This document shows positions 1-64,000 of a stretch of DNA of 64,000 nucleotides, piece by piece. Both the position numbers and the translations under genes were made by a program. The DNA comes from Pseudomonas oryzihabitans. GTDB taxonomy: Bacteria; Pseudomonadota; Gammaproteobacteria; Pseudomonadales; Pseudomonadaceae. The DNA is taken from NCBI RefSeq assembly GCF_024652905.1, contig NZ_CP102428.1, positions 1,934,501 to 1,998,500 on the forward strand. Direction: 5' to 3'. Below the pieces are notes generated by a model. It was not told the DNA's origin. It did no database searches and saw nothing but the letters and a program-made list of their open reading frames with translations. How positions within the stretch are numbered: the stretch's first letter is position 1; each line of letters opens with the position of its first letter.

Positions 1-121
1 TGGGCAGCTGCGCCCGATTGTCGACGAAAATCATGTAGTCGACGGTAACGGCGATGTCCCACAGCAGCAGCCAGAACACCGACCAGCCGACGTAAGTGAA
101 GGTTTGCCGAAGGAAGGTCAT
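1..121 (-). CDS. N-terminal fragment of a putative membrane protein
   Basis: The reading frame runs from an ATG at 119-121 (minus strand) to the window edge without a stop, giving 40 residues. They hold a hydrophobic, tryptophan-rich stretch (about residues 10-30) of the kind that forms a membrane segment, followed by polar residues. The pattern faintly recalls bacterial bestrophin-like channels, but this is a guess from too little sequence. An in-frame TTG at 142-140 with an AAGGA about 8 nt before it could be the real start. It is divergent from the DsbA-like gene. Confidence 0.4.
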   Translation of the reverse strand, partial: MTFLRQTFTYVGWSVFWLLLWDIAVTVDYMIFVDNRAQLP

Positions 122-425
122 TTTGCTGGTGAAAAAACCCAAGGTGATAGTCCTTAGCGCGAGAAAGGAGGGATGCAGCCATAGGAACCTGGGGTCGAAA
201 ACAGGTTCAAGGCAAGCCTCTAGAGCGCGGATCGCCGCCCATTTCACGTAATAGGCCCGGGACAATTGCGTTTCCAGATATGAAGAGGCCCGTTGCGCAG
301 GCCGTTACCTCGCCAAGGCAGCAGCGCCTGGCTGGTTGCCACGTCACGGAGGATATCGACCCGTTCAGCGAACATCCGCGCCCTGGTGCGGTCCGACGGA
401 CACCACGCCCTTCCGGAGCACTGCC
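122..425. other. Divergent intergenic region, no gene seen
   Basis: This 304-bp stretch lies between two divergently transcribed genes and so should carry both promoters. Open frames here are short and overlap antisense frames with no recognisable family. I see no RNA gene or repeat. The Shine-Dalgarno sequence of the right-hand gene (GGAG, 7 nt before ATG 426) is at its right end. Confidence 0.6.
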
Positions 426-1064
426 ATGACCGCCACCCCGCGCGTTCGTCTGGATGTCTGGAGCGACTACGTCTGCCCCTTCTGCTACCTGGAGCTGCCC
501 CAGCTGGCGCGCCTGCAGGAGGAATTCGGCGATCAACTGGCCATCGAGTGGCATGCCTTCGAATTGCGCCCCGAACCCACGCCCACCCTGGATCCCGCCG
601 GGGATTATCTGCGCCGGACCTGGGACCGGGCGGTCTATCCCATGGCGGCGGAATACGGCATGGTGCTGCGGCTACCACCGGTCCAGCCGCGCAGCCGTCT
701 GGCCCTGGAAGCAGCGGAATTCGCCCGCGACCACGACCGCTTCGACGCCTTCCATACGGCGGTCTTCCAGGCCTTCTTCGAAGAGGGGCGCGATATCGGC
801 GGGCGGGAGGTGCTGATCGATCTGGCGCGCCGCAGCGGTCTCGATGGCGAAGCCTTGCAGGCCAGCCTGGCGCGCGGTGACCACACCGACGTGGTGCTGC
901 ACGCCGAGGATCGCGCCGAAGCCCTGGGCATCACGGCCGTACCGACGCTGCTGCTGCGTTCCGCGCAGGCGCCCATCGAACAGGCGCGGGCTCTGGATGG
1001 AGCGGTACCCTTCGCCCAGTTGGCGGCAGCCGTCCGGGCGCAGCTGGACGCGATCCAAGCCTAG
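426..1064 (+). CDS. DsbA-family (FrnE-like) thiol oxidoreductase
   Basis: The 212-aa protein has the DsbA-type thioredoxin fold with a helical insertion, seen in FrnE and 2-hydroxychromene-2-carboxylate isomerase relatives. The active-site motif CPFC lies at residues 17-20, directly after strand beta-1, and a cis-proline loop of the type AVPTLLL lies near residue 180. No signal peptide is present, so it should act in the cytoplasm, probably as a dithiol oxidase/isomerase. The start at 426 is chosen because GGAG sits 7 nt upstream and the longer frame adds only non-conserved residues. The stop overlaps the deformylase stop by 4 nt in a convergent arrangement. The substrate is unknown. Confidence 0.85.
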
Positions 1065-1600
1065 CGCTGGGCGGCCGGCGTCAACTCGGGGAACAGCACC
1101 TCGGTAAAGCCGAAGCGGGCAAAGTCCTGAATCCGCGAGGGATAGAGCCGACCGATCAGGTGATCGTACTCGTGCAGCACCACCCGCGCATGGAAGCCTT
1201 CGGCCTGCTGGTCCACCAGGTTGCCCGCGCCATCCACGCCTCGATAACGGATTCGCCGCGGCCGCGGTACCTCGCCGCGCAGCCCGGGGATCGACAGGCA
1301 GCCTTCCCAGCCCAGTTCTTCGCTGGCATCAAGGACCTCAATACGCGGATTGATCAGTACCTGCAGCGGTACCGGCGGCGCCTCGGGATAGCGGGCATTG
1401 CGCTCGAAGCCAAAGACCATCAGCTGCAGGTCCTCACCGATCTGCGGGGCGGCAAGACCCACGCCACCCGCGGCGGCCATGGTATCGAACATGTCCTGGA
1501 TCAACGCCTGCAGCTCCGCCGAGCCGAGGCGCTCGGCGGCTATCGGCGGCGCCACCCGCAGCAGCCGGGGATCACCCATCTTCAAAATGTCGCGAATCAT
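1061..1600 (-). CDS. def: Peptide deformylase
   Basis: The 179-aa protein carries all three deformylase motifs: [10 protein letters not shown] (residues 46-55), EGCLSIPG (99-106, metal-binding Cys) and HEYDH (143-147, two metal-binding His plus catalytic Glu). It removes the formyl group from the N-terminal methionine of nascent proteins. It stands alone, without the fmt-rsmB-trkA neighbours of the housekeeping def locus, so it is probably a second copy. The C-terminal tail is short. The gene ends tail to tail with the DsbA-like gene, with the stops overlapping. Confidence 0.9.
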
Positions 1601-1653
1601 GCGAGGATTCCTTCTTTGCCAGTCACCGGCGTTTCGCCAGGAGCTTAAACCAG

Positions 1654-2844
1654 ATGTCCTCCCTACTGCTCGCCAGCGCCCTCGGTCTCGGCCTGAGCGC
1701 TCCCCTCGTCCAGGCCGAGGAAGCCGCCCTCGCCGCGCGGCTGGATCCGATCCTGGAGCGCGCCATCGCCCAGCAGCGCATCGTCGGTACCGTGGTCATG
1801 GTCGCCCGTCAGGGCCGGGTGGTGTATCACCGCGCGGCGGGATTCGCCGATCGGGAAGCGCAGCGGCCGATGCAGGAAGACCAGCTGTTTCGCTTTGCCT
1901 CCCTGACCAAACCGCTGGTGGCGGTGACGGCGCTGCGCCTGGCGGATCAGGGGCGCCTGGATCTGCAGGCGCCGGTCAGTCGCTACCTGCCCTACTTCAC
2001 CCCGCACCTGGCCGATGGCACTCCAGCCGTGCCCACGCTGGCCCAGCTCCTCAGCCACACCGCGGGCCTGCACTACGGCTTCGGCGAAGACCAGGACGGT
2101 CCCTATCACCGCGCCGGGGTATCCGACGGCCTGGATGGCGCCCCCCTGACCCTGGAAGAAAACCTGCGGCGCCTCGCCGGCGTACCGTTGGACTTCAAGC
2201 CAGGTACCCAGTGGCGCTACTCCCTCGGGCTGGATGTCCTGGGCGGCGTGCTGGAAGCCGCGACCGGCCTGCCCTTGCCTCAGGTCGTCCAGCAGCAGGT
2301 GGCGGCACCGCTCGACCTGCACGACCTGAGCTTTCACGTCAGCGACCCCAGCCACCTGGCCACGGCCTATCGCGACGGCTATCCACGCCCGGAGCCCATG
2401 AGCGAGCCCTATCTGCTGCCCCTGCCCAAGGGCGGCATCCTTTATTCCCCGGCGCGGGCACTCTCGGCCACGGCCTTTCCCTCGGGCGGCGGCGGCATGC
2501 AGGGCAGTGCGGGAGACTACCTGGCCTTCCTGGAGGCGCTGCGCCAGGGCCGGCTGCTCACCCCGACCAGCCAGCGTCTGTTCATGGAAGACCAGATCCC
2601 CGGGCTGCAACGCGACGACGCGCCAGGCTGGGGCTTCAGCCTGGGCGCGGCGGTGCTGCGCGATGCCCGGCTGGCGAAGACACCGCAGACGCCCGGTACC
2701 CTGCAATGGGGCGGGGTCTACGGCAACGCCTGGTTCATCGATCCGGCGCGCGAGCTGAGCGTGGTGATCCTCACCAACACGGCGATCGCTGGCATGAGTG
2801 GTCCCTTTCCCGACGCCATCCGCGATGCCCTCTACCGGGACTGA
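1654..2844 (+). CDS. Serine hydrolase, beta-lactamase class C / EstB family
   Basis: The 396-aa protein starts with a signal peptide (hydrophobic to about residue 20, cleavage after VQA), so it is exported. The nucleophile motif is SLTK (residues 83-86). The second motif is YSL (189-191) in place of the YSN of class C enzymes, which is common in esterase and D-aminopeptidase members of this family. A HTAG-type segment near residue 136 and a GG-box-like WGGVYGN stretch near 350 fit the fold. It is likelier to be an esterase or peptidase than a true resistance beta-lactamase. It stands alone on the plus strand between two minus-strand genes. Confidence 0.82.
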
Positions 2845-2848
2845 TCGC

Positions 2849-4690
2849 TCAGCTGGATAGGACAGGAGCGGCCGAGCGTCCAGGCAACGGCCCGTCCTCG
2901 CCGCGAGAAAGCTGTGCCTGAATGACGGGAAAGGGCAATTCCAGCACGGCGCAACACAGCCTCAGCAGCTCCAGTTCGTGGATTCGTACGGCTTGATCCG
3001 CCTCCACCAAGCGGATCAAGCCTTCCAGTACCAGGGTCCGCGCCTCGACGCCCAACCGGCCTAGGCCCATCAGAGCCACTTCGAGCGCGGGTAGCCAGGC
3101 CAGTGGCGGCTGGTAGGCACAGTGCAGTCCGGGAAAGGTGGTTGCCACGGCCAGGAGGAAGGCGCGCCGCGCCGCCAGGACGCTCTCATGGGTCTGCTCG
3201 GCAGCGACCGCGTAGAGGGTGAGCACCGCCGTCCGCTCCTGGGCCAGGGTACGCCGCCCTGCAGGCTGTTGGCGTCCGGGCGCCAGGCTGCCGATCAGCT
3301 GGCGCTGGATGATCCGGGCGAGGCAATAGCGGGACAGATCCAGCTCCGCGGATCGCAGCTGCGTCTTGAGCGCGACCAGCAAGGCACGCAAGGCAGGCCG
3401 GGGCAACTGCCGGATGGCCGGAAAGGTCAGCTGGGCCAGCGGCAGGTGCAGCGCCGTGTCCAGGCTATCCACCCAGCGTCGCCCCTCCCCTGCAGCAGTC
3501 GGCGCGGAGGCACCGGCCAGGGCCAGCAGCACCTCGGCGGCCTGTTGCGGGTCTTGCAGGAAGAGGTACAGCGCTGGCGGGATGTCCGCCAGGCGCTCGT
3601 CGGCCAACGCGGGCGGGGCTGTTGGTTGACTCGCGGTCGGTTGTGCCGGCGCGGGTGGCGGACTGCCGGCGACATAGGCCACGCCCGTGGGCAGCAGCGC
3701 CTCCGCCCGCAGGCGCTCCAGCTGCCATTCGTCGAACCCCGGTTCGAGTTGCTGGATGCGTTCCAGGACCGGTGGATGGGTGGCGAACCAGGACGCGCCG
3801 GAGTCGCCCAGCACCATGTGGGCGACGCTGCGCGCCCGGCGATGATAGAGCCGCCCCTGCAGCGGATGGGCGGCGATCTTTTTCAAGGCATCGGCCAGCC
3901 CCTGGGGATGGCGGGTGAACTGCACGGCGGAGGCATCCGCCAGGCGCTCGCGCGAGCGCGTCGCCGCGGCCTGGATCAGATTGGCGAAGAACAGTCCGCA
4001 GCCGCCGATCGCCAGCAGCACGGTACCCAGCAACCAGCCCAGCAGATGGTTGCCGTCGACCCGGGTGGTGGTCGAGGTGCGATCGGAAAACAGCTCCTGT
4101 CCCAGATCGGCGATCAGGCTGATGCCATGCAGCCAGCCCAGCAGGCGCAGATTCAGGCGCATGTCGCCATTGAGCAGATGACTGAATTCATGGGCGACCA
4201 CGCCCTGCAACTCGTCCCTGTTCAGCTGCTGCAGGGCGCCGCGGGTCAGGCACAGGCTCGCATCAGCCGGTCCATAGCCACTGATGAAGGCATTGATGGC
4301 CGGTTCGTCCGGCAGCAGATACAGCCACGGCACCGGTACGCCGGCGGCCAGCGCCATCTCCGCCACCACGTTGTGCAACTGGCGGGTCCGGGGATCGGCC
4401 TGATCGTCCAGCGGCACCGCGCCCATGCGCCTGACCACCGCCTCTCCACCCTGACGGGCGAGTTGCCGGACCTTCCAGAAGGACGCTCCGGTGATGACGC
4501 CGACAAAGACCAATCCGCTCTTGACCAGCGTTGGCCCGCGTCCGCCCAGGTAGTCGACGACCTCCCGCGGCAAGAACACCAGGGCCAGTCCGGCACTGGC
4601 CAGCGCCATGAGCAGCACCACCAGAGCCAGCAAGGCGAGACACAGCCGGGTGCGCCGACGCGCCGCGGCCTGGTCGTCGAGAAAGCGCAC
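2849..4690 (-). CDS. M48-family membrane zinc metalloprotease with C-terminal extension
   Basis: The 613-aa protein has membrane segments at about 16-38 and 57-73, then the zinc motif HEFSH (167-171), with a further hydrophobic pair near 212-240. The fold is that of HtpX/Ste24-type peptidases facing the cytoplasm. After about residue 330 comes a proline/alanine-rich linker and a roughly 270-residue helical domain that HtpX itself (about 290 aa) lacks. The gene follows lemA by 4 nt, an arrangement seen in many bacteria and suggesting joint membrane-protein quality control. The substrate is unknown. Confidence 0.85.
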   Translation of the reverse strand: MRFLDDQAAARRRTRLCLALLALVVLLMALASAGLALVFLPREVVDYLGGRGPTLVKSGLVFVGVITGASFWKVRQLARQGGEAVVRRMGAVPLDDQADPRTRQLHNVVAEMALAAGVPVPWLYLLPDEPAINAFISGYGPADASLCLTRGALQQLNRDELQGVVAHEFSHLLNGDMRLNLRLLGWLHGISLIADLGQELFSDRTSTTTRVDGNHLLGWLLGTVLLAIGGCGLFFANLIQAAATRSRERLADASAVQFTRHPQGLADALKKIAAHPLQGRLYHRRARSVAHMVLGDSGASWFATHPPVLERIQQLEPGFDEWQLERLRAEALLPTGVAYVAGSPPPAPAQPTASQPTAPPALADERLADIPPALYLFLQDPQQAAEVLLALAGASAPTAAGEGRRWVDSLDTALHLPLAQLTFPAIRQLPRPALRALLVALKTQLRSAELDLSRYCLARIIQRQLIGSLAPGRQQPAGRRTLAQERTAVLTLYAVAAEQTHESVLAARRAFLLAVATTFPGLHCAYQPPLAWLPALEVALMGLGRLGVEARTLVLEGLIRLVEADQAVRIHELELLRLCCAVLELPFPVIQAQLSRGEDGPLPGRSAAPVLSS

Positions 4691-4694
4691 GAAC

Positions 4695-5282
4695 TCAGCT
4701 CAGGCTGATTCGCGGCACCTGGCGCGCGGCCCCATCCGGCAGCGCCAAGGGCTGCGCCAGGCGAAAGCCGAAGCGGCTGGCGAGCAGCGATCCGGGAAAG
4801 GTCTCGCAGCGATTGTTGTAGTCCATCACCGCATCGTTATGGGCCTGACGCGCGTAGGCCAGCCGATTTTCCGTGGAGCTCAGCTCTTCCATCAACTGGA
4901 TCACCGTCTCGTTGGCCTTGAGCTCCGGATAGGCTTCGCTCACGGCGAACAGCCGCCCGAGAGCGAAGCCGAGCCCCTGCTCGCCCTGCTCCAGGGCATG
5001 CAGCGCGGCGGGATCCTCCGGCCGGGTCTTGGCCTGATGCAGACCGGATTGCGCCTGCTGGCGCGCCACCATCACCGCCTGCAAGGTCTCGCGCTCGTGC
5101 TGAAGATAGCCCTTCACCGCCTCCACCAGATTGGGGATGAGGTCGTGTCGGCGAGTGAGCTGGACATCGATCTGGGCGAAGGCATTGCGATAGGCGTTAC
5201 GCGCCGTGACCAGGGCGTTGTAGAGGCTGATCGCGAACAGACCGATGGCGACCAGGGCAGCCAGCAGGAGCAGCAATTTCAT
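4695..5282 (-). CDS. lemA: LemA family protein
   Basis: The 195-aa protein has one N-terminal membrane segment (about residues 2-20) and then a long helical domain with the LemA signature: a YNxLVxxRNAYxNAFAQIDVQL-like region, where the polar residues of the helix are conserved, and LTRRHDLIPNLVEAVKGY, near residues 24-62. The family forms helical bundles outside the membrane. It is the first gene of a two-gene unit with the M48 peptidase, 4 nt apart, so the two are almost certainly co-transcribed. The function of LemA is poorly defined; the pairing suggests it modulates or presents substrates to the peptidase. Confidence 0.88.
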   Translation of the reverse strand: MKLLLLLAALVAIGLFAISLYNALVTARNAYRNAFAQIDVQLTRRHDLIPNLVEAVKGYLQHERETLQAVMVARQQAQSGLHQAKTRPEDPAALHALEQGEQGLGFALGRLFAVSEAYPELKANETVIQLMEELSSTENRLAYARQAHNDAVMDYNNRCETFPGSLLASRFGFRLAQPLALPDGAARQVPRISLS

Positions 5283-5404
5283 CGAATCGTCCTTGAAGGT
5301 GGTGAGAGTGCCAGTCTAGGAGCAAGCCGCGCCGATCGCTGTTCAGCGCGACGGATGCGGCGGTTGAGGGGATGGCTGGTGGAGCATGGGCCGACCATCG
5401 CTGC

Positions 5405-6013
5405 TCAGGGCGAGGATGGCGCGCCCGTGTCGGTCGGGTGCCGTGGCGCCGAATCCCCCTTGCGGCTGTGCTGCACCTCCACCAGCAGGGCGTCACGCTC
5501 CTGGCGCATCTGGGAGAGACTGGTCTGAGCTCGGGTCAGCTCTTCCTGCAGCCGCTGGGCCTGGGCCTCGGAGGCGCGCAATTCCCGATTCTGCGCGCGC
5601 AGCCCGGTCACCACCTTGTGCGCCCGGGTGAGCCGCATGACCATGTTGTCCACCTTGAGCTCCAGGGCTTCGCGGTGGGACAGCAGCTCCTCGACGTAGG
5701 GGTCGTCGCTTTTTTTCCATTCGGGGTAGTTTTCGTCGTACACCTCCTCCGGTCCCTCGTCGAAGAGGTCGACGTTGCGGTTCGCCGCCGGGCCGGGGCT
5801 GACGGGAAGAGGTGGCGGCTGGGTATCGGCAGGCGGATTGACGATCGCCTCGGGGAGGGCCGGCGCCTGCGCCTCGCCGGCCTCCTCGCCCTTGGCCGCG
5901 GCGTCGCCGGCGAAGTAGCGCTGCCACAGGAGAAACACCACCAGGGCGATCAGCAGGATGTTGCACAGGGTTATCAGGACGAATCCCCAATCCATCAGCT
6001 GTGCATGACTCAT
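5405..6013 (-). CDS. Hypothetical single-TM protein with coiled coil
   Basis: I do not recognise the family. The 202-aa protein has one membrane segment near the N terminus (about residues 10-30), an acidic proline/alanine-rich linker (to about 75), a conserved-looking patch with NYPEWKKSDDPYVEELL (about 90-108), and a coiled coil of roughly 70 residues rich in Glu, Gln, Arg and Leu. Start 6013 is preferred over an upstream frame because GGAG lies 8-9 nt before it and the membrane segment then sits at the N terminus. It lies upstream of lemA on the same strand, about 120 nt away, and may be a separate unit. Confidence 0.7.
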   Translation of the reverse strand: MSHAQLMDWGFVLITLCNILLIALVVFLLWQRYFAGDAAAKGEEAGEAQAPALPEAIVNPPADTQPPPLPVSPGPAANRNVDLFDEGPEEVYDENYPEWKKSDDPYVEELLSHREALELKVDNMVMRLTRAHKVVTGLRAQNRELRASEAQAQRLQEELTRAQTSLSQMRQERDALLVEVQHSRKGDSAPRHPTDTGAPSSP

Positions 6014-6248
6014 CTGCCGCTCCGCTCTCTTCCGGTGATAGGGCCTGGGTGCCAAGCGAGGCCGCACGCCTACCCTGTCGGCGGCGGCGCCTCTCTGCAG
6101 CTGATTTGAATACAGTTGTCAGCCTAAAGCATTTTCATCAGCCAGGCGGCGCCCGAGTGGGGACGAGTTGTCAGGCACGAGGATGTGCGAGATTTTTCAG
6201 CGGGCGGCAGAGGCGCTACAGGCTAGGGCCGCGCGGGAAAATCTGGGC

Positions 6249-6280
6249 AAAAAAAAAGCCCGACGCTGGGCGTCAGGCTT
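6249..6280 (-). terminator. Intrinsic terminator after pepN
   Basis: Read on the minus strand, a 9-bp stem (GCCTGACGC paired with GCGTCGGGC, one G-U) with a 3-nt loop is followed by nine T residues. It lies about 110 nt beyond the pepN stop, in the right orientation to end that transcript. Confidence 0.8.
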
Positions 6281-6294
6281 GGCGGCGGGCGATG

Positions 6295-6371
6295 TTGGGC
6301 TTCGCGGGGCTCAACCCAACCTACGGGACGAGGTAGGTTGGGTTGAGACGGCTTTATCGTCGAAGCCCAAC
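6295..6371. repeat. Paired palindromic repeat, locus 1 (GTAGGTTGGG family)
   Basis: Two short imperfect palindromes lie in inverted order. One arm (6295-6324) runs from TTGGGCTTCGC to CAACCCAACCTAC; the other (6333-6371) runs from GTAGGTTGGGTTGAGACGG to CGAAGCCCAAC. Here the GTAGG ends face each other, the reverse of the other four loci. The rest of 6014-6391 holds the pepN terminator and no gene. Confidence 0.85.
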
Positions 6372-6391
6372 AAGCAGCCCAGTCGGCTCCC

Positions 6392-9031
6392 CTACGCCAG
6401 GCTCTTGCTCACCACCTCGTAGACGTCGCTGGACAGCTCGCCGCTGGCCAGGATCCGCTCCAGCTCGGCGCGCATCAGCGCCTGGCGCGCGGGACCGTAC
6501 TTCTTCCAGCGGGTCAGGGGCGTCAGCAGGCGCGAGGCGATCTGCGGATTGAGCCGATTGAGGGTGATGATCTGATCGGCCAGGAAGCGGTAGCCGCTGC
6601 CGTCCTCGGCATGGAAGTTGACCAGATTGCTGTTGGCGAAGGCGCCGATCAGCGCCCGCACCTTGTTGGGGTTTTTCAGGGTGAAGACCGGGTTTTCCAT
6701 GAGTGCCTGGACGCGGGCCAGGCCGCTCGGCAAGGGGCTGGACGCCTGGACGCTGAGCCAGGTGTCCATCACTAGCGGATCGGCCTTGAACTCCTCGAAG
6801 AAACGCGCCAGTACCTCCGCCTTTTCCTGCTCAAAACCGGAGTTGACCAGGGCGCTCAGCGCAGCCAGGCGCTCGGTCATGTTGTCGGCGTGCTCGAATT
6901 GCTCCAGAGCGGCGTCGCGCGCCTCCGGCTCTTCCAGCAGCATGAGGTAGCCCAGCGCAGCATTCTGCAGGCTGCGACGCGCGATATGGTCGGCGCTGGC
7001 CTGGTAGGGCGTGGCGCGCGATTCCTCCCGAGCGCTGCGATAACGCTGCCAGAGCACGTCGCGCAGGGCCTCGGCGATGGTCCGGCGGGCCTGGCGACGG
7101 GCACCGTGGATGGCACCGGGATCAGCCTGCTCGGACAGCTCCACCAGATAGGCCTCGGACGGCAGCGACAGCATCTCGGCGACCATGGCCGGATCGAGGG
7201 ACTCATCCGCCGCCACGGTGCGCAGGGCCTCCACCAGACGGGTGTCCAGCGGCTGGCCGGCGATCATCTCCTGCAGCACCTGCACCGCCAGTTGCTGGCC
7301 AGCATCCCAGCGATTGAAGCCGTCGCTGTCATGCTGCATGAGGAAGGTCAGCTGCTCGCGGCTGTAGGGGAAGCTGAGCTTGACCGGGGCGGAGAAGCCG
7401 CGCAGCAGCGAAGGCAGCGGGCGCTCGGGCACATCGACGAAGGTGAAGGTCTGCTCGGCCTGGGTGACCGACAGCACCCGGTCGGTACCCTGGGCAGCGG
7501 CTTCGCCTTCCAGGCGCAGGGGCAGCTCGCGACCCTGACCATCCAGCAGGCCCAGTTGGACCGGGATGACGAAGGGTTCCTTGGTCGGCTGGCCTGGGGT
7601 GGGCGGGCAGCTCTGGCGGAAGGTCAGGCGATAGGTCCTGGCCGCCGCATCGTACTGCTCGCTGACCGCCAGGCGCGGGGTGCCCGACTGGCTGTACCAG
7701 CGCTTGAACTGGCTGAAGTCGGCGCCGTTGGCGTCTTCCAGGGCCTTGATGAAGTCGTCGCAGGTCACCGCCTGGCCATCGTGGCGCTCGAAATAGAGAT
7801 CGGTGCCCTTGCGGAAGCCCTCCGGCCCCAGCAGGGTGTGCAGCATCCGCACCACCTCGGCGCCCTTCTCGTACACCGTCAGGGTGTAGAAATTGGAGAT
7901 CTCGATGAAGTGATCCGGACGCACCGGGTGGGCCATGGGGCCGGCGTCCTCGGCGAACTGGTTGGTGCGCAGGAAGGCCACGTCCTCGATGCGCTTGACC
8001 GTCGGCGAATTCATGTCGGAGCTGAAGCCGGCGTCGCGGAACACGGTGAAGCCTTCCTTGAGCGACAGCTGGAACCAGTCGCGACAGGTCACGCGGTTGC
8101 CCGACCAGTTGTGGAAGTATTCGTGGGCGACGATGGCCTCGACGCGCTGGTGGGCGGCGTCGGTGGCGGTGCGCGGGCTGGCCAGCACGGCGCTGGAGTT
8201 GAAGATGTTGAGCCCCTTGTTTTCCATGGCGCCCATGTTGAAGTCGTTCACCGCCACGATCATGAAGATGTCCAGATCGTATTCGCGGCCATAGGCCTCC
8301 TCGTCCCAGCGCATGGATTTCTTCAGGCTGTCCATGGCGTGCTGCAGCTTGCCGATGTTTTCCGGCTCGACGTAGATACGCAGGGCCACGTCGCGGCCGC
8401 TGCCGGTGCGGTAGCTGTCTTCCACGCACCAGAGGTCACCGGCTACGAGGGCGAACAGATAGGCTGGCTTGGGGAAGGGATCTTCCCAGGTGGCCCAGTG
8501 CCGACCACCCTCGGTGTCACCGCTGGCCACGGGGTTGCCATTGGAGAGCAGGATCGGGTACTTGGCCTTGTCGGCCTCCACCGTGGTGGTGAAGACGCTC
8601 ATCACGTCCGGACGATCCAGGTAGTAGGTAATCTTGCGGAAGCCCTCGGCCTCGCACTGGGTGCAGAACATCTTGCCGGAGACGTACAGCCCTTCCAGGG
8701 CGGTGTTGCTTTCCGGGTGGATGCGCACCGAGGTCTTGAGCACGAAGGCCTCGCCCTGCGGCTGCAGGGTCAGGCTGCCCGCCTCGACCTGGTAGTCGCC
8801 AGCGGCTAGCGCCTGATCGTCCAGCGCCACCGCCAGCAGTTCCAACTCCTCGCCATGCAGCACCAGCGGCGGCAGGCCGGCGCCGCGCATCGGATTACGC
8901 TGCAGCCGCAGTTCGGCGTGCACCAGGGTCTGGTCGTCGTGCAGCTCGAATCTGAGGCGGGTTTCCTCGATGAGGTACTCGGGCGCCTGGTAGTCCTTGA
9001 GGTAGATGGTCTGGGGCTGGTCGGTGCGCAT
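6392..9031 (-). CDS. pepN: Aminopeptidase N (M1 family)
   Basis: The 879-aa cytoplasmic zinc aminopeptidase has the substrate-recognition motif GAMEN (about residue 260) and the zinc motif HEYFH with a downstream glutamate in LKEGFTVF (about 297-322). The length matches proteobacterial PepN (about 870-885). It removes N-terminal residues from peptides late in protein turnover. The gene lies 12 nt after the DUF2797 gene on the same strand and is followed by a strong terminator, so the two probably share a transcript. Confidence 0.95.
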   Translation of the reverse strand: MRTDQPQTIYLKDYQAPEYLIEETRLRFELHDDQTLVHAELRLQRNPMRGAGLPPLVLHGEELELLAVALDDQALAAGDYQVEAGSLTLQPQGEAFVLKTSVRIHPESNTALEGLYVSGKMFCTQCEAEGFRKITYYLDRPDVMSVFTTTVEADKAKYPILLSNGNPVASGDTEGGRHWATWEDPFPKPAYLFALVAGDLWCVEDSYRTGSGRDVALRIYVEPENIGKLQHAMDSLKKSMRWDEEAYGREYDLDIFMIVAVNDFNMGAMENKGLNIFNSSAVLASPRTATDAAHQRVEAIVAHEYFHNWSGNRVTCRDWFQLSLKEGFTVFRDAGFSSDMNSPTVKRIEDVAFLRTNQFAEDAGPMAHPVRPDHFIEISNFYTLTVYEKGAEVVRMLHTLLGPEGFRKGTDLYFERHDGQAVTCDDFIKALEDANGADFSQFKRWYSQSGTPRLAVSEQYDAAARTYRLTFRQSCPPTPGQPTKEPFVIPVQLGLLDGQGRELPLRLEGEAAAQGTDRVLSVTQAEQTFTFVDVPERPLPSLLRGFSAPVKLSFPYSREQLTFLMQHDSDGFNRWDAGQQLAVQVLQEMIAGQPLDTRLVEALRTVAADESLDPAMVAEMLSLPSEAYLVELSEQADPGAIHGARRQARRTIAEALRDVLWQRYRSAREESRATPYQASADHIARRSLQNAALGYLMLLEEPEARDAALEQFEHADNMTERLAALSALVNSGFEQEKAEVLARFFEEFKADPLVMDTWLSVQASSPLPSGLARVQALMENPVFTLKNPNKVRALIGAFANSNLVNFHAEDGSGYRFLADQIITLNRLNPQIASRLLTPLTRWKKYGPARQALMRAELERILASGELSSDVYEVVSKSLA

Positions 9032-9043
9032 GGGTTTACATCC

Positions 9044-9877
9044 TTACTCGGAAACGGACACGGCCAGCTGATAGGCCGTGTACTTGCGAATGTTGATCAC
9101 GCCGGTGTCGAACATCAGGTATTGACCCTTGATGCCCAGCAGCGTGCCTTCCACCACGGGGGTCTTTTCCAGGTCGTGGCTGACCACCTTGGTGGGATAG
9201 ACCGTGACCGGATAATGGATCTCGATGGGCGCCATGTCGACCACCGGCTGGATCGCCTGCAGGCCGAAACGGCACTGGAGATCGTCCAGGCCCTGGGCGC
9301 AGGCATCGAAGATGCGCTCCCGTACCGCCACCAGGTCTTCCGGCGCGGCGACGCCCTTGAGCATGGCGCGCCAGTTGGTGCGGTCGCCCACCTGGCTACG
9401 CAACACGTCCTCCACCAGGCCGGACTGCTGGCGGGTAGCGACCCTCAGGATCGGCAGCGCCTGATAGGCGCCCTGGTCGATCCAGCGGGTGGGCAGCTGG
9501 GTGGCGCGGGTGATGCCGACCTTGAGGCCCGAGGAATTGGCCAGGTAGACCACGTGCGGCACCATGCAGTGGGCTTCGCCCCACTCCGGCTGGCGGCAGG
9601 TGCCGTGCTCGTAGTGACACTTTTCCGGACTGACGATGCAGCTGTCGCACTGGGCCAGGGCGGTGAAGCAGGGATAGCAGTAGCCCTGGCTGAAGCTCTT
9701 GCGGGTCTTGCGACCGCAATGGGTGCAATGGATGGCGCCCAGGTATTCGAGGCGCACGCGGCGGCCGATCAGCGGGTTGACCGGCACCTCGCGCTCATCG
9801 AGGCGGAAGGCATAGTTGACGGGGTCGGCCAGGGTCACGGCCATCTTGCGCAGGGCGCCACGGCCCAGTTCGGTCAT
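9044..9877 (-). CDS. DUF2797 protein with zinc-ribbon cysteines
   Basis: The protein is 277 aa from the chosen start. Several CxxC-type pairs lie in the first 100 residues (CTHC, CYPC, CDSC and nearby Cys/His) and suggest a structural zinc site. A following block with VVYLANSSGLKVGITR resembles the GIY-YIG nuclease-like core described for this family; whether it cuts DNA is unknown. The start at 9877 avoids 18 non-conserved residues, but its ribosome binding site is weak, so it is uncertain. It is found beside yeaC and pepN in Pseudomonas, and probably transcribed with pepN. Confidence 0.8.
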   Translation of the reverse strand: MTELGRGALRKMAVTLADPVNYAFRLDEREVPVNPLIGRRVRLEYLGAIHCTHCGRKTRKSFSQGYCYPCFTALAQCDSCIVSPEKCHYEHGTCRQPEWGEAHCMVPHVVYLANSSGLKVGITRATQLPTRWIDQGAYQALPILRVATRQQSGLVEDVLRSQVGDRTNWRAMLKGVAAPEDLVAVRERIFDACAQGLDDLQCRFGLQAIQPVVDMAPIEIHYPVTVYPTKVVSHDLEKTPVVEGTLLGIKGQYLMFDTGVINIRKYTAYQLAVSVSE

Positions 9878-9909
9878 CACGGTAGGAATTTCTCGATCTC
9901 TAAAAGACG

Positions 9910-9942
9910 CGAGGTGCCTCTTCGTCACCAAAGGGCACCTCG
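9910..9942 (-). terminator. Possible terminator between yeaC and the DUF2797 gene
   Basis: A 9-bp perfect stem (CGAGGTGCC / GGCACCTCG) with a 15-nt loop is followed on the minus strand by a short TTTT tract. The loop is long and the T tract short, so termination may be partial. Confidence 0.45.
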
Positions 9943-9961
9943 TCGGGTAGGGCGTAGTCGA

Positions 9962-10225
9962 TCAGTGAATGGCGTCGGACTTGAACAGGATGTTCTCGAT
10001 GGGCACCGACTTGGAGGCGCATTCCTGAGGGCCCATGTAACCGGTCCGCTGGTCTTCGGGCAGGTGCTTGGCCTCGTAGGCGATCACCGCCTGCAGACAG
10101 AGCTCGACCTGGTCACGACTGAGTTTGCGGCCGTCGGGCCACTTGCCGATCTCCACGGCCAGCTTCAGGCCGTCGTAGATATCGGGGGTGATGTTTTCCA
10201 GCATCTGGGCGAAGGATGTCGACAT
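9962..10225 (-). CDS. yeaC: YeaC family protein (DUF1315)
   Basis: The 87-aa cytoplasmic protein matches YeaC: an N-terminal helix with FAQMLENITPDIYDGLK, a central GKWPDGRKLSRDQVELCLQ stretch, and a C-terminal CASKSVPIENI segment. The family has no assigned activity. It stands at the head of the yeaC / DUF2797 / pepN run, with an 84-nt gap to the next gene that holds a possible weak terminator. Confidence 0.85.
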   Translation of the reverse strand: MSTSFAQMLENITPDIYDGLKLAVEIGKWPDGRKLSRDQVELCLQAVIAYEAKHLPEDQRTGYMGPQECASKSVPIENILFKSDAIH

Positions 10226-10734
10226 GGGTCGCTCCGGACTCTAGTGAACCGCCAGTTTACCGGGCTGCCCGCCGCGGTGCACCTGGCCTGGCTCAATGGC
10301 GGTCATAGGGTGTGTTTCGGCTCGGGGCCCGGAGTCGCGGTAGGTTGGGTTGAGACGGCTCCATCGTCGAAGCCCAACGGTGGCGATACCGGATTGGGCT
10401 GTTGGGCTTCGCTGCGCTCAACCCAACCTACGCGGGTGCGTATGCCGTCGCGTGGAAAACGGCGCAGCCTCTTTCTTCGAGTAGTTCGAGGCAAGGGTCG
10501 CCTTGGCGGACTGGCACAGCAACGAAAAAGTTTCTCGACCTCAGCGCTCGGCGAACGCCAAGATCACTTTGCCACGGTGTTTCGCTGCTACCAGCCCCCC
10601 TGTTCGAGGTCCAGAAGACCGCCGGCGTCCAGCGCCTTACGCGTCTGATCCCACGCCGTGTTGCCCAACGTGCAACGCCGCTGAACCCTGGCACCCCGCC
10701 GCCATCAGAGCAGGAGGCCTTTTCTGGAGACCCC
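10226..10734. other. Gene-free region with repeat
   Basis: Between yeaC and pdeM, 509 bp carry one copy of the GTAGGTTGGG paired repeat (10340-10431) and a short GCGTGGAAAACGGCGCAGCC motif (about 10450) that recurs near 38720. The frame open upstream of pdeM shows no family and its start is not supported. GGAGA lies 6 nt before the pdeM ATG. Confidence 0.6.
10340..10431. repeat. Paired palindromic repeat, locus 2
   Basis: The element is bounded by GTAGGTTGGG on the left and CCCAACCTAC on the right. The left palindrome is the form with GACGGCTCCATCGTCG, the right one the form with CTTCGCTGCGCTCAA; about 20 nt lie between them. Confidence 0.85.
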
Positions 10735-11394
10735 ATGCCTGCCTATCACCCTCTCATCCTTGCCGGTGTCGAACTCTGGCTGCTCGCGGAAAAGGCGATC
10801 TACTGGCCGGCGCGCCAGGCGCTGCTGGTGGCGGACATCCATTTCGGCAAGGCCGCGGCGTTTCGGGCACTGGGTCAGCCGGTACCCCACGGCACCACAG
10901 CGGGCAATATCGCGCGACTGGACAGCCTGCTGGCGCGCTACGACTGCCGCGAGATCATCTTTCTCGGTGACTTCCTGCACGCGCCGGAATCCCGCGCGCC
11001 CCTGACCATGGACACCCTGGAGCGCTGGCGGGAACATCAGGCCCACCTGCGGCTGCTGTTGATCCGCGGCAACCACGACCGCCGCGCGGGAGATCCACCG
11101 GCCGCCCTGGGTATCGACGTGGTAGCTGAGCCGCTGGAACTGGACGGCCTGTCGCTGCAGCACGAACCCGATCCCCATCCGCGACTGCCGGTGCTGGCCG
11201 GACACATCCATCCGGCGTTTCGCCTGCACGGCCGCGGTCGTCAGGCGCTACGCCTGCCCTGCTTCTGCCTGGAAAACGATGAAGTGCTGATCCTGCCGGC
11301 CTTCGGGGACTTCACCGGCGGGCACCTGCTGGCGCCCGATCCGGCGCGACGGATCTTCGTGGTAGGGGATGGCGGTATCTGGCCCCTGCGCTAG
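10735..11394 (+). CDS. pdeM: PdeM-type metallophosphoesterase
   Basis: The 219-aa calcineurin-like phosphoesterase has the metal ligands of the ligase-associated DNA damage response endonuclease PdeM: DIHFGK (about 36-41), GDFLH (about 81-85), GNHD (about 118-121) and GHIHP (about 156-160). In the known pathway PdeM works with an ATP-dependent ligase, a Lhr helicase and an exonuclease; none of these is adjacent here. GGAGA lies just before ATG 10735. The TAG stop (11392-11394) is part of the CTAG end of a MITE-like element, so an insertion has replaced whatever followed. Confidence 0.85.
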   Translation: MPAYHPLILAGVELWLLAEKAIYWPARQALLVADIHFGKAAAFRALGQPVPHGTTAGNIARLDSLLARYDCREIIFLGDFLHAPESRAPLTMDTLERWREHQAHLRLLLIRGNHDRRAGDPPAALGIDVVAEPLELDGLSLQHEPDPHPRLPVLAGHIHPAFRLHGRGRQALRLPCFCLENDEVLILPAFGDFTGGHLLAPDPARRIFVVGDGGIWPLR

Positions 11395-11569
11395 GTTCTG
11401 TACGAAAAGTGCCTACGCTCGGTGATACTTCGTTGAAAAAGGCCTGGATCGCCAGCCCGGTCGGAATGCTCATTTACCGCTCGTGAACTCGAGCGCGAGT
11501 CCGATCCGCTTCCTCAGCCTATTTCGCCTCGCCTGACCTTCGCTCGTCGACTTTTCGTACAGAACCTAG
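11391..11569. mobile_element. MITE-like element, copy 1 (179 bp)
   Basis: CTAG is found at both ends, followed inward by a long inverted repeat starting GGTTCTGTACGAAAAGT. There is no coding sequence. The 4-bp CTAG flank fits a target duplication of the YTAR type used by IS5-group transposases, which suggests a non-autonomous derivative. It carries about 30 bp more than copies 2 and 3 in its middle. Its first TAG is the pdeM stop codon. Confidence 0.8.
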
Positions 11570-11587
11570 AACCAGATACCCTGGAGA

Positions 11588-11812
11588 TCAGCCCTCTTCG
11601 GTGATCCCGGTGATGGTGATGCCGTGCCGCTCCAACAAGGCTACGGTAGGTTCGTCGTAATCCCGCGGGACCTCGCTGTCATCGTACTCTTCCAGGGCAT
11701 CGTCGCGGACGATCTGGGCGACCCGCTCCATATCCGGCTTCTGCTCGGCTTCGGTGGTGACCACCGAGGTGTTGCCGTCAACGTTGCTGTAAGCAATTTT
11801 CCACTTCGACAT
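11588..11812 (-). CDS. Small hypothetical protein
   Basis: The 74-aa acidic protein has no recognised family. The start MSKWKIAYSN at 11812 is chosen as the most natural; a longer frame adds five residues. It is predicted soluble, with a mixed N-terminal strand region and a helical, Asp/Glu-rich middle. It lies between the MITE and crtE on the minus strand, 68 nt downstream of crtE, and might be transcribed with it. Codon use is like its neighbours. Confidence 0.6.
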   Translation of the reverse strand: MSKWKIAYSNVDGNTSVVTTEAEQKPDMERVAQIVRDDALEEYDDSEVPRDYDEPTVALLERHGITITGITEEG

Positions 11813-11879
11813 CTCAGGACTCCTCACACGGGAACAAGGCTATCGAGAGATTAGAGGGCCAGACGCCCAGTAATTCGCC

Positions 11880-12761
11880 CTAACGCGGACGAAAGACGAT
11901 ATCCAGCAATCCGGCCAGGGCACCATCGGCGCAATCGGCCACGGCCAGCGCCTCGCGGGCCTGCTTGAGGTGACTCTGCAACTGGCGTTGAGCATGGTCG
12001 CGGCCGAGCAGGCTGACCAGGGTGGACTTGTCGCCATCCTTGCCGGCGTCCTTGCCCAGGCCCTTGCCGTCGTCGAGATCGTCGAGCAACTGGAAGGCCA
12101 GGCCCAGCTGGCAGGCGAAGACGTGGAAGGCTTCGCGCTGCGTTGCGCTGGTGACCAGGGTGGCACCCGCCATGCCCATGGCCGCGGAGAACAGCGCTCC
12201 GGTCTTGAGCTGGTTGGTGAGGGCGATGGCATCGGCCGGACGCGTCTGGCGACCGCCGTGCAGGTCATGGTACTGGCCGCAGACCAGCCCGGCCGTACCG
12301 ACCGCATCGGCCAGCTGGCAGACCATCTGGGTCCGGGTTTCCGCCGGCACCCCGGCGAGGCCGGCGACCAGCCGCAGGGCATGACTGAGCAGGGCCACCG
12401 CCGCCAGCATGGCGACGTCTTCGCCGAACTCGACATGCAGGGTCGGACGGCCACGGCGCAGGCGCGCATCGTCCATGCAGGGCATGTCGTCGAGGAACAG
12501 GGAGGCCGCGTGCACCATTTCCACCGCGCAGCCCAGATCGAGCACGGCTTCGTCGGACTGACCCAGGTCCTCGGCGGCCAGGACCATCAGCAACGGACGC
12601 AGTCGCTTACCCGGGGCCATGACCCCACTGCGGATGGCGGCGGCGACCGGATCGGTCCCGGCTGGCAATAGCTCTGCCAGACGCTCGTCGATACGGGTAC
12701 GCTGCCATTGCAGCGAAGCGGCAAAATTGTCTGTCGCGTTCGGCACTAATACGGTCGCCAT
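11880..12761 (-). CDS. crtE: Geranylgeranyl diphosphate synthase
   Basis: The 293-aa trans-prenyltransferase adds isopentenyl diphosphate to make the C20 precursor for phytoene. The first Asp-rich motif is DDMPCMDD (about 94-101) and the second DDLDD (about 222-226). Start 12761 is chosen over the longer frame because a GGAG lies 11 nt upstream and the extra residues are not conserved. An ispA-type FPP synthase is possible on motifs alone, but its position opposite idi-crtXYIB makes GGPP synthase the likely role. It is divergent from idi across a 135-bp shared promoter region, unlike Pantoea clusters where crtE leads the operon. Confidence 0.92.
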
Positions 12762-12896
12762 GAGTCGAGATACTCCATATGTGGAACCGACGAACGGTCG
12801 CACCTCGGTGGATTAGGTCTTCGCAAAGCGAACCCGTCGTCCCCTACCAGACCACAACGACCGACGAAAGGTCATTCAGGGCGGACTCTAGAAGAC

Positions 12897-13946
12897 ATGG
12901 TGGATTGGGAACTGGCAAGCCGCAAGAACGATCATCTGGACATCGTGCTGGATCCCCACAAGGCCCGCAGCGCCGTCACCACGGGCTTCGACGCCTATCG
13001 CTTCACGCACTGCGCCCTGCCCGAACTGAATCTGGACGAGATCGACCTGGGTACTCGGCTGTTCGATCGCCCCCTGGCCGCGCCCCTGCTGATCAGCTCC
13101 ATGACCGGCGGGCCAGAGCGGGCCGCGCTTATCAATCGCCATCTCGCCGAAGCGGCCCAGACCTTGGGTATCGCCCTGGCGGTCGGCTCCCAGCGGATCG
13201 CCCTGCAGCAGGGTGGCGACCAGGGCCTGACCGGCGAATTGCGGCGCCTGGCGCCGGACGTACCCCTGCTGGCCAACTTCGGTGCCGCCCAGCTGGTGGC
13301 CGGTTATGGCCTCGACGAGGCACGCCGCGCTGTGGAGATGATCGAGGCAGACGCCCTGATCGTGCATCTCAATCCCTTGCAGGAAGCCGTGCAGGCCGGT
13401 GGCGATCGGACCTGGCATGGCATCCTCGGCGCGCTGGAAAACCTGGTTACACATCTGGCCGTGCCGGTCGTCGTCAAGGAAGTCGGGGCCGGCCTTTCGG
13501 GCCGGGTCGCCCGGCAACTGCTGGAAGCTGGCGTAGCGGTGCTGGATGTCGCCGGGGCCGGCGGCACCAGTTGGGCCGCGGTGGAAGCCGAGCGCGCCCG
13601 TGACGAGCAGCAGCGTGCCATCGCCCGCGCCTTCGCCGACTGGGGCATTCCCACCGCCGAGAGCCTGCGCCAGGTGCGCGCGGCCTGCCCCGCGGCGACG
13701 GTGATCGCCTCGGGCGGCATCCGCGACGGCATCGACGCCGCCAAGGCCATCCGCCTCGGCGCGGATCTGGCGGGCCAGGCCGCCGCGGCCCTGCCCGGCG
13801 CCACGGAATCCACCGAGGCAGTGATCGCTCATTTCCAGGTGGTGATCGAACAGCTGCGCATCGCCTGCTTCTGCACCGGCTCGGCCGATCTGGCCAGCTT
13901 GCGCCAGGCCGAGTTGCTGGACGCCACGCCGCTGCGGTGCCCATAG
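12897..13946 (+). CDS. fni: Type 2 isopentenyl-diphosphate delta-isomerase
   Basis: The 349-aa FMN-dependent type 2 isomerase interconverts IPP and DMAPP. Visible landmarks are RKNDHLDI near the start, SSMTGG (about 67-72), the flavin-binding GSQRIAL region, [10 protein letters not shown] (about 155) and a C-terminal [14 protein letters not shown] phosphate-binding loop (about 265-280). It heads the idi-crtX-crtY-crtI-crtB run and would balance the two C5 units for carotenoid synthesis. The ribosome binding site is weak (GAAG close to the ATG). Type 2 enzymes in a crt cluster are also known from Pantoea. Confidence 0.93.
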
Positions 13947-13972
13947 TGGCCGACACCCGACCGGACGCCGCC

Positions 13973-15241
13973 ATGCATGTCGCCCTGATCTCGCCGCCGC
14001 TGCCCAGCCATTTGTCCACCCATCTGGTGCTGGGCGAGGCGCTGGTCGCCCTCGGCCACCGGGTCACCCTGTTGCACCAGATGGAGGTGGGCGATCGGAC
14101 GCTCCCATCGGATATCCAGTTTCAGGCGATAGGTGCGACCAGCCATCCGCGTGGCAGCCTGGGCCCCTTGCTCGCCCGTACCGCCAGCAGCAAGCCCTGG
14201 TCGGTGTTCGGGGTGATCGCCGACATGGCACGCAATACCGAATTGTTCTGCCGCGAAGGCCCGACCGTCCTGCGCGACCTGGGTGTCGACTGCCTCATCG
14301 CCGACCAGATGGAACCGGCCGGTGGCCTGCTCGGTGACCACCTGGGCCTGCCCTATGCCTCGCTGGCCTGCGCCGTGCCGATGAATCGCGAGCCCCATCT
14401 GCCGCTGCCCACCCTGCCCTTCGCCTATCCCGGCACCGAGCGGGAGCGGCAGATCGTCCAGGGCGCCATCCAGGTGTTCGACCTGATGATGCGTAGCCAG
14501 GGCAAGGTCATCCAGCGCCAGGCTCAGGCCTTCGGCCTTGGCGACCGGCGCACTTTCGACGACTGCTTCTCGCCATATCTGCAGTTGAGCCAATGCCTGC
14601 CGGGCTTCGACTTTCCGCGCCGCGCGCCGCCACCCCACTTCCACGAGGTCGGGCCGCTGCGCTCGCCGGCAGTGCGTGAGCAACGGCTGGAACTGGAGAT
14701 CGATCCGCGCCGGCCCTTCGTCTTCGCCTCCTTCGGCACCTTGCAGGGTGGCCGGCTACCGCTGTTCCGCCGCATCGCCCAGGCCTGTCGCCAACTCGGC
14801 GTCCAGGTGCTGATCGCTCACTGCGGGCGGCTGGACCCCAGCGCCGAGCGGCGTCTGCTGGACGATGGCGCTACCTGGGTGACCGACTTCGCGCCCCAGG
14901 AAGCGGCCATCGCCCGCGCCGATGCGGTCATCACCCATGGCGGCTTCAATACCGTGCTGGACGCCCTGGCGGCCGGCAAACCCATGCTCGCCCTGCCCAT
15001 GGTGTTCGACCAGCCCGGCATCGCCCGCCGCCTGGAGCGGGTCGGCGCCGGCATCTGCCTGGCACCGCGACTGGCTAGCAAGGCCCGCCTGACCCAGGCC
15101 CTGGGCGCGGTGCTGGCCGACCCGGCCTATCGCCGGGCGGCCGAACGCTTCGTGCCCATTACCCAGGCGGCCGGCGGTGTCTCGGCTGCCGCCCGCCTGG
15201 TGGATGGCCTGGCCCGAAGAGGGCTCGATCGTGCGTCCTGA
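13973..15241 (+). CDS. crtX: Zeaxanthin glucosyltransferase
   Basis: The 422-aa GT-B family 1 glycosyltransferase resembles CrtX. A Rossmann-like N-terminal half (HVALISPPLPSH) is followed by a C-terminal sugar-nucleotide site containing WVTDFAPQEAAIARADAVI and THGGFNT (about 305-335). It transfers glucose to the hydroxyls of zeaxanthin. The ATG at 13973 is favoured; a GTG at 13937, inside the end of fni, would add 12 residues but has no ribosome binding site. The gene overlaps the crtY start by 11 nt, so translation is coupled. Confidence 0.9.
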   Translation: MHVALISPPLPSHLSTHLVLGEALVALGHRVTLLHQMEVGDRTLPSDIQFQAIGATSHPRGSLGPLLARTASSKPWSVFGVIADMARNTELFCREGPTVLRDLGVDCLIADQMEPAGGLLGDHLGLPYASLACAVPMNREPHLPLPTLPFAYPGTERERQIVQGAIQVFDLMMRSQGKVIQRQAQAFGLGDRRTFDDCFSPYLQLSQCLPGFDFPRRAPPPHFHEVGPLRSPAVREQRLELEIDPRRPFVFASFGTLQGGRLPLFRRIAQACRQLGVQVLIAHCGRLDPSAERRLLDDGATWVTDFAPQEAAIARADAVITHGGFNTVLDALAAGKPMLALPMVFDQPGIARRLERVGAGICLAPRLASKARLTQALGAVLADPAYRRAAERFVPITQAAGGVSAAARLVDGLARRGLDRAS

Positions 15242-16397
15242 TCTGTTGATCGTCGGCGGCGGCCTGGCCGGTGGCCTGCTCGCCCTGCGCCTGGCAGAGA
15301 CGCGGCCAGAACTGGACTGGCGCCTGGTGGAAGCCGGCCCACGCCTGGGCGGCAACCACACCTGGTCCTTCCACGAACCGGATCTCACGGCACCGCAGCA
15401 TGCCTGGATCGAGCCCCTTGTCGCCCATCGCTGGCCGGGCTACGAGGTGCGCTTCCCCAAGCGGCAGCGACAGCTCGGCAGCGGCTACGCCAGCATCAGC
15501 GCCGAACGTTTCCATGAGGTGCTGAGCGCGCGCCTGCCGGCCGAGCGCCTGCTGCTGGGCCGTGAGGTGCTGCGCCTGCAGGACGATGGCGTGGTGTTCG
15601 CCGATGGCTACACCCTGGCCGCCGGCGCGGTGATCGACGCCCGCGGCCCGCGACCCGATCCGGCGCTCTGGCTCGGGTACCAGAAATTCCTCGGCCAGGA
15701 GGTGCGCCTGGTTCGCCCCCATGGCCTGGCCGAACCCATCGTGATGGACGCCACCGTCGATCAGTTGGACGGCTATCGCTTCGTCTACAGCCTGCCGCTG
15801 GCCCCGGATCGGCTGCTGATCGAAGACACCTACTACGCCGACGGCGAAAGCCTGCCGGTCGAACGTCTGCGCCAGCATTTGGCCGACTACGCCCGCCAAC
15901 AGGACTGGGAAATCGCCGAGGTGCTACGCGAGGAACAGGGCGTGCTGCCCATCACCCTGGGCGGCGATCTCGACCGCTACTGGGACAACGTCGCCGCCGG
16001 GGCGCCCATCGGCCTGGCCGCGGGCCTGTTCCACCCCACCACCGGTTACTCGCTGCCGGAGGCGGTGCGTCTGGCGGAGCACCTGGCCGCCCAGCCCTTC
16101 ACCTCCAGTGCCGTGCTGCGCGACACCCTGCGGCAGTATGCCCAGGGGCGCTGGCGGCAGCAGGGCTTCTTCCGCCTGCTCAATCGCATGCTCTTTCTCG
16201 CTGGCCGCCCCGAACACCGGGTACGCGTCATGCAAAGGTTCTACGGCCTCGGCGAACCACTGATCCAGCGGTTCTACGCCGGCCGCCTCACCGCCTTCGA
16301 TCGCCTGCGCATTCTCTCCGGCAAACCGCCGGTACCGCTGAAACCGGCCCTGGATGCCGCGTTGGCGCGTCCCCCTCAGTTCAAGGAAGCACCATGA
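15231..16397 (+). CDS. crtY: Lycopene beta-cyclase
   Basis: The 388-aa flavoprotein cyclises both ends of lycopene to give beta-carotene. The dinucleotide motif LLIVGGGLAGGLLALRL starts at residue 5; the cyclase patch NHTWSFHEPDL (about 43-53) and a later HPTTGYSLPEAV segment (about 265) are typical. The GTG start at 15231 is chosen because AGAGG lies 8-9 nt before it and the nucleotide motif is then at the N terminus. It overlaps crtX by 11 nt and crtI by 4 nt. Confidence 0.92.
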   Translation: MRPDLLIVGGGLAGGLLALRLAETRPELDWRLVEAGPRLGGNHTWSFHEPDLTAPQHAWIEPLVAHRWPGYEVRFPKRQRQLGSGYASISAERFHEVLSARLPAERLLLGREVLRLQDDGVVFADGYTLAAGAVIDARGPRPDPALWLGYQKFLGQEVRLVRPHGLAEPIVMDATVDQLDGYRFVYSLPLAPDRLLIEDTYYADGESLPVERLRQHLADYARQQDWEIAEVLREEQGVLPITLGGDLDRYWDNVAAGAPIGLAAGLFHPTTGYSLPEAVRLAEHLAAQPFTSSAVLRDTLRQYAQGRWRQQGFFRLLNRMLFLAGRPEHRVRVMQRFYGLGEPLIQRFYAGRLTAFDRLRILSGKPPVPLKPALDAALARPPQFKEAP

Positions 16398-17890
16398 CCC
16401 AAGGTAACGGGCCCAAACGGGCCATCGTCATCGGCGCCGGCTTTGGCGGTATCGCCCTGGCGATCCGCCTGCAGTCGGCCGGCATCGCCACCACCCTCAT
16501 CGAGGGTCGCGACAAGCCCGGCGGTCGTGCCTATGTCTATGAAGACGCCGGCTTCACCTTCGATGCCGGCCCCACCGTCATCACCGATCCGTCGGCGCTG
16601 GAAGAGCTGTTCGCCCTGAGCGGCCGGCGGATGAGCGACTATGTGGAGCTCCTCCCGGTCAGCCCTTTCTACCAACTGTGTTGGGAAGACGGCACCCGCT
16701 TCGACTACGTCAACGACCAGGCCCGGCTGGACGAGCAGATCCGTGCCCTGGAACCGGACGACGTGGCTGGCTACCAGCGCTTTCTGGCCTATTCCCAAGC
16801 GGTGTTCGAAGAGGGCTACCTCCGTCTCGGCGCCAAGCCCTTCCTCAAGGTCGGCGACATGCTCGCCGCTGGCCCCAAGCTGGCCCAGCTCACCGCCTGG
16901 CGCAGCGTCTACACCCAGGTGTCGCGCTTCGTGAAGAGCGAGAAGCTGCGCCAGGCGCTGTCCTTTCACACCCTACTGGTGGGCGGCAATCCCTTCGCCA
17001 CCTCCTCGATCTATGCGCTGATCCATGCACTGGAGCGCAAGTGGGGCGTCTGGTTCGCCAAGGGCGGTACCCATCAGTTGGTCCTGGGTCTGCTGAAACT
17101 CTTTAGCGACCTCGGTGGCGAGCTGCGGCTGAATGCGCCGGTGGAACGCATCCTCACCGAAGGCAATCGCGCTACCGGCGTCTGCCTGGCCGATGGCAGC
17201 CAGATCCCGGCCGACCTGGTGGCCTCCAACGCCGACGTGGTGCACACCTATCGCAAGCTGCTCGGTCACCACACCCATGGCGTGGTCGAGAGCAACCGCC
17301 TCAAGCGCAAGAGACACAGCATGTCGCTGTTCGTCATCCACTTCGGCCTGAGCCAGCCGCCGGTGGGTCTCGAACACCACATGGTCTGTTTCGGCCAGCG
17401 TTATCGCGGTCTGATCGACGAATTGTTCAAGGGCCCGGGCGTCCCGGACGATTTCTCGCTCTACCTGCATTCGCCCTGCGTCACCGACCCCTCGCTGGCG
17501 CCACCCGGCCAGAGCGCCCACTACGTGCTGGCGCCGGTGCCGCACCTGGGCAATGCCGACGTCGACTGGAGCGTGGAAGGCCCACGCCTACGCGACAAGA
17601 TCCTCGCCTATCTGGAAGAGCGCTACATGCCGGGCCTGCGAGCCAATCTGGTCACTTCGCGCATCTTCACTCCAGCCGACTTCCGCCAGGAGCTCAATGC
17701 CCACGTCGGCTCGGCCTTCTCCCTGGAGCCCATCCTCACCCAGAGCGCCTGGTTCCGCCCGCACAATCGCGATAAGGTCATTCCCAACCTCTACCTGGTC
17801 GGCGCCGGGACCCATCCTGGCGCCGGCGTTCCGGGCGTGGTGGGCTCGGCCAAGGCCACCGCCAGCGTCATCCTCGAGGAGCACGGTTAG
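16394..17890 (+). CDS. crtI: Phytoene desaturase (lycopene-forming)
   Basis: The 498-aa FAD enzyme introduces double bonds into phytoene to give lycopene. An N-terminal GAGFGGIALAIRLQ dinucleotide fold (about 16-29) is followed by a GGRAYVYEDAGFTFDAGP segment (about 44-61), and near the C terminus is the bacterial carotenoid desaturase signature with YLVGAGTHPGAGVPGV (about 464-479). It starts with ATG overlapping the crtY stop (ATGA) and ends 2 nt before crtB. The length is standard for CrtI. Confidence 0.95.
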   Translation: MTQGNGPKRAIVIGAGFGGIALAIRLQSAGIATTLIEGRDKPGGRAYVYEDAGFTFDAGPTVITDPSALEELFALSGRRMSDYVELLPVSPFYQLCWEDGTRFDYVNDQARLDEQIRALEPDDVAGYQRFLAYSQAVFEEGYLRLGAKPFLKVGDMLAAGPKLAQLTAWRSVYTQVSRFVKSEKLRQALSFHTLLVGGNPFATSSIYALIHALERKWGVWFAKGGTHQLVLGLLKLFSDLGGELRLNAPVERILTEGNRATGVCLADGSQIPADLVASNADVVHTYRKLLGHHTHGVVESNRLKRKRHSMSLFVIHFGLSQPPVGLEHHMVCFGQRYRGLIDELFKGPGVPDDFSLYLHSPCVTDPSLAPPGQSAHYVLAPVPHLGNADVDWSVEGPRLRDKILAYLEERYMPGLRANLVTSRIFTPADFRQELNAHVGSAFSLEPILTQSAWFRPHNRDKVIPNLYLVGAGTHPGAGVPGVVGSAKATASVILEEHG

Positions 17891-17892
17891 CC

Positions 17893-18828
17893 ATGACTGC
17901 CACCCATGACGTCGTCGACCACGCCGAGCAGAGCATCGCCGTCGGCTCCAAGAGCTTTGCCGCGGCCGCCAAGCTGTTCGCACCCGAGACCCGCGAGAGC
18001 GCCGTGCTGCTCTATGCCTGGTGCCGCCATTGCGACGATGTCATCGACGGCCAGGAACTGGGTCATGGCCAGGTCGAGGGCGACCGCCGTGGCGGTCGGG
18101 ATCGCCTGGTCGAGCTGGAACGGCTGACCCGCGCCGCCTATGGCGATGCGCCCCTGCAGGATCCGGCCTTCGCCGCCTTCCAGCGGGTGGTCAAGCGCCA
18201 CGGCATCCCCCTGGCCCTGCCGCTGGACCACCTGGCCGGTTTTCGTATGGACGTCGAGGAGCGCGTCTATGTGGAACTGGAAGACACCCTGGAGTACTGC
18301 TACCACGTCGCCGGCGTGGTCGGGGTGATGATGGCGCGCATCATGGGCGCCGAAGACGAGGAGACCCTGGATCGCGCCTGTGACCTGGGCATGGCCTTCC
18401 AGCTCACCAACATCGCCCGCGACATCGTCGAGGACGCCCGCATCGGCCGCATCTACCTGCCACGGTTGTGGCTCGACGAGCTCGGCGTGCCGGCCGAAGA
18501 GCTGGCCGACCCCCGCCATCGCGCAGCGGTCGCCCAATTGGCCGAGCGGCTGGTACGTCTGGCCGAGCCCTACTACGATTCGGCGCGCCAGGGCCTCGCC
18601 GCCCTGCCCCTGCGCTCGGCCTGGGCCATCGCCACCGCCCGTGGCGTCTACCGCGAGATCGGCGTGCAGGTGCTGCACCTAGGCGCCCATGCCTGGGACC
18701 AACGCGTCAGCACCAGCACCGCCGACAAGCTGCGCCTGGTCTGCCGCGGCGCCGCGCGCGCCATGCTTTCCCGGCACCAGCGCGACGAGCCGCGCCCGGC
18801 CATGCTCTGGACCCGGCCGCGCCGCTGA
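17893..18828 (+). CDS. crtB: Phytoene synthase
   Basis: The 311-aa squalene/phytoene synthase family enzyme condenses two GGPP to phytoene. The first Asp-rich motif is in RHCDDVIDG (about 47-55, DDVID) and the second in NIARDIVEDA (about 175-184, DIVED); the YCYHVAGVVG region (about 135-144) is typical. It is the last gene of the operon. The C-terminal ~20 residues are Arg/Pro rich and of little conservation. Confidence 0.95.
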   Translation: MTATHDVVDHAEQSIAVGSKSFAAAAKLFAPETRESAVLLYAWCRHCDDVIDGQELGHGQVEGDRRGGRDRLVELERLTRAAYGDAPLQDPAFAAFQRVVKRHGIPLALPLDHLAGFRMDVEERVYVELEDTLEYCYHVAGVVGVMMARIMGAEDEETLDRACDLGMAFQLTNIARDIVEDARIGRIYLPRLWLDELGVPAEELADPRHRAAVAQLAERLVRLAEPYYDSARQGLAALPLRSAWAIATARGVYREIGVQVLHLGAHAWDQRVSTSTADKLRLVCRGAARAMLSRHQRDEPRPAMLWTRPRR

Positions 18829-19000
18829 CGCCAGCGATTACGCTTCGGTCACATTTGCGTGCATCTCGGGGATGCCCAACAGCAAACTTTTATGCGATAA
18901 ACGGGTCGGATTAAAGCGACCCATCGCGGGCCGCGGATGGATGGATGCCTGAGCCAGAGCGCTGCATCCGGTAGTCAGCCTACGAGTATGGGATTTGCAC

Positions 19001-19534
19001 ATGCACAAGACGGAAACGGCTGTTTCACACGATCGCTTCGCTGCCTCCTCGTCACTACTTGCCCTTGGCCTTTCCGCTAACGCGCAGTCCGGTTACAAGC
19101 CAGAATTCTTCAACGCCACCCAGTGGCGTACCCTGGTCGCCCTGTGCGCTCATCTGCAGGCCGACAGCCAGCAGGCCGATGCTCGCCTGCCCGAATTCAT
19201 CGATCGCCACATGCTCACCCCCTACGCCCATGGCGACCGCTCCAACATCGTCGATCCCTTCGACGAACAGGCGCAGGTCCAGCAGGGCGCCAATCTGCGC
19301 GACCTGCTGCGTGACGGTCTGGCTGTGGTGGATAGCTATTGCACCGAGCGACTGGGTGCCGGTTTCGCCGACCTGGCGGCTGGCGAGCAGGCCCAGGTGG
19401 TCACCGCCGCCGAAGCGGGGACCCTGAATCCGCCGGCCAAGGAATTTATCGATCTGCTGCGCAACGAGAGCGAGCGCAGCCAGTACGCCCATTCGCTGTT
19501 CGCTGCCTACGACGACACCCCCGCCGTCGCCTGA
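19001..19534 (+). CDS. Putative gluconate 2-dehydrogenase subunit 3-like protein
   Basis: The 177-aa protein begins with about 30 residues that look like a signal sequence (VSHDRFAASSSLLALGLSANA) and continues with a helical domain (FFNATQWRTLVALCAHLQAD ... LPEFIDRHM) resembling the small subunit of membrane gluconate/GMC dehydrogenases. Such subunits normally have a Tat signal with twin arginines; here the spot reads SHDRF, so Tat export is doubtful. No large or cytochrome subunit is nearby. The ATG at 19001 is used; the frame itself opens with a TTG two codons earlier. It is inserted between crtB and crtZ. Confidence 0.55.
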   Translation: MHKTETAVSHDRFAASSSLLALGLSANAQSGYKPEFFNATQWRTLVALCAHLQADSQQADARLPEFIDRHMLTPYAHGDRSNIVDPFDEQAQVQQGANLRDLLRDGLAVVDSYCTERLGAGFADLAAGEQAQVVTAAEAGTLNPPAKEFIDLLRNESERSQYAHSLFAAYDDTPAVA

Positions 19535-19573
19535 CCCCGGTTAGCGCCTCCCAGGAGGCGCTTCCGCTCCCGC

Positions 19574-20101
19574 CTAGTCCATGCCTTCCTGCACCTGATC
19601 CCGGGCCTTGCGCTCACGCGAGGAATCCAGGGCGCCGCCGTGTATCTCACGCAACTGCTGTTTGAGCTGCTGGGTGGTTGGCGCCAGCAGGAAGCCGAAG
19701 GACACGCAGCCGTCCTTGCCGTCCACCGCATGGTGCATGCGGTGCGCCTGATAGAGCCGTTTCAGATAGCCGGTGCGCGGCACGTAGCGGAACGGCCAGC
19801 GCTGATGGACCAGGCCATCGTGGGCGATGAAGTACAGCAGGCCGTAGAGGGTCATGCCGGCGCCGATCCATTGCAGGCGCCAGTAACCGGCATTGCCCAG
19901 GGCGATCAGCAGGATGGCGAGGCCGGCGAAGACGACCGCATAGAGGTCGTTCTTCTCGAACCAACCCGTGCGCGGGCGGTGGTGGGATTCATGCCAGCCC
20001 CACCCCCAGCCGTGCATGATGTACTTGTGCGACCACCAGGCGAAGGCTTCCATGCCAGCCACGGTGGCCAGCACGATTCCCGCATTGATCAGTAGCTCCA
20101 A
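19574..20101 (-). CDS. crtZ: Beta-carotene hydroxylase
   Basis: The membrane di-iron hydroxylase converts beta-carotene to zeaxanthin. Four histidine clusters are visible: HKYIMH, HESHH, HDGLVHQRW and HRMHH, separated by hydrophobic helices. Two starts are possible. A TTG at 20101 has GGAGG 5 nt before it and gives an N terminus of the length usual for CrtZ (175 aa); a GTG at 20119 would add six residues with a poor binding site. I chose the TTG. It is convergent with the crtB side and lies just after the lipid kinase on the minus strand. Confidence 0.92.
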   Translation of the reverse strand: MELLINAGIVLATVAGMEAFAWWSHKYIMHGWGWGWHESHHRPRTGWFEKNDLYAVVFAGLAILLIALGNAGYWRLQWIGAGMTLYGLLYFIAHDGLVHQRWPFRYVPRTGYLKRLYQAHRMHHAVDGKDGCVSFGFLLAPTTQQLKQQLREIHGGALDSSRERKARDQVQEGMD

Positions 20102-20123
20102 CGTTACCTCCGCACCCACCTGC

Positions 20124-21068
20124 TCAGGACGTCGCGACCGGCTCGGCCAGGGAGCCGGCGGTCTCGCCCAGCAGGGGCGAATCCACTGGTAGATAGACCT
20201 GCAGGATACCCGGACGCACCTCGAATCTCACCCGGTCGCGCTTGACCGGTTCGCCATCGAGATTCATGTCCAGACCTTCGGCGGCTTCCAACTCCACCCA
20301 GGGCAGGCGCGCGCGGATGAACATTTCTTCGGTGCTGAAGCCTTTGCTGAGGAATTCGCCAAGGGTACCGAGCACGTCCTGGGACGCCGGCAGGATGCCC
20401 ACGTCGAGCAAGCCATCGTTGACCACGGCGGTGGGACAGAGCACATGGCCACCGCCCGCCTGACGACCATTACCGATGCCCAGGGCGAGGAATTCACCTT
20501 CCCACTCGAAACCCGGCCCGCGGAAATGGCCGTGGGCCGAATGCACCTCGGCGAAGCGGGTCAGGCCGGTGAGCAGATAGGCCGCCCCGCCCAGCAGGCG
20601 CTTGAGTTCACCCGGGGTATTAGCGGTGACCTGGGAGCCGAAGCCACCGGTGGCCATGTTGAGGAACAGTTGACCATCCGCCGCGACCAGGTCGATGGCG
20701 CTGGTCGGGCCGTCCAGCAGCGCCAGGGCCGCCGCGGGTTCTACCGGCACCCCTGCTGCGCGGGCGAAGTCGTTGGCGGTGCCCAGCGGCAGCAGACCGA
20801 GGCACGCCTGGCTGTGGTTCTGGGCCATGGCTTCGGCCACCGCGCGCAGGGTGCCGTCGCCACCGGCCGCGACCAGGGTGCCATAGCCTTCGCGGGTCGC
20901 CTGCTCGACGAAGCGCGCCGCATCGTCTTCTTCCCAGGTTACCCGCACATCGATGCGATGACCGGCGGCACGCCGCTCGAGAATGGCCTCTCGAACGTCC
21001 TCGTTACCGGTTTCCTTGCCATTGAGAATGACCAGGGCTGCGTCAGCCAGGGTGCCTGTCGTCGTCAT
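20124..21068 (-). CDS. yegS: YegS-like lipid kinase
   Basis: The 314-aa diacylglycerol-kinase-family protein has the catalytic AAGGDGTLRAVAEA loop (about 68-81), LPLGTANDFARAAG (about 93-106) and a C-terminal MNLDGEPV segment that contributes to the active site. YegS of E. coli phosphorylates phosphatidylglycerol in vitro; the physiological substrate here is unknown. The ATG at 21068 is chosen over an upstream frame because the kinase domain then starts at the N terminus. It ends 22 nt before the crtZ TTG and could be co-transcribed with it. Confidence 0.87.
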   Translation of the reverse strand: MTTTGTLADAALVILNGKETGNEDVREAILERRAAGHRIDVRVTWEEDDAARFVEQATREGYGTLVAAGGDGTLRAVAEAMAQNHSQACLGLLPLGTANDFARAAGVPVEPAAALALLDGPTSAIDLVAADGQLFLNMATGGFGSQVTANTPGELKRLLGGAAYLLTGLTRFAEVHSAHGHFRGPGFEWEGEFLALGIGNGRQAGGGHVLCPTAVVNDGLLDVGILPASQDVLGTLGEFLSKGFSTEEMFIRARLPWVELEAAEGLDMNLDGEPVKRDRVRFEVRPGILQVYLPVDSPLLGETAGSLAEPVATS

Positions 21069-21194
21069 GTCTGTCGTCCAAGGTTGGCGCTGCGCGGCGA
21101 GATGCCGCGTCAGGTACCGGGCAGAGCCCGGCGTGCGATTCTGGAGACTAGGACTGTGGCCCAACGGCCACGTTCAGTCCTGACGATCGGTTGG

Positions 21195-22391
21195 CTACGC
21201 CTTGAGCAATTCCGCGAGGGGAATGAAGCGCACCAAGTCACCGACGGCGAAGGTGCGGTCCTCGCGGATCTCCACCAGACCATGGGCCCAGGCCGCGGTT
21301 TGCAGCACATTGGAACCCTGGTTGCGATGGGGCACCGCCCGGCCATTCTCCAGGCGCGCGCGCTGGTATTCACGGCGCGCCCCGGCTCGCGACCAGTCGA
21401 AACCCGCCGGTACCTCGACGCTCAGCGGCGCCACGTCGATCTTGCCGGCCCGGCGCAGCAGATAGGGCCGCGCCAGCAGGCCAAAGGTCACCAGGGTCGA
21501 GGCGGGATTGCCCGGCAGGCCGATCAGCGGGATACCGCGGAAACGCCCACAGGTCAGCGGCTTGCCCGGCTTGAGCGCCAGCTTCCACAGGGTCAGCTCG
21601 CCCTCTTCGCGCAGTGCCTGGCCCAGATAGTCGGCCTCCCCCACCGAGACGCCGCCGGTGGACAGTATCAGATCGGCCTGCAGCGAGCCGAGCCGCTGGC
21701 GGGTCTCGGCGAGGTCGTCCGGCAGGATGCCCTGGTCCGAGACCTCGCATCCCAGCCGCCGCAGCCAGCTGATGAGCAGGGCACGATTGCTGTTGTAGAT
21801 CTGCCCCGGTCCCAGGGGCTGCCCAGGCGCCACGAGTTCATCGCCGGTGGACAGGACCGCGACCTTGGGGCGGCGAAAGACGTCCAGCCGGGCACGCCCG
21901 AGGGACGCCGCGACGCCCAGTTCCACCGGGCCCAGGGCAGTACCGGCCGACAGGACCTCGTCCCCCACCTTGACCTCGTTGCCGCGGCGGCGGATGTTGC
22001 GCCCCGCTCGCAGTTGCTCGACGAAACGGACCCGGCCGTCGTCCAGCACCTCGGTGTTCTCCTGCATTTCCACGCAGTCGGCACCCGCTGGCACCGGCGC
22101 GCCGGTAAAGATGCGCGCACAGGTGCCTGGCTCCAGCGGCGCCGGTGCCTGGCCGGCGAAGATACGCTGGGAAACCCGCAGCGGCTCGCCCTGCCAGTCA
22201 TCCAGGCGCAAGACATAGCCGTCCATGGCACTGTTGTCCCAGGGCGGCAGGTCCAGGTCGGCGATCAGCGGAGCGGCCAGGATGCGCCCGTCGGCGTCTT
22301 CCAGGGCGACGCGCTCCTGGGGCAAGGGACCGTCTTCGGCGGCCATGGCCAGCAACCGCGCCAGGGCCTCTTCCAGCGACAGCAGGCTCAT
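21195..22391 (-). CDS. moeA: Molybdopterin molybdotransferase
   Basis: The 398-aa MoeA inserts molybdate into adenylylated molybdopterin. Landmarks are PPWDNSAMDGY (about 49-59), an RRRGNEVKVGD segment, the MoaB/Mog-like domain with VLSTGDEL (about 182) and LSTGGVSVGEADY (about 240-252), and a small C-terminal beta domain. It starts 4 nt inside the end of moaB, so the two are translationally coupled. Confidence 0.95.
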   Translation of the reverse strand: MSLLSLEEALARLLAMAAEDGPLPQERVALEDADGRILAAPLIADLDLPPWDNSAMDGYVLRLDDWQGEPLRVSQRIFAGQAPAPLEPGTCARIFTGAPVPAGADCVEMQENTEVLDDGRVRFVEQLRAGRNIRRRGNEVKVGDEVLSAGTALGPVELGVAASLGRARLDVFRRPKVAVLSTGDELVAPGQPLGPGQIYNSNRALLISWLRRLGCEVSDQGILPDDLAETRQRLGSLQADLILSTGGVSVGEADYLGQALREEGELTLWKLALKPGKPLTCGRFRGIPLIGLPGNPASTLVTFGLLARPYLLRRAGKIDVAPLSVEVPAGFDWSRAGARREYQRARLENGRAVPHRNQGSNVLQTAAWAHGLVEIREDRTFAVGDLVRFIPLAELLKA

Positions 22392-22927
22392 CCGCGCGGC
22401 CCGCAGGGTTCGGCCTGCTTCAGATGCGGCACGAAGTTGCAGGGGCGATGACGGTTGTCCAGCTGCTCGGCGAGGATGCCGTCCCAGGCGGTGCGGCAGG
22501 CATTGGTCGAACCGGGCAGGCAGCAGACCAGGGTGCCGTTGGCCAGACCGGCCAGGGCACGGGACTGCACGGTGGAGGTGCCGATGTCGGCCACGGAGAT
22601 CTGGCGGAACAGCTCGCCGAAGCCGTCCACCTGCTTGTCCAGCAGGCAGGCCACGGCTTCCGGGGTGCTGTCGCGACCGGTGAAGCCGGTGCCACCGGTG
22701 ATGAGCACCACCTGCACCTGGTCTTCGGCGATCCAGTGGGCGACCTGGGCGCGGATCCGATAGAGGTCATCCTTGAGCAGCACGCGGTCGGCGAGGAAGT
22801 GGCCGGCGGCCTGCAGGCGGTCGACGAACAGCTGACCCGAGGTATCGGTCTCGAAGGTGCGGGTGTCGCTGACCGTGAGGACGGCAACGTTCAGCGGTAC
22901 GAAAACCGCCTCGGCTTTATGGCTCAT
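22388..22927 (-). CDS. moaB: Molybdenum cofactor biosynthesis protein B
   Basis: The 179-aa protein of the MoaB/MogA family binds molybdopterin and catalyses its adenylylation or supports that step. Key motifs are AVLTVSDTRT (about 15-24), ITGGTGFTGRDSTPEAV (about 76-92), and a LPGSTNACRTAW loop (about 137-148). It is first in a moaB-moeA pair; mobA lies about 930 nt away on the other strand. Confidence 0.92.
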   Translation of the reverse strand: MSHKAEAVFVPLNVAVLTVSDTRTFETDTSGQLFVDRLQAAGHFLADRVLLKDDLYRIRAQVAHWIAEDQVQVVLITGGTGFTGRDSTPEAVACLLDKQVDGFGELFRQISVADIGTSTVQSRALAGLANGTLVCCLPGSTNACRTAWDGILAEQLDNRHRPCNFVPHLKQAEPCGPRG

Positions 22928-23164
22928 CTGCTTGGGTTTCCGAAGAGTGCGAAAGAAAGGGTGCAGCGGAAGACCGCTGGACGGGCAGCGGGTTTCCCGT
23001 GGGTGAGGTGACCAGGGGTGGCTAAGGCCAGGAGGCGAGCGCTCCGGCAGGGAGGCTCGCTGTCGGCCACCAGGGTCAGGGAAGACATCCGCGCGGGCTG
23101 CATAGTGACAGCCTAGAGGAAAAGCCGACGCCCCTTCAACCCGCAGGGGCGCGACCGGCCATGG

Positions 23165-23656
23165 CTAGCGCTGGCGTTGTTCGCCCTCGGCGTGGCTGTC
23201 CCACTTGATGGGGCGCGGATCGGCGATATCGTTGGCGTCCTGGCTGAAGCGACCATATTGCGGCGCGATGTCCGGATCCTCTTCCCAGGTCGCCTGCTGG
23301 GTGAAGGTGCCGGCCTTACGATCGAAGGTGAGGAAGTGCCGGGCCGTCTTGCCACCCCAGTCCGCAGACGGCAGCGAGATGAAATCCACCTGGTACTTAT
23401 CGTCGGTCAGTTGGCCATGCACCACGTAGACGCCATAGTGCTCCTCGCCCGGCGAGATGATCTTGTAGACGCCATTGCTGTAGTAATAGAGGGTGGCGTC
23501 GGGATAGGGCTTCTTCTCGTAGAGCTTTTCGTAGAACAGCTTCTGCCGGATGGTCGGCTTGCCGAAGGTGACCTTGATCGAGGGCGGTTCGCCACCGCCC
23601 GCGCCAAAGGCGGGCAAGGCCGCCAGGGCCAGGGCGGAAAGCAGCATCGTCTTCAT
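23165..23656 (-). CDS. Exported hypothetical protein
   Basis: The 163-aa protein has a clear signal peptide (MKTMLLSALALAALPAFGA) and then a beta-rich, tyrosine-rich body with no family I recognise. AGGAG lies 10 nt before the ATG at 23656; an in-frame TTG three codons earlier is less likely. There is no membrane segment after the signal, so it should be periplasmic or secreted. It stands alone between moaB and mobA, with 237 bp of no visible feature upstream of moaB. Confidence 0.7.
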   Translation of the reverse strand: MKTMLLSALALAALPAFGAGGGEPPSIKVTFGKPTIRQKLFYEKLYEKKPYPDATLYYYSNGVYKIISPGEEHYGVYVVHGQLTDDKYQVDFISLPSADWGGKTARHFLTFDRKAGTFTQQATWEEDPDIAPQYGRFSQDANDIADPRPIKWDSHAEGEQRQR

Positions 23657-23859
23657 CGTTTCCAAACTCCTTCTGGGCAGGGACTCCCCTCCACCAGGCG
23701 GAGAGGATCAAAGGTGTCTAGTACGCCCCTTTGCAGGGCACGCCCGAGTCTAGCCCAGGGCTGCTGCCCGAACAAACCCCGCCAGAGCCGGCAGCCAGGG
23801 CTTAAACCGGGCTAGGATGGACGCCCGCTTCCCACGTCCTGACACTCGAGGTCTTTTGC

Positions 23860-24441
23860 ATGTCCCTCCTGCCCGCTTCCATCCTGATCCTTGCCGGCGG
23901 GCGCGGCCAACGCATGGGCGGGCGCGACAAGGGCCTGGTGGAATGGCAGGGCCAGCCGCTGGTGGCCCAGGTGCAGGCGGCGGTGCGAACGCTGACCGAT
24001 GACCTGGTGATCTCCTGCAACCGCAACGCGCCGCGCTATGCTCAATGGGCCGACCAACTAGTGGCCGATGACCAGCCGGACTTTCCCGGCCCCCTGGCCG
24101 GCATCCTCGCCGGCCTCGCCGTGGCGCGGCATGACTGGGTGCTGCTGCTGCCCTGCGATGCGCCCCGTATCGATGCCGCCCTCGCCCGGCAGCTGCTGAC
24201 CGCGGCCCAGGCGAGCGACGGCCCGGTGATGGCGCGCCAGGGCGGCTACTGGCAACCGCTGTTCAGCGCCCTACCCCGGCGCCTGCTGCCGGCGCTACGT
24301 CAGGCCTGGGCAGGCGGCGAGCGCAGTCCGCGTGGGGCCCTGCTGCCGCTGGGCCTGACCGCGGTGGATTTCGCCGAAGACGATATCCGCCTGGCCAACT
24401 TCAACGATCCCACAGCCCTGGAAAGCGCGATCCGACCCTAG
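23860..24441 (+). CDS. mobA: Molybdenum cofactor guanylyltransferase
   Basis: The 193-aa enzyme attaches GMP to Mo-molybdopterin to make the MGD form used by nitrate and formate enzymes. The nucleotide motif LAGGRGQRMGGRDKGLV (about 11-27) is canonical, and PCDAPRID near residue 98 is the metal site. It is divergent from the exported protein. Its TAG stop (24439-24441) lies in the CTAG end of MITE copy 2; the C terminus (NPTALESAIRP-like) ends normally, so the protein seems intact. Confidence 0.93.
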   Translation: MSLLPASILILAGGRGQRMGGRDKGLVEWQGQPLVAQVQAAVRTLTDDLVISCNRNAPRYAQWADQLVADDQPDFPGPLAGILAGLAVARHDWVLLLPCDAPRIDAALARQLLTAAQASDGPVMARQGGYWQPLFSALPRRLLPALRQAWAGGERSPRGALLPLGLTAVDFAEDDIRLANFNDPTALESAIRP

Positions 24442-24584
24442 GTTCTGTACGAAAAGTCGACGAGCGAAGGTCAGGCGAGGCGAAAAAGGCTGAGGAAGCG
24501 GAGTTTACGAGCGGTAAATGAGCATTCCGAAGCCTTTTTCAACGAAGCATCACCGAGCGCAGGCACTTTTCGTACAGAACCTAG
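24438..24584. mobile_element. MITE-like element, copy 2 (147 bp)
   Basis: The element has perfect CTAG ends and terminal inverted repeats of about 20 bp. It lies in the opposite orientation to copies 1 and 3. Inside, GAAAAAGGCT and AGCCTTTTTC face each other around about 45 bp, so the transcript could fold into a long hairpin with U tracts. There is no coding sequence. Confidence 0.82.
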
Positions 24585-24687
24585 CGACCCATCGAGCCAG
24601 AGGGTGTGACTCACCGGTTCCCGGACGAACTTGACCCCGCGCCAGCGGTCCTAAGGCCGCTTGGTTGCCAAGAAAGGAGACCGTCAC

Positions 24688-24909
24688 ATGAACAAGCACC
24701 TGTTCCCCGCCGCCCTGTTGGTCGTCGCCAGCACCCTGCTCGCCGGCTGCTCCACGCCCAGCGTCATCACCCTCAACGATGGCCGCGAGATCCAGGCCAC
24801 CGACACGCCGAAGTACGATGACGACTCGGGCTTCTATACCTTCAAGCAGCTCGACGGCAAGCCGACCCGCATCAACAAGGACCAGGTTCGCACCATCAAG
24901 GAGCTCTGA
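24688..24909 (+). CDS. YgdI/YgdR-type small lipoprotein
   Basis: The 73-aa lipoprotein has a signal sequence ending in the lipobox LLAGCS (Cys at about residue 22). The mature part is a small beta-barrel-like DUF903 domain: an ITLNDGREI strand, then FYTFKQLDGK and the C-terminal INKDQVRTIKEL. The family is abundant in the enterobacterial and Pseudomonas envelope, with no defined role. AGGAGA lies 8 nt before the ATG, which supports this start over a longer frame. Confidence 0.88.
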   Translation: MNKHLFPAALLVVASTLLAGCSTPSVITLNDGREIQATDTPKYDDDSGFYTFKQLDGKPTRINKDQVRTIKEL

Positions 24910-24985
24910 TTCCTGCCCGGCGCGATTTTTTTACCTAACCCCTTGTGCTTGCATGAGTTTTAGGTAGAATGCGCGCCATCCATTA

Positions 24986-25062
24986 CGGAGCGTAGCGCAG
25001 CTTGGTAGCGCGTCTCGTTCGGGACGAGAAGGTCGCTGGTTCGAATCCAGTCGCTCCGACCA
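24986..25062 (+). tRNA. proK: tRNA-Pro (anticodon CGG)
   Basis: The 77-nt tRNA has a 7-bp acceptor stem CGGAGCG / CGCTCCG, anticodon stem-loop TCTCG-TTCGGGA-CGAGA with CGG at 25020-25022, the GTTCGAATC T arm and an encoded CCA. It matches the layout of E. coli proK. Its 3' end is duplicated at about 30004, marking an integration site. Confidence 0.95.
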
Positions 25063-25124
25063 ATCTGATCCGCCAGGATCACCCCAAGGCCCGCCTAGTG
25101 CGGGCTTTGTTGTTTCTGGGGTTT
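25049..25124 (+). repeat. Left attachment-like repeat at the tRNA-Pro 3' end
   Basis: From AGTCGCTCCGACCA through the terminator and beyond, this stretch is repeated imperfectly at 30004-30079. The longest perfectly matching core is about 22 bp around the terminator stem, starting at the CCCCAAGGCCCGCC side. It is a likely attL. Confidence 0.75.
25089..25110 (+). terminator. Terminator of tRNA-Pro
   Basis: A 6-bp GC stem (GCCCGC / GCGGGC) with a 5-nt loop CTAGT is followed by TTTGTTGTTT. It begins 26 nt after the tRNA. Confidence 0.75.
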
Positions 25125-25842
25125 GGTTGTCCGCTTGGATCGCCCAGCTCCGCTCTCCTGAATCGACGGTTTGCGACCGGGAACGCCTAGAACCTGTCCT
25201 GCCATACTGCTCGACGAAACGACGGCAGCCGCCGCGCCAGCCGACGTGGATCCGCCCGAGCAGACCTTGCTTGTGCTTGACCTCACGACCTACGAGCTGA
25301 CCGGCCGGGCAACAAGCGTCCTCGCGCTGAACCTCCAGCGGGCCGGGGCCCAGGCGCTGCTCGAGCAGCAAGGCCAGCAGCGCAGCGCCTACTCTTCCTA
25401 GCCAGCGACAGGCCACCTACGGGCGGCCTTTGCGTGTCCGGCCGCCGAGGGTCACGTCGACGCGCTACGCGCCTTGCAGGGAGTCTGCCTAGATCAGAGG
25501 GGTCGGCCTGCTGAATGCATAGCGGCAGGAGCGTCACAGGCTGCGGAACCGACTGACTGCACCGATCACCGCACCCTGGCCAGCGAAAGGCCAAAGGCGG
25601 GCGGCATGGAGGTGTCCGGGCAACCGGTCCTACACCTTGGCCGCCAGGGGCCGCGCCGGAGGGCTCTGCACCCGGCGCGCGCCGTCGTCACCCCGCCACG
25701 CCTGCGGGCTAAACATGTCGCTTTTTCTGCACCCCTGCATCAAGCCTAGTGACGCGGTAGTACTGGTGCGCCAAAAGGTTTGAATGACTCCAGATTGCCT
25801 GCGAAACCTTGCAGCTAGCGCAAGCGGATCTCCATGCCAACA
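25111..25842. other. GC-rich island edge with no firm gene
   Basis: These 732 bp lie between the tRNA and the defence operon. The first ~630 bp are GC-rich like the host chromosome; AT content rises after about 25750. One plus-strand frame (25171-25401, with LLVLDLTTYELTGRATSV) has coding-like codons but no convincing start or family. I looked for a tyrosine or serine recombinase remnant near attL and saw no recognisable motif. Confidence 0.5.
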
Positions 25843-27582
25843 CTAGCCATCAATCCAGCTGTCAAAGTCAGCATCGCTTGAATTAGGCCTCGGAATCGCT
25901 TCTGGCGATACGATCATGCTAGGCATTGAGACGCTACCGCCGAAGATCATCGCCGTGCGCCGGGGAAGCCCAGTAATACGCTTCAGTTCTCTTCGGTCAG
26001 ACCACTCTGAAGCCGCCGAAACAGCCGCAATATCCTTTTCAGATGTCAACCTAAACACGACCCAATTGTTGCACTGAGAAAGAACAGTAGGCGATATTTC
26101 AGATGGGCGCTGAGTACTAAGCCATAGCGCCAACCCAAATTTCCGACCTTCCTTTGCAAGCCGCTCATAAGCTAGAGAAGCCCCCATATTGTCTTCTACG
26201 GATCCCGTAGGACGCATGTAGTGGTGCGCCTCCTCCAAAACCAACAAAGTAGGGATTTTCTCATCCTGACCTCGTTCAAACAGCTCATAAGCATAAAGCT
26301 CCAAAAGGGAACCTAATACAAAAGGCGAAAGATCTTGAGGTAATCTTCGAAAATCAATTACATGGATTCGCCAAGTGCTTTCGTGAGTACCAAAAAGCTC
26401 ACCCACAAGCGCCTTTGATTCCTGCGACCAGTTAAGCGGTCGCCCATCCGCTTCACTACCATGAACGTCAACCACCTCACAGAACATCGGATCCTCAACC
26501 AGCCGGTTTATTCGAGTTATAAGGGGAGAAATGTTGGAGTAGGCAAATGCATTACGTTCCTGCCCCCCTCCCCTAACAGGCTGAATACCGTGGCTCTCGG
26601 CAACGAGCGAAGCCAAAGCGTTCATATGAGGCCAGCAAAGGGCGTCTCGCGCCGCACCTGATCTTATTGCATTGATCTTGGTATGCGCGATATCCGCGCC
26701 GATGGGCCTGCAATCACTAAAAAGAGTAGCGTTCTGATCTTCAACTAGGCCTGCCCCTGCTTGGGTAGGAAACCATCTAACCTTGTGCAAATTCTCTAAT
26801 GCAAATGTCAAAGCCGGGCGCTGAGTTTTTTCGCTCGGAACTAGAAGGCGATGCAACCCATGTCGACCCAAGGCATAGTACGGAATTTTAAATGAACCTG
26901 GCTCGCCCCCACCCATGGCAGTCTTTTTCACAGCGCCAACAGGTAATCCCTCTAAATCAAAGGCATTTGTATACTCACCATTTAAATCGAAAATCACTAT
27001 TCGCGATCGCGGCAATCTTACAAGCTGCTGCAAAATTGCTGCAGTAAAGCAGCTTTTTCCCTGACCAGAGCTTCCTAATACAGCCACATGCCTTGCAACC
27101 AGGTCGGTTATTCCGATACTCAAATCACCGCCACCACGCAAATCTCTTCCCAAGCAAACTTTCGGACCAGGCTGTTGATTTCCACACAACACCGATTGAA
27201 GCTCATCTAAAACAAGCGGGAATACTTCGACACCCAGAGCGGGAGTCGCAACGCATTCGTTAAAAAAACTTAACTCACCGGAAGCTCTCTCCAAGCGTCC
27301 AACAACTACGCATTTTATATTCCTCAACGGATCATTATGCTGTGCATTTGTACCGATACCATAACGATGCGCTTCCCTAGGTTCATCGAAGCTTAAAGAC
27401 ATGACCTTAAGGACTAGCGAATTACTTGCGTAGGGCACAAGCAGCAAGCTGCCAACCTCTGTAACTCCAGATATTCCGTACTGGTGGGATGTAAGATGAC
27501 CTTTGTGAAGGTCCAGCAAATTTAGGGTTACTTCGACGCCATCAACGCGTACGACGTAGCCAATCGGCATACGACCGTTCAC
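25843..27582 (-). CDS. HerA-like FtsK/HerA-clade ATPase (defence partner of SIR2)
   Basis: The 579-aa HerA-type hexameric ATPase (DUF87) begins with a beta-barrel HAS domain (about 5-65), followed by the Walker A loop GSSGQGKS (170-177), Walker B IVIFDLNGEY (195-204), a second acidic strand LLVLEEAHHYM (446-456) and the STQRPSEI sensor/arginine stretch (489-496). It starts with GTG, overlapping the SIR2 stop (GTGA); an ATG four codons later is an alternative. In known SIR2-HerA systems the ATPase assembles with the NADase and activates it or cuts DNA during phage infection. The gene is visibly AT-richer than the flanks, a sign of transfer. Confidence 0.9.
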   Translation of the reverse strand: MNGRMPIGYVVRVDGVEVTLNLLDLHKGHLTSHQYGISGVTEVGSLLLVPYASNSLVLKVMSLSFDEPREAHRYGIGTNAQHNDPLRNIKCVVVGRLERASGELSFFNECVATPALGVEVFPLVLDELQSVLCGNQQPGPKVCLGRDLRGGGDLSIGITDLVARHVAVLGSSGQGKSCFTAAILQQLVRLPRSRIVIFDLNGEYTNAFDLEGLPVGAVKKTAMGGGEPGSFKIPYYALGRHGLHRLLVPSEKTQRPALTFALENLHKVRWFPTQAGAGLVEDQNATLFSDCRPIGADIAHTKINAIRSGAARDALCWPHMNALASLVAESHGIQPVRGGGQERNAFAYSNISPLITRINRLVEDPMFCEVVDVHGSEADGRPLNWSQESKALVGELFGTHESTWRIHVIDFRRLPQDLSPFVLGSLLELYAYELFERGQDEKIPTLLVLEEAHHYMRPTGSVEDNMGASLAYERLAKEGRKFGLALWLSTQRPSEISPTVLSQCNNWVVFRLTSEKDIAAVSAASEWSDRRELKRITGLPRRTAMIFGGSVSMPSMIVSPEAIPRPNSSDADFDSWIDG

Positions 27583-28850
27583 GGAGCAACCTCACGCAGT
27601 TGATCTTTCAACGCTTTTGTCAAACGCTGAAGGTTTTCATCATAAATTGCTGGATCAGGTAGTTGGCTGGCTAACGCATCTACATAGGCGCCATTGCCAC
27701 CACCCACCACGGTAACTCTAGGATTACTTAGCGACAGAATCTTTCTAAGAGCTTTGGGTAGTGCTTGAGAGGTCGCATTGCCATCAAAGCCTGGGAAATA
27801 GATCATCACCTGAAGGGTAGGATTTAGTAGAGCAGACCTAATCAGCCTGTTTATATGCTCATCTCCGAAGCTATACCCACAAACTATCAAGGCAGCTTGT
27901 GGCTTAGCCATAAACTCTGCAAACCGCCTAAACATCTCACCCAGGACATAACCAACGGTGTCAAAATACTTGGCAGCACGGGGCATAACCATAAGCCCAA
28001 GATCTTGAATGTCATCATCTTCAAGAAAAGCCTGAATTTCATCGCGAGCCAAAACCGCAGGAATTTCAAAAATCTCACCACCTTGCGCACACCACGCCAT
28101 AGATCCGTGAAGTTTTGCAAGATATATATTAAACACACCAAATCTAGCCTCTCCACGCGCCTGGACATTTCTAAACCCCATGTCAAAGCTGTGAGGAGAA
28201 AACCTTCTAGAATGAGTACCAAGAAAACCATTGATCACCTGGAGATCAATTGACTCTGCCGCCCATTCGATAGCCAGATCATAGTTAGTTGTAAACACCC
28301 ACGGCGAAGGCTGAGCAGGCTGACGAGCTGAAACAAGTTTCTGCAAAATCGTACGATGATTAAGCAAGGCCACGTCATCGCTTTCAACGCCTGCTGGTGA
28401 TTCCCACCAAGAATTTTCCAGCAAAGCAGCTTCAACCACTAGCCGGTATAGGCTTTTGCGAGCATCTTTTAAATCAGCTAGATTTTCGGCAGCTACAACT
28501 TCATCAATATCTATTGGATTAGGACCGTTAATTACACACTGCCTGTCCCATTCTATAACAGCAACTTCTAGACTATCGAGAAGCCTTTCCATATTAGGCA
28601 TCTTTCTGTTGTCTGTTGAAGTTGCGTCATTGTCAACGAATCCAAATGCTTTCAGCCAATTTGCATGAACCTCGAATTCATCTACAAATCGATCCCAAAC
28701 AGATGCCATAGTCATCCCACCACAAGGCACGGACGCCCCTGCTCCAAGCAGAAGACCTGCGTTTTCCAATCGCAGCATCGCTGCCAGATATGCTTTTAGC
28801 TCCAGCTCGTCAGTTATGATTACATTGCCGCGAATAGCTATAATAGGCAT
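27579..28850 (-). CDS. SIR2-family NADase (defence effector)
   Basis: The 423-aa protein has a SIR2-like domain: LLLGAGAS (33-40) for the NAD loop, FTTNYD (186-191) and KLHGS with catalytic His248, and VCGYSFGDEHIN (323-334) closing the fold. The known Asn and His are both present, so it should be active. In SIR2-HerA and related systems (Thoeris ThsA, DSR, SIR2-APAZ) such domains deplete NAD during infection. The start has GGAG-AAGGA directly before the ATG. It lies 32 nt after the two-TM gene and overlaps HerA by 4 nt. It is AT-rich and probably foreign. Confidence 0.9.
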   Translation of the reverse strand: MPIIAIRGNVIITDELELKAYLAAMLRLENAGLLLGAGASVPCGGMTMASVWDRFVDEFEVHANWLKAFGFVDNDATSTDNRKMPNMERLLDSLEVAVIEWDRQCVINGPNPIDIDEVVAAENLADLKDARKSLYRLVVEAALLENSWWESPAGVESDDVALLNHRTILQKLVSARQPAQPSPWVFTTNYDLAIEWAAESIDLQVINGFLGTHSRRFSPHSFDMGFRNVQARGEARFGVFNIYLAKLHGSMAWCAQGGEIFEIPAVLARDEIQAFLEDDDIQDLGLMVMPRAAKYFDTVGYVLGEMFRRFAEFMAKPQAALIVCGYSFGDEHINRLIRSALLNPTLQVMIYFPGFDGNATSQALPKALRKILSLSNPRVTVVGGGNGAYVDALASQLPDPAIYDENLQRLTKALKDQLREVAP

Positions 28851-28882
28851 TCCTTCTCCACATACAACTTAGCAATTAATAT

Positions 28883-29830
28883 CTAGGATTTCTGACATAT
28901 TTTTGCAATCTTTTCACGCCAGGCTGCTGGATCTTCACCCTCAGCAAATGAATCTTTTTTAATCTGGATGAATTCGTCATCACTAACAGCGCCTTTGGAA
29001 ATATCCCGAATCCAATTTTCAATAGACTTCCGGGATGCACCAGACAACGGCGACACGTACAGCATGGACTTCAATGCAAGCAAGTATTTGTATTGATCTT
29101 CTTCCGGAACCTTAGAACATTCGGAAGCAAGATAATCTGCAAAGCCTCTGTAGGACAATTCAGCACCGGAGAACCTGACCGCACGCGCCTCTGTTGAAAG
29201 ACCGGAGGAATCGCATATAAATGCGCACAACTCGTTGTTCTCCAAACTAACCCCAGATGTTCCACCAAGGTGCCGGGAATTTCGATAGCGAATTAGGAAG
29301 CTCGACAGCAGAGCAGCAAAACCCATAGCATAAAAAACATAGTCGATCGAATCGTTTTTAAACAAAAGCGAGCTAGAGCTAGCCGCTGATAGATTTGTAG
29401 CCGTTACACCAGGAGCTCTAACAATGATCTGCGGCTCTCCTCTAACAGATCCCATTGATGCTAGAAAAGAAACCTTTACCCTCTCACCTGGATTAAGCAA
29501 GTCAGCGTAAAGCGCAGTAAACCCCTGCTCGCTTTCTTTTTTCAGCTTCACGCCTGGCGATGCCTCGACCTGGACCTCCGCAAAATCGGCTCCTGGCATA
29601 CCGATCCGAACATAAGTTTGCGCTATTTCTTTTTTGCCAGAGTTTTGCACATCAATTAGGAAAATCCTTTTTGACGATGAAGCTCCTTCTAAAGAGGGCC
29701 CGCCAGATACTGTATAAGCCAACTCTGGCTCTTTCGTCGTTAGCCAATAAGTAGCAACACCAGCTGCAATTGTCGCGATACAGGTAATAATTGCTGTTAT
29801 AACAGCGGGCTTGATACTGGACTCGCTCAT
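28883..29830 (-). CDS. Two-TM protein of unknown family, first gene of the defence operon
   Basis: I do not recognise the family. The 315-aa protein has TM1 at about 8-30, then a ~130-residue beta-rich domain with CARDB/Ig-like features (FLIDVQNSGKKEI ... LLNPGERVKVSFL), TM2 at about 163-182, then RYRNSRH and a ~130-residue helical C-terminal domain. Positive charges after TM2 put the C terminus in the cytoplasm and the beta domain outside. AAGGA lies 7 nt before the ATG. It is 32 nt upstream of SIR2 on the same strand and equally AT-rich. It may be a membrane sensor or anchor for SIR2-HerA, or a separate passenger. Confidence 0.75.
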   Translation of the reverse strand: MSESSIKPAVITAIITCIATIAAGVATYWLTTKEPELAYTVSGGPSLEGASSSKRIFLIDVQNSGKKEIAQTYVRIGMPGADFAEVQVEASPGVKLKKESEQGFTALYADLLNPGERVKVSFLASMGSVRGEPQIIVRAPGVTATNLSAASSSSLLFKNDSIDYVFYAMGFAALLSSFLIRYRNSRHLGGTSGVSLENNELCAFICDSSGLSTEARAVRFSGAELSYRGFADYLASECSKVPEEDQYKYLLALKSMLYVSPLSGASRKSIENWIRDISKGAVSDDEFIQIKKDSFAEGEDPAAWREKIAKICQKS

Positions 29831-29857
29831 AAGACCATCCTTGTCAGGAATTACTTT

Positions 29858-29886
29858 CCACTAGGTGAACCTCCTAAAGCTAGTGG
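29858..29886. promoter_or_regulatory. Operator-like dyad before the defence operon
   Basis: A perfect 7-bp inverted repeat, CCACTAG and CTAGTGG, is spaced by 15 nt. It lies 28 nt upstream of the first operon start. The loop contains AGGAGG on the minus strand but no start follows it closely. It could be a repressor site; no regulator gene is present in the island. Confidence 0.45.
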
Positions 29887-30003
29887 CAAAAATGCTACAA
29901 CGCAAACGGGATGGGAAATGCCGTGTATGCCAGCTTGTATGCGAGCGAATAGAGTTATCAAAAAACCCTTAAAACACGGGCATTACAGCGATATTTTTGG
30001 ACG

Positions 30004-30079
30004 TAGTCGCTCGACCAATATGATCCGCAAGGGTTCCCCCAAGGCCCGCCTAGTGCGGGCCTCGTCGTTTCCGGGATTT
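30004..30079 (+). repeat. Right attachment-like repeat (tRNA-Pro 3' end copy)
   Basis: The stretch from TAGTCGCTCGACCA to the GGGATTT after the stem copies 25049-25124 with scattered differences, including one missing C in the tRNA part. It contains the same GCCCGC-CTAGT-GCGGGC stem (30044-30060). It is a likely attR of the island. Confidence 0.75.
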
Positions 30080-30113
30080 TTCTTTAGCGCCCCAAAGCAG
30101 CGCCACCCTCCCC

Positions 30114-30734
30114 CTACCGCCGACTCAACGCCAGCTTCGCCGCGAACAGCAGAAAGACCACGCCCGTCACCCGATCCAACCAGCGGATCACCGCGGCGTT
30201 GCGCAGGGTCTCGCCCAGGGTGCGGGCGGCGCCGATCAGGGTCAGGGACCAGAGCAGGCTCAGCAGTACATGGATGGCGACCAGGCCGAAGGTCCAGGCG
30301 ATCAGGGGTTGGCCCTGGGGGATGAACTGGGGCAGGAAGGACACATAGAAGATGCCGATCTTGGGATTGAGGACATTGCCGAGCAGGCCCTTGAGAAACC
30401 AGTTGGAGGCCGTACCGCCCTCGCCTGTCGTGGGTGCGAGGGCGGTACGGGGGCGCAGCAACAGGTTGAGGCCAAGCCAGCAGAGGTAGGCGGCGCCGCA
30501 GTACTTGAGCAGCGTATAGGCCAGTTCCGAGACCGCCAGCAACGCGCCCAGGCCAAAGGCCACGGCGGCGCCCCAGAGCAGGCAGCCGGCATTGATCCCC
30601 AGGGCCGCGCGCCAGGCCTGAGCGCGGCCTTCGACCGCGGCGGTGCGCAGGATCAGGGCGGTATCCAGGCCAGGGGTGATGGTGAGCAGGGAGGCGGCCA
30701 GGGTGAAGGCCAGCAGGTTGTCGGCGAGGAGCAT
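30114..30734 (-). CDS. LysE family amino-acid exporter
   Basis: The 206-aa membrane protein has about six hydrophobic segments and the LysE/RhtB signature near the N terminus (LLTITPGLDTALILR, about 16-30; PGPD is here PGLD). It should export amino acids or related compounds by proton exchange; the substrate cannot be told from sequence. It stands alone just outside attR on the minus strand. The following 105 bp, up to the next gene, show nothing notable. Confidence 0.88.
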   Translation of the reverse strand: MLLADNLLAFTLAASLLTITPGLDTALILRTAAVEGRAQAWRAALGINAGCLLWGAAVAFGLGALLAVSELAYTLLKYCGAAYLCWLGLNLLLRPRTALAPTTGEGGTASNWFLKGLLGNVLNPKIGIFYVSFLPQFIPQGQPLIAWTFGLVAIHVLLSLLWSLTLIGAARTLGETLRNAAVIRWLDRVTGVVFLLFAAKLALSRR

Positions 30735-30839
30735 GGCGGGACCTGTTGCGGCGTGTGGCTCGCAACGGTAGCACGCGCCAGGACAGCGATCAGCCTGCCC
30801 CTGTATCGCGAGGCCGCCCGCAGGCGGCCATGACGAGGC

Positions 30840-31328
30840 TCAGCCGGCGGCGCGGAAGGCCGGTTCCTGGTCGGCGATGTAGCGGGCGGCGGCGCGGCGG
30901 GCTTCCAGTTCGAAGGCCTGGGGGTGGCGATCGACGATGCGCTCCAGGGTGCCACGGGGAATGCCGTCGGCTTCGAAGTCGGTACGGCATTGCAGGGCGC
31001 CGGCGTGGCAGACGTTGCGCTCGACGGCTTCGATCAGGCCACCGGCGCGCAGGCTCTTGACGATGTTGTGGGGCAGACGACGACTGCGGCGCAGGGCGGC
31101 CGTGGCCGTGGCCAGAACGTCGAGAACCTCGTTTTCCACCGGGCTGAAGGGACCGTTGCCAAGCTTGCCCTTCTGCAGCAGATAACGACGGGAGAGCAGA
31201 TTGCCTTGGCGTTCGAGGGCGTCTCTGGCCGCCAGGTCGAGGCGACCGCGGCTTTCCAGGCTGCGCTCTAGCGCGATGAGAAATTCCCAATCGGTGATCT
31301 GAGAAATCTGGGTGATGACTGCGTCCAT
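30840..31328 (-). CDS. Hypothetical soluble protein
   Basis: The 162-aa, mainly helical protein has no family I recognise. It has no signal or membrane segment and is rich in Arg, Leu and Ala, with two cysteines in NVCHAGALQC (about 109-118) that could bind metal. AAGGAG lies 7-8 nt before the ATG at 31328, which fixes the start against a longer frame. It is isolated: 206 bp with nothing recognisable separate it from the receiver protein. Confidence 0.65.
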   Translation of the reverse strand: MDAVITQISQITDWEFLIALERSLESRGRLDLAARDALERQGNLLSRRYLLQKGKLGNGPFSPVENEVLDVLATATAALRRSRRLPHNIVKSLRAGGLIEAVERNVCHAGALQCRTDFEADGIPRGTLERIVDRHPQAFELEARRAAARYIADQEPAFRAAG

Positions 31329-31534
31329 GAAGCGCTCCTTGCCAGTCGGGAATAGATGGCACATTGATAGCGTTCGGCGTATTTGGTTCCCTGCCAAAGG
31401 GGCTTGCCGACGGACGTCATATCATTTGGCCAGTGCCGCCGTAGTCGTGCCGACGAACGTCTTCTTTCCAGGCACCAACGGTGGGATCACTGATGTGGGT
31501 CAAGGGCGATTGGGAAGTCGGCAGGCAGGGGGCG

Positions 31535-31921
31535 CTAGCGGCGCGGCAGCAGGTTTTCGACCAGCTGGCTGAGGTCGGCGACACTCCAGGGCTTGGGCAG
31601 GAAGGCCGCGCGACGCGGCAGGATGGCGAGGTCCTGGTCGATGTAGCCGGAGATGATGATGAAGGGCACCGTGGGCCAACTGACGGCGGCCAGCTGGGCG
31701 AAGGCCAGGCCGTCCAGCATGCCTGGCACGTTGACGTCGGCGATGACCAGCTTGGTATCGCTGCCGCGGGCGTCCATGTGCGCCAGGGCCTCGTCGCTGG
31801 AAGCCACCGCCACGACGTCCAGTCCCTGTTCGGTCAGGATTTCGGTCAGCAGCTCGCGCTGCCCCGGATCGTCTTCCAGAACAAGAATTTGTCTTTGTAT
31901 ATCAAGGCTTCTCGGCTTCAT
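31535..31921 (-). CDS. Single-domain response regulator
   Basis: The 128-aa receiver domain has no output module. Acidic pocket residues are in LVLEDD (about 13-18), the phospho-acceptor Asp in LVIADVNVPG (about 58-67, D62), and the switch Lys in LPKPW (about 109-113). It is divergent from the LOV kinase across 235 bp and closest in layout to the receiver ends of the two hybrid kinases nearby, so it is a likely phosphate shuttle or sink for them. Confidence 0.85.
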   Translation of the reverse strand: MKPRSLDIQRQILVLEDDPGQRELLTEILTEQGLDVVAVASSDEALAHMDARGSDTKLVIADVNVPGMLDGLAFAQLAAVSWPTVPFIIISGYIDQDLAILPRRAAFLPKPWSVADLSQLVENLLPRR

Positions 31922-32156
31922 GGCAGCTCAGACATCGGATGCCGGAGAGGTTCTCCGCAAACTTACCTAACGGTCACCTGAGAGAGGTGAGCGGTACACT
32001 GGCAAATTGCCGCCAAAGCCGCGCCGCGCCTGGCTTTCAGCCCAGCAAAGGAGGATGCCAGACGGCCTCGGACGACGCGCCAGTGAAGTTTTTTCGCCGC
32101 TTGGCTGTCTGAGGACCATACCGCCCCATTTTGCCTGCGCAAGGATTCCGCCCCCC

Positions 32157-33770
32157 GTGAGCCGACAGCACCCACCCCGCAAGGCGCGGGTCGATAATTC
32201 AGCGACGAGCGATGTTTCGCACGAGGGCAAGAACATCTTCTTCGCCGCGGTGGAAACGACGCGGATGCCGATGCTGATCACCGATCCCAACCAGCCGGAC
32301 AATCCGATCCTCTTCGCCAACAATGCCTTCACCGAGATGACCGGCTACCAGGTGGACGAGCTGCTGGGGCGCAATTGCCGGTTCCTGCAGGGGCCGGAGA
32401 CGGATCGCTCGGTGGTCGCCCAGGTTCGCGAGGCGGTGGAGCAGGAGCGCGAGGTCTCGGTGGAGATCATCAATTACCGCAAGGATGGCTCGACCTTCTG
32501 GAATGCGCTGTTCGTCTCGCCGGTGTACAACGAAGCGGGCGAGCTGACCTACTACTTCGCGTCCCAGCTGGACGTCAGCCGCCGTCGCGACGCCGAGGAT
32601 GCCCTGCGCCAGGCGCAGAAGATGGAGGCCCTCGGCCAGCTCACCGGCGGTATCGCCCACGACTTCAACAACCTGCTGCAGGTGATGATGGGCTATATCG
32701 ACATCATCCAGCGCACCGCGGAAAAGCCCAGCTTCGACCAGGAGCGCATCGTTCGCAGCGCGACCCATGCCAAGTCCGCAGCCGAACGCGCCAGCACCCT
32801 CACCCAGCAATTGCTGGCCTTCTCGCGCAAGCAGAAGCTCGAAGGCCGGGTGCTGAATCTGAACAACCTGATTCGCTCCTCCCACGAACTGGCCGAGCGG
32901 ACCCTGGGCGATGTGGAGATCCGCACCCAGCTGGATCCGAACCTGTGGAATTGCCGCATCGATCCGACCCAGGCCGAGGTGGCGCTGCTCAATATCTTGA
33001 TCAATGCGCGAGACGCCCTGGCGGATCGAGCGCAACCCAGCCTGGGCATCGAGACGCGCAACGTCGAGGTGCGCGAACTGGCCAACATGTCCTACGACGG
33101 CCTCATGCCGGGCCGTTACGTCAGCCTGGCGATCACCGACAACGGCCACGGCATGCCAGCCAGCATCCGGGACCGGGTGATGGATCCCTTCTTCACCACC
33201 AAGGAGGAAGGCAAGGGCTCGGGGCTGGGTCTGTCGATGGTCTATGGCTTCGCCAAGCAATCCGGCGGCACGGTGCGCATCTATTCGGAAGAGGACGTCG
33301 GCACCACCCTGCGCCTGTACTTCCCGGTGGACGACAGCCACATCACCCATCAGCAGGGCGAGCAGCGCTCGGAGCGCCGTAATGGCACCGAACGCATCCT
33401 GGTGGTGGAAGACCGCCCGGACGTCGCCGAATTGGCCAAGCTGGTGCTGGAAGACTATGGCTATACGGCGCAGATCGCCTTCAACGCCAGCGAGGCCCTG
33501 CGCGTGCTGCGGGAGACCGAACAGCCCTTCGATCTGCTCTTCACCGATCTGATCATGCCGGGCGGCATGAACGGCGTGATGCTGGCGCGGGAGGTGAAAC
33601 GCCTGCATCCGGAGATCAAGGTGCTACTCACCACCGGCTATGCCGAGAACTCCCTGGAGCGCACCGACATCGGCGGTTCGGAATTCGATGTGATCTCCAA
33701 GCCCTATATCCCCAACGATCTGGCGCGCAAGATCCGCCGGGTACTGGATGGCCCGAACGGGATCGCCTAA
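32157..33770 (+). CDS. LOV blue-light hybrid histidine kinase
   Basis: The kinase is 537 aa from the GTG start. An N-terminal LOV domain (about 25-142) has the photo-active motif GRNCRFLQ (Cys74) and the FMN-contact glutamine in FASQLD. Then come the HisKA helix GGIAHDFNN (His168), the HATPase domain with NARDAL, DNGHGM and [12 protein letters not shown], and a C-terminal receiver ([10 protein letters not shown], about 460). It should autophosphorylate in response to blue light through a flavin-cysteine adduct. GTG 32157 is preferred (AAGGA 11 nt before); an upstream frame would add 50 unconserved residues. Confidence 0.93.
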
Positions 33771-34031
33771 GCATCGCGCCGCGCCAGCCGGTACCGACGT
33801 ATCGGTATGGCCGGGTGACCGCCTGTCACAGTGGCCTGGCGCCGGCGACAGCATTAGACTGACCATTAACAAGGTGCGGGTCTTGCCGTCACCCTCTCCC
33901 GCCGAGGTCTTTCGGCGTGCTGCCGTCACTGCCTGCACCTTGCCGCCGCCCTGTCGAGTCCGCTCGGGGCGCAGGCTGGGCCGCGTATATCCTGTGTTTT
34001 TCGCTTCCGCCACCACGAGGTCCGGTCATCC

Positions 34032-35525
34032 ATGAGTTCTCCCAGCCAGTCAATTATCGCGACAGGCAATGCCGGTCTGGATCAGGTGTTACGCGGCGGT
34101 TTGCCCAAGGACCGGCTCTATTTGCTGGAAGGCACCCCGGGGTCGGGCAAGACCACCCTGGGCCTGCAATTTCTCTTCGAGGGGGTGCGTCGAGGCGAGT
34201 CGGTGCTGTACATCACCCTGTCGGAAACCAGCGAGGAGTTGCAGAGCGTCGCCGAATCCCACGGCTGGAGCCTGGAAGGCATGCACCTGTTCGAACTGTC
34301 GGCTGCCGATGCGGTGCTGGGCGGCGCGCAGGAGCAGACCATCCTGCACCCCTGGGAATCCGAATTGGGCGATACCATCGAGTTGATCCAGACCCGGGTG
34401 GATGAGCTCAAGCCAAGCCGACTGGTGTTCGACAGCCTGTCGGAGATGCGCCTGCTGGCCCAGGACCCGCTGCGCTATCGACGCCAGGTGCTGGCGCTCA
34501 AGCAATTCTTCGCCGGCCGCGGCCTCACCGTCCTGTTGGTAGATGACCTGACCACCAGCGGCGGCGAGCGGGACAATCATCTGCACAGCCTCTGCCACGG
34601 CGTGTTGACCCTGGAACGCCTGACCCTGGACTTCGGCGCCGCTCGTCGCCGCCTGCAGATCCAGAAGCTGCGCGGCCGGGACTTCGTCGCCGGCTATCAC
34701 GACTTCACCATCCGCCATGGCGGCCTGGAGGTCTATCCGCGGATGATCGCCGCGGGGCGCTACCAGGATTTCGCCGGCGAGCCGGTACCCAGCAGCATCG
34801 CCGACATGGATGCCCTGTTGCACGGCGGGCCCTTGCGTGGCACCAGCACCCTGATCACCGGGCCGGCCGGCACCGGCAAGACGACCCTGGCCCTGCAGTA
34901 CGTGATGGCCGCCTGCGCCCGCGGCGAGAGGTGCGCCCTCTATGAATTCGACGAGCGCATCGGCACCCTGCTCAAGCGTGCGGAAAGCATGGGGATGCCA
35001 CTGCTGCGCTATATCGAGGAAGGCCTGCTGGTGGTTCACCAGATCGATCCCGCCGAGCTGTCTCCCGGTGAATTCGCCTGGCGCGTGCGGCGAGACGTCG
35101 AGGAGGACAACTGCCGGATGCTGGTGCTGGACAGCCTCAACGGCTACCTCGCCGCCATGCCCCAGGAACAGCAGTTGATCCTGCAGCTGCACGAATTGCT
35201 CTCCTATCTGAGCCAGTCCGGGGTCGTGACCTTTCTCATCAACCCCCAGCACGGCCTGGTCGGCTCGATGACCTCCAGCCTGGACATCTCCTATATCGCC
35301 GACACCGTGGTGCTGATTCGCTTCTTCGAGGCCCAGGGACGCCTGCGCAAGGCCATCTCCATCCTCAAGCATCGCGGGGGTGGCCATGAGGATGCGATTC
35401 GGGAATTGCGCATCGACACCCGGGGCATCCGCGTGGGCCAGCCCCTGGTGGACTTCCGCGGCGTGCTGACCGGGACCCCGGAATACTTCGGTGCCAAGCA
35501 ACCCCTGATGGAAGAGCGCGATTGA
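34032..35525 (+). CDS. KaiC-like double-domain RecA ATPase
   Basis: The 497-aa protein has two RecA-fold domains. Walker A loops are GTPGSGKT (34-41) and GPAGTGKT (277-284), with Walker B strands LVFDSLS (about 131-137) and LVLDSLN (about 372-378). The layout and length match KaiC, but no kaiA or kaiB is visible. At the phosphosite of cyanobacterial KaiC (Ser-Thr), this protein has Ser-Tyr (DISYIADT). Such proteins occur with histidine kinases in many Proteobacteria and are linked to stress or timing. It overlaps the next kinase gene by 4 nt. Confidence 0.92.
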   Translation: MSSPSQSIIATGNAGLDQVLRGGLPKDRLYLLEGTPGSGKTTLGLQFLFEGVRRGESVLYITLSETSEELQSVAESHGWSLEGMHLFELSAADAVLGGAQEQTILHPWESELGDTIELIQTRVDELKPSRLVFDSLSEMRLLAQDPLRYRRQVLALKQFFAGRGLTVLLVDDLTTSGGERDNHLHSLCHGVLTLERLTLDFGAARRRLQIQKLRGRDFVAGYHDFTIRHGGLEVYPRMIAAGRYQDFAGEPVPSSIADMDALLHGGPLRGTSTLITGPAGTGKTTLALQYVMAACARGERCALYEFDERIGTLLKRAESMGMPLLRYIEEGLLVVHQIDPAELSPGEFAWRVRRDVEEDNCRMLVLDSLNGYLAAMPQEQQLILQLHELLSYLSQSGVVTFLINPQHGLVGSMTSSLDISYIADTVVLIRFFEAQGRLRKAISILKHRGGGHEDAIRELRIDTRGIRVGQPLVDFRGVLTGTPEYFGAKQPLMEERD

Positions 35526-37624
35526 CCGAGACCACGACGCCGGCCTGTGAGCTGATCATCTGCGCCCCGTTGCGGGGTGACGCGGCCAGTCTGCAGCGCC
35601 TCTTCACCCAGGGCTACCACACGCGTTACCTGGCCAGCCTCGACGAGGTCGCCGCCGCGCTGGGCGACGAGACGGGCATCATCGTGTTCACCGAAGAGGC
35701 CCTGCGCCAGGACCTGCAGGCGCTGGCAGAGGCGCTGGAGCGGCAACCGACCTGGTCGGATATCCCGCTGGTGCTGCTGGCCTCCGACGCCAAGCGCTCG
35801 GGCCGCGGCAATGACCTCCTGCGTCGGCAGCTGCCGGCGGCGACCACCAACCTGGTCATCCTGGAGCGCCCGCTGAGCGGTGCCTCGCTGCTGAGCAGCG
35901 TGGCCGCGGCCTGGCGTTCGCGCCTGCGCCAGTTCGAGATGCGCGACCGCCTCGCCGAACTCGCCCAGGAACGCGAGCGCATGCAGACACTGCTGGAGAA
36001 CCTGCCGGTCGGCGTGTGCTTCATGGACAGCGAAGGCCGCACCCTGGTCAGCAATCCCTTCTATGAGCAGCATGTGCCCGGTCAGCGCATCCCCTCCCAG
36101 CAACCCGAGGAAGCCACACGCTGGACCGCGCTCGACGACAGTGGACGCCTCTTGCCGCCCGAGCGCTTTCCGGGTGCCCGCGCCCTGGCTGGCGAACGGG
36201 TCAAGGGCCAGGATTTCTATCACACCACCGCGACCGGCGAGGAATCCTGGTTGCGGGTAAGCGCGGTGCCCCTGCACGACGCCACCCAGCGGATCATCGG
36301 GGCGACCACGGTGATCGCCGACATCAGCGACGAAAAGCGCGCCGAACTGGCCTTGCGCCGCTTCAACGAAGAACTGGAATTCCAGGTCGAGGAACGCACC
36401 CGGACCCTGGCCCACACCCTCAGCGAGCTGCAACGGGAGACCGTCGAGCGCAGTCGCGCCGAGGAGCAGTTGCGCCAGTCACTGAAGATGGAAGCGGTCG
36501 GCCAGCTCACCGGCGGCATCGCCCATGACTTCAACAACATGCTAACCGGGGTGCTGGGCGCGCTGGATCTGATGAAGATCAAGAACAAGGGCCAGCTGGC
36601 GGGGCTTGAGCGCTACATGGAAGCCGCTCAGCATTCGGCGCACCGGGCGGCGGCGCTGACCCAGCGGCTGCTGGCCTTTTCCCGGCGGCAATCGCTGGAA
36701 TCCCGGCCAATGTCCGCCAATGACCTGATCCTGGCGCTGCAGGACCTGCTGCAACGCACGGTGAGCGAGCAGATCTCGGTGACCCTGGCGCTGGCCGATG
36801 ACCTGCCCTGGATCCTGGCGGATGCCAACCAGCTGGAGAATGCCCTGCTCAACCTGGTGATCAATGCCCGCGATGCCATGCCGCACGGCGGTGTCATCAC
36901 CCTGGAGACCTATCCGCTGACGGTCACCGAGCCGGGTAGCGGGGATGATGCGCTGGCCCTGGGCGACTACGTCTGCCTTGAGGTCCGGGACACCGGGACC
37001 GGCATCCCCGAGCGCCTGCTCGGCAAGGTGCTCGAACCCTTCTTCACCACCAAGCCCCAGGGCCAGGGCACGGGGCTGGGTCTGTCGATGGTCTATGGCT
37101 TCGCCCGGCAGAGCAACGGCCGCCTGACCATCGCCAGCGACACGACGGGGACGCGGGTTTGCGTCTGCCTGCCGGCGGCCGAGCAGCGCCGCGAACCCAA
37201 GCGGATCGAGCCGGCCGAATTCGTCCAGGGCGCTGGCGAGACCATCCTCCTGGTGGAGGACGACGATGCGGTGCGGCTGGTCAACCAGGAGGCGCTGGAA
37301 GCCCTGGGTTATCGCGTCTGGAGCGCGGCCGAAGGCAAGGCCGCGTTGCATCTGCTGGAGCAGATCCCGCGGCTGGATCTGCTGGTGACCGATGTGGGCC
37401 TGCCGGGCCTCAATGGTCGCCAGCTGGCGGAGGTGATCCAGCAGCTCAGACCGCGGCTGCCGGTGCTGTTCCTCACCGGCTACGCCGAGGGCGCGCTCAG
37501 TAGGACCAGCTTCCTGGGTGGTAACATGGAATTGATGACCAAGCCCTTCACCCTGGACCGGTTGGCCGCGCAGGTCGCCGCCATGCTGTCCGGGTCCGCC
37601 AATCGGGCCGTGGTGCCCTCCTGA
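35522..37624 (+). CDS. Hybrid sensor histidine kinase with N-terminal receiver-like domain
   Basis: The 700-aa kinase begins with a degenerate receiver-like domain (about 1-130, lacking an obvious acceptor Asp), then a helix, a PAS domain (about 155-280), a coiled coil, HisKA with GGIAHDFNN (about 334), HATPase ([24 protein letters not shown]) and a C-terminal receiver (LLVTDVGLPG). It starts with TTG in TTGA overlapping the KaiC stop, with GGAAGAG 5 nt before. It has no membrane segment, so it is cytosolic. Co-translation ties it to the KaiC-like protein. Confidence 0.9.
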   Translation: MTETTTPACELIICAPLRGDAASLQRLFTQGYHTRYLASLDEVAAALGDETGIIVFTEEALRQDLQALAEALERQPTWSDIPLVLLASDAKRSGRGNDLLRRQLPAATTNLVILERPLSGASLLSSVAAAWRSRLRQFEMRDRLAELAQERERMQTLLENLPVGVCFMDSEGRTLVSNPFYEQHVPGQRIPSQQPEEATRWTALDDSGRLLPPERFPGARALAGERVKGQDFYHTTATGEESWLRVSAVPLHDATQRIIGATTVIADISDEKRAELALRRFNEELEFQVEERTRTLAHTLSELQRETVERSRAEEQLRQSLKMEAVGQLTGGIAHDFNNMLTGVLGALDLMKIKNKGQLAGLERYMEAAQHSAHRAAALTQRLLAFSRRQSLESRPMSANDLILALQDLLQRTVSEQISVTLALADDLPWILADANQLENALLNLVINARDAMPHGGVITLETYPLTVTEPGSGDDALALGDYVCLEVRDTGTGIPERLLGKVLEPFFTTKPQGQGTGLGLSMVYGFARQSNGRLTIASDTTGTRVCVCLPAAEQRREPKRIEPAEFVQGAGETILLVEDDDAVRLVNQEALEALGYRVWSAAEGKAALHLLEQIPRLDLLVTDVGLPGLNGRQLAEVIQQLRPRLPVLFLTGYAEGALSRTSFLGGNMELMTKPFTLDRLAAQVAAMLSGSANRAVVPS

Positions 37625-37659
37625 GGTCGCCGCTGCCCCACGAACTGACCAAGGCACCC

Positions 37660-38145
37660 ATGACCACCCAGATCCGCCCCGCCCGCCGCACCGACGCCGC
37701 CCGCATCCATGCATTGATCGTCGAGTTGGCCGACTACGAAAAGGCCATCCACGAGGTCCTGGCCAGCCCGGCCCAGATCGAGGCCACGCTATTCGCCGCC
37801 GACACCCCGACCCGCGCCCTGGTCGCCGAGCAGGAAGGTGTGGTGGTGGGCTATGCCGTGTATTTCTACAGCTATTCCACCTGGTTGGGCCGCAACGGCA
37901 TCTACCTGGAAGACCTCTATGTGAGCCCCAGCGCCCGCGGCACCGGCCTGGGCAAGGGCCTGCTGCGCGAGCTGGCCCGCGAGGCGGTGGCCAACGATTG
38001 CGGTCGCCTGGAATGGAGCGTGCTGGACTGGAACGCCCCCGCCATCGACTTCTACGAAAGCCTGGGCGCCCAGGCCCAGAGCGAATGGGTACGCTATCGC
38101 CTGGATGGCGCCGCGCTGCGGGATTTCGCCGAAAGCGGGCGATAG
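37660..38145 (+). CDS. GNAT N-acetyltransferase (SSAT-like)
   Basis: The 161-aa GNAT-fold enzyme has the acetyl-CoA loop in ARGTGLGKGLL (about 86-96) and the GIYLEDLYVSP strand before it, typical of spermidine/diamine N1-acetyltransferase-like members. The acceptor substrate is a small amine by family analogy only. It lies 35 nt after the kinase gene and may be read through from it. Its stop is 6 nt before the first palindrome of a repeat array. Confidence 0.88.
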   Translation: MTTQIRPARRTDAARIHALIVELADYEKAIHEVLASPAQIEATLFAADTPTRALVAEQEGVVVGYAVYFYSYSTWLGRNGIYLEDLYVSPSARGTGLGKGLLRELAREAVANDCGRLEWSVLDWNAPAIDFYESLGAQAQSEWVRYRLDGAALRDFAESGR

Positions 38146-38151
38146 GCTTTC

Positions 38152-38639
38152 GTAGGTTGGGCTGAGCGCAGTGAAGCCCAACAGCTCTTGTCCCGGCGCC
38201 GGATTTGTTGGGCTTCGACGGTAGAGCCGTCTCAACCCAACCTACGGTGATCGCGGCATGGTCACGATAGATGGACCGCCGTAGGTTGGGTTGAGCGCAG
38301 CGAAGCCCAATAGCTGTTGCCCTGGCGCCGGATTTGTTGGGCTTCGACGATAGAGCCGTCTCAGCCAAACCTACGCTGATCGCGGCCATGGTCACGATAG
38401 ATGGACCGCCGTAGGTTGGGCTGAGCGCAGCGAAGCCCAACGAGCGATGCTTCGGGCGTGTGATGTTGGGCTTCGACGGTAGAGCCGTCTCAGCTCAACC
38501 TACGGTGATCGCGGCCATGACATGGTCACGATAGCTGGACCGCCATAGGTTGGGTTGAGCGTAGCAAAGCCCAACAGCTGTTGCCCCGGCGCCGGATTTG
38601 TTGGGCTTCGACGGTAGAGCCGTCTCAGCTCAACCTACC
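38152..38639. repeat. Paired palindromic repeat, locus 3: four tandem units
   Basis: Units start at 38152, 38281, 38411 and 38545. Each has one GTAGGTTGGG palindrome with AGCGCAGCGAAG, about 24 nt, the other palindrome with CGACGATAGAGCCGTC, and a GGTGATCGCGGCCATGG linker. The differences between units are small substitutions and short length changes in the linker, so they arose by tandem duplication. Confidence 0.9.
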
Positions 38640-38682
38640 GTGATCGCGGCGTTGGCGGTCCGCTCCGACACCCTGGCTCCTC

Positions 38683-38707
38683 GTAGGAGCGGCCCATGGC
38701 CGCGATC
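38683..38707. repeat. GTAGGAGCGG palindrome, locus 1
   Basis: A single copy of the REP-like sequence has arms GCGGCC and GGCCGC around CAT. It sits at the end of the large repeat region. Confidence 0.75.
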
Positions 38708-38781
38708 CGTATCAGCCGGCGCGTGGAAACGGCGCAGCCTTTTCCGCTGGGGGCTTCGGCAGGGGGGCGCCCTCACCCCAG

Positions 38782-38802
38782 CCCTCTCCCAGAGGGAGAG
38801 GG
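38782..38802. terminator. Hairpin downstream of codA
   Basis: A perfect 9-bp stem CCCTCTCCC / GGGAGAGGG has a 3-nt loop. It lies 87 nt after the codA stop. There is no T run, so it may be a REP-type stabilising hairpin rather than a terminator. Confidence 0.45.
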
Positions 38803-38888
38803 GGTTGTCCGAGTGAGAATCAGATCTTTGCCATTCCTGAAAAATCGCAAGCGACCGGTACAAGCCGGACCGCCCTGATCAACACCTA

Positions 38889-40130
38889 TTACAGATCCGC
38901 CAACTCCACCTGCGCCGGGCGGCGTTGCATCAGCACCTTGCCGTGGCGGATAGAATACAGCGGCAGGCCCTGGCTGCGGACCATCTCGTAGTCGCTCTCG
39001 GCGGACAGCACCAGCAGATTGGCGGGGCGCCCCTCCTCCAGGCCATAGCGGTCGCCCAGGCACAGTGCCTTGGCACTGTTCACCGTGACCAGATCCAGCG
39101 CCGACTGCAGGTTGCGATAGCCGAGCATGTGGCAGATGTGCAGCCCCGCCTCCAGCACCCGCAGGATGTTGCCGTTGCCCAGCGGATACCAGGGATCGAC
39201 GATGGAATCCTGGGCGAAGCAGACGTTGAGGCCGGCCTCCAGCAGCTCGTTGACCCGGGTCACGCCGCGGCGCTTGGGAAAGCTGTCGAAGCGGCCCTGC
39301 AGGTGGATGCTCTCGGTCGGGCAGGAAATGAAGTTGATGCCGGCATGGGTCAGTAGGCGAAACAGCTTGGCGCAGTAGGCGTTGTCGTAGGAGCCCATGG
39401 CGGTGGTATGGCTGGCGGTGACCCGTGCGCCCATGCCGCGGCTGCGCGCCTCTTCGGCCAGCACCTCCAGAAAGCGCGAATGCGGATCGTCGGTCTCGTC
39501 GCAATGGACGTCCACCAGGCAACCAGTACGCTCGGCCAGGTCCATGAGGAATTTCACCGAGCTTACGCCCTGGTCGCGGGTGTACTCGAAGTGCGGAATG
39601 CCGCCGACCACATCGGCGCCCAGGCGAATCGACTCCTCCATCAGCTCGCGGCCGTTCTTGAAGGATTCGATGCCCTCCTGGGGAAAGGCGACGATCTGCA
39701 GATCGATCAGGTGGGCGGTTTCCTCGCGCACCTCCAGCATGGCCTTGAGCGCGGCCAGGGACGGATCGGTGACGTCGACATGGGTGCGCACGTGCTGGAT
39801 GCCGTGGGCGGCCAGGGCGCGGATGGTGCGCGTGGCGCGGGTCTTGGTGTCTTCCCGGGTGATGGTGGCCTTGCGCTCGCCCCAGCATTCGATGCCTTCG
39901 AACAGGGTGCCGCTCATGTTCCAGCGCGGCTCGCCGGCGGTCAGGGTGGCATCGAGGTGGATGTGCGGCTCGACGAATGGCGGCACCACCAGGTTGCCAG
40001 CGGCGTCGATGTCGTCCGGCCCCACCGCGGGGGGCATCAACTGCTCGGCGATGGCGGCGATGCGCCCGCCTTCGAGGCGGATGTCGTACAGGCCTTCGCG
40101 GTCACGCAGGCGGGCGTTGAGGATGCGCAT
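38889..40130 (-). CDS. codA: Cytosine deaminase
   Basis: The 413-aa amidohydrolase resembles E. coli CodA (about 427 aa). Metal ligands are in the PHIHLD motif (about 55-60), a HCDE segment (about 210) and a TASHTTAM segment (about 240); the catalytic Asp is in CFAQDSIVDPWY (about 305-316). It deaminates cytosine to uracil for pyrimidine salvage. Start 40130 sits directly after codB (11 nt) with a GGAG-like site; longer frames run antisense-free into codB and are not real. Confidence 0.92.
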   Translation of the reverse strand: MRILNARLRDREGLYDIRLEGGRIAAIAEQLMPPAVGPDDIDAAGNLVVPPFVEPHIHLDATLTAGEPRWNMSGTLFEGIECWGERKATITREDTKTRATRTIRALAAHGIQHVRTHVDVTDPSLAALKAMLEVREETAHLIDLQIVAFPQEGIESFKNGRELMEESIRLGADVVGGIPHFEYTRDQGVSSVKFLMDLAERTGCLVDVHCDETDDPHSRFLEVLAEEARSRGMGARVTASHTTAMGSYDNAYCAKLFRLLTHAGINFISCPTESIHLQGRFDSFPKRRGVTRVNELLEAGLNVCFAQDSIVDPWYPLGNGNILRVLEAGLHICHMLGYRNLQSALDLVTVNSAKALCLGDRYGLEEGRPANLLVLSAESDYEMVRSQGLPLYSIRHGKVLMQRRPAQVELADL

Positions 40131-40141
40131 GGTGGATCTCC

Positions 40142-41401
40142 CTAGAGCGAGGCAGGAGCAGTAGTACGCCCCCGAGTCAGTCCATTGAACACGCCATAGG
40201 CCAGTGCCGCCACCCCGATACCCACCAGCGGTGCGACCCAGGGTGAGCCGAAGGCGGCGATGGTGCCCAGGCCATAGGCGGCCAGGCCCGGCCAGTTGTA
40301 GTGCGGCAGGCAGGCCTCGGCGAGCAAGGGATAGCGCCCGCGATGGCGCAGCCAGAAGTCGGCGACGATCACCCCGCCGATGGGCGGGATCACCGTGCCG
40401 AGCAGCACCAGATAGGGCACCAGCAGGTCGTACATGCCCAGCACGGCCAGGGCGGTGCCGATCAGGGCGCCGGCCAGGGTCACGGTCTTGCGGCGATCGG
40501 TACGCACCAGGTTGCAGCCGGCCACGGCGAAGTTGTAGATGGTGTTGTCCTGGGTGCTCCAGATGTTGAGCAGCAGCATGGCCAGGGCGGCGGTGGCGAA
40601 GCCCTGCAGCATCAGCACCTCCACCACGTCGGGCTGCTGGTAGACGATGGCGCCATAGGCGCCGATCAGCACCATCAGGCCGTTGCCGAGGAAGAAGCCG
40701 ATCAGGCTGGCCAGCACCGCCACTCGCGTGGAGCGGGCGAAGCGCGTCCAGTTGGTGGCCTGGGTGGCACCGCTGACGAAGGTGCCGAATACCAGGGTGA
40801 TGGCGGTGGACAGGTCCAGGCTGCTGCTGGGTTGGATCGCCAGCAGGCCGGCCAGGCCGCCGGCCTTGGCGGTGGTCACGCTCATGGACAGGATCAGCAG
40901 CAGCGCCATGGCCGGCACGGCGATCCAGGAAAGGATCTCCAGGCCGCGATAGCCGATGTAGGCAGTGGCGCAGAAGCCCAGGCCGAATACCGCCATCAGC
41001 GCCAGCACCGCGCCCTGCTCCAGGCCGAAGTACTTGCCCAGCACCACGGCGGCGGTGGCCGTACCCCAGGCGTACCAGCCGATCTGGGTGAAGCCGAGGA
41101 TGAGGTCGCACAGCTTGCTGCCGCGCTCGCCGAAGGCGAAGCGCCCCATCAGCACCGAGTTGAGGCCGCTGCGACAGGCGATATGGCCGAGGGCGGCGGC
41201 ATAGAGACCCAGCAGCAGGTTGCCGAGGGCGATCACCAGCAGCAGGTCGGCGAAACCGAAGGCCACTCCCAGCTTGCCGCCGGCGAACATGGTGGCGGTA
41301 AAGAAGGTGAAGCCCAGCAGCACCATGGCCAGGGAGGCCAAGCCCTTGCGGGCCTCGGGCGGGACTTCGCTCAGGGGGTAGTCGTTGCCAGCGTTGCTCA
41401 T
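40142..41401 (-). CDS. codB: Cytosine permease
   Basis: The 419-aa membrane protein of the NCS1 family has about 12 hydrophobic segments. FTFFTATMFAGGKLG near residue 31 is the conserved start of TM1, and a FGxRGSKLCDLI-like stretch lies around 108. It imports cytosine for CodA. CAGGAG lies 8 nt before the ATG at 41401; an upstream frame adds 52 residues that lack conservation. It is first in a codB-codA operon, divergent from the hydroxyacyl-CoA dehydrogenase gene across 197 bp. Confidence 0.92.
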   Translation of the reverse strand: MSNAGNDYPLSEVPPEARKGLASLAMVLLGFTFFTATMFAGGKLGVAFGFADLLLVIALGNLLLGLYAAALGHIACRSGLNSVLMGRFAFGERGSKLCDLILGFTQIGWYAWGTATAAVVLGKYFGLEQGAVLALMAVFGLGFCATAYIGYRGLEILSWIAVPAMALLLILSMSVTTAKAGGLAGLLAIQPSSSLDLSTAITLVFGTFVSGATQATNWTRFARSTRVAVLASLIGFFLGNGLMVLIGAYGAIVYQQPDVVEVLMLQGFATAALAMLLLNIWSTQDNTIYNFAVAGCNLVRTDRRKTVTLAGALIGTALAVLGMYDLLVPYLVLLGTVIPPIGGVIVADFWLRHRGRYPLLAEACLPHYNWPGLAAYGLGTIAAFGSPWVAPLVGIGVAALAYGVFNGLTRGRTTAPASL

Positions 41402-41598
41402 GGCGATCTCCTGGGGATGGGCGTGCTTGTCCTTAGCAGTGCCCGTGCCAGGCATCGTCGAGCGGCGTGGCAGAGCCGTGGCGGAGCCGCAGGTCCGCAG
41501 CTGGGGCCCACCTTTGGTGCAAGGGAGCGCCCCTGTGCCTTGGCCGGGGGCGGTCAAGTGTGAGACGGTTGCCGCGGCCGTCTCACAAGGAAAAGATC

Positions 41599-42512
41599 AT
41601 GACCACGCCACGCCTCGCCGTCCTGGGTTCCGGTCTCATGGGCATCGGCATCGCCGTGCATCTCGCCCGCCACGGCCATGCCGTGCGCCTGCAGGATGTC
41701 GACCCCGCCCGTCTCGCCGAGGTGGCCGCCACCGCGCGTACCCTGCTCGCCGAGCTGGAAGAAGCCGACATCGCCGTGGACACCGAGGCGGTCGTCGCCC
41801 GCCTCACGACGACGACCGAGCTTGCCGATCTCGCCGACTGCGACCTGCTGTTCGAAGCCGTGCCCGAGCGCCTGGAGCTCAAGCACCAGCTCTATGCCCA
41901 GCTCGAAGCCGTGCTGCGCCCCGACGCCCTGATCGCCAGCAACACCAGCGGCCTGCCACCGGACGAACTGGCCGCGCACCTGCGCCATCCCGAACGCCTG
42001 CTGATCGCCCACTTCTGGAATCCGCCGCACTTCATTCCCCTGGTGGAGCTGGTGCCCGGCACGGCCACCCTGCCCGCTCACCTGGAGGCCGTGCGCCAAC
42101 TGCTGGAAGCCGCCGACCTGGAGGCCGTGGTCCTGCAGCGCGCCATTCCCGGCTTCGTCGGCAATCGACTGCAATTCGCCCTGCTGCGCGAAGCCCTGCA
42201 CATCGTACAGAGCGGCGCGGCGGACGCCGAGACGGTGGACCGGGTGATGCGTGCCTCCCTCGGTCGGCGCTATGCCATGGTCGGTCCGCTGGAAGCGGCG
42301 GACATGGGTGGCCTGGATACCTTTCGCGACATCGCCCGGCATCTCTGGCCGACCCTGGCGCGGGACGAGGCCCCGCTGCAGCTGCTGGAAGACCAGGTGG
42401 CCGCCGGCCGTACCGGCCTGCGCAGCGGCCACGGCTTCCATGAGTGGGACGCCGCGCGGCGCGAGCGCATCGTCCAGCGGCGCCTGCACCAGCTGCGCCA
42501 TGCGCTGAAGCC

Positions 42513-42516
<4 letters not shown>
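41599..42516 (+). CDS. 3-hydroxyacyl-CoA dehydrogenase family protein
   Basis: The 305-aa NAD-dependent enzyme has the nucleotide motif LGSGLMGIGIA (about 7-17), a FEAVPE segment (about 94-99), NTSGLPPDEL (about 115), and the catalytic HFWNPPHFIPLVE motif with its His-Glu pair (about 137-149). It would oxidise an L-3-hydroxyacyl-CoA or a similar acid. AAGGA lies 8-9 nt before the ATG. It overlaps the sigma-54 regulator by 4 nt (ATGA), so the pair is one transcript. It is related in theme to, but on the other side of, the hydroxybutyrate operon. Confidence 0.85.
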
Positions 42517-43940
<1,424 letters not shown>

Positions 43941-43955
<15 letters not shown>

Positions 43956-43978
43956 GATATGTCCATATATAGAGACAT
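43941..43978. promoter_or_regulatory. Candidate upstream activator dyad
   Basis: ATGTCTC (43941-43947) and GAGACAT (43972-43978) form the outer arms. Inside are TCTC-N6-GAGA and TATGTC-N10-GACATA. It overlaps the last codons of the sigma-54 activator gene, about 245 bp before the -24 box, a suitable distance for an enhancer-type site. Confidence 0.5.
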
Positions 43979-43983
43979 AGCTT

Positions 43984-44040
43984 GTAGGCGCGGCCCGTGG
44001 CCGCGATGGATCGTCAATCGCGGCCATGGGCCGCTCCTAC
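43984..44040. repeat. GTAGGAGCGG palindromes, locus 2 (inverted pair)
   Basis: Two copies face each other: GTAGGCGCGGCCCGTGGCC and the mirror CGGCCATGGGCCGCTCCTAC. Confidence 0.75.
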
Positions 44041-44051
44041 AGGTCACGACC

Positions 44052-44141
44052 GTAGGTTGGGTTGAGACGGCTCTATCGTCGAAGCCCAATATGAAAGGCC
44101 ATGGGCTGATGTTGAGCTTCGCTTCGCTCAACCCAACCTAC
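44052..44141. repeat. Paired palindromic repeat, locus 4
   Basis: The element is bounded by GTAGGTTGGG and CCCAACCTAC. The palindrome with GACGGCTCTATCGTCG is on the left and the one with CTTCGCTTCGCTCAA on the right. Confidence 0.85.
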
Positions 44142-44222
44142 GGGGTCCAGCTTTTGAGACAATTTACCGCTAGCTGGCGAAGATCGAAATAAAAATTCAT
44201 GCAAAACAATAGCTTATAAAGC

Positions 44223-44238
44223 TGGCACGGTTCTGGCT
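44223..44238 (+). promoter_or_regulatory. Sigma-54 (-24/-12) promoter of the 3-hydroxybutyrate operon
   Basis: TGGCACGGTTCTGGCT keeps the invariant GG and GC exactly 12 nt apart and all of TGGCAC; the -12 box TTGC is TGGC. It lies 78 bp before the GntP start, downstream of the linked sigma-54 activator gene. Confidence 0.75.
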
Positions 44239-44315
44239 CCTGTATTCGGGCGATCCCTGTATCGCCCTATAACAACAAGAACCGCTTCGCCTCATGCGAA
44301 GCTCTAGGAGAAGCC

Positions 44316-45710
44316 ATGAGTGTCCTGATCGCACTCGCTGCCCTGGCGCTGCTGATGTTCGCCGCCTACCGGGGTTTCAGTGTCATCCTCTTCGCCCCCC
44401 TCGCCGCCCTCGGCGCCGTGTTGCTCACCGATCCCTCCGCCGTGGCGCCCGCCTTCACCGGGGTATTCATGGACAAGATGGTGGGCTTTCTCAAACTCTA
44501 CTTCCCGGTGTTCATGCTGGGCGCCCTGTTCGGCAAGTTGATCGAGCTGTCGGGCTTTTCCCGCGCCATCGTCGCTGCGGCCATCCGCCTGCTCGGTCGC
44601 GAACGGGCCATCCCGGTGATCGTCGCGGTCTGCGCCCTGCTGACCTATGGCGGCGTGTCGCTGTTCGTGGTGGTCTTCGCCGTCTATCCCTTCGCCGCCG
44701 AGATGTTTCGCCAGAGCGACATCCCCAAGCGACTGATCCCGGCCACCATCGCCCTGGGCGCCTTCTCCTTCACCATGGATGCCCTGCCCGGCACCCCGCA
44801 GATCCAGAACATCATCCCCACCAGCTTCTTCCAGACCACCGCCTGGGCCGCGCCCTGGCTGGGCCTGGCCGGGTCGCTGTTCGTCATCGCGGTGGGCCTT
44901 ACCTACCTCGGCAGCGCCCGCCGCAAGGCCCGCAACAGTGGCGAAGGCTATGCCAGCGTGCCGCTGCGCAACGAACCCGAGACCGCCGCCGACCTGCCGC
45001 TGCCCAATCCCTGGCTGGCCCTGGCACCGCTGGTGCTGGTGGGCGTGCTCAACCTGCTGCTGACCCGCTGGATTCCCGATTGGTACGGCGCCACCCATAA
45101 CCTGGCGCTGCCGGGCATGGCCAAGCCAGTGACCCAGGAGGTGGCCAAGCTGACCGGCATCTGGGCGGTGGAAGGCGCGCTGCTGGCGGGCATCCTGCTG
45201 GTGCTGGCCACGGGTTTCGGCGCCATCCGCGGGCGGTTGGCCGAGGGCAGCAAGACCGCCGTCTCCGGCGCCCTGCTAGCCGGGATGAACACGGCGTCCG
45301 AATACGGTTTCGGCGCGGTGATCGCCGCCCTGCCCGGCTTCGTGCTCTTCGCCCAGGGCCTCAAGGCCATCCCCGATCCGCTGATCAACGAGGCGGTGAG
45401 CGTGACCCTGCTGGCCGGCATCACCGGCTCGGCCTCCGGTGGCATGAGCATCGCCCTGGCCGCCATGAGCGACACCTTCATCGCCGCCGCCAATGCCGCG
45501 GGCATCCCGCTGGAGGTGCTGCACCGGGTGGCGGCCATGGCCAGTGGTGGCATGGACACCCTGCCGCACAACGGCGCGGTGATCACCCTGCTGGCGGTGA
45601 CCGGCCTGACCCACCGCGAAGCCTATGGCGGCGTGTTCAAGATCACCCTGATCAAGACCGTGGCGGTGTTCTTCGTCATCGCCCTCTACTACCTGACCGG
45701 CCTCGTCTAA
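44316..45710 (+). CDS. GntP-family permease, likely for 3-hydroxybutyrate
   Basis: The 464-aa membrane protein has about 12 hydrophobic segments and GntP-family features such as GALFGKLIELSG (about 68-79) and a DALPGTPQIQN loop (about 155-165), with a repeated GASGGxSIA-type stretch (SASGGMSIAL) near residue 375. Family members carry gluconate and related acids; the operon context indicates a hydroxybutyrate or short hydroxy acid. AGGAG lies 5 nt before the ATG. It is the first gene of the operon and ends 10 nt before the dehydrogenase. Confidence 0.85.
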   Translation: MSVLIALAALALLMFAAYRGFSVILFAPLAALGAVLLTDPSAVAPAFTGVFMDKMVGFLKLYFPVFMLGALFGKLIELSGFSRAIVAAAIRLLGRERAIPVIVAVCALLTYGGVSLFVVVFAVYPFAAEMFRQSDIPKRLIPATIALGAFSFTMDALPGTPQIQNIIPTSFFQTTAWAAPWLGLAGSLFVIAVGLTYLGSARRKARNSGEGYASVPLRNEPETAADLPLPNPWLALAPLVLVGVLNLLLTRWIPDWYGATHNLALPGMAKPVTQEVAKLTGIWAVEGALLAGILLVLATGFGAIRGRLAEGSKTAVSGALLAGMNTASEYGFGAVIAALPGFVLFAQGLKAIPDPLINEAVSVTLLAGITGSASGGMSIALAAMSDTFIAAANAAGIPLEVLHRVAAMASGGMDTLPHNGAVITLLAVTGLTHREAYGGVFKITLIKTVAVFFVIALYYLTGLV

Positions 45711-45720
45711 GGAGACAACC

Positions 45721-46473
45721 ATGGACCTTACCGGCAAGACCGCCCTGGTCACCGGCTCCACCAGCGGCATCGGCCTGGGCATCGCCCAGCGCCTGGCCGC
45801 CGCTGGCGCCACCCTCATCCTCAACGGCTTCGGCGATCCCGCTGCGGCCCAGGCCAGCCTCCCCGGCCACTCAGGTTTCCACGGGGCCGACCTGTCCAGG
45901 CCGGAGGAGATCGAAGACCTCTTCGCCTACGCCAAACGCGACTTCGGCGGCGTGGACATCCTGGTCAACAACGCCGGCATCCAGCACGTTGCGCCGCTGG
46001 AAGACTTTCCGGTGGAGCGCTGGGACGCGGTGATCGCCCTCAATCTCTCGGCCGTCTTCCACACCACTCGCCTGGCGCTGCCGAGCATGCGCGAACGCGA
46101 TTGGGGACGCATCGTCAACATCTCCTCGGTGCACGGCCTGGTGGCTTCCACTGGCAAGGCGGCCTACGTGGCCGCCAAGCATGGTGTGGTGGGCCTGACC
46201 AAGGTCACGGCCCTGGAGACCGCTCGCACCGGCATCACCTGCAACGCGCTCTGCCCGGGTTTCGTGCTCACCCCGCTGATCCAGCAGCAGCTGGACAGCC
46301 GTGGCAGCGATCCGGACCAGGCCCGTCGCGACCTGCTCAGCGAGAAGCAGCCCTCGCAGGAATTCGTCACCACCGACCAGCTGGGCGAGCTGGCGCTGTT
46401 CCTGTGCAGCGACGCCGCCGCCCAGGTGCGCGGCGCCGCCTGGACCATGGACGGCGGCTGGACCGCCCAATAA
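45721..46473 (+). CDS. bdhA: 3-hydroxybutyrate dehydrogenase
   Basis: The 250-aa short-chain dehydrogenase has TGSTSGIG (about 11-18), NNAG (about 83-86), a catalytic Ser in ISSVHG and the YVAAKHG motif (Tyr-Lys, about 149-153), and [11 protein letters not shown] after the catalytic site. It oxidises D-3-hydroxybutyrate to acetoacetate with NAD. Length and motifs match BdhA. It sits between the permease and the CoA-transferase genes, which strongly supports the substrate. Confidence 0.92.
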
Positions 46474-46492
46474 CGACAAGAGGATCTCTGCC

Positions 46493-47194
46493 ATGAACAA
46501 GCTCTACCCCAACGCCGCGGCCGCCCTCGACGGGCTGGTCAGCGACGGCATCACCCTGGCCGTAGGCGGCTTCGGCCTCTGCGGCATTCCCGAGGCGCTG
46601 ATCGCCGCGCTGCGTGACACCGGCGCCCGCGAGCTGACCGCCATCAGCAACAACGCCGGAGTCGATGGCTTCGGCCTCGGCCAACTGCTGGAGACCCGGC
46701 AGATCCGCAAGATGATTTCCTCCTACGTGGGCGAGAACAAGGAATTCGAGCGCCAGTACCTGGCCGGCGAGCTGGAACTGGAATTCACGCCCCAGGGCAC
46801 CCTGGCCGAGAAACTGCGCGCCGGTGGCGCCGGCATCCCGGCGTTCTATACCCGCACCGGCTACGGCACCCTGGTGGCCGACGGCAAGGAGGTGCGCGAC
46901 TTCAATGGCCAGCCCCATGTCATGGAACTGGCGCTGACCGCCGACGTGGCCCTGGTCAAGGCGCTGCGCGCCGACAAGGCCGGCAACCTGGTCTTCAACA
47001 AGACCGCGCGCAACTTCAATCCGCTGTGCGCCATGGCCGGTCGCGTCTGCGTGGCCGAGGTGGAAGAGCTGGTGGAAGTCGGTGAGCTGGACCCCGACCA
47101 GATCCACCTGCCCGGCATCTTCGTGCAGCGCCTGGTGGTCAACGCAAGCCCTGAGAAACGCATCGAGAAACGCACCCTGAGCGAGGAGAAGTAA
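46493..47194 (+). CDS. scoA: Acetoacetate CoA-transferase subunit A
   Basis: The 233-aa subunit has the CoA-transferase family I signature [13 protein letters not shown] (about 23-35) and [13 protein letters not shown] (about 50-62). With subunit B it moves CoA to acetoacetate, using succinyl-CoA or acetyl-CoA as donor; the donor cannot be told here, so scoA or atoD naming is tentative. The start at 46493 is the first Met with an AGAGGA site. Subunit B starts 1 nt after its stop. Confidence 0.9.
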
Positions 47195-47195
47195 G

Positions 47196-47822
47196 ATGGC
47201 CTGGACCCGTGAACAGATGGCGCAACGCGCCGCCCGGGAGCTGCAGGACGGCTTCTACGTCAACCTCGGCATCGGCTTGCCGACCCTCGTCGCCAACTAC
47301 ATCCCCGCCGGCATGGACGTCTGGCTGCAGTCGGAAAACGGCCTGCTGGGCATCGGCCCCTTCCCCACCGCCGAGACGGTCGATCCGGACCTGATCAACG
47401 CCGGCAAGCAGACCGTCACCGCCCTGCCCGGCAGCAGCTATTTCGACAGCGCCACCAGCTTCGGCATGATCCGCGGCGGCCATGTGAACCTGGCCATCCT
47501 CGGCGCCATGCAGGTGTCGGAAAAAGGCGATCTGGCCAACTGGATGATCCCCGGGAAGATGGTCAAGGGCATGGGCGGCGCCATGGACCTGGTGGCTGGC
47601 GTGCAGCGCGTGGTGGTGCTGATGGAGCACACCGCCAAGGGTGCCCACAAGATCCTGCCAGCCTGCGACCTGCCGCTGACCGGGGTTGGCGTGGTCGACC
47701 TGATCATCACCGACCTGGCCGTGCTGGAGGTGACCGAAGGCGGCCTGAAACTGGTGGAGCTGGCCGAAGGCGTGAGCCTCGATGAACTGCGCGCCGCCAC
47801 CGGCGCCCCCATCCAGGCCTGA
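47196..47822 (+). CDS. scoB: Acetoacetate CoA-transferase subunit B
   Basis: The 208-aa subunit carries the catalytic glutamate in the SENGLLG motif (about 46-52), with [13 protein letters not shown] (about 26-38) before it and a C-terminal [14 protein letters not shown] segment. AGGAGAAG overlaps the end of subunit A. It forms the heteromer with the preceding protein, and the 1-nt gap makes coupled translation likely. Confidence 0.92.
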
Positions 47823-47835
47823 GGAGATCCCAGCC

Positions 47836-49017
47836 ATGCAAGACGTCGTCATCGTCGCCGCCACCCGCACCGCGGTCGGCAGTTTCCAGGGCTCCCTGGC
47901 CAATGTGCCCGCGGTGGAGCTTGGCGCCACCGTCATCCGCGCCCTGCTGGAACAGACCGGCGTGGCCCCAGCCGCGGTGGATGAAGTCATCCTCGGCCAG
48001 GTGCTCACCGCCGGTGCGGGCCAGAATCCGGCGCGCCAGGCGGCGGTCAGGGCCGGCCTGCCCCACGAGGTGCCGGCCCTGACCCTGAACAAGGTCTGTG
48101 GCTCCGGCCTCAAGGCGGTGCAGCTGGCGGTCCAGGCGATCCGCTGCGGCGACGCCGAGATCGTCGTCGCCGGCGGCATGGAGAACATGAGCCTGGCGCC
48201 CTATGTGCTGCCCAAGGTACGCACCGGCTTGCGCCTGGGCCATGCTGAGCTGGTCGACACCATGATCAGCGATGGGCTGTGGGATGCCTTCAACGACTAC
48301 CACATGGGCCAGACCGCGGAGAATCTGGTGCAGAAATACGGCATCAGCCGCGAGGCCCAGGATGCCTTCGCTGCACGCTCCCAGCAGCGCGCCGCGGCAG
48401 CGGTGGAGTCCGGGCGGTTCCGCGAGGAGATCACCCCGGTGACCATCCCCCAGCGTAAAGGCGAACCGCTACTGTTCGACACCGACGAAGGCATTCGCGC
48501 CGACACCACCGCCGAAGGTCTGGCGCGCCTGCGTCCAGCCTTCACCAAGGACGGCAGCGTCACCGCGGGCAACGCCTCCAGCCTCAACGATGGCGCCGCT
48601 GCCGTGCTGGTGATGAGCGCGGCCAAGGCCGCCGCCCTGGGGCTCACGCCGCTGGCCCATATCGCCGCCTATGCCAGCGCGGGAGTGGATCCGGCGATCA
48701 TGGGTATCGGCCCGGTCTCGGCCACCCGCAAGACGCTGGAAAAAGCCGGCTGGCGGCTGGCCGATCTGGATCTGATCGAAGCCAACGAAGCCTTCGCCGC
48801 CCAGGCCCTGGCGGTGGGCCAGGAGCTGGGCTGGGATAACGAGAGGGTCAACGTCAACGGCGGCGCCATCGCCCTGGGCCACCCCATCGGCGCCTCCGGT
48901 TGCCGGGTGCTGGTGACCCTGCTCCACGAATTGCGCCGCCGTGACGGTCGACGGGGTTTGGCGACCCTGTGCATCGGTGGCGGCCAGGGCGTGGCCCTGG
49001 CGGTGGAGCGGCGTTAA
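47836..49017 (+). CDS. atoB: Acetyl-CoA C-acetyltransferase (thiolase)
   Basis: The 393-aa thiolase has the nucleophilic Cys in [11 protein letters not shown] (about 85-95), the NEAFAAQ patch (about 317-323), GHPIGASG (about 348-355) and the second Cys in LCIGGGQG (about 377-384). It splits acetoacetyl-CoA into two acetyl-CoA, completing 3-hydroxybutyrate use; it can also run in reverse for PHB synthesis (PhaA). GGAG lies 10 nt before ATG 47836. A palindrome pair separates it from atoE. Confidence 0.92.
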
Positions 49018-49022
49018 AGCCT

Positions 49023-49087
49023 ATCGCGGCCATGGGCCGCTCCTACAGGTCCGGACACCACCGTAGGAGCGGCCCATGGCCGCGATC
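49023..49087. repeat. GTAGGAGCGG palindromes, locus 3 (inverted pair)
   Basis: CGCGGCCATGGGCCGCTCCT and its mirror lie about 20 nt apart, inside the operon between the thiolase and atoE genes. The strong hairpin could stabilise the upstream mRNA or reduce atoE expression. Confidence 0.8.
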
Positions 49088-49144
49088 AATGCATCACCGT
49101 CCCGCACTACATTCCCACAAAAAACAACAACAAAAGGACCTCCC

Positions 49145-50566
49145 ATGAGCTCAACCCCTTCCCGCGATTCGCGCAGCGCGCGGTTCGCCCTGGCCTGTTC
49201 CAACTGGGCCGAACGCTGGTTTCCCGATTCCTGGGTCTTCGCGGTGCTCGCCGTGGCCGTGGTGGCCCTGGCCGCCCTGGGCATGGGTGCACCGGCGGCC
49301 ACCACCGCCAAGGCCTTCGGCGATGGCTTCTGGAGTCTGATCCCCTTCACCATGCAGATGGCCTTCGTGGTCATCGGCGGCTATGTGGTCGCCAGTTCCG
49401 GCCCGGCCGGGCGCCTGATCGAACGCCTGGCGCGGGTGCCGCGCACCGGACGCGGCGCGGTGTGCTGGGTGGCCCTGGTGGCCATGCTCGCCTCCCTGCT
49501 CAACTGGGGTCTGAGCCTGGTGTTCGGCGGCCTGCTGGTGCGCGCCCTGGCCCGCCGCGAAGAACTCAAGATGGACTATCGCGCCGCCGGCGCCGCGGCC
49601 TACCTGGGCCTGGGCGCGGTCTGGGCGCTGGGGCTGTCGTCGTCGGCGGCGCAGCTGCAGGCCAATCCGGCCAGCCTGCCGCCCTCGATCCTCGCCATCA
49701 CCGGGGTGATCCCCTTCAGCCAGACGCTTTTCCTCTGGCAATCAGGCGCCCTGCTGCTGGTGCTGCTGGTGGTCTCGGCGGTGATCGCCTATGTCACCGC
49801 ACCGGGACCAGACAGCGCGCGCGATGCCCGCGCCTGTGGCGTCGACGTCACCCCGGCGCCCAAGCCGGCCGCGAAGCCGACCCGTCCGGGCGAATGGCTG
49901 GAATACAGCCCGATCCTGATCATCCTGCTGGTGCTGCTCGCCGCCGGTTGGTTGATCCAGGAATTCGCCAGCAAGCCGGCCATCGAGGCCATCTCCGGGC
50001 TGAACACCTACAATCTGCTGTTCATCTCCCTGGGCGCCCTGCTGCATTGGCGACCCCGGCACTTCCTCGACGCCGTGGCCCGCGCGGTACCGGCCACCAC
50101 CGGGGTGTTGATCCAGTTTCCGCTGTACGGCTCCATCGCCGCCATCCTGACCAAGGTCAACGGCGCCGACGGCCAGACCCTGGCGCACCATATTGCAGCG
50201 TTCTTCACCCAGATCGCCACCCACGACACCTTCGCCCTGCTGATGGGCGTCTATTCGGCGCTGCTGGGGTTCTTCATCCCCTCGGGTGGGGGCAAGTGGA
50301 TCATCGAGGCGCCCTATGTGATGCAGGTGGCCAACGACCTGCAGTATCACCTGGGCTGGGCCGTGCAGATCTACAACGCCGCCGAGGCCCTGCCGAATCT
50401 GATCAATCCCTTCTACATGCTGCCGCTGCTGGGCGTGCTGGGGCTGAAGGCGCGCGACCTGGTCGGCTTTTCCTTCGTGCAGCTGCTGGTCCATGCACCC
50501 CTGGTGCTGGTGCTGCTGTGGCTGTTGGGGGGAACGTTGGCGTATCTGCTGCCGGTACACCCGTAG
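49145..50566 (+). CDS. atoE: AtoE-family short-chain fatty acid transporter
   Basis: The 473-aa membrane protein has about 11-12 hydrophobic segments; SGGGKWIIEAPY (about 379-390) is a typical AtoE stretch. It should import short-chain fatty acids or hydroxybutyrate. AGGA lies 7-8 nt before ATG 49145. It is the last gene of the operon and gives the locus two different uptake systems, with GntP at its head. Confidence 0.9.
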   Translation: MSSTPSRDSRSARFALACSNWAERWFPDSWVFAVLAVAVVALAALGMGAPAATTAKAFGDGFWSLIPFTMQMAFVVIGGYVVASSGPAGRLIERLARVPRTGRGAVCWVALVAMLASLLNWGLSLVFGGLLVRALARREELKMDYRAAGAAAYLGLGAVWALGLSSSAAQLQANPASLPPSILAITGVIPFSQTLFLWQSGALLLVLLVVSAVIAYVTAPGPDSARDARACGVDVTPAPKPAAKPTRPGEWLEYSPILIILLVLLAAGWLIQEFASKPAIEAISGLNTYNLLFISLGALLHWRPRHFLDAVARAVPATTGVLIQFPLYGSIAAILTKVNGADGQTLAHHIAAFFTQIATHDTFALLMGVYSALLGFFIPSGGGKWIIEAPYVMQVANDLQYHLGWAVQIYNAAEALPNLINPFYMLPLLGVLGLKARDLVGFSFVQLLVHAPLVLVLLWLLGGTLAYLLPVHP

Positions 50567-50622
50567 CTCGGGTGGGGCGCGGACGATGAAGCGGGAGGGG
50601 TAAAGCGGAAGCCGGCTGAATC

Positions 50623-50847
50623 TCAGCCGGCGATGGCCAGGCGGGTGCTGTCGATGATGGCCTGCAGGCGGCTTGGGCTGCTGTATTCGTCACGATAGAT
50701 CCGGCGGGTGTGCTTGGCCACGCCATGTTCGTTGACGACGATGAAGGAAAAACCCCGTTTGCTGGGGGCGTCGATGACGCAGCTCATCGGCGCGAAAGCG
50801 GCGCTGAGGGCATGCATGGCGTTCTGGGCTTGGGCTTGTATGTTCAT
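50623..50847 (-). CDS. DUF3509-like small protein
   Basis: The 74-aa soluble protein resembles the short DUF3509 proteins common in Pseudomonas: an N-terminal helix ending in AFAP, a central strand region (FSFIVVNEHGVAK) and a C-terminal helix RLQAIIDSTRLAIAG. The family's function is unknown. Start 50847 is chosen; a GTG seven codons upstream has no good binding site. It stands alone between convergent atoE and the TerC gene. Confidence 0.6.
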   Translation of the reverse strand: MNIQAQAQNAMHALSAAFAPMSCVIDAPSKRGFSFIVVNEHGVAKHTRRIYRDEYSSPSRLQAIIDSTRLAIAG

Positions 50848-50977
50848 GACTTCAGTTGTAAACCTCACGTGTGACGCTGCTATGACAAGGGTCCAGACCG
50901 ATAGTGCCTAGTCCTTGAATTAATTGTTAGCAATAGACGTGCCGGAATGTAACAAGGCCTTCCGGCACGTCTTTTCC

Positions 50978-51730
50978 TTACTTGCCAGCCGTCTGCTGGC
51001 GACGCTTGGCCCGCCGCGACAGCATGTTCAGCCCCTCGATCAGCGCCGAGAAGGCCATGGCCGCATAGATGTAGCCCTTGGGCACATGGGCGCCGAAACC
51101 CTCAGCGATCAGGGTCATGCCGATCATGATCAGGAAGCCCAGCGCCAGCATCACGACGGTGGGGTTCCGGTCGATGAATTTGGCCAGGGGATCGGCCGCC
51201 AGCAACATGACGGTCACCGCCACCACCACCGCGATCACCATCACCGGCAGGTGCTCGGTCATGCCCACGGCGGTGATGATGCTGTCCACCGAGAACACCA
51301 GATCCAGCAAGAGGATCTGCACGATGGCCGAGCCGAACGCCAGGGTCGCCGTCTCAGCGCCCTTGGTCAGGGCGCTGTCGGGCTCGGGATCGACGTTGTG
51401 GTGAATCTCCTTGGTCGCCTTCCACAGGAGGAACAGGCCACCGGCGACGAGGATCAGGTCCTTCCAGGAAAAGCTCTTGCCGAACACCTCGATGATCGGC
51501 TCGGTGAGCTGGACGATCCAGGCCACGGTGCCGAGCAGGCCCAGGCGCAGGATCAACGCCAGGCTGATACCGATGCGGCGGCCCTTCTGCTGTTGATGGA
51601 CAGGCAGCTTGTTGGTGAGGATGGAGATGAAGATCAGGTTGTCGATGCCCAGCACCACCTCCATCACGATCAGGGTAGCCAGGGCAGCCCAGACGGTCGG
51701 ATCGGCAGCGAGTTGTAGCAGATAGTCCAT
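50978..51730 (-). CDS. TerC family membrane protein
   Basis: The 250-aa membrane protein has about seven hydrophobic segments. The TerC core is visible: [10 protein letters not shown] (about 26-35) and [15 protein letters not shown] (about 143-157), with acidic residues inside the membrane. Relatives (Alx, MeeF/MeeY-type) export manganese or load it onto secreted proteins; the tellurite link is historic. It follows the choline ABC operon on the same strand by 113 nt, with hairpins in the gap. Confidence 0.9.
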
Positions 51731-51758
51731 TGCGGTGCGGTTCCAGTGGGAAGAGAAA

Positions 51759-51829
51759 GGCCTGACGCGGGGTCAGGCCGTAGGTCTCACCATCAAAGCC
51801 TTGGCGGTGTGAAATGCTCGTGAAGACCT
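51759..51829 (-). promoter_or_regulatory. Two hairpins in the leader of the TerC gene
   Basis: Minus strand, 5' to 3': a long arm pair AGGTCTTCAC / GTGAGACCT encloses about 29 nt (51782-51829); then GGCCTGAC / GTCAGGCC with a 5-nt loop (51759-51779) is followed by TTTCTCTT. The second is either the terminator of the ABC operon or an attenuator of the TerC gene. Confidence 0.5.
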
Positions 51830-51843
51830 CTGCTGCAATTGTT

Positions 51844-52659
51844 TCAAACTGTCGCAGCGGTACGTCGCTGGACGAAGCGCGCCACGTAGTCGTCGGCCGG
51901 CTGGCCGAGGATGTCCGCTGGGGTGCCCACCTGCACCAGCCGACCGTCACGCAGGATGGCGATGCGATTGCCCAGGCGTAGCGCTTCGTCGAGGTCATGG
52001 GTGATGAAGACGATGGTCTTGTGCAGGCGCTGTTGCAATTCCAGCAGCTGCTCCTGCATCTCGGCGCGGATCAGCGGATCGAGGGCGGAAAAGGCCTCGT
52101 CCATCAGGATGATCTCGGTGTCCGCCGCCAGGGCGCGGGCCAGGCCGACCCGCTGGCGCATGCCGCCGGACAACTGGTGCGGCCACTTGCGCTCGTAACC
52201 GGCCAGGCCGACCACCTCCAGCCAGTGCAGCGCCCGCTCCCGGCAGACCGCCTTGGGCTCGCCGCGCACCTTGAGGCCATAGGCAACGTTGTCCAGCACC
52301 CGCCGATGCGGCAAGAGACCGAAGCTCTGGAACACCATGCTGACGCGCTGGCGCCGCAACTCGCGCAACGCCGGCAGGGGCAGCTGGAGGATGTCCTGGC
52401 CATCGATGAGGATGCGCCCGCTGCTCGGATCGATCAGCCGGTTGAAGTGGCGCACCAGAGTCGACTTGCCGGAACCCGAGAGCCCCATGATGACGAAGAT
52501 CTCGCCTTCGGCGATCTCCAGGGAGAGATCGTCCACCCCCACCACGCAACCGGTACGGGCGAGGATATCGGCCTTGTCGTGCCCTTCACGGAGCAAGGCC
52601 AGGGCTGCCTGCTCGCGCTTGCCGAAGATCTTGGAGACCCGCTCGACGACGATCTTCAT
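51844..52659 (-). CDS. Choline/glycine-betaine ABC transporter ATPase
   Basis: The 271-aa ABC ATPase has Walker A GLSGSGKS (about 59-66), the Q-loop in VFQSFGLLPHR, signature LSGGMRQRVGLARAL (about 158-172) and Walker B IILMDEAFSALD. The N terminus with EREQAALALLREG-like residues before the ABC core and the TGCVVGVDDLSL segment is typical of ProV/ChoV proteins. It overlaps the permease by 4 nt. It lacks the C-terminal CBS domains of ProV, as ChoV-like proteins often do. Confidence 0.88.
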   Translation of the reverse strand: MKIVVERVSKIFGKREQAALALLREGHDKADILARTGCVVGVDDLSLEIAEGEIFVIMGLSGSGKSTLVRHFNRLIDPSSGRILIDGQDILQLPLPALRELRRQRVSMVFQSFGLLPHRRVLDNVAYGLKVRGEPKAVCRERALHWLEVVGLAGYERKWPHQLSGGMRQRVGLARALAADTEIILMDEAFSALDPLIRAEMQEQLLELQQRLHKTIVFITHDLDEALRLGNRIAILRDGRLVQVGTPADILGQPADDYVARFVQRRTAATV

Positions 52660-53507
52660 CGCTCCACCTCGTGACGCTGGCGGCCATAGGCCTGGGTGAT
52701 GCGATCGATGACCACGGCGAGGATGACGATGGCCAGGCCCGCCTGCAGGCCCTTGCCCACGTCCAGGGTCTGGATGCCCACCAGGACCTCTTCACCGAGG
52801 CCGCGTGCGCCGATCATGGAGGCGATCACCACCATGGACAGCGCCATCATGGTGGTCTGATTGATGCCGGCCATGATGCTTGGCAGCGCCAGCGGCAGCT
52901 GCACGCCGAACAGCTGTTGCCAGCGATTGGCGCCAAAGGCGTTGACCGCTTCCATGACCTCGCGATCGACCTGGCGGATACCCAGGTCGGTGAGGCGGAT
53001 CAGGGGCGGCGCGGCATAGATCACCGTGGCGAAGATCGCCGGCACCTTGCCCAGGCCGAACAGCATCAGCACCGGGATCAGGTACACGAAGCTGGGCATG
53101 GTCTGCATGATGTCCAGCAGCGGCATCAGCACCAGGCGCAGGCGAGCGCTGCGGGCGCAGAGGATGCCCAGGGGTATGCCGATGATCACCGCGATGGCGG
53201 TGGCCACCAGCACCAGGGCCAGGGTCTGCATCAGCTTGTCCCACAGCCCCAGGGCGCCGACCAGGAACAGCAGTCCGGTGATCAGCAGGGTCGGCAACAC
53301 CCGGCGGGTGGCATGGGCGGCCAGGGCCGCGACGATCAGCAGCAGCGCCCACCAGGGGGTGCCGCGCAGCAGGCCTTCGAGCCAGACGATGGCCTGCAGC
53401 AGGGTGTCGGAGATGGTCCGGAAGACGTCGCCGTAGCGGGTCACCAGCCAGTCGACACCGCGATTGACGGCGTCGGCGAAGGAAAAGGTCAGGCCTTCGG
53501 GAAACAT
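52656..53507 (-). CDS. Choline/glycine-betaine ABC permease
   Basis: The 283-aa inner-membrane protein is of the ProW/OpuAB type, with about six hydrophobic segments. The ABC-coupling EAA loop is in VNAFGANRWQQLFGVQLPLALPSIMAGI (about 187-214). It pairs with the ATPase downstream (4-nt overlap) and the binding protein upstream (1-nt gap), forming a complete importer for an osmoprotectant or carbon source. Confidence 0.9.
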   Translation of the reverse strand: MFPEGLTFSFADAVNRGVDWLVTRYGDVFRTISDTLLQAIVWLEGLLRGTPWWALLLIVAALAAHATRRVLPTLLITGLLFLVGALGLWDKLMQTLALVLVATAIAVIIGIPLGILCARSARLRLVLMPLLDIMQTMPSFVYLIPVLMLFGLGKVPAIFATVIYAAPPLIRLTDLGIRQVDREVMEAVNAFGANRWQQLFGVQLPLALPSIMAGINQTTMMALSMVVIASMIGARGLGEEVLVGIQTLDVGKGLQAGLAIVILAVVIDRITQAYGRQRHEVER

Positions 53508-53508
53508 C

Positions 53509-54468
53509 CTAGAGCGCCGCCTGGATCTTGCTGCGCGCCGCCGCGTCGGTCACCCAGGCCTGCCACAGTTCGGGATGGGCCTTGAGCAGCGCCTTGGCGG
53601 CGGTGGGGGCGTCCTGCTTGGCTTCGGCCTGTTCGGCCAGGGTGCGGTTGAGCAGCTCGATGGGCACATTGACGCGGCTCAACACGGCGACCAGTTCCGG
53701 TGCACCGTCGTGGAAAGGCTTGGAGAGACCGGCCTGCACCTGGATGCGCTTCTCTTCACCGGCGCGCGGCTTGAGTTGCACCATGTCCACGCGCCCCAGC
53801 AGCGGCGTCGGCGACCAGTAGTAGGTCAGGATCGGCTGCTTGCGCCGAGTGGCCGAGACGATGGCCGCATCCAGCGCCGGTCCGGTGCCGGGACGAAAGT
53901 TGGTGTACTTGTCGCTCAAGCCGTAACTCTGCAGCATCTGGGTGTTTTCCAACTCGCACGTCCAACCGGCCGGGCAGTTGTAGAAACGGCCCTTGCCTGG
54001 CTCTTCCGGATCGCGGAACAGCTCGGCATATTGTCCCAGGTCGGCGATGCTCTTCAAGTCGGGGGCCTTGGCGCCCTCGCCTTCCACCAGATAACGCGGC
54101 ACATACCAGCCTTCGGTGGCGCCTTCGATGGGCGCGCCCACGCCGACCACCTTGCCGGCCGCGGCGGCCTTGTTCCAGGCCTCGCTACGGCCGATCCACT
54201 CCTCGGCGAAGACCTGGATGTCATTGTTGCCCAGCGCCTGCTCCAGGGTGATGGAGTTGCCGGGAATGCTGTCCACGGTGCAGTCATAGCCGTGCTGCAG
54301 AACGAAACCCATCAACTCGGTGAGCAGCATGCCACTCTCCCAGTTCACCCCGGCGAACTTCACCGGCTGGCTGGCGCACCAGCTGTCGGCCTGGGCGGTG
54401 CCGGCGGCGAGCAGGCCAAGGGAAAGGCCGGCGGCCAGGAGGGAACGGCGGGGAAAGGCTATGGGCAT
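53509..54468 (-). CDS. Choline/betaine-type ABC substrate-binding protein
   Basis: The 319-aa protein has a signal peptide (RRSLLAAGLSLGLLAAGTAQA). The mature part resembles ProX/ChoX: VKFAGVNWESGMLLTEL (near 40), EEWIGR (about 88), EGWYVPRYL (about 120) and YYWSPTPLLGR (about 215), where aromatic residues form the box for quaternary ammonium. GGAG lies 6 nt before the ATG at 54468. It heads the binding protein / permease / ATPase operon. A close paralog is at 56733. Confidence 0.9.
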   Translation of the reverse strand: MPIAFPRRSLLAAGLSLGLLAAGTAQADSWCASQPVKFAGVNWESGMLLTELMGFVLQHGYDCTVDSIPGNSITLEQALGNNDIQVFAEEWIGRSEAWNKAAAAGKVVGVGAPIEGATEGWYVPRYLVEGEGAKAPDLKSIADLGQYAELFRDPEEPGKGRFYNCPAGWTCELENTQMLQSYGLSDKYTNFRPGTGPALDAAIVSATRRKQPILTYYWSPTPLLGRVDMVQLKPRAGEEKRIQVQAGLSKPFHDGAPELVAVLSRVNVPIELLNRTLAEQAEAKQDAPTAAKALLKAHPELWQAWVTDAAARSKIQAAL

Positions 54469-54752
54469 GGGTGGCTCCGTCTGCACTGGGAGGGCCAGGG
54501 CGGCAGAGCCGTTCCGCTGGCGATCCTACCTTGGTCAGCGGCGCGGGCCCAGGGTTCAGCCAAGGGCCCTGGCGCCGCCGCGGTGAGGCGCGCGGGTGCT
54601 GAATCCCGCCTCATGCTCCGGTCGATTGATTGCCGCCACTTCAGCACCAGCGACCGCTCCTGGCCCGTTGCGACACCCGCGCGGACGGCCGCTGCGCTCG
54701 AACTTTGCCCGCGCTCGGCTCTTCTACCGGGGACACCCACGCGGAGCCGATC

Positions 54753-55589
54753 ATGCGTATCCATCACCTCAACTGCGGCTGCATGTGCCCCCTGGGCGGG
54801 GCGCTGTACGACGGTTTCAGCCATGGCCTTGCCGCCCACCTCGCCTGTCATTGCCTGCTGGTGGAAACCGACCGGGACGGTCTGGTGCTGGTGGATACCG
54901 GTTTTGGCGAAGCCGATCTGCGGGAGCGGGGCCGGCGGCTGAGTCCCTTCTTCCGGCTGATGAATCGCATCCAGTACGACCCCGAGCTCAGCGCCCTGGC
55001 GCAGATTCGCCGCCTGGGTTTTCGTCCGGGCGATGTTCGCCATATCGTGCTGACCCACCTGGACTTCGATCACGCCGGTGGCCTGGATGACTTTCCCCAG
55101 GCCCAGGTCCATGTGCTCCAGCGTGAATGGGACGCCCAGCGCCAGCGCCACGGCTTCATCGGCCGCCGTCGCTACAGCCCGGCGCAGTGGGAAGGGATCC
55201 GCCATTGGAATTTCCATGAACCCCGGGGTGAGCAGTGGAACGGCTTTGCCAGCGTGCGTGACCTGCCTGGGCTGCCGCCGGAGATCCTGATGATCCCGCT
55301 GCCCGGTCATACCCCGGGCCATGCCGGCATCGCCATCCAGCATGAGGGCGGCTGGCTGCTGCACGCTGGTGACGCCTACTTCTACCGCGACGAGATGCGA
55401 CAGGCCGAACGCCACTGCACACCGGGCCTGAGGTTCTACCAGCGGCTGATGGAAGCCGACCGCACCAGTCGCCTGGACAACCAAGCGCGCCTGCGCGAAC
55501 TTTCCCTGCGCCAGGATCTGGGGCTGACGCTGTTTTGCAGCCATGACCTGGTGGAGTTTCGGCAATTGCAGGAGGGTAAGCGAGCGTAG
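54753..55589 (+). CDS. MBL-fold metallo-hydrolase
   Basis: The 278-aa protein of the metallo-beta-lactamase fold has the metal motif HLDFDH (about 101-106), PLPGHTPGHAG (about 184-194), and a further Asp in LLHAGDAYFY (about 209-218). The layout matches AhlD/AttM-like lactonases, but quorum quenching is only one possibility for this family. GGAG lies 8 nt before ATG 54753. It is divergent from the betaine-type binding protein. Its TAG stop (55587-55589) is made by the GTAGG end of the repeat that follows. Confidence 0.82.
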   Translation: MRIHHLNCGCMCPLGGALYDGFSHGLAAHLACHCLLVETDRDGLVLVDTGFGEADLRERGRRLSPFFRLMNRIQYDPELSALAQIRRLGFRPGDVRHIVLTHLDFDHAGGLDDFPQAQVHVLQREWDAQRQRHGFIGRRRYSPAQWEGIRHWNFHEPRGEQWNGFASVRDLPGLPPEILMIPLPGHTPGHAGIAIQHEGGWLLHAGDAYFYRDEMRQAERHCTPGLRFYQRLMEADRTSRLDNQARLRELSLRQDLGLTLFCSHDLVEFRQLQEGKRA

Positions 55590-55907
55590 GTTGGGCTAAG
55601 CGCAGCGAAGCCCAATAGGACCTAGGCCGAACTCCTCAATGTTGGGCTTCGACGATGGGGCCGTCTCAACCCAACCTACGACGCGACCCGCCACTGCGGT
55701 CCCGTAGGTTGGGCTGAGCGCAGCGAAGCCCAACAGGACCTAGGCCGAACTCCTCAATGTTGGGCTTCGACGGTGGAGCCGTCTCAACCCAACCTACGAC
55801 GCAACCCGCCACTGCAGTCCCGTAGGTTGGGCTGAGCACAGCGAAGCCCAACGGGATCAGTCCTCAATGTTGGGCTTCGACGATGGAGCCGTCTCAAGCC
55901 AATTTAC
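55586..55907. repeat. Paired palindromic repeat, locus 5: three tandem units
   Basis: Units start at 55586, 55704 and 55822 (118-bp steps for the first two). The GTAGG end supplies the stop of the MBL gene on the left; on the right, the degenerate GTAAA end gives the TAA stop (55906-55904) of the PhnD-like gene. The array fills the whole 314-bp space between the two genes. Confidence 0.9.
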
Positions 55908-56686
55908 GCAATCACCGGATAGCCCTGCTCCACCGCCTCGCGGCGCCAGTCCAGCAGGGGCAGATAGGTCACCTCGTCTACTGCGGTGAAGCCCTCGATG
56001 GCGAGGCACTCGGCCAGCGTAGGATCGGCGGCCAGGCTGTCGCTCAGCGCTCTACGCAAAGCCTCAACCTCTGCATCGGACCGGCTGGCGGCGGTGATGA
56101 AGGGCAGCGCTGGACTCGGGCGGGTGCGTTGCAGGAGGCGCAGACAGGCGACCCGCTCGGGTTGGGCGCGCTGCAGATAGCCATAGGTCACGGCATCCAC
56201 CGCGGCCACATCGGCATGGCCTTGCTGCAACAGCGCCAGGCTGTTGGCGTGGCTCTCGCTGACGATCACCTCACCAAAGAAGCGGCCACGCTCGGCCAGG
56301 GGCGCCACGGCGAGGCGCAGGAGATTCATGCCGCTGTTGGAATCCAGGCCATTGAGCGCCACTCGCTTGCCGCGCAGATCGGCCAGGCTGGCCACATCCA
56401 GGGCGTCGGGCACCAGGATGAAGGCGCAGTGCTCGGCCTCATTGCAACCCTCGAAGCGATAGCGCGGCGCCGCCACCAGACGCACCTGACCGCGCAGGCG
56501 GGTCGCCCAGGGATAGCCACAGGTCTGGGCCAGCAGCAGCTCTGGATGATTCCAGAGCGCCGGCAGTTCCTCGGGTGCGGATTCGAGGGTCGCCTCCAGG
56601 CGCAGCGCCACGGCCTCGGCGAGCTGGCGATAGGAGTCGCGCACCTCGGCGGGCTCGACGTACATGATAAGGGCGGCGACGGTCAT
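55904..56686 (-). CDS. PhnD-like substrate-binding domain protein
   Basis: The 260-aa protein belongs to the phosphate/phosphonate-binding (PhnD/transferrin-like) group: LLLAQTCGYPWATRL (about 50-64), LRGKRVALNGLDSNSGMNLLR (about 104-124, split here as two strands with a loop) and VIVSESHANSLALLQQGHADVAAVDAVTYG. There is no signal peptide or lipobox and no transporter genes are nearby, so it may be a cytoplasmic sensor or an orphan. CAGGAG lies 6 nt before ATG 56686. Its stop lies in the repeat array. Confidence 0.78.
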   Translation of the reverse strand: MTVAALIMYVEPAEVRDSYRQLAEAVALRLEATLESAPEELPALWNHPELLLAQTCGYPWATRLRGQVRLVAAPRYRFEGCNEAEHCAFILVPDALDVASLADLRGKRVALNGLDSNSGMNLLRLAVAPLAERGRFFGEVIVSESHANSLALLQQGHADVAAVDAVTYGYLQRAQPERVACLRLLQRTRPSPALPFITAASRSDAEVEALRRALSDSLAADPTLAECLAIEGFTAVDEVTYLPLLDWRREAVEQGYPVIA

Positions 56687-56732
56687 GGGCGGCTCCTGCA
56701 CGGAAAACCGCCATTATCCCCTATCGCTGCGC

Positions 56733-57746
56733 CTAGAGCGCAGCCTTCACCCGCTCGGCATTTTCCGCTGGCAGCCAGGACGTCCAGACCTCGGGGTGCT
56801 CCTTGAGGAAACGCTTGGCCACGACCTGGGCATCTTCGCGTTTCTCGGCCATGCCGGCGAGGATGCCGTTGAACTGGTCGAGGGGGAATTCGACCTTCTC
56901 GAACAGGGCCACCAGGGCCGGCGCCTTGTCGTGCAGGTCGCGGGAGACGCCGATGGTGATCTTGGCCGGTAGCGAGCGCGACGGCAGCGGATCGGGGTTC
57001 TTCGGATCCGACAGGGTATCCCAGGCCTTCTGGCTGAACGGTGGTTCTTCCAGCTGGACCAGCTTGTAGCGGCCCATCAGCGGTGTCGGCGACCAATAGT
57101 AGAAGAGCACCGGTTCGCCGCGGCGCATGGCGGTGGCGATGGCGGCGTCCAGCGCGGGGCCGGTACCGGTGCGGAAGTTGGTGTAGCTGTCGGTGAGCTT
57201 GTAGGCCTTGAGCTTCTGGCTGTTGACGATCTCGCAGGTCCAGCCGGTCGGGCAGTTCAGGAAGCGGCCCTTGCCCGGCTCTTCGGGATCGCGGAACAAC
57301 TCTTTATAACGTGGCAGATCGGCCACGCTCTTGAGATCCGGCGCCTTGGCCTGGATGCCGCGCTCAGGATCGCCCTTGACCAGGTATTCCGGCACCCACC
57401 AGCCCTCGGTGGCGCCCTTGACCGTCTCGCCGACGGCGAACACCTTGCCGGCCTGTTCCGCGGCGCGCCAGGCCGGACTGCGCCCGGCCCACTGCTCGCC
57501 GGTGACCTGGATGTCGTTTTGCGCCAGGGCGTTTTCCAGGGTCACGGTGTTGCCCGGTACGCTGTCGGTCTGGCAACCGTAGCCCTTCTCCACCAGCAGG
57601 CGCAGGACCTCGGTGGTGAACATGCCACTCTCCCAGTTGGGGCCGGCGAATTTCACCGTCTTTGGATAGGGACAGCCGCCATCGGCGGCAAAGGCCAGTG
57701 GCGCGATGGCGAAACTGGCGAGGGTCAGGGCGAAACGCAGGCGCAT
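56733..57746 (-). CDS. Second choline/betaine-type binding protein (orphan)
   Basis: The 337-aa protein has a signal peptide (ALTLASFAIAPLAFA) and the same blocks as the 53509 protein: VKFAGPNWESGMFTTEVL, GATEGWWVPEYL, FRDPEEPGKGRF and YYWSPTPLMGR. The two share most motif residues, so they are paralogs. No permease or ATPase is adjacent; it may feed the 51844-53507 transporter with a different specificity. Start 57746 is chosen over a frame six residues longer. Confidence 0.88.
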   Translation of the reverse strand: MRLRFALTLASFAIAPLAFAADGGCPYPKTVKFAGPNWESGMFTTEVLRLLVEKGYGCQTDSVPGNTVTLENALAQNDIQVTGEQWAGRSPAWRAAEQAGKVFAVGETVKGATEGWWVPEYLVKGDPERGIQAKAPDLKSVADLPRYKELFRDPEEPGKGRFLNCPTGWTCEIVNSQKLKAYKLTDSYTNFRTGTGPALDAAIATAMRRGEPVLFYYWSPTPLMGRYKLVQLEEPPFSQKAWDTLSDPKNPDPLPSRSLPAKITIGVSRDLHDKAPALVALFEKVEFPLDQFNGILAGMAEKREDAQVVAKRFLKEHPEVWTSWLPAENAERVKAAL

Positions 57747-57822
57747 GGGCAATTTCTCCGACAAGGGACGTAGGCCTTTCGACCCAAGGTATGGCCATTC
57801 GTCGCCGCGGGCCAGAGCTATT

Positions 57823-58980
57823 TCACAGCGGACCGCCCTCGGCGGTCTTGCGCAGGCCGGCGATCACCGTTTCGCCGGTTTCCCGGGCCAGCTCGGCGTA
57901 CCAGGCCTGGGTGGCCAGGGGCTCATGACCGTGGGTGATCTCGCAGCGATTGCGCGCCCGCGCGACGATCCCGGCGACCCGCTCCAGCCGGGCTGCTTCA
58001 TAGGCCTGGAGCGCTGCCAGGGGATCCTGTTCGGCGTCCAGGCAGCGCGCCAGCACCCAGGCGTCCTCCATGGCCTGGCAACCGCCCTGCCCCAGATCCG
58101 GCGCCATGGCATGGGCGGAATCGCCCAGGAGCGCCACCCGGCCCTGTACCAGGGTCGGCAGCGGCCGGGTGTCATGAATTTCCACCCGCGCCACGCCCTG
58201 AGGATCCAGCCGTTCGATCAGCCGTTGCACCGGCGGTGCCCAGCCGGCGAAGTGCTCGGCCAGCTCCGCGCGGTAACGGCTACGGTCGTTGGGTGTGCCC
58301 TTGGGCAGGGGTACATCGAAGAAGAAGTAGAATTCATCGCCGCCCATGGGCATCAGGGAGACTCGCTGATGCGCCCCGACGAATTGCGCCCAGTCGTGGG
58401 CCTCGGCCAGATCAGGCGCGACCCTCACCCGCCCGTTCCAGTTCACGTAGCCGCAATACTCACGGGTGATGGCCCGGCCCACCACCCGGTCGCGCAGGCG
58501 CGAGTGGGTACCGTCGGCGGCGATCAGCAGATCGGCCCGCTCGCGACGCCCGTCGCCAAGGTTCACGGTCACCCCGTCCGCGTCCTGCTCGAAGCCCTCG
58601 CAGCCGACTCCCAGGGTCACCTGATCGGCGCCCACGGCGTCCAGCAGGAGGCGCTGCAGGTAGGCACGGGCGATGGGCCGTGCCGGTCGGCCCACGGCTG
58701 TGTAGAGCGGCAGCAGGCTGAAGTGGGTGAGCAACTGTCCCTGGTGGTCGCGGTAGCTCATGGTCTGCATGTCGCCACTGACCGCGGCGATGGCGGGCCC
58801 CAGTCCCAGGTGTTCGAGTACCTTGACGCCGTTGGGCCAGATGGAGATGGCCGCGCCGATGGGTGCGAGGTCCTGCGCCCGCTCGAACAGGCGGACCCGG
58901 TGTCCGGCCTGCTGCAGTGCCAGGGCGGCGGTGAGACCGCCCATGCCGGCACCGGCGATGATGATGTCGAGAGATGGCAT
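57823..58980 (-). CDS. hpxO: FAD-dependent urate hydroxylase (HpxO-like)
   Basis: The 385-aa flavoprotein monooxygenase follows Klebsiella HpxO closely along its length: GAGMGGLTAALAL at the N terminus, PIGAAISIWPNGVK (about 40-53), GYVNWNGR (about 185-192), VSLMPMGGDEFYFFFDVPL, a GDSAHAMAPDLGQGGCQAMED FAD motif, and CEITHG near the end. HpxO oxidises urate to 5-hydroxyisourate. No hiuH, uraD or other purine genes are nearby. Start 58980 is chosen because the FAD motif is then at the N terminus. Confidence 0.82.
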   Translation of the reverse strand: MPSLDIIIAGAGMGGLTAALALQQAGHRVRLFERAQDLAPIGAAISIWPNGVKVLEHLGLGPAIAAVSGDMQTMSYRDHQGQLLTHFSLLPLYTAVGRPARPIARAYLQRLLLDAVGADQVTLGVGCEGFEQDADGVTVNLGDGRRERADLLIAADGTHSRLRDRVVGRAITREYCGYVNWNGRVRVAPDLAEAHDWAQFVGAHQRVSLMPMGGDEFYFFFDVPLPKGTPNDRSRYRAELAEHFAGWAPPVQRLIERLDPQGVARVEIHDTRPLPTLVQGRVALLGDSAHAMAPDLGQGGCQAMEDAWVLARCLDAEQDPLAALQAYEAARLERVAGIVARARNRCEITHGHEPLATQAWYAELARETGETVIAGLRKTAEGGPL

Positions 58981-59271
58981 GACGGACCTCGTTGGCCGGT
59001 AACGGATGCCTTGAGCAAGCAATTTCCTGACCAGGTGGTCAGGTATTGGAATCAGGCCGCTGGCGAAACGAGCGGGGTCGGAAAACGCACCAGCCTGGTG
59101 CCCTGCGACCACTCGTCGCTTCGTTTCTAGGCAAGTTGCCCTTCGTCGGCTCGCATGACGCATTCCAGAGCTCTTCTATACTCCTAAGGTAGTCGCCAGT
59201 TGCGTTGTACCCAGCGTTCGCCATCCACAGAGGCCCGCTTGCGGCGACCACAGCGGGTGAGGAGCAGGATC

Positions 59272-59865
59272 ATGATCAATCATGTCTGGGGCCTGCTGGC
59301 CCATCCCGATCGCGAGTGGCAACAGATTCGTCGCGAAGGGGAAACGGTCGGGCACTTCTTTGCCCATCATGTCGCCTTGCTGGCGGCCATTCCCGTCGTC
59401 GCGTCCCTGGTGGGCACCACCACCTTCGGTTGGCGCTTCGGCGGCGGTGAAGCCCATGTGCTGGATCTACCCACGGCGGCGGTACTGGCGGTCATCAGCT
59501 ATGCGCTGATCATGGCGGCGGTGGTGGCCATGGGGCATGTGATCCACTGGCTGGCGCGGCGCTATCCGGATCGGCCCAGTGCCAATCGTTGCATTCTGTT
59601 CGCCGGCTACGTGGCCACGCCCATGCTGTTGAGTGGCCTGGTGGGTTTCTATCCGCTGGTGTGGCTGTGCGCCATCGCCGGCATCGTCGGCCTGGCCTAT
59701 TCGGCCTACCTGCTCTATACCGGCATCCCCTCCTTCCTCAATATCGATCAACGGGAAGGCTTCATCATGTCCGGCTCCACCCTGGCCATCGGGGTGCTGG
59801 TGCTGGAGGTGCTGATGGCTACCACGGTGCTGATGTGGGGTTACGGCCCGGAGCTGTTCGGCTGA
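59272..59865 (+). CDS. YIP1 family membrane protein
   Basis: The 197-aa protein has five hydrophobic segments and the bacterial YIP1/YohC layout: an N-terminal WGLLAHPDREWQQI stretch in the cytoplasm, then membrane segments starting at about residue 37. The family role is unknown. GGAG lies 8-9 nt before ATG 59272, which fixes the start. It is followed by a strong two-way terminator. Confidence 0.83.
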   Translation: MINHVWGLLAHPDREWQQIRREGETVGHFFAHHVALLAAIPVVASLVGTTTFGWRFGGGEAHVLDLPTAAVLAVISYALIMAAVVAMGHVIHWLARRYPDRPSANRCILFAGYVATPMLLSGLVGFYPLVWLCAIAGIVGLAYSAYLLYTGIPSFLNIDQREGFIMSGSTLAIGVLVLEVLMATTVLMWGYGPELFG

Positions 59866-59888
59866 TCGAACGTCGCTCTGCCGTTGGC

Positions 59889-59923
59889 AAAAAGCCCGGA
59901 TCGGTGACCGATCCGGGCTTTTT
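59889..59923. terminator. Bidirectional intrinsic terminator
   Basis: A 17-bp perfect stem (AAAAAGCCCGGATCGGT and its complement) closes on one base, with T tracts on both strands. It serves the convergent YIP1 and dioxygenase genes. Confidence 0.92.
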
Positions 59924-59935
59924 GTTGGCAAGCGG

Positions 59936-60712
59936 CTAGCGGCGGGAAAAGCCGTAGAGATCCATGGCCAGGATGCCATGGGCGATGCCGTCGTGATGGA
60001 CGCTGAAGGTGCCTTCGGGGTCCGCCGCGCCCAAGGCGACGAACAAGGGCAGCAGGTGCTCGTCGGTAGGATGCGCCTGTCGGGCCTGGGGCGCCTGGCG
60101 ACGGTAGTCGAGCAAGGCGTCCAGATCTCGCTCGCGCAATCGATGTTGAATCCACTGCTGGAAGTCCCGCACATAGCCTGGGGACTCAGCGCCCCCACGA
60201 CGGAAGTGACCGAGGTTGTGGGTCAGGCTGCCTGAACCGATCAGCAGGGTATCCGCCGGCAGCACCCTGGCCAGCGCCTGGCCCAGGGCATAGTGGTAGT
60301 CCGGCCCGCGGGTGGCGCTCATCGACAGCGGCACCACGGGGATTTGCGCGTCGGGATAGAGATAGCGCAAAGGTACCCAGGCGCCGTGATCCAGTCCCTG
60401 CGCTTCCGTCTCGGCCTCCCAGCCCTGGTCACGTAGCCCTTGCGCCAGCTGCTCGGCCAGGGCCGGAGCGCCAGGCGCGGGATAGTCCAGTTGGTAGAGG
60501 GCCTCGGGAAAACCATAGAAGTCATGGACGGTAGCCGGCCGCTTGGCGCTGCCGAACAGCGGAACCCGGGTATCGAAGTGCGCCGAGACCACAACGATGG
60601 CGGCCGGGGTCGGCAGCGACCGTCCCAGGTCGCGCCAGGCCGTTCCCGCTGCGCCGGCGTCGAGCGCCTCCATGGGCGAACCGTGAGAAACGAACAGGGT
60701 GGGAAGCGACAT
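59936..60712 (-). CDS. DODA-type extradiol ring-cleavage dioxygenase (YgiD-like)
   Basis: The 258-aa class III extradiol dioxygenase family protein has metal-ligand histidines in SHGSPM (about 9-14), SAHFDTR (about 43-49) and LTHNLGHFR (about 163-171). E. coli YgiD cleaves DOPA; the substrate here is not known. The ATG at 60712 is preferred over a frame 14 residues longer. It lies 22 nt after the DoxX gene on the same strand, so both are probably controlled by the divergent LysR protein. Confidence 0.87.
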   Translation of the reverse strand: MSLPTLFVSHGSPMEALDAGAAGTAWRDLGRSLPTPAAIVVVSAHFDTRVPLFGSAKRPATVHDFYGFPEALYQLDYPAPGAPALAEQLAQGLRDQGWEAETEAQGLDHGAWVPLRYLYPDAQIPVVPLSMSATRGPDYHYALGQALARVLPADTLLIGSGSLTHNLGHFRRGGAESPGYVRDFQQWIQHRLRERDLDALLDYRRQAPQARQAHPTDEHLLPLFVALGAADPEGTFSVHHDGIAHGILAMDLYGFSRR

Positions 60713-60734
60713 GGTGGCGACCTCTGAGCAGGGT

Positions 60735-61133
60735 TCAGGAACGCTTGCGGGCATCCCAGGAGAGCTGGCCAGCGCCCAGCAGTGCCAGGGCGGCGGCGGT
60801 CACGGCGAGAAAGACCGGATATTCCCAGCCACCGTCGGGATTGGAAAAGGACCAGCCGTTGCCGAAATGGACCGTTGCCGCGGCGAACAGTTGGACGGCG
60901 GCCACTGCCGCGACCGGACGCACCCAGACGCCCAGGATCAGCAGCACGCCCGCGCCCAACTCGAAGAAGGTGACCGGATAGGCCAGCCAGCCGGGAAAGC
61001 CCACCGAAGCGAAGAAACCCGCGGTGCCTGGCAAGGTGAACACCAGCAGCTTGGTCAGGCCATGGGCCAGGAACATGGTGCCCAGAGCCAGGCGCAGCAA
61101 TAGGGCGGCATAGGACGAAGTACGATCGGTCAT
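60735..61133 (-). CDS. DoxX family membrane protein
   Basis: The 132-aa protein has four hydrophobic segments and the DoxX signature: LLRLALGTMFLAHGLTKL (about 12-29), FELGAGVLLILG (about 57-68) and FGNGWSFSNPDGGWEY (about 92-107). Relatives act in redox or quinone-linked membrane complexes. The gene runs with the dioxygenase and away from the LysR gene, with a 100-bp space up to the LysR start. Confidence 0.87.
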   Translation of the reverse strand: MTDRTSSYAALLLRLALGTMFLAHGLTKLLVFTLPGTAGFFASVGFPGWLAYPVTFFELGAGVLLILGVWVRPVAAVAAVQLFAAATVHFGNGWSFSNPDGGWEYPVFLAVTAAALALLGAGQLSWDARKRS

Positions 61134-61191
61134 GCTGATTCTCGAGCAGGGAAAGATGACCCATTGTCCTGTTTCCAACGCGCGAATAAAG

Positions 61192-61217
61192 GTGCACTCT
61201 GGGAATGAACTGTGCAC
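61192..61217. promoter_or_regulatory. Candidate LysR operator between doxX and the LysR gene
   Basis: Two perfect GTGCAC palindromes (61192-61197 and 61212-61217) are spaced 20 nt apart, start to start. A wider GTTTCC / GGAAAC dyad surrounds them. The placement in the divergent space is typical of LysR-type autoregulation. Confidence 0.45.
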
Positions 61218-61233
61218 GTTATGGAAACAATCC

Positions 61234-62142
61234 TTGGATACCCTGAGAGCCCTGCAGGCCTTCATCAAGATCGTCGAACTGGGTAGCCTGACCGCGGCGG
61301 CGGAACGGCTGGAGCTCTCGCGCTCGGCGCTCACCAAGCATCTGGCCGCCCTGGAGCGACACTACGGCACCCGGCTGCTGCAACGTACCACCCGCACCCT
61401 GAGCCTGACCGAGGCCGGACGCACCCTCCATGAAGGGCTGGTGCCCCTGCTGGGCGATCTGGAGGCCCTCGAACAGCGCCTGCAGGAAGGTCACGAGCGC
61501 CCGCAGGGACGCCTCAGGGTCAGTGCGCCCCTGACCTTTGGCGTGCGCCACCTGGCACCGCTGGTGAGCAGTTTCCTGCACGAATACCCCGAGGTCGCCA
61601 TCGATCTGGAGCTGAGCGATCGTCAGGTGCGCCTGGTCGAAGAAGGCTTCGATCTGGCCGTGCGCATCGGCGATCTCAGCGATTCCAGCCTGGTGGCTCA
61701 ACCCCTGGGGGCGGTGGAATTGTTCATTTGCGCCGCGCCCGCCTATCTGCAGCGCCACGGTCGTCCCGAGCACCCGGCCGAACTACGCGAGCACCGCTGC
61801 CTGCTCTACAGCTACGCCAGCGATGGCGATCTCTGGGAATTCCAGCGTGACGGTGAGCGCCTGCAGGTCAAGGTCAGTGGGCCCTTGCGCGCCAACAATG
61901 GCAGTGTCCTGCACCAGGCGGCGCTGGACGGCCATGGGATCATTCGCCAACCGGACTTCCTGGTGGGCGATGACCTGGCGACGGGTCGCCTGCAACGACT
62001 GTTCGCCCCTTGGTACACCCAAGCCATCGCCATCCATGCGCTCTATCCCCATCGGCGCCTGGTGCCGGCCAAGGTGCGGCTGTTCATCGCCTGGCTGCAG
62101 CGACATCTGGTCACAGCCGAGCACCTGAAAAGACTGCCGTAG
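61234..62142 (+). CDS. LysR-type transcriptional regulator
   Basis: The 302-aa LysR protein has an N-terminal winged HTH (LRALQAFIKIVELGSLTAAA and the recognition part with LSRSALTKHLAALE) and a C-terminal inducer domain of two lobes. The TTG at 61234 gives the usual MDTLxAxxxF start with GGAA 7 nt before it; longer frames add 34 residues of no conservation. It is divergent from DoxX-dioxygenase and should regulate them, in response to an aromatic or redox signal. Confidence 0.88.
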   Translation: MDTLRALQAFIKIVELGSLTAAAERLELSRSALTKHLAALERHYGTRLLQRTTRTLSLTEAGRTLHEGLVPLLGDLEALEQRLQEGHERPQGRLRVSAPLTFGVRHLAPLVSSFLHEYPEVAIDLELSDRQVRLVEEGFDLAVRIGDLSDSSLVAQPLGAVELFICAAPAYLQRHGRPEHPAELREHRCLLYSYASDGDLWEFQRDGERLQVKVSGPLRANNGSVLHQAALDGHGIIRQPDFLVGDDLATGRLQRLFAPWYTQAIAIHALYPHRRLVPAKVRLFIAWLQRHLVTAEHLKRLP

Positions 62143-62248
62143 GTCGCCGCCGAACGGTCATTGCCGGGGGCTTCGCAGCCTGACGGGGCTTGCCTAGAAT
62201 CCCTGCCTGTCCCGCCGGCACTGCCGGTTCCTGCGATGGCTGTCGTTC

Positions 62249-62620
62249 ATGTCGACCGAGAATCCTTGCCTCAGCTGTGGCGCCTGCTGCGCCCACTTTC
62301 GCGTGTCTTTCTATTGGGGCGAATGCCAGTCGGCAGGCGGCCCGGTGCCCGATTACCTTACCGTCGCGGTCAGCCCCCATCTGGCGGCCATGCAGGGCAC
62401 CGAGCAGAAGCCGGTACGCTGCGTGGCCCTGCTGGGCGAAGTGGGCTGCGGCACGCGCTGCACCGTCTACGAGAACCGTTCCAGCACCTGCCGCGAGTTC
62501 ACCGCCGCCTGGGAGAACGGCGAAGCCAATCCCCACTGCGATGCCGCTCGCGCGGCCTATGGCCTGCCGCCGCTGACGCCGCCGTTGCAACCCCATATCT
62601 CGCCCGACCGCGTAGCTTAG
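62249..62620 (+). CDS. YkgJ family cysteine-cluster protein
   Basis: The 123-aa protein has cysteines in CLSCGACC (7-14), then C26, the CGTRCTVYENRSSTCREF segment (about 67-84) and a final C97 region, fitting the YkgJ metal-cluster family. The role is unknown. The GCT-TAG stop (62618-62620) overlaps the TTAG end of MITE copy 3. Confidence 0.85.
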   Translation: MSTENPCLSCGACCAHFRVSFYWGECQSAGGPVPDYLTVAVSPHLAAMQGTEQKPVRCVALLGEVGCGTRCTVYENRSSTCREFTAAWENGEANPHCDAARAAYGLPPLTPPLQPHISPDRVA

Positions 62621-62764
62621 GCGCTGTACGAAAACTGCCTGCGCTCAGTGATGCTTCGTTGAAAGAACCTTTCGGAATGCTCATTTACCATTTGTAAACT
62701 CCGCTTCCTCAAGGTTTTTCGCCTCGCCTCACCATCGCTCGGCGACTTTTCGTTCAGCGCCTAG
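62617..62764. mobile_element. MITE-like element, copy 3 (148 bp, decayed)
   Basis: The left end is TTAG and the right end CTAG. The inverted ends (GGCGCTGTACGAAAACT and AGTTTTCG-like partner) have diverged from the other copies. It is in the same orientation as copy 1, and supplies the stop codon of the YkgJ gene. Confidence 0.78.
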
Positions 62765-63018
62765 AGGAAACCAAACGGCCATCGCCGCTGCCCAAAAAGG
62801 CGACGGCTGGGCTGTGAAGCGTGGAAAATGCAGTGCGGATCAGGTTTTCACGTCCCTGCTAGATCGAATACCCTATCGTTCTTTCGCCCGCTATGCGTAT
62901 CCTGTAGCGCCGAACAACAAGGCTGCTTCAACCGGCCACGTAGAGGCTTACAAAGGCTCTACGCAAGGCAAAGCTGCCGCTATACTGCCTGGCCAATACT
63001 CACACATGGAGTTTTTAC

Positions 63019-63291
63019 ATGAATAAAGCTGAGCTGATCGACGCCATTGCCGCGTCTGCCGACCTGCCCAAGGCCACCGCTGCCAAAGCCCTGGACGCCT
63101 TCACCACTGCGGTGACCGACGCCCTGAAGCAAGGCGACAGCGTCAGCCTGGTCGGTTTCGGAACTTTCGCAGTAAAAGAGCGCGCTGCTCGCGAAGGCCG
63201 CAACCCGCAGACCGGTGCCACCATCAAGATCGCCGCTGCCAAGCTGCCCGGCTTCAAGCCCGGCAAAGGCCTGAAAGACGCCGTCAGCTAA
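63019..63291 (+). CDS. HU family DNA-binding protein
   Basis: The 90-aa nucleoid protein is of the standard HU length. The core [20 protein letters not shown] (about 39-58) leads into the DNA-wrapping arm [12 protein letters not shown] (about 60-71) with the tip RNPQTG. The N-terminal [18 protein letters not shown] is closest to HupB, but the gene is not in the usual lon-hupB-ppiD order, so I leave the paralog name open. The 254 bp upstream, after the MITE, probably carries its own promoter. Confidence 0.93.
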
Positions 63292-63311
63292 GACTGCGTT
63301 GGTCGATTCTT

Positions 63312-63344
63312 GTCTTCCGGGCGCTGCAGAGCGCTTCGGAAGAC
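63312..63344 (+). terminator. Hairpin after the HU gene
   Basis: A stem of about 14 bp (GTCTTCCGGGCGCT with AGCGCTTCGGAAGAC, GU pair and one bulge) has a 4-nt GCAG loop. There is no T run, so it may protect the mRNA 3' end rather than terminate. Confidence 0.5.
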
Positions 63345-63396
63345 AGTCCTCCGCCCCACCCGCTCGTTCCCCCTCCCTGCTTTTCGCCTCCGCGCC

Positions 63397-64000
63397 CTAG
63401 TGAAAATCCCGACTCGACACCAAGAGTTCGTCGAGCAGCGGACTCAGATCGGTCAAGCGACCGGCGATCAGGTGCTGCACCCCCGCCTCCCGTTCCAGAT
63501 GCCCCTCGACCTGTAGCAGCCGTGCCTGCAACAACGGTCGTCGCTGCTGTTCGCCCACTGCGCGCCAGACCACCACATTGAGCATGCCGTGCTCGTCTTC
63601 CAGGGTGACGAAGATCACCCCGCTGGCCGTGCCTGGACGCTGTCGTCCGCGCACCAGTCCGGCCACTCGCACCAGGGCGCCGGGCCTGATTTCGTCCAGC
63701 TGACGGAAGTCCCGGCAGCGCCGCGCCTGGAGTTCGCCACGCAGCAGGCTCAGCGGATGCGGCCCCAGGGTGGTGCCCAGCATGCGGTAGTCGGCATGGA
63801 CTTCTTCGGCAACGCTGGGCGTGGGCAAGGCCAGGCGCTCCTCTTGAACGCTATCCGCCGCCGCGAACAGCGGCAGCTGGCGCTCCACCCCGGCCATGGC
63901 CCAGCGCGCCTGATGGCGATCCCCGGCGAGCTCCGCCAGGGCGCCGGCCTCGGCCAGTTGCCCGCGGGCCCGGGCATCCAGTTCGGCCCGGCGGCAGAGG
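63397..64000 (-). CDS. dnaE2: Error-prone DNA polymerase DnaE2, C-terminal part (cut by window edge)
   Basis: The frame is open from the window edge to TAG at 63397-63399 and gives about 200 residues. They match the DnaE2/ImuC end: [18 protein letters not shown], then an OB fold with [18 protein letters not shown] and [17 protein letters not shown], and LLVSSRDFH at the C terminus. DnaE2 works with ImuA and ImuB in damage-induced mutagenesis; those genes would lie outside the window. Internal ATG codons should not be taken as the start. Confidence 0.93.

Follow-up and report, generated by a model that had tools for sequence, protein, structure and literature searches.

A predicted SIR2-HerA anti-phage pair in a tRNA-Pro island of Pseudomonas oryzihabitans, with an adjoining membrane-protein gene as a candidate partner

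Introduction

Does a SIR2-HerA defense pair that is preceded by a gene for a membrane protein form a system of three parts, or does the additional gene travel beside a system of two? The question is raised by a locus in a 64,000-nt stretch of Pseudomonas oryzihabitans DNA (the window), in which three genes, referred to here as p1, SIR2, and HerA, follow one another on one strand. A first-pass annotation had proposed that p1 may sense or anchor the SIR2-HerA complex at the membrane, making a three-part variant. What triggers SIR2-HerA is, to our knowledge, not settled, and if p1 proves to be a partner at the membrane, it would provide a direct handle on that question.

The genes and the SIR2-HerA pair

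The genes are read in the order p1, SIR2, HerA (Table 1). According to the ORF calls, 32 nt separate p1 from SIR2, and SIR2 and HerA overlap by 4 nt; the GC content is 0.459 for p1, 0.456 for SIR2, and 0.490 for HerA, as compared with 0.664 for the window outside positions 25743-30011. The strand, spacings, and AT-richness given in the first-pass annotation are borne out by these values. Between positions 25600 and 30100, neither promoter-like sites (4; shuffle mean, 5.4) nor terminator-like sites (2; shuffle mean, 4.8) are in excess over shuffled sequence, so support for a shared transcript, in which p1 would be read first, comes from the spacing alone.

Table 1. Positions in the window of the genes and island features
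Feature	Position	Strand	Length and start	Description
tRNA-Pro (CGG)	24986..25062	+		insertion site; ARAGORN
Left direct repeat copy	25057..25124	+		tRNA 3' end plus following sequence
Left slot border	25640..25815	+		CCTGC-type repeats; CCTGC at 25701, 25734, and 25798
HerA	25843..27582	-	579 aa, GTG	NF042943; PADLOC HerA; PDB 8j4u_M
SIR2	27579..28850	-	423 aa, ATG	NF042942; PADLOC SIR2; PDB 8j4u_A
p1	28883..29830	-	315 aa, ATG	TM helix, beta-sandwich, TM helix, helical tail
Right slot border	29923..29943	+		paired GTGTATGCC-type repeats, second copy imperfect
Right direct repeat copy	30012..30079	+		adjoins LysE-type gene

Both SIR2 (591.4 bits against NF042942; cut-off, 500) and HerA (850.5 bits against NF042943; cut-off, 800) exceed the NCBI equivalog cut-offs for the known anti-phage pair, and PADLOC names the two genes SIR2 and HerA; the earlier assignment to this pair is upheld. 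SIR2 aligns with 8j4u_A, the solved SIR2 of the complex (E 4.9e-82), and the GAGAS motif (at 36) as well as Asn 189 (TTNYD at 187) and His 248 (KLHGS at 246) of the NADase site fall within the aligned stretches. HerA, which matches 8j4u_M (E 3.8e-109), contains the Walker A motif GSSGQGKS at 170, LLVLEEAHH at 446, RLAKEGRKFG at 474, and STQRPSEIS at 489. The three SIR2 features, and the Walker A/B motifs and arginine stretch of HerA, had all been picked out in the first pass and were found in place. SIR2 is predicted from these matches to be an NAD-degrading effector and HerA its hexameric-translocase partner.

For relatives of the pair, one study reports NAD depletion and phage protection, with the active-site Asn/His and herA required in V. 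cholerae (PMC11559045); another, from S. thermophilus work, reports that a sir2/herA pair cloned alone conferred phage resistance (PMC11514479). By analogy with published relatives, HerA and SIR2 would assemble into one complex on infection, and SIR2 within this complex would destroy NAD, thereby halting phage growth.

An island at tRNA-Pro

Comparison with related genomes shows that the locus is an island integrated at a tRNA-Pro gene. The island is 4.95 kb long, with tRNA-Pro(CGG) on one side and a LysE-type gene on the other, and p1, SIR2, and HerA fill its cargo slot exactly. A direct repeat of 68 nt (85% identity; BLASTN, 65/76) is found at both ends, and several genomes of the same genus have the sequence of the right copy next to their LysE-type gene. 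An empty site occurs in one relative (genome G008, locus L066), where a single repeat copy is present and tRNA-Pro directly adjoins the LysE-side flank; in other relatives the cargo is exchanged. The GC-rich stretch 25178-25742 was considered as host DNA outside the island and rejected because it matches inner parts of the islands of relatives. The other flank of the site is, as read from its ORFs, a molybdopterin-gene cluster.

Islands are present at this site in seven same-genus genomes, six of which have AT-rich cargo, with PADLOC matches in five of the six; the site is rich in predicted defense genes. The slot in these relatives usually holds what seems to be a single module, one to three genes in size, which suggests that p1, SIR2, and HerA came in together. 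The left border aligns, and the paired motif of the right border (GTATGC at 29925 and 29937 in the window) is visible, in six of the seven islands, L081 being the exception in both cases; the right-border repeats are probably integrase arm sites. No integrase of its own was found in the window island, which has no ORF longer than 161 aa besides the three cargo genes; the longer island L080 carries an integrase, and L083 and L084 contain ORFs that are integrase-like, as judged on their first 50 residues only. Closely related genomes hold different predicted defense modules between the same two borders, which makes the site a small test bed provided by nature; comparing them can show which genes travel as a unit and flags candidates such as the cargo of L085.

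The p1 protein and its family

The p1 sequence has two hydrophobic stretches, and its AlphaFold2 model (mean pLDDT, 79.5; pTM, 0.41) consists of a helix (residues 6-31), nine strands (within 37-146), a second helix (161-183), and seven further helices (within 198-314), which matches the earlier description of two TM helices, a beta domain, and a helical tail. The beta-sandwich is predicted to lie outside the inner membrane and the tail in the cytoplasm; the tail, attached to the membrane in the model, reaches about 87-94 pLDDT in most blocks past residue 200.

Related proteins number 32 in a sequence search (E<=1e-3) and 49 in a profile search, so the p1 ORF is not due to chance. Judged by these homologues, p1 is a real protein family lacking a database name: it has no family in Pfam, PADLOC, or NCBIfam (each checked to E<=1) or in PHROGs. 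Most of the relatives come from metagenome contigs; the closest, P0001 (5 member sequences), is 94% identical and comes from a contig of 1,879 nt, while longer contigs carry P0024 (34 kb), P0032 (26 kb), P0048 (17.5 kb), and P0011 (15.6 kb). Pfam matches among 33 relatives, to six families with one member each (E 0.031-0.084), were dismissed as noise. When p1 was compared with described 2TM effectors (the CBASS-type 2TM-beta effectors), one of the 33 relatives gave a weak match to Pfam SLATT_fungal (E 0.082) and p1 itself gave none. No match to p1 was found by tblastn in plasmids and phages, 80 pattern stretches from viral contigs included zero relatives, and the best match to a solved structure by sequence had an E of only 0.85.

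One relative, P0049, has a p1-like N-terminal half fused to a coiled-coil/HTH-like tail, so the p1-like outer module is also used with other tails; a search with the outer domain of P0049 returned P0049 itself as its sole match. Fold searches, which took in the outer domain of p1 (residues 32-149), matched the CLIPPER domain of a fibrillar adhesin (PDB 9ifr), integrin, and CBM2-type beta-sandwiches at 6% identity, a common fold by which function is not indicated. The best match in the viral fold search, to an unnamed protein of 168 aa (E 8.8e-09), had an rmsd of 12.2 and was set aside.

p1 as partner or fellow traveller

The island probably carries a two-gene SIR2-HerA (Nezha-type) anti-phage system as its cargo, with a mobile p1 transcribed ahead of the pair; it would be a new instance of a known system, housed in a tRNA hotspot and adjoined by a membrane protein that is a candidate partner at most. 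p1 would most likely work alone or as an optional helper, and the evidence favors a fellow traveller over a third part that belongs to the system. At ten other SIR2-HerA loci, from sampled genomes and overlapping searches and with only about 1.5 kb upstream covered at three of them (L022, L023, and L037), p1 was found at none; this count leaves out nine further loci with HerA-like matches among the 64 loci covered, two being the window itself and seven distant. Genomic contexts were viewed for three of the 49 p1 proteins, that is, for the window and two outside genomes, one from Massilia niastensis and the other a match to Massilia sp. Dwa41.01b. Neither outside genome has a match to the SIR2 family (NF042942), and in both the stretch around the p1 copy is AT-rich (about 0.43-0.49 GC) against GC-rich surroundings, so p1 looks mobile without SIR2-HerA. 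In this small sample, the recurrent adjacency in unrelated genomes expected of a three-part system was absent (0 of 10 loci and 0 of 2 genomes), and a fixed third part is not upheld; p1 homologues in unrelated contexts, named in the first-pass annotation as evidence against such a system, were seen, although thinly, in two contexts. Counting against the two-gene reading are the sharing of the slot by p1 alone with SIR2-HerA, the shortness of the gap, and the number of outside contexts, which is only two.

There is a chance, clearly below even, that p1 is an independent membrane defense or stress gene of the island, which has a second, single-gene function and shares a transcript with SIR2-HerA. 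The relatives in AT-rich patches of two genomes, the richness of the site in predicted defense genes, and the different tail of P0049 are consistent with this, whereas no match in Pfam, PADLOC, NCBIfam, or PHROGs ties p1 to defense, and the neighbors of the outside copy in G807 are a TMEM175-type gene and a protein with no Pfam match, with no recognized defense gene among them.

A three-part variant is unlikely; in it, p1 would tether SIR2-HerA to the inner membrane or set it off there, with its outer domain or tail sensing infection and its tail binding SIR2 or HerA. The common strand, the 32-nt gap, and the similar GC agree with such a variant, as do the make-up of the cargo, which between two conserved borders consists entirely of these three genes, and the confidently folded, membrane-attached tail. 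The gap was rejected as proof, since two of the ten other pairs (L021 and L037) lie within about 20 nt behind HsdS, a type I restriction specificity gene; tight spacing is therefore weak evidence. In the tree, p1 and P0001 form their own branch (length, 1.43), as expected after recruitment to a new task, but long branches meet at this point and caution was flagged. The ten loci and both outside genomes argue against the variant, two studies (PMC11559045; PMC11514479) report protection by relatives of the pair with no third gene, and no three-part SIR2-HerA with a membrane protein was found in listings of open-licence PMC literature. Recruitment of p1 from a mobile membrane-protein family having other partners elsewhere, such that its outer beta-sandwich and cytoplasmic tail hold the NAD-destroying complex on the inner membrane, ready to act as phage DNA comes in, is likewise given little credence. 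Least credible is that p1 only curbs SIR2-HerA toxicity as an immunity or dosage-control protein, which fits its first place in the presumed transcript but not the ten other pairs that do without it, and of which the fold gives no hint.

Comparison with known systems

The two-gene reading places the pair with SIR2-HerA (Nezha; GAO_19 SIR2/HerA; NF042942 and NF042943), for which both proteins pass the equivalog cut-offs. Like the annotated pairs L007 and L009, the pair has the order SIR2-HerA with a short overlap, and the conserved residues align; unlike known SIR2-HerA, it has a membrane-protein gene directly upstream, as seen at none of the ten other loci. The site resembles cDHS1 of Pseudomonas aeruginosa, as described in PMC10250203, in that a proline tRNA marks a place that gains varied defense genes of lower GC; cDHS1 lies by pheT and ihfA, whereas the window site lies between the molybdopterin-gene cluster and the LysE-type gene and has a bordered cargo slot. 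In the P2-type prophage slot of E. coli (L002 and L003), a SIR2-HerA pair likewise occupies a bounded slot near genes of an integrative element; the borders there are prophage replication and portal genes, whereas those of the window island are tRNA repeats and short sequence borders.

The SIR2-HerA pair and its cluster

On NF042942 the window SIR2 scores 591.4 bits (cut-off 500), and on NF042943 the window HerA scores 850.5 bits (cut-off 800); these are the NCBIfam models for the known SIR2-HerA (Nezha-type) anti-phage pair, and PADLOC calls of both proteins agree, so that their first-pass annotation as such a pair holds. The top PDB sequence matches are 8j4u_A for SIR2 (E 4.9e-82) and 8j4u_M for HerA (E 3.8e-109), from an entry that we take to be the E. 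coli SIR2-HerA complex. The GAGAS loop, Asn stretch and His stretch of SIR2 all align with 8j4u_A, which bears out the earlier reading of GAGAS, Asn and catalytic His. In the sections consulted, work on V. cholerae Nezha reports that herA is required, as are an Asn and a His in the SIR2 active site (PMC11559045), and S. thermophilus work reports resistance from the sir2/herA pair cloned alone (PMC11514479). The scores, the aligned residues and these two sets of results give good grounds for expecting that the window pair would deplete NAD and defend against phage.

As the same annotation described, p1, SIR2 and HerA are same-strand genes with spacings of 32 and -4 nt (Table), and are AT-richer than their flanks: GC is 0.459, 0.456 and 0.490, respectively, vs. 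0.664 outside. GGAGAAGG, immediately upstream of the SIR2 start codon, is a plausible ribosome site. Upstream of p1, at 29844-29875 (minus strand), a five-codon GTG frame comes after an AGGAGG; this is probably chance but could be a leader.

Table. Features of the window and of compared loci (window positions where no locus is named)
Locus	Feature	Position	Strand	Remarks
Window	tRNA-Pro(CGG)	24986-25062
Window	HerA	25843-27582	-	579 aa
Window	SIR2	27579-28850	-	423 aa
Window	p1	28883-29830	-	315 aa
L021	HsdS before SIR2-HerA	9823-11274	-	4-nt overlap by aligned start
L037	HsdS before SIR2-HerA	291-1472	+	17 nt to first aligned codon
L023	Mrr-type gene before SIR2-HerA			about 60 nt
L002, L003	Prophage replication gene before SIR2-HerA
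Other SIR2-HerA loci	Mobile or unrelated genes before SIR2-HerA
L018	328-aa protein beside the G807 p1	9805-10791	+	no Pfam match
L080	Cargo: Hachiman HamA/HamB
L082	Cargo: kinase and partner			PDC-M71A/B
L083	Cargo: two SIR2-like proteins	2533-4182; 1115-2077	-; -	PDC-S25; weak SIR2
L084	Cargo: GmrSD-type and methyltransferase
L085	Cargo: two facing proteins	2045-3193; 1154-2035	-; +	oriented 16709-18748; no PADLOC match for the one tested
L086	Cargo: helicase

A tRNA-Pro island hotspot

The tRNA 3' end and the sequence after it are repeated at 30012-30079 (68 nt, 85%). In the empty site of a same-genus genome (L066 in G008) the tRNA directly adjoins the LysE-side flank, with a single repeat copy. 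A flank probe matched in 12 of 13 genomes of the genus, the window's own included, and all seven further loci compared carry tRNA-Pro(CGG) and flank on one stretch, 1.6-14.2 kb apart; the island comparison leaves out G001, G002, G005 and G012. In six of these seven, the conserved left border runs as far as window 25739-25742, with spaced CCTGC repeats continuing from it to about 25815, paired GTGTATGCC motifs precede the repeat as right border, and AT-rich cargo sits between. The exception, L081, has nothing between tRNA and flank but a cation-efflux gene and a regulator. PADLOC matches were found in five of the six cargos, part of the cargo ORFs having been tested. The site (24986-30079) is thus an island hotspot of this genus: seven other genomes have it occupied, one has it empty, and six share the slot borders.

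L080 additionally carries an integrase and a DUF927/primase-type gene, and similar ORFs occur in L083 and L084; the window island has neither and looks like a shortened form retaining ends and cargo. The L083 slot holds two distinct SIR2-like genes side by side. The L085 pair, a candidate defence system, comprises a 382-aa protein (weak ANAPC3/TPR-type Pfam match only, no PADLOC match) and a 293-aa protein with a hydrophobic start and no Pfam match.

Distribution of p1

The p1 profile, run on overlapping genome samples, was positive only in the window's own genome among relatives (1/57), class (1/369) and order (1/234), and in the same two genomes of the Massilia family sample (2/392) and genus (2/62); a pattern search over contigs of 84,980 species gave one locus, in Massilia niastensis. 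These searches therefore place p1 in two genomes besides the window's, three in all: M. niastensis (G424) and one matching Massilia sp. Dwa41.01b (G807). Both Massilia copies sit within AT-rich patches. In M. niastensis the adjoining genes read as metabolic ORFs, one side being short because p1 lies near the contig end; in G807 they are a TMEM175-type channel and a 328-aa protein of the same patch, which by eye seems to share the TM-beta-TM build. No literature name for the p1 family was found.

Window p1 and its closest relative, P0001 (94%), form a separate branch (length 1.43, SH-aLRT 100) in a tree where long branches meet; recruitment to a new task and plain divergence would both give such a branch. 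In P0049 (431 aa) a p1-like TM-beta-TM half is joined to a long tail that is probably coiled and has weak matches to HTH; here the p1-type outer module is reused with a different tail.

Relation of p1 to the pair

The shared slot favours arrival of p1 together with SIR2-HerA; joint arrival does not equal joint function, since islands of this kind gather modules. The contexts argue that neither requires the other. Repeated adjacency of p1 and SIR2-HerA, which the first-pass annotation named as support, was not seen: tblastn with p1 matched none of ten other SIR2-HerA loci (L002, L003, L007, L008, L009, L020, L021, L022, L023 and L037), and NF042942 (E<=0.001) matched neither Massilia genome with p1, neighbours being visible for three of 49 profile matches and hidden for 46, P0001 included. 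The genes upstream of the pair differ among the ten loci and are sometimes equally close, so a short upstream gap is ordinary for SIR2-HerA. We consider p1 a probable passenger or optional helper; a true three-part system of p1, SIR2 and HerA, which joint arrival would suit, is improbable given these absences.

A type I restriction specificity gene (HsdS) directly precedes SIR2-HerA in two unrelated genomes (L021, L037). The portion of PMC11514479 consulted locates sir2/herA among R/M systems.

Comparison with known systems

No literature name was found for this particular tRNA-Pro slot; tRNA-anchored defence hotspots are already described, in the part consulted, in PMC10250203. The window SIR2-HerA pair is a fresh member of an already known system.
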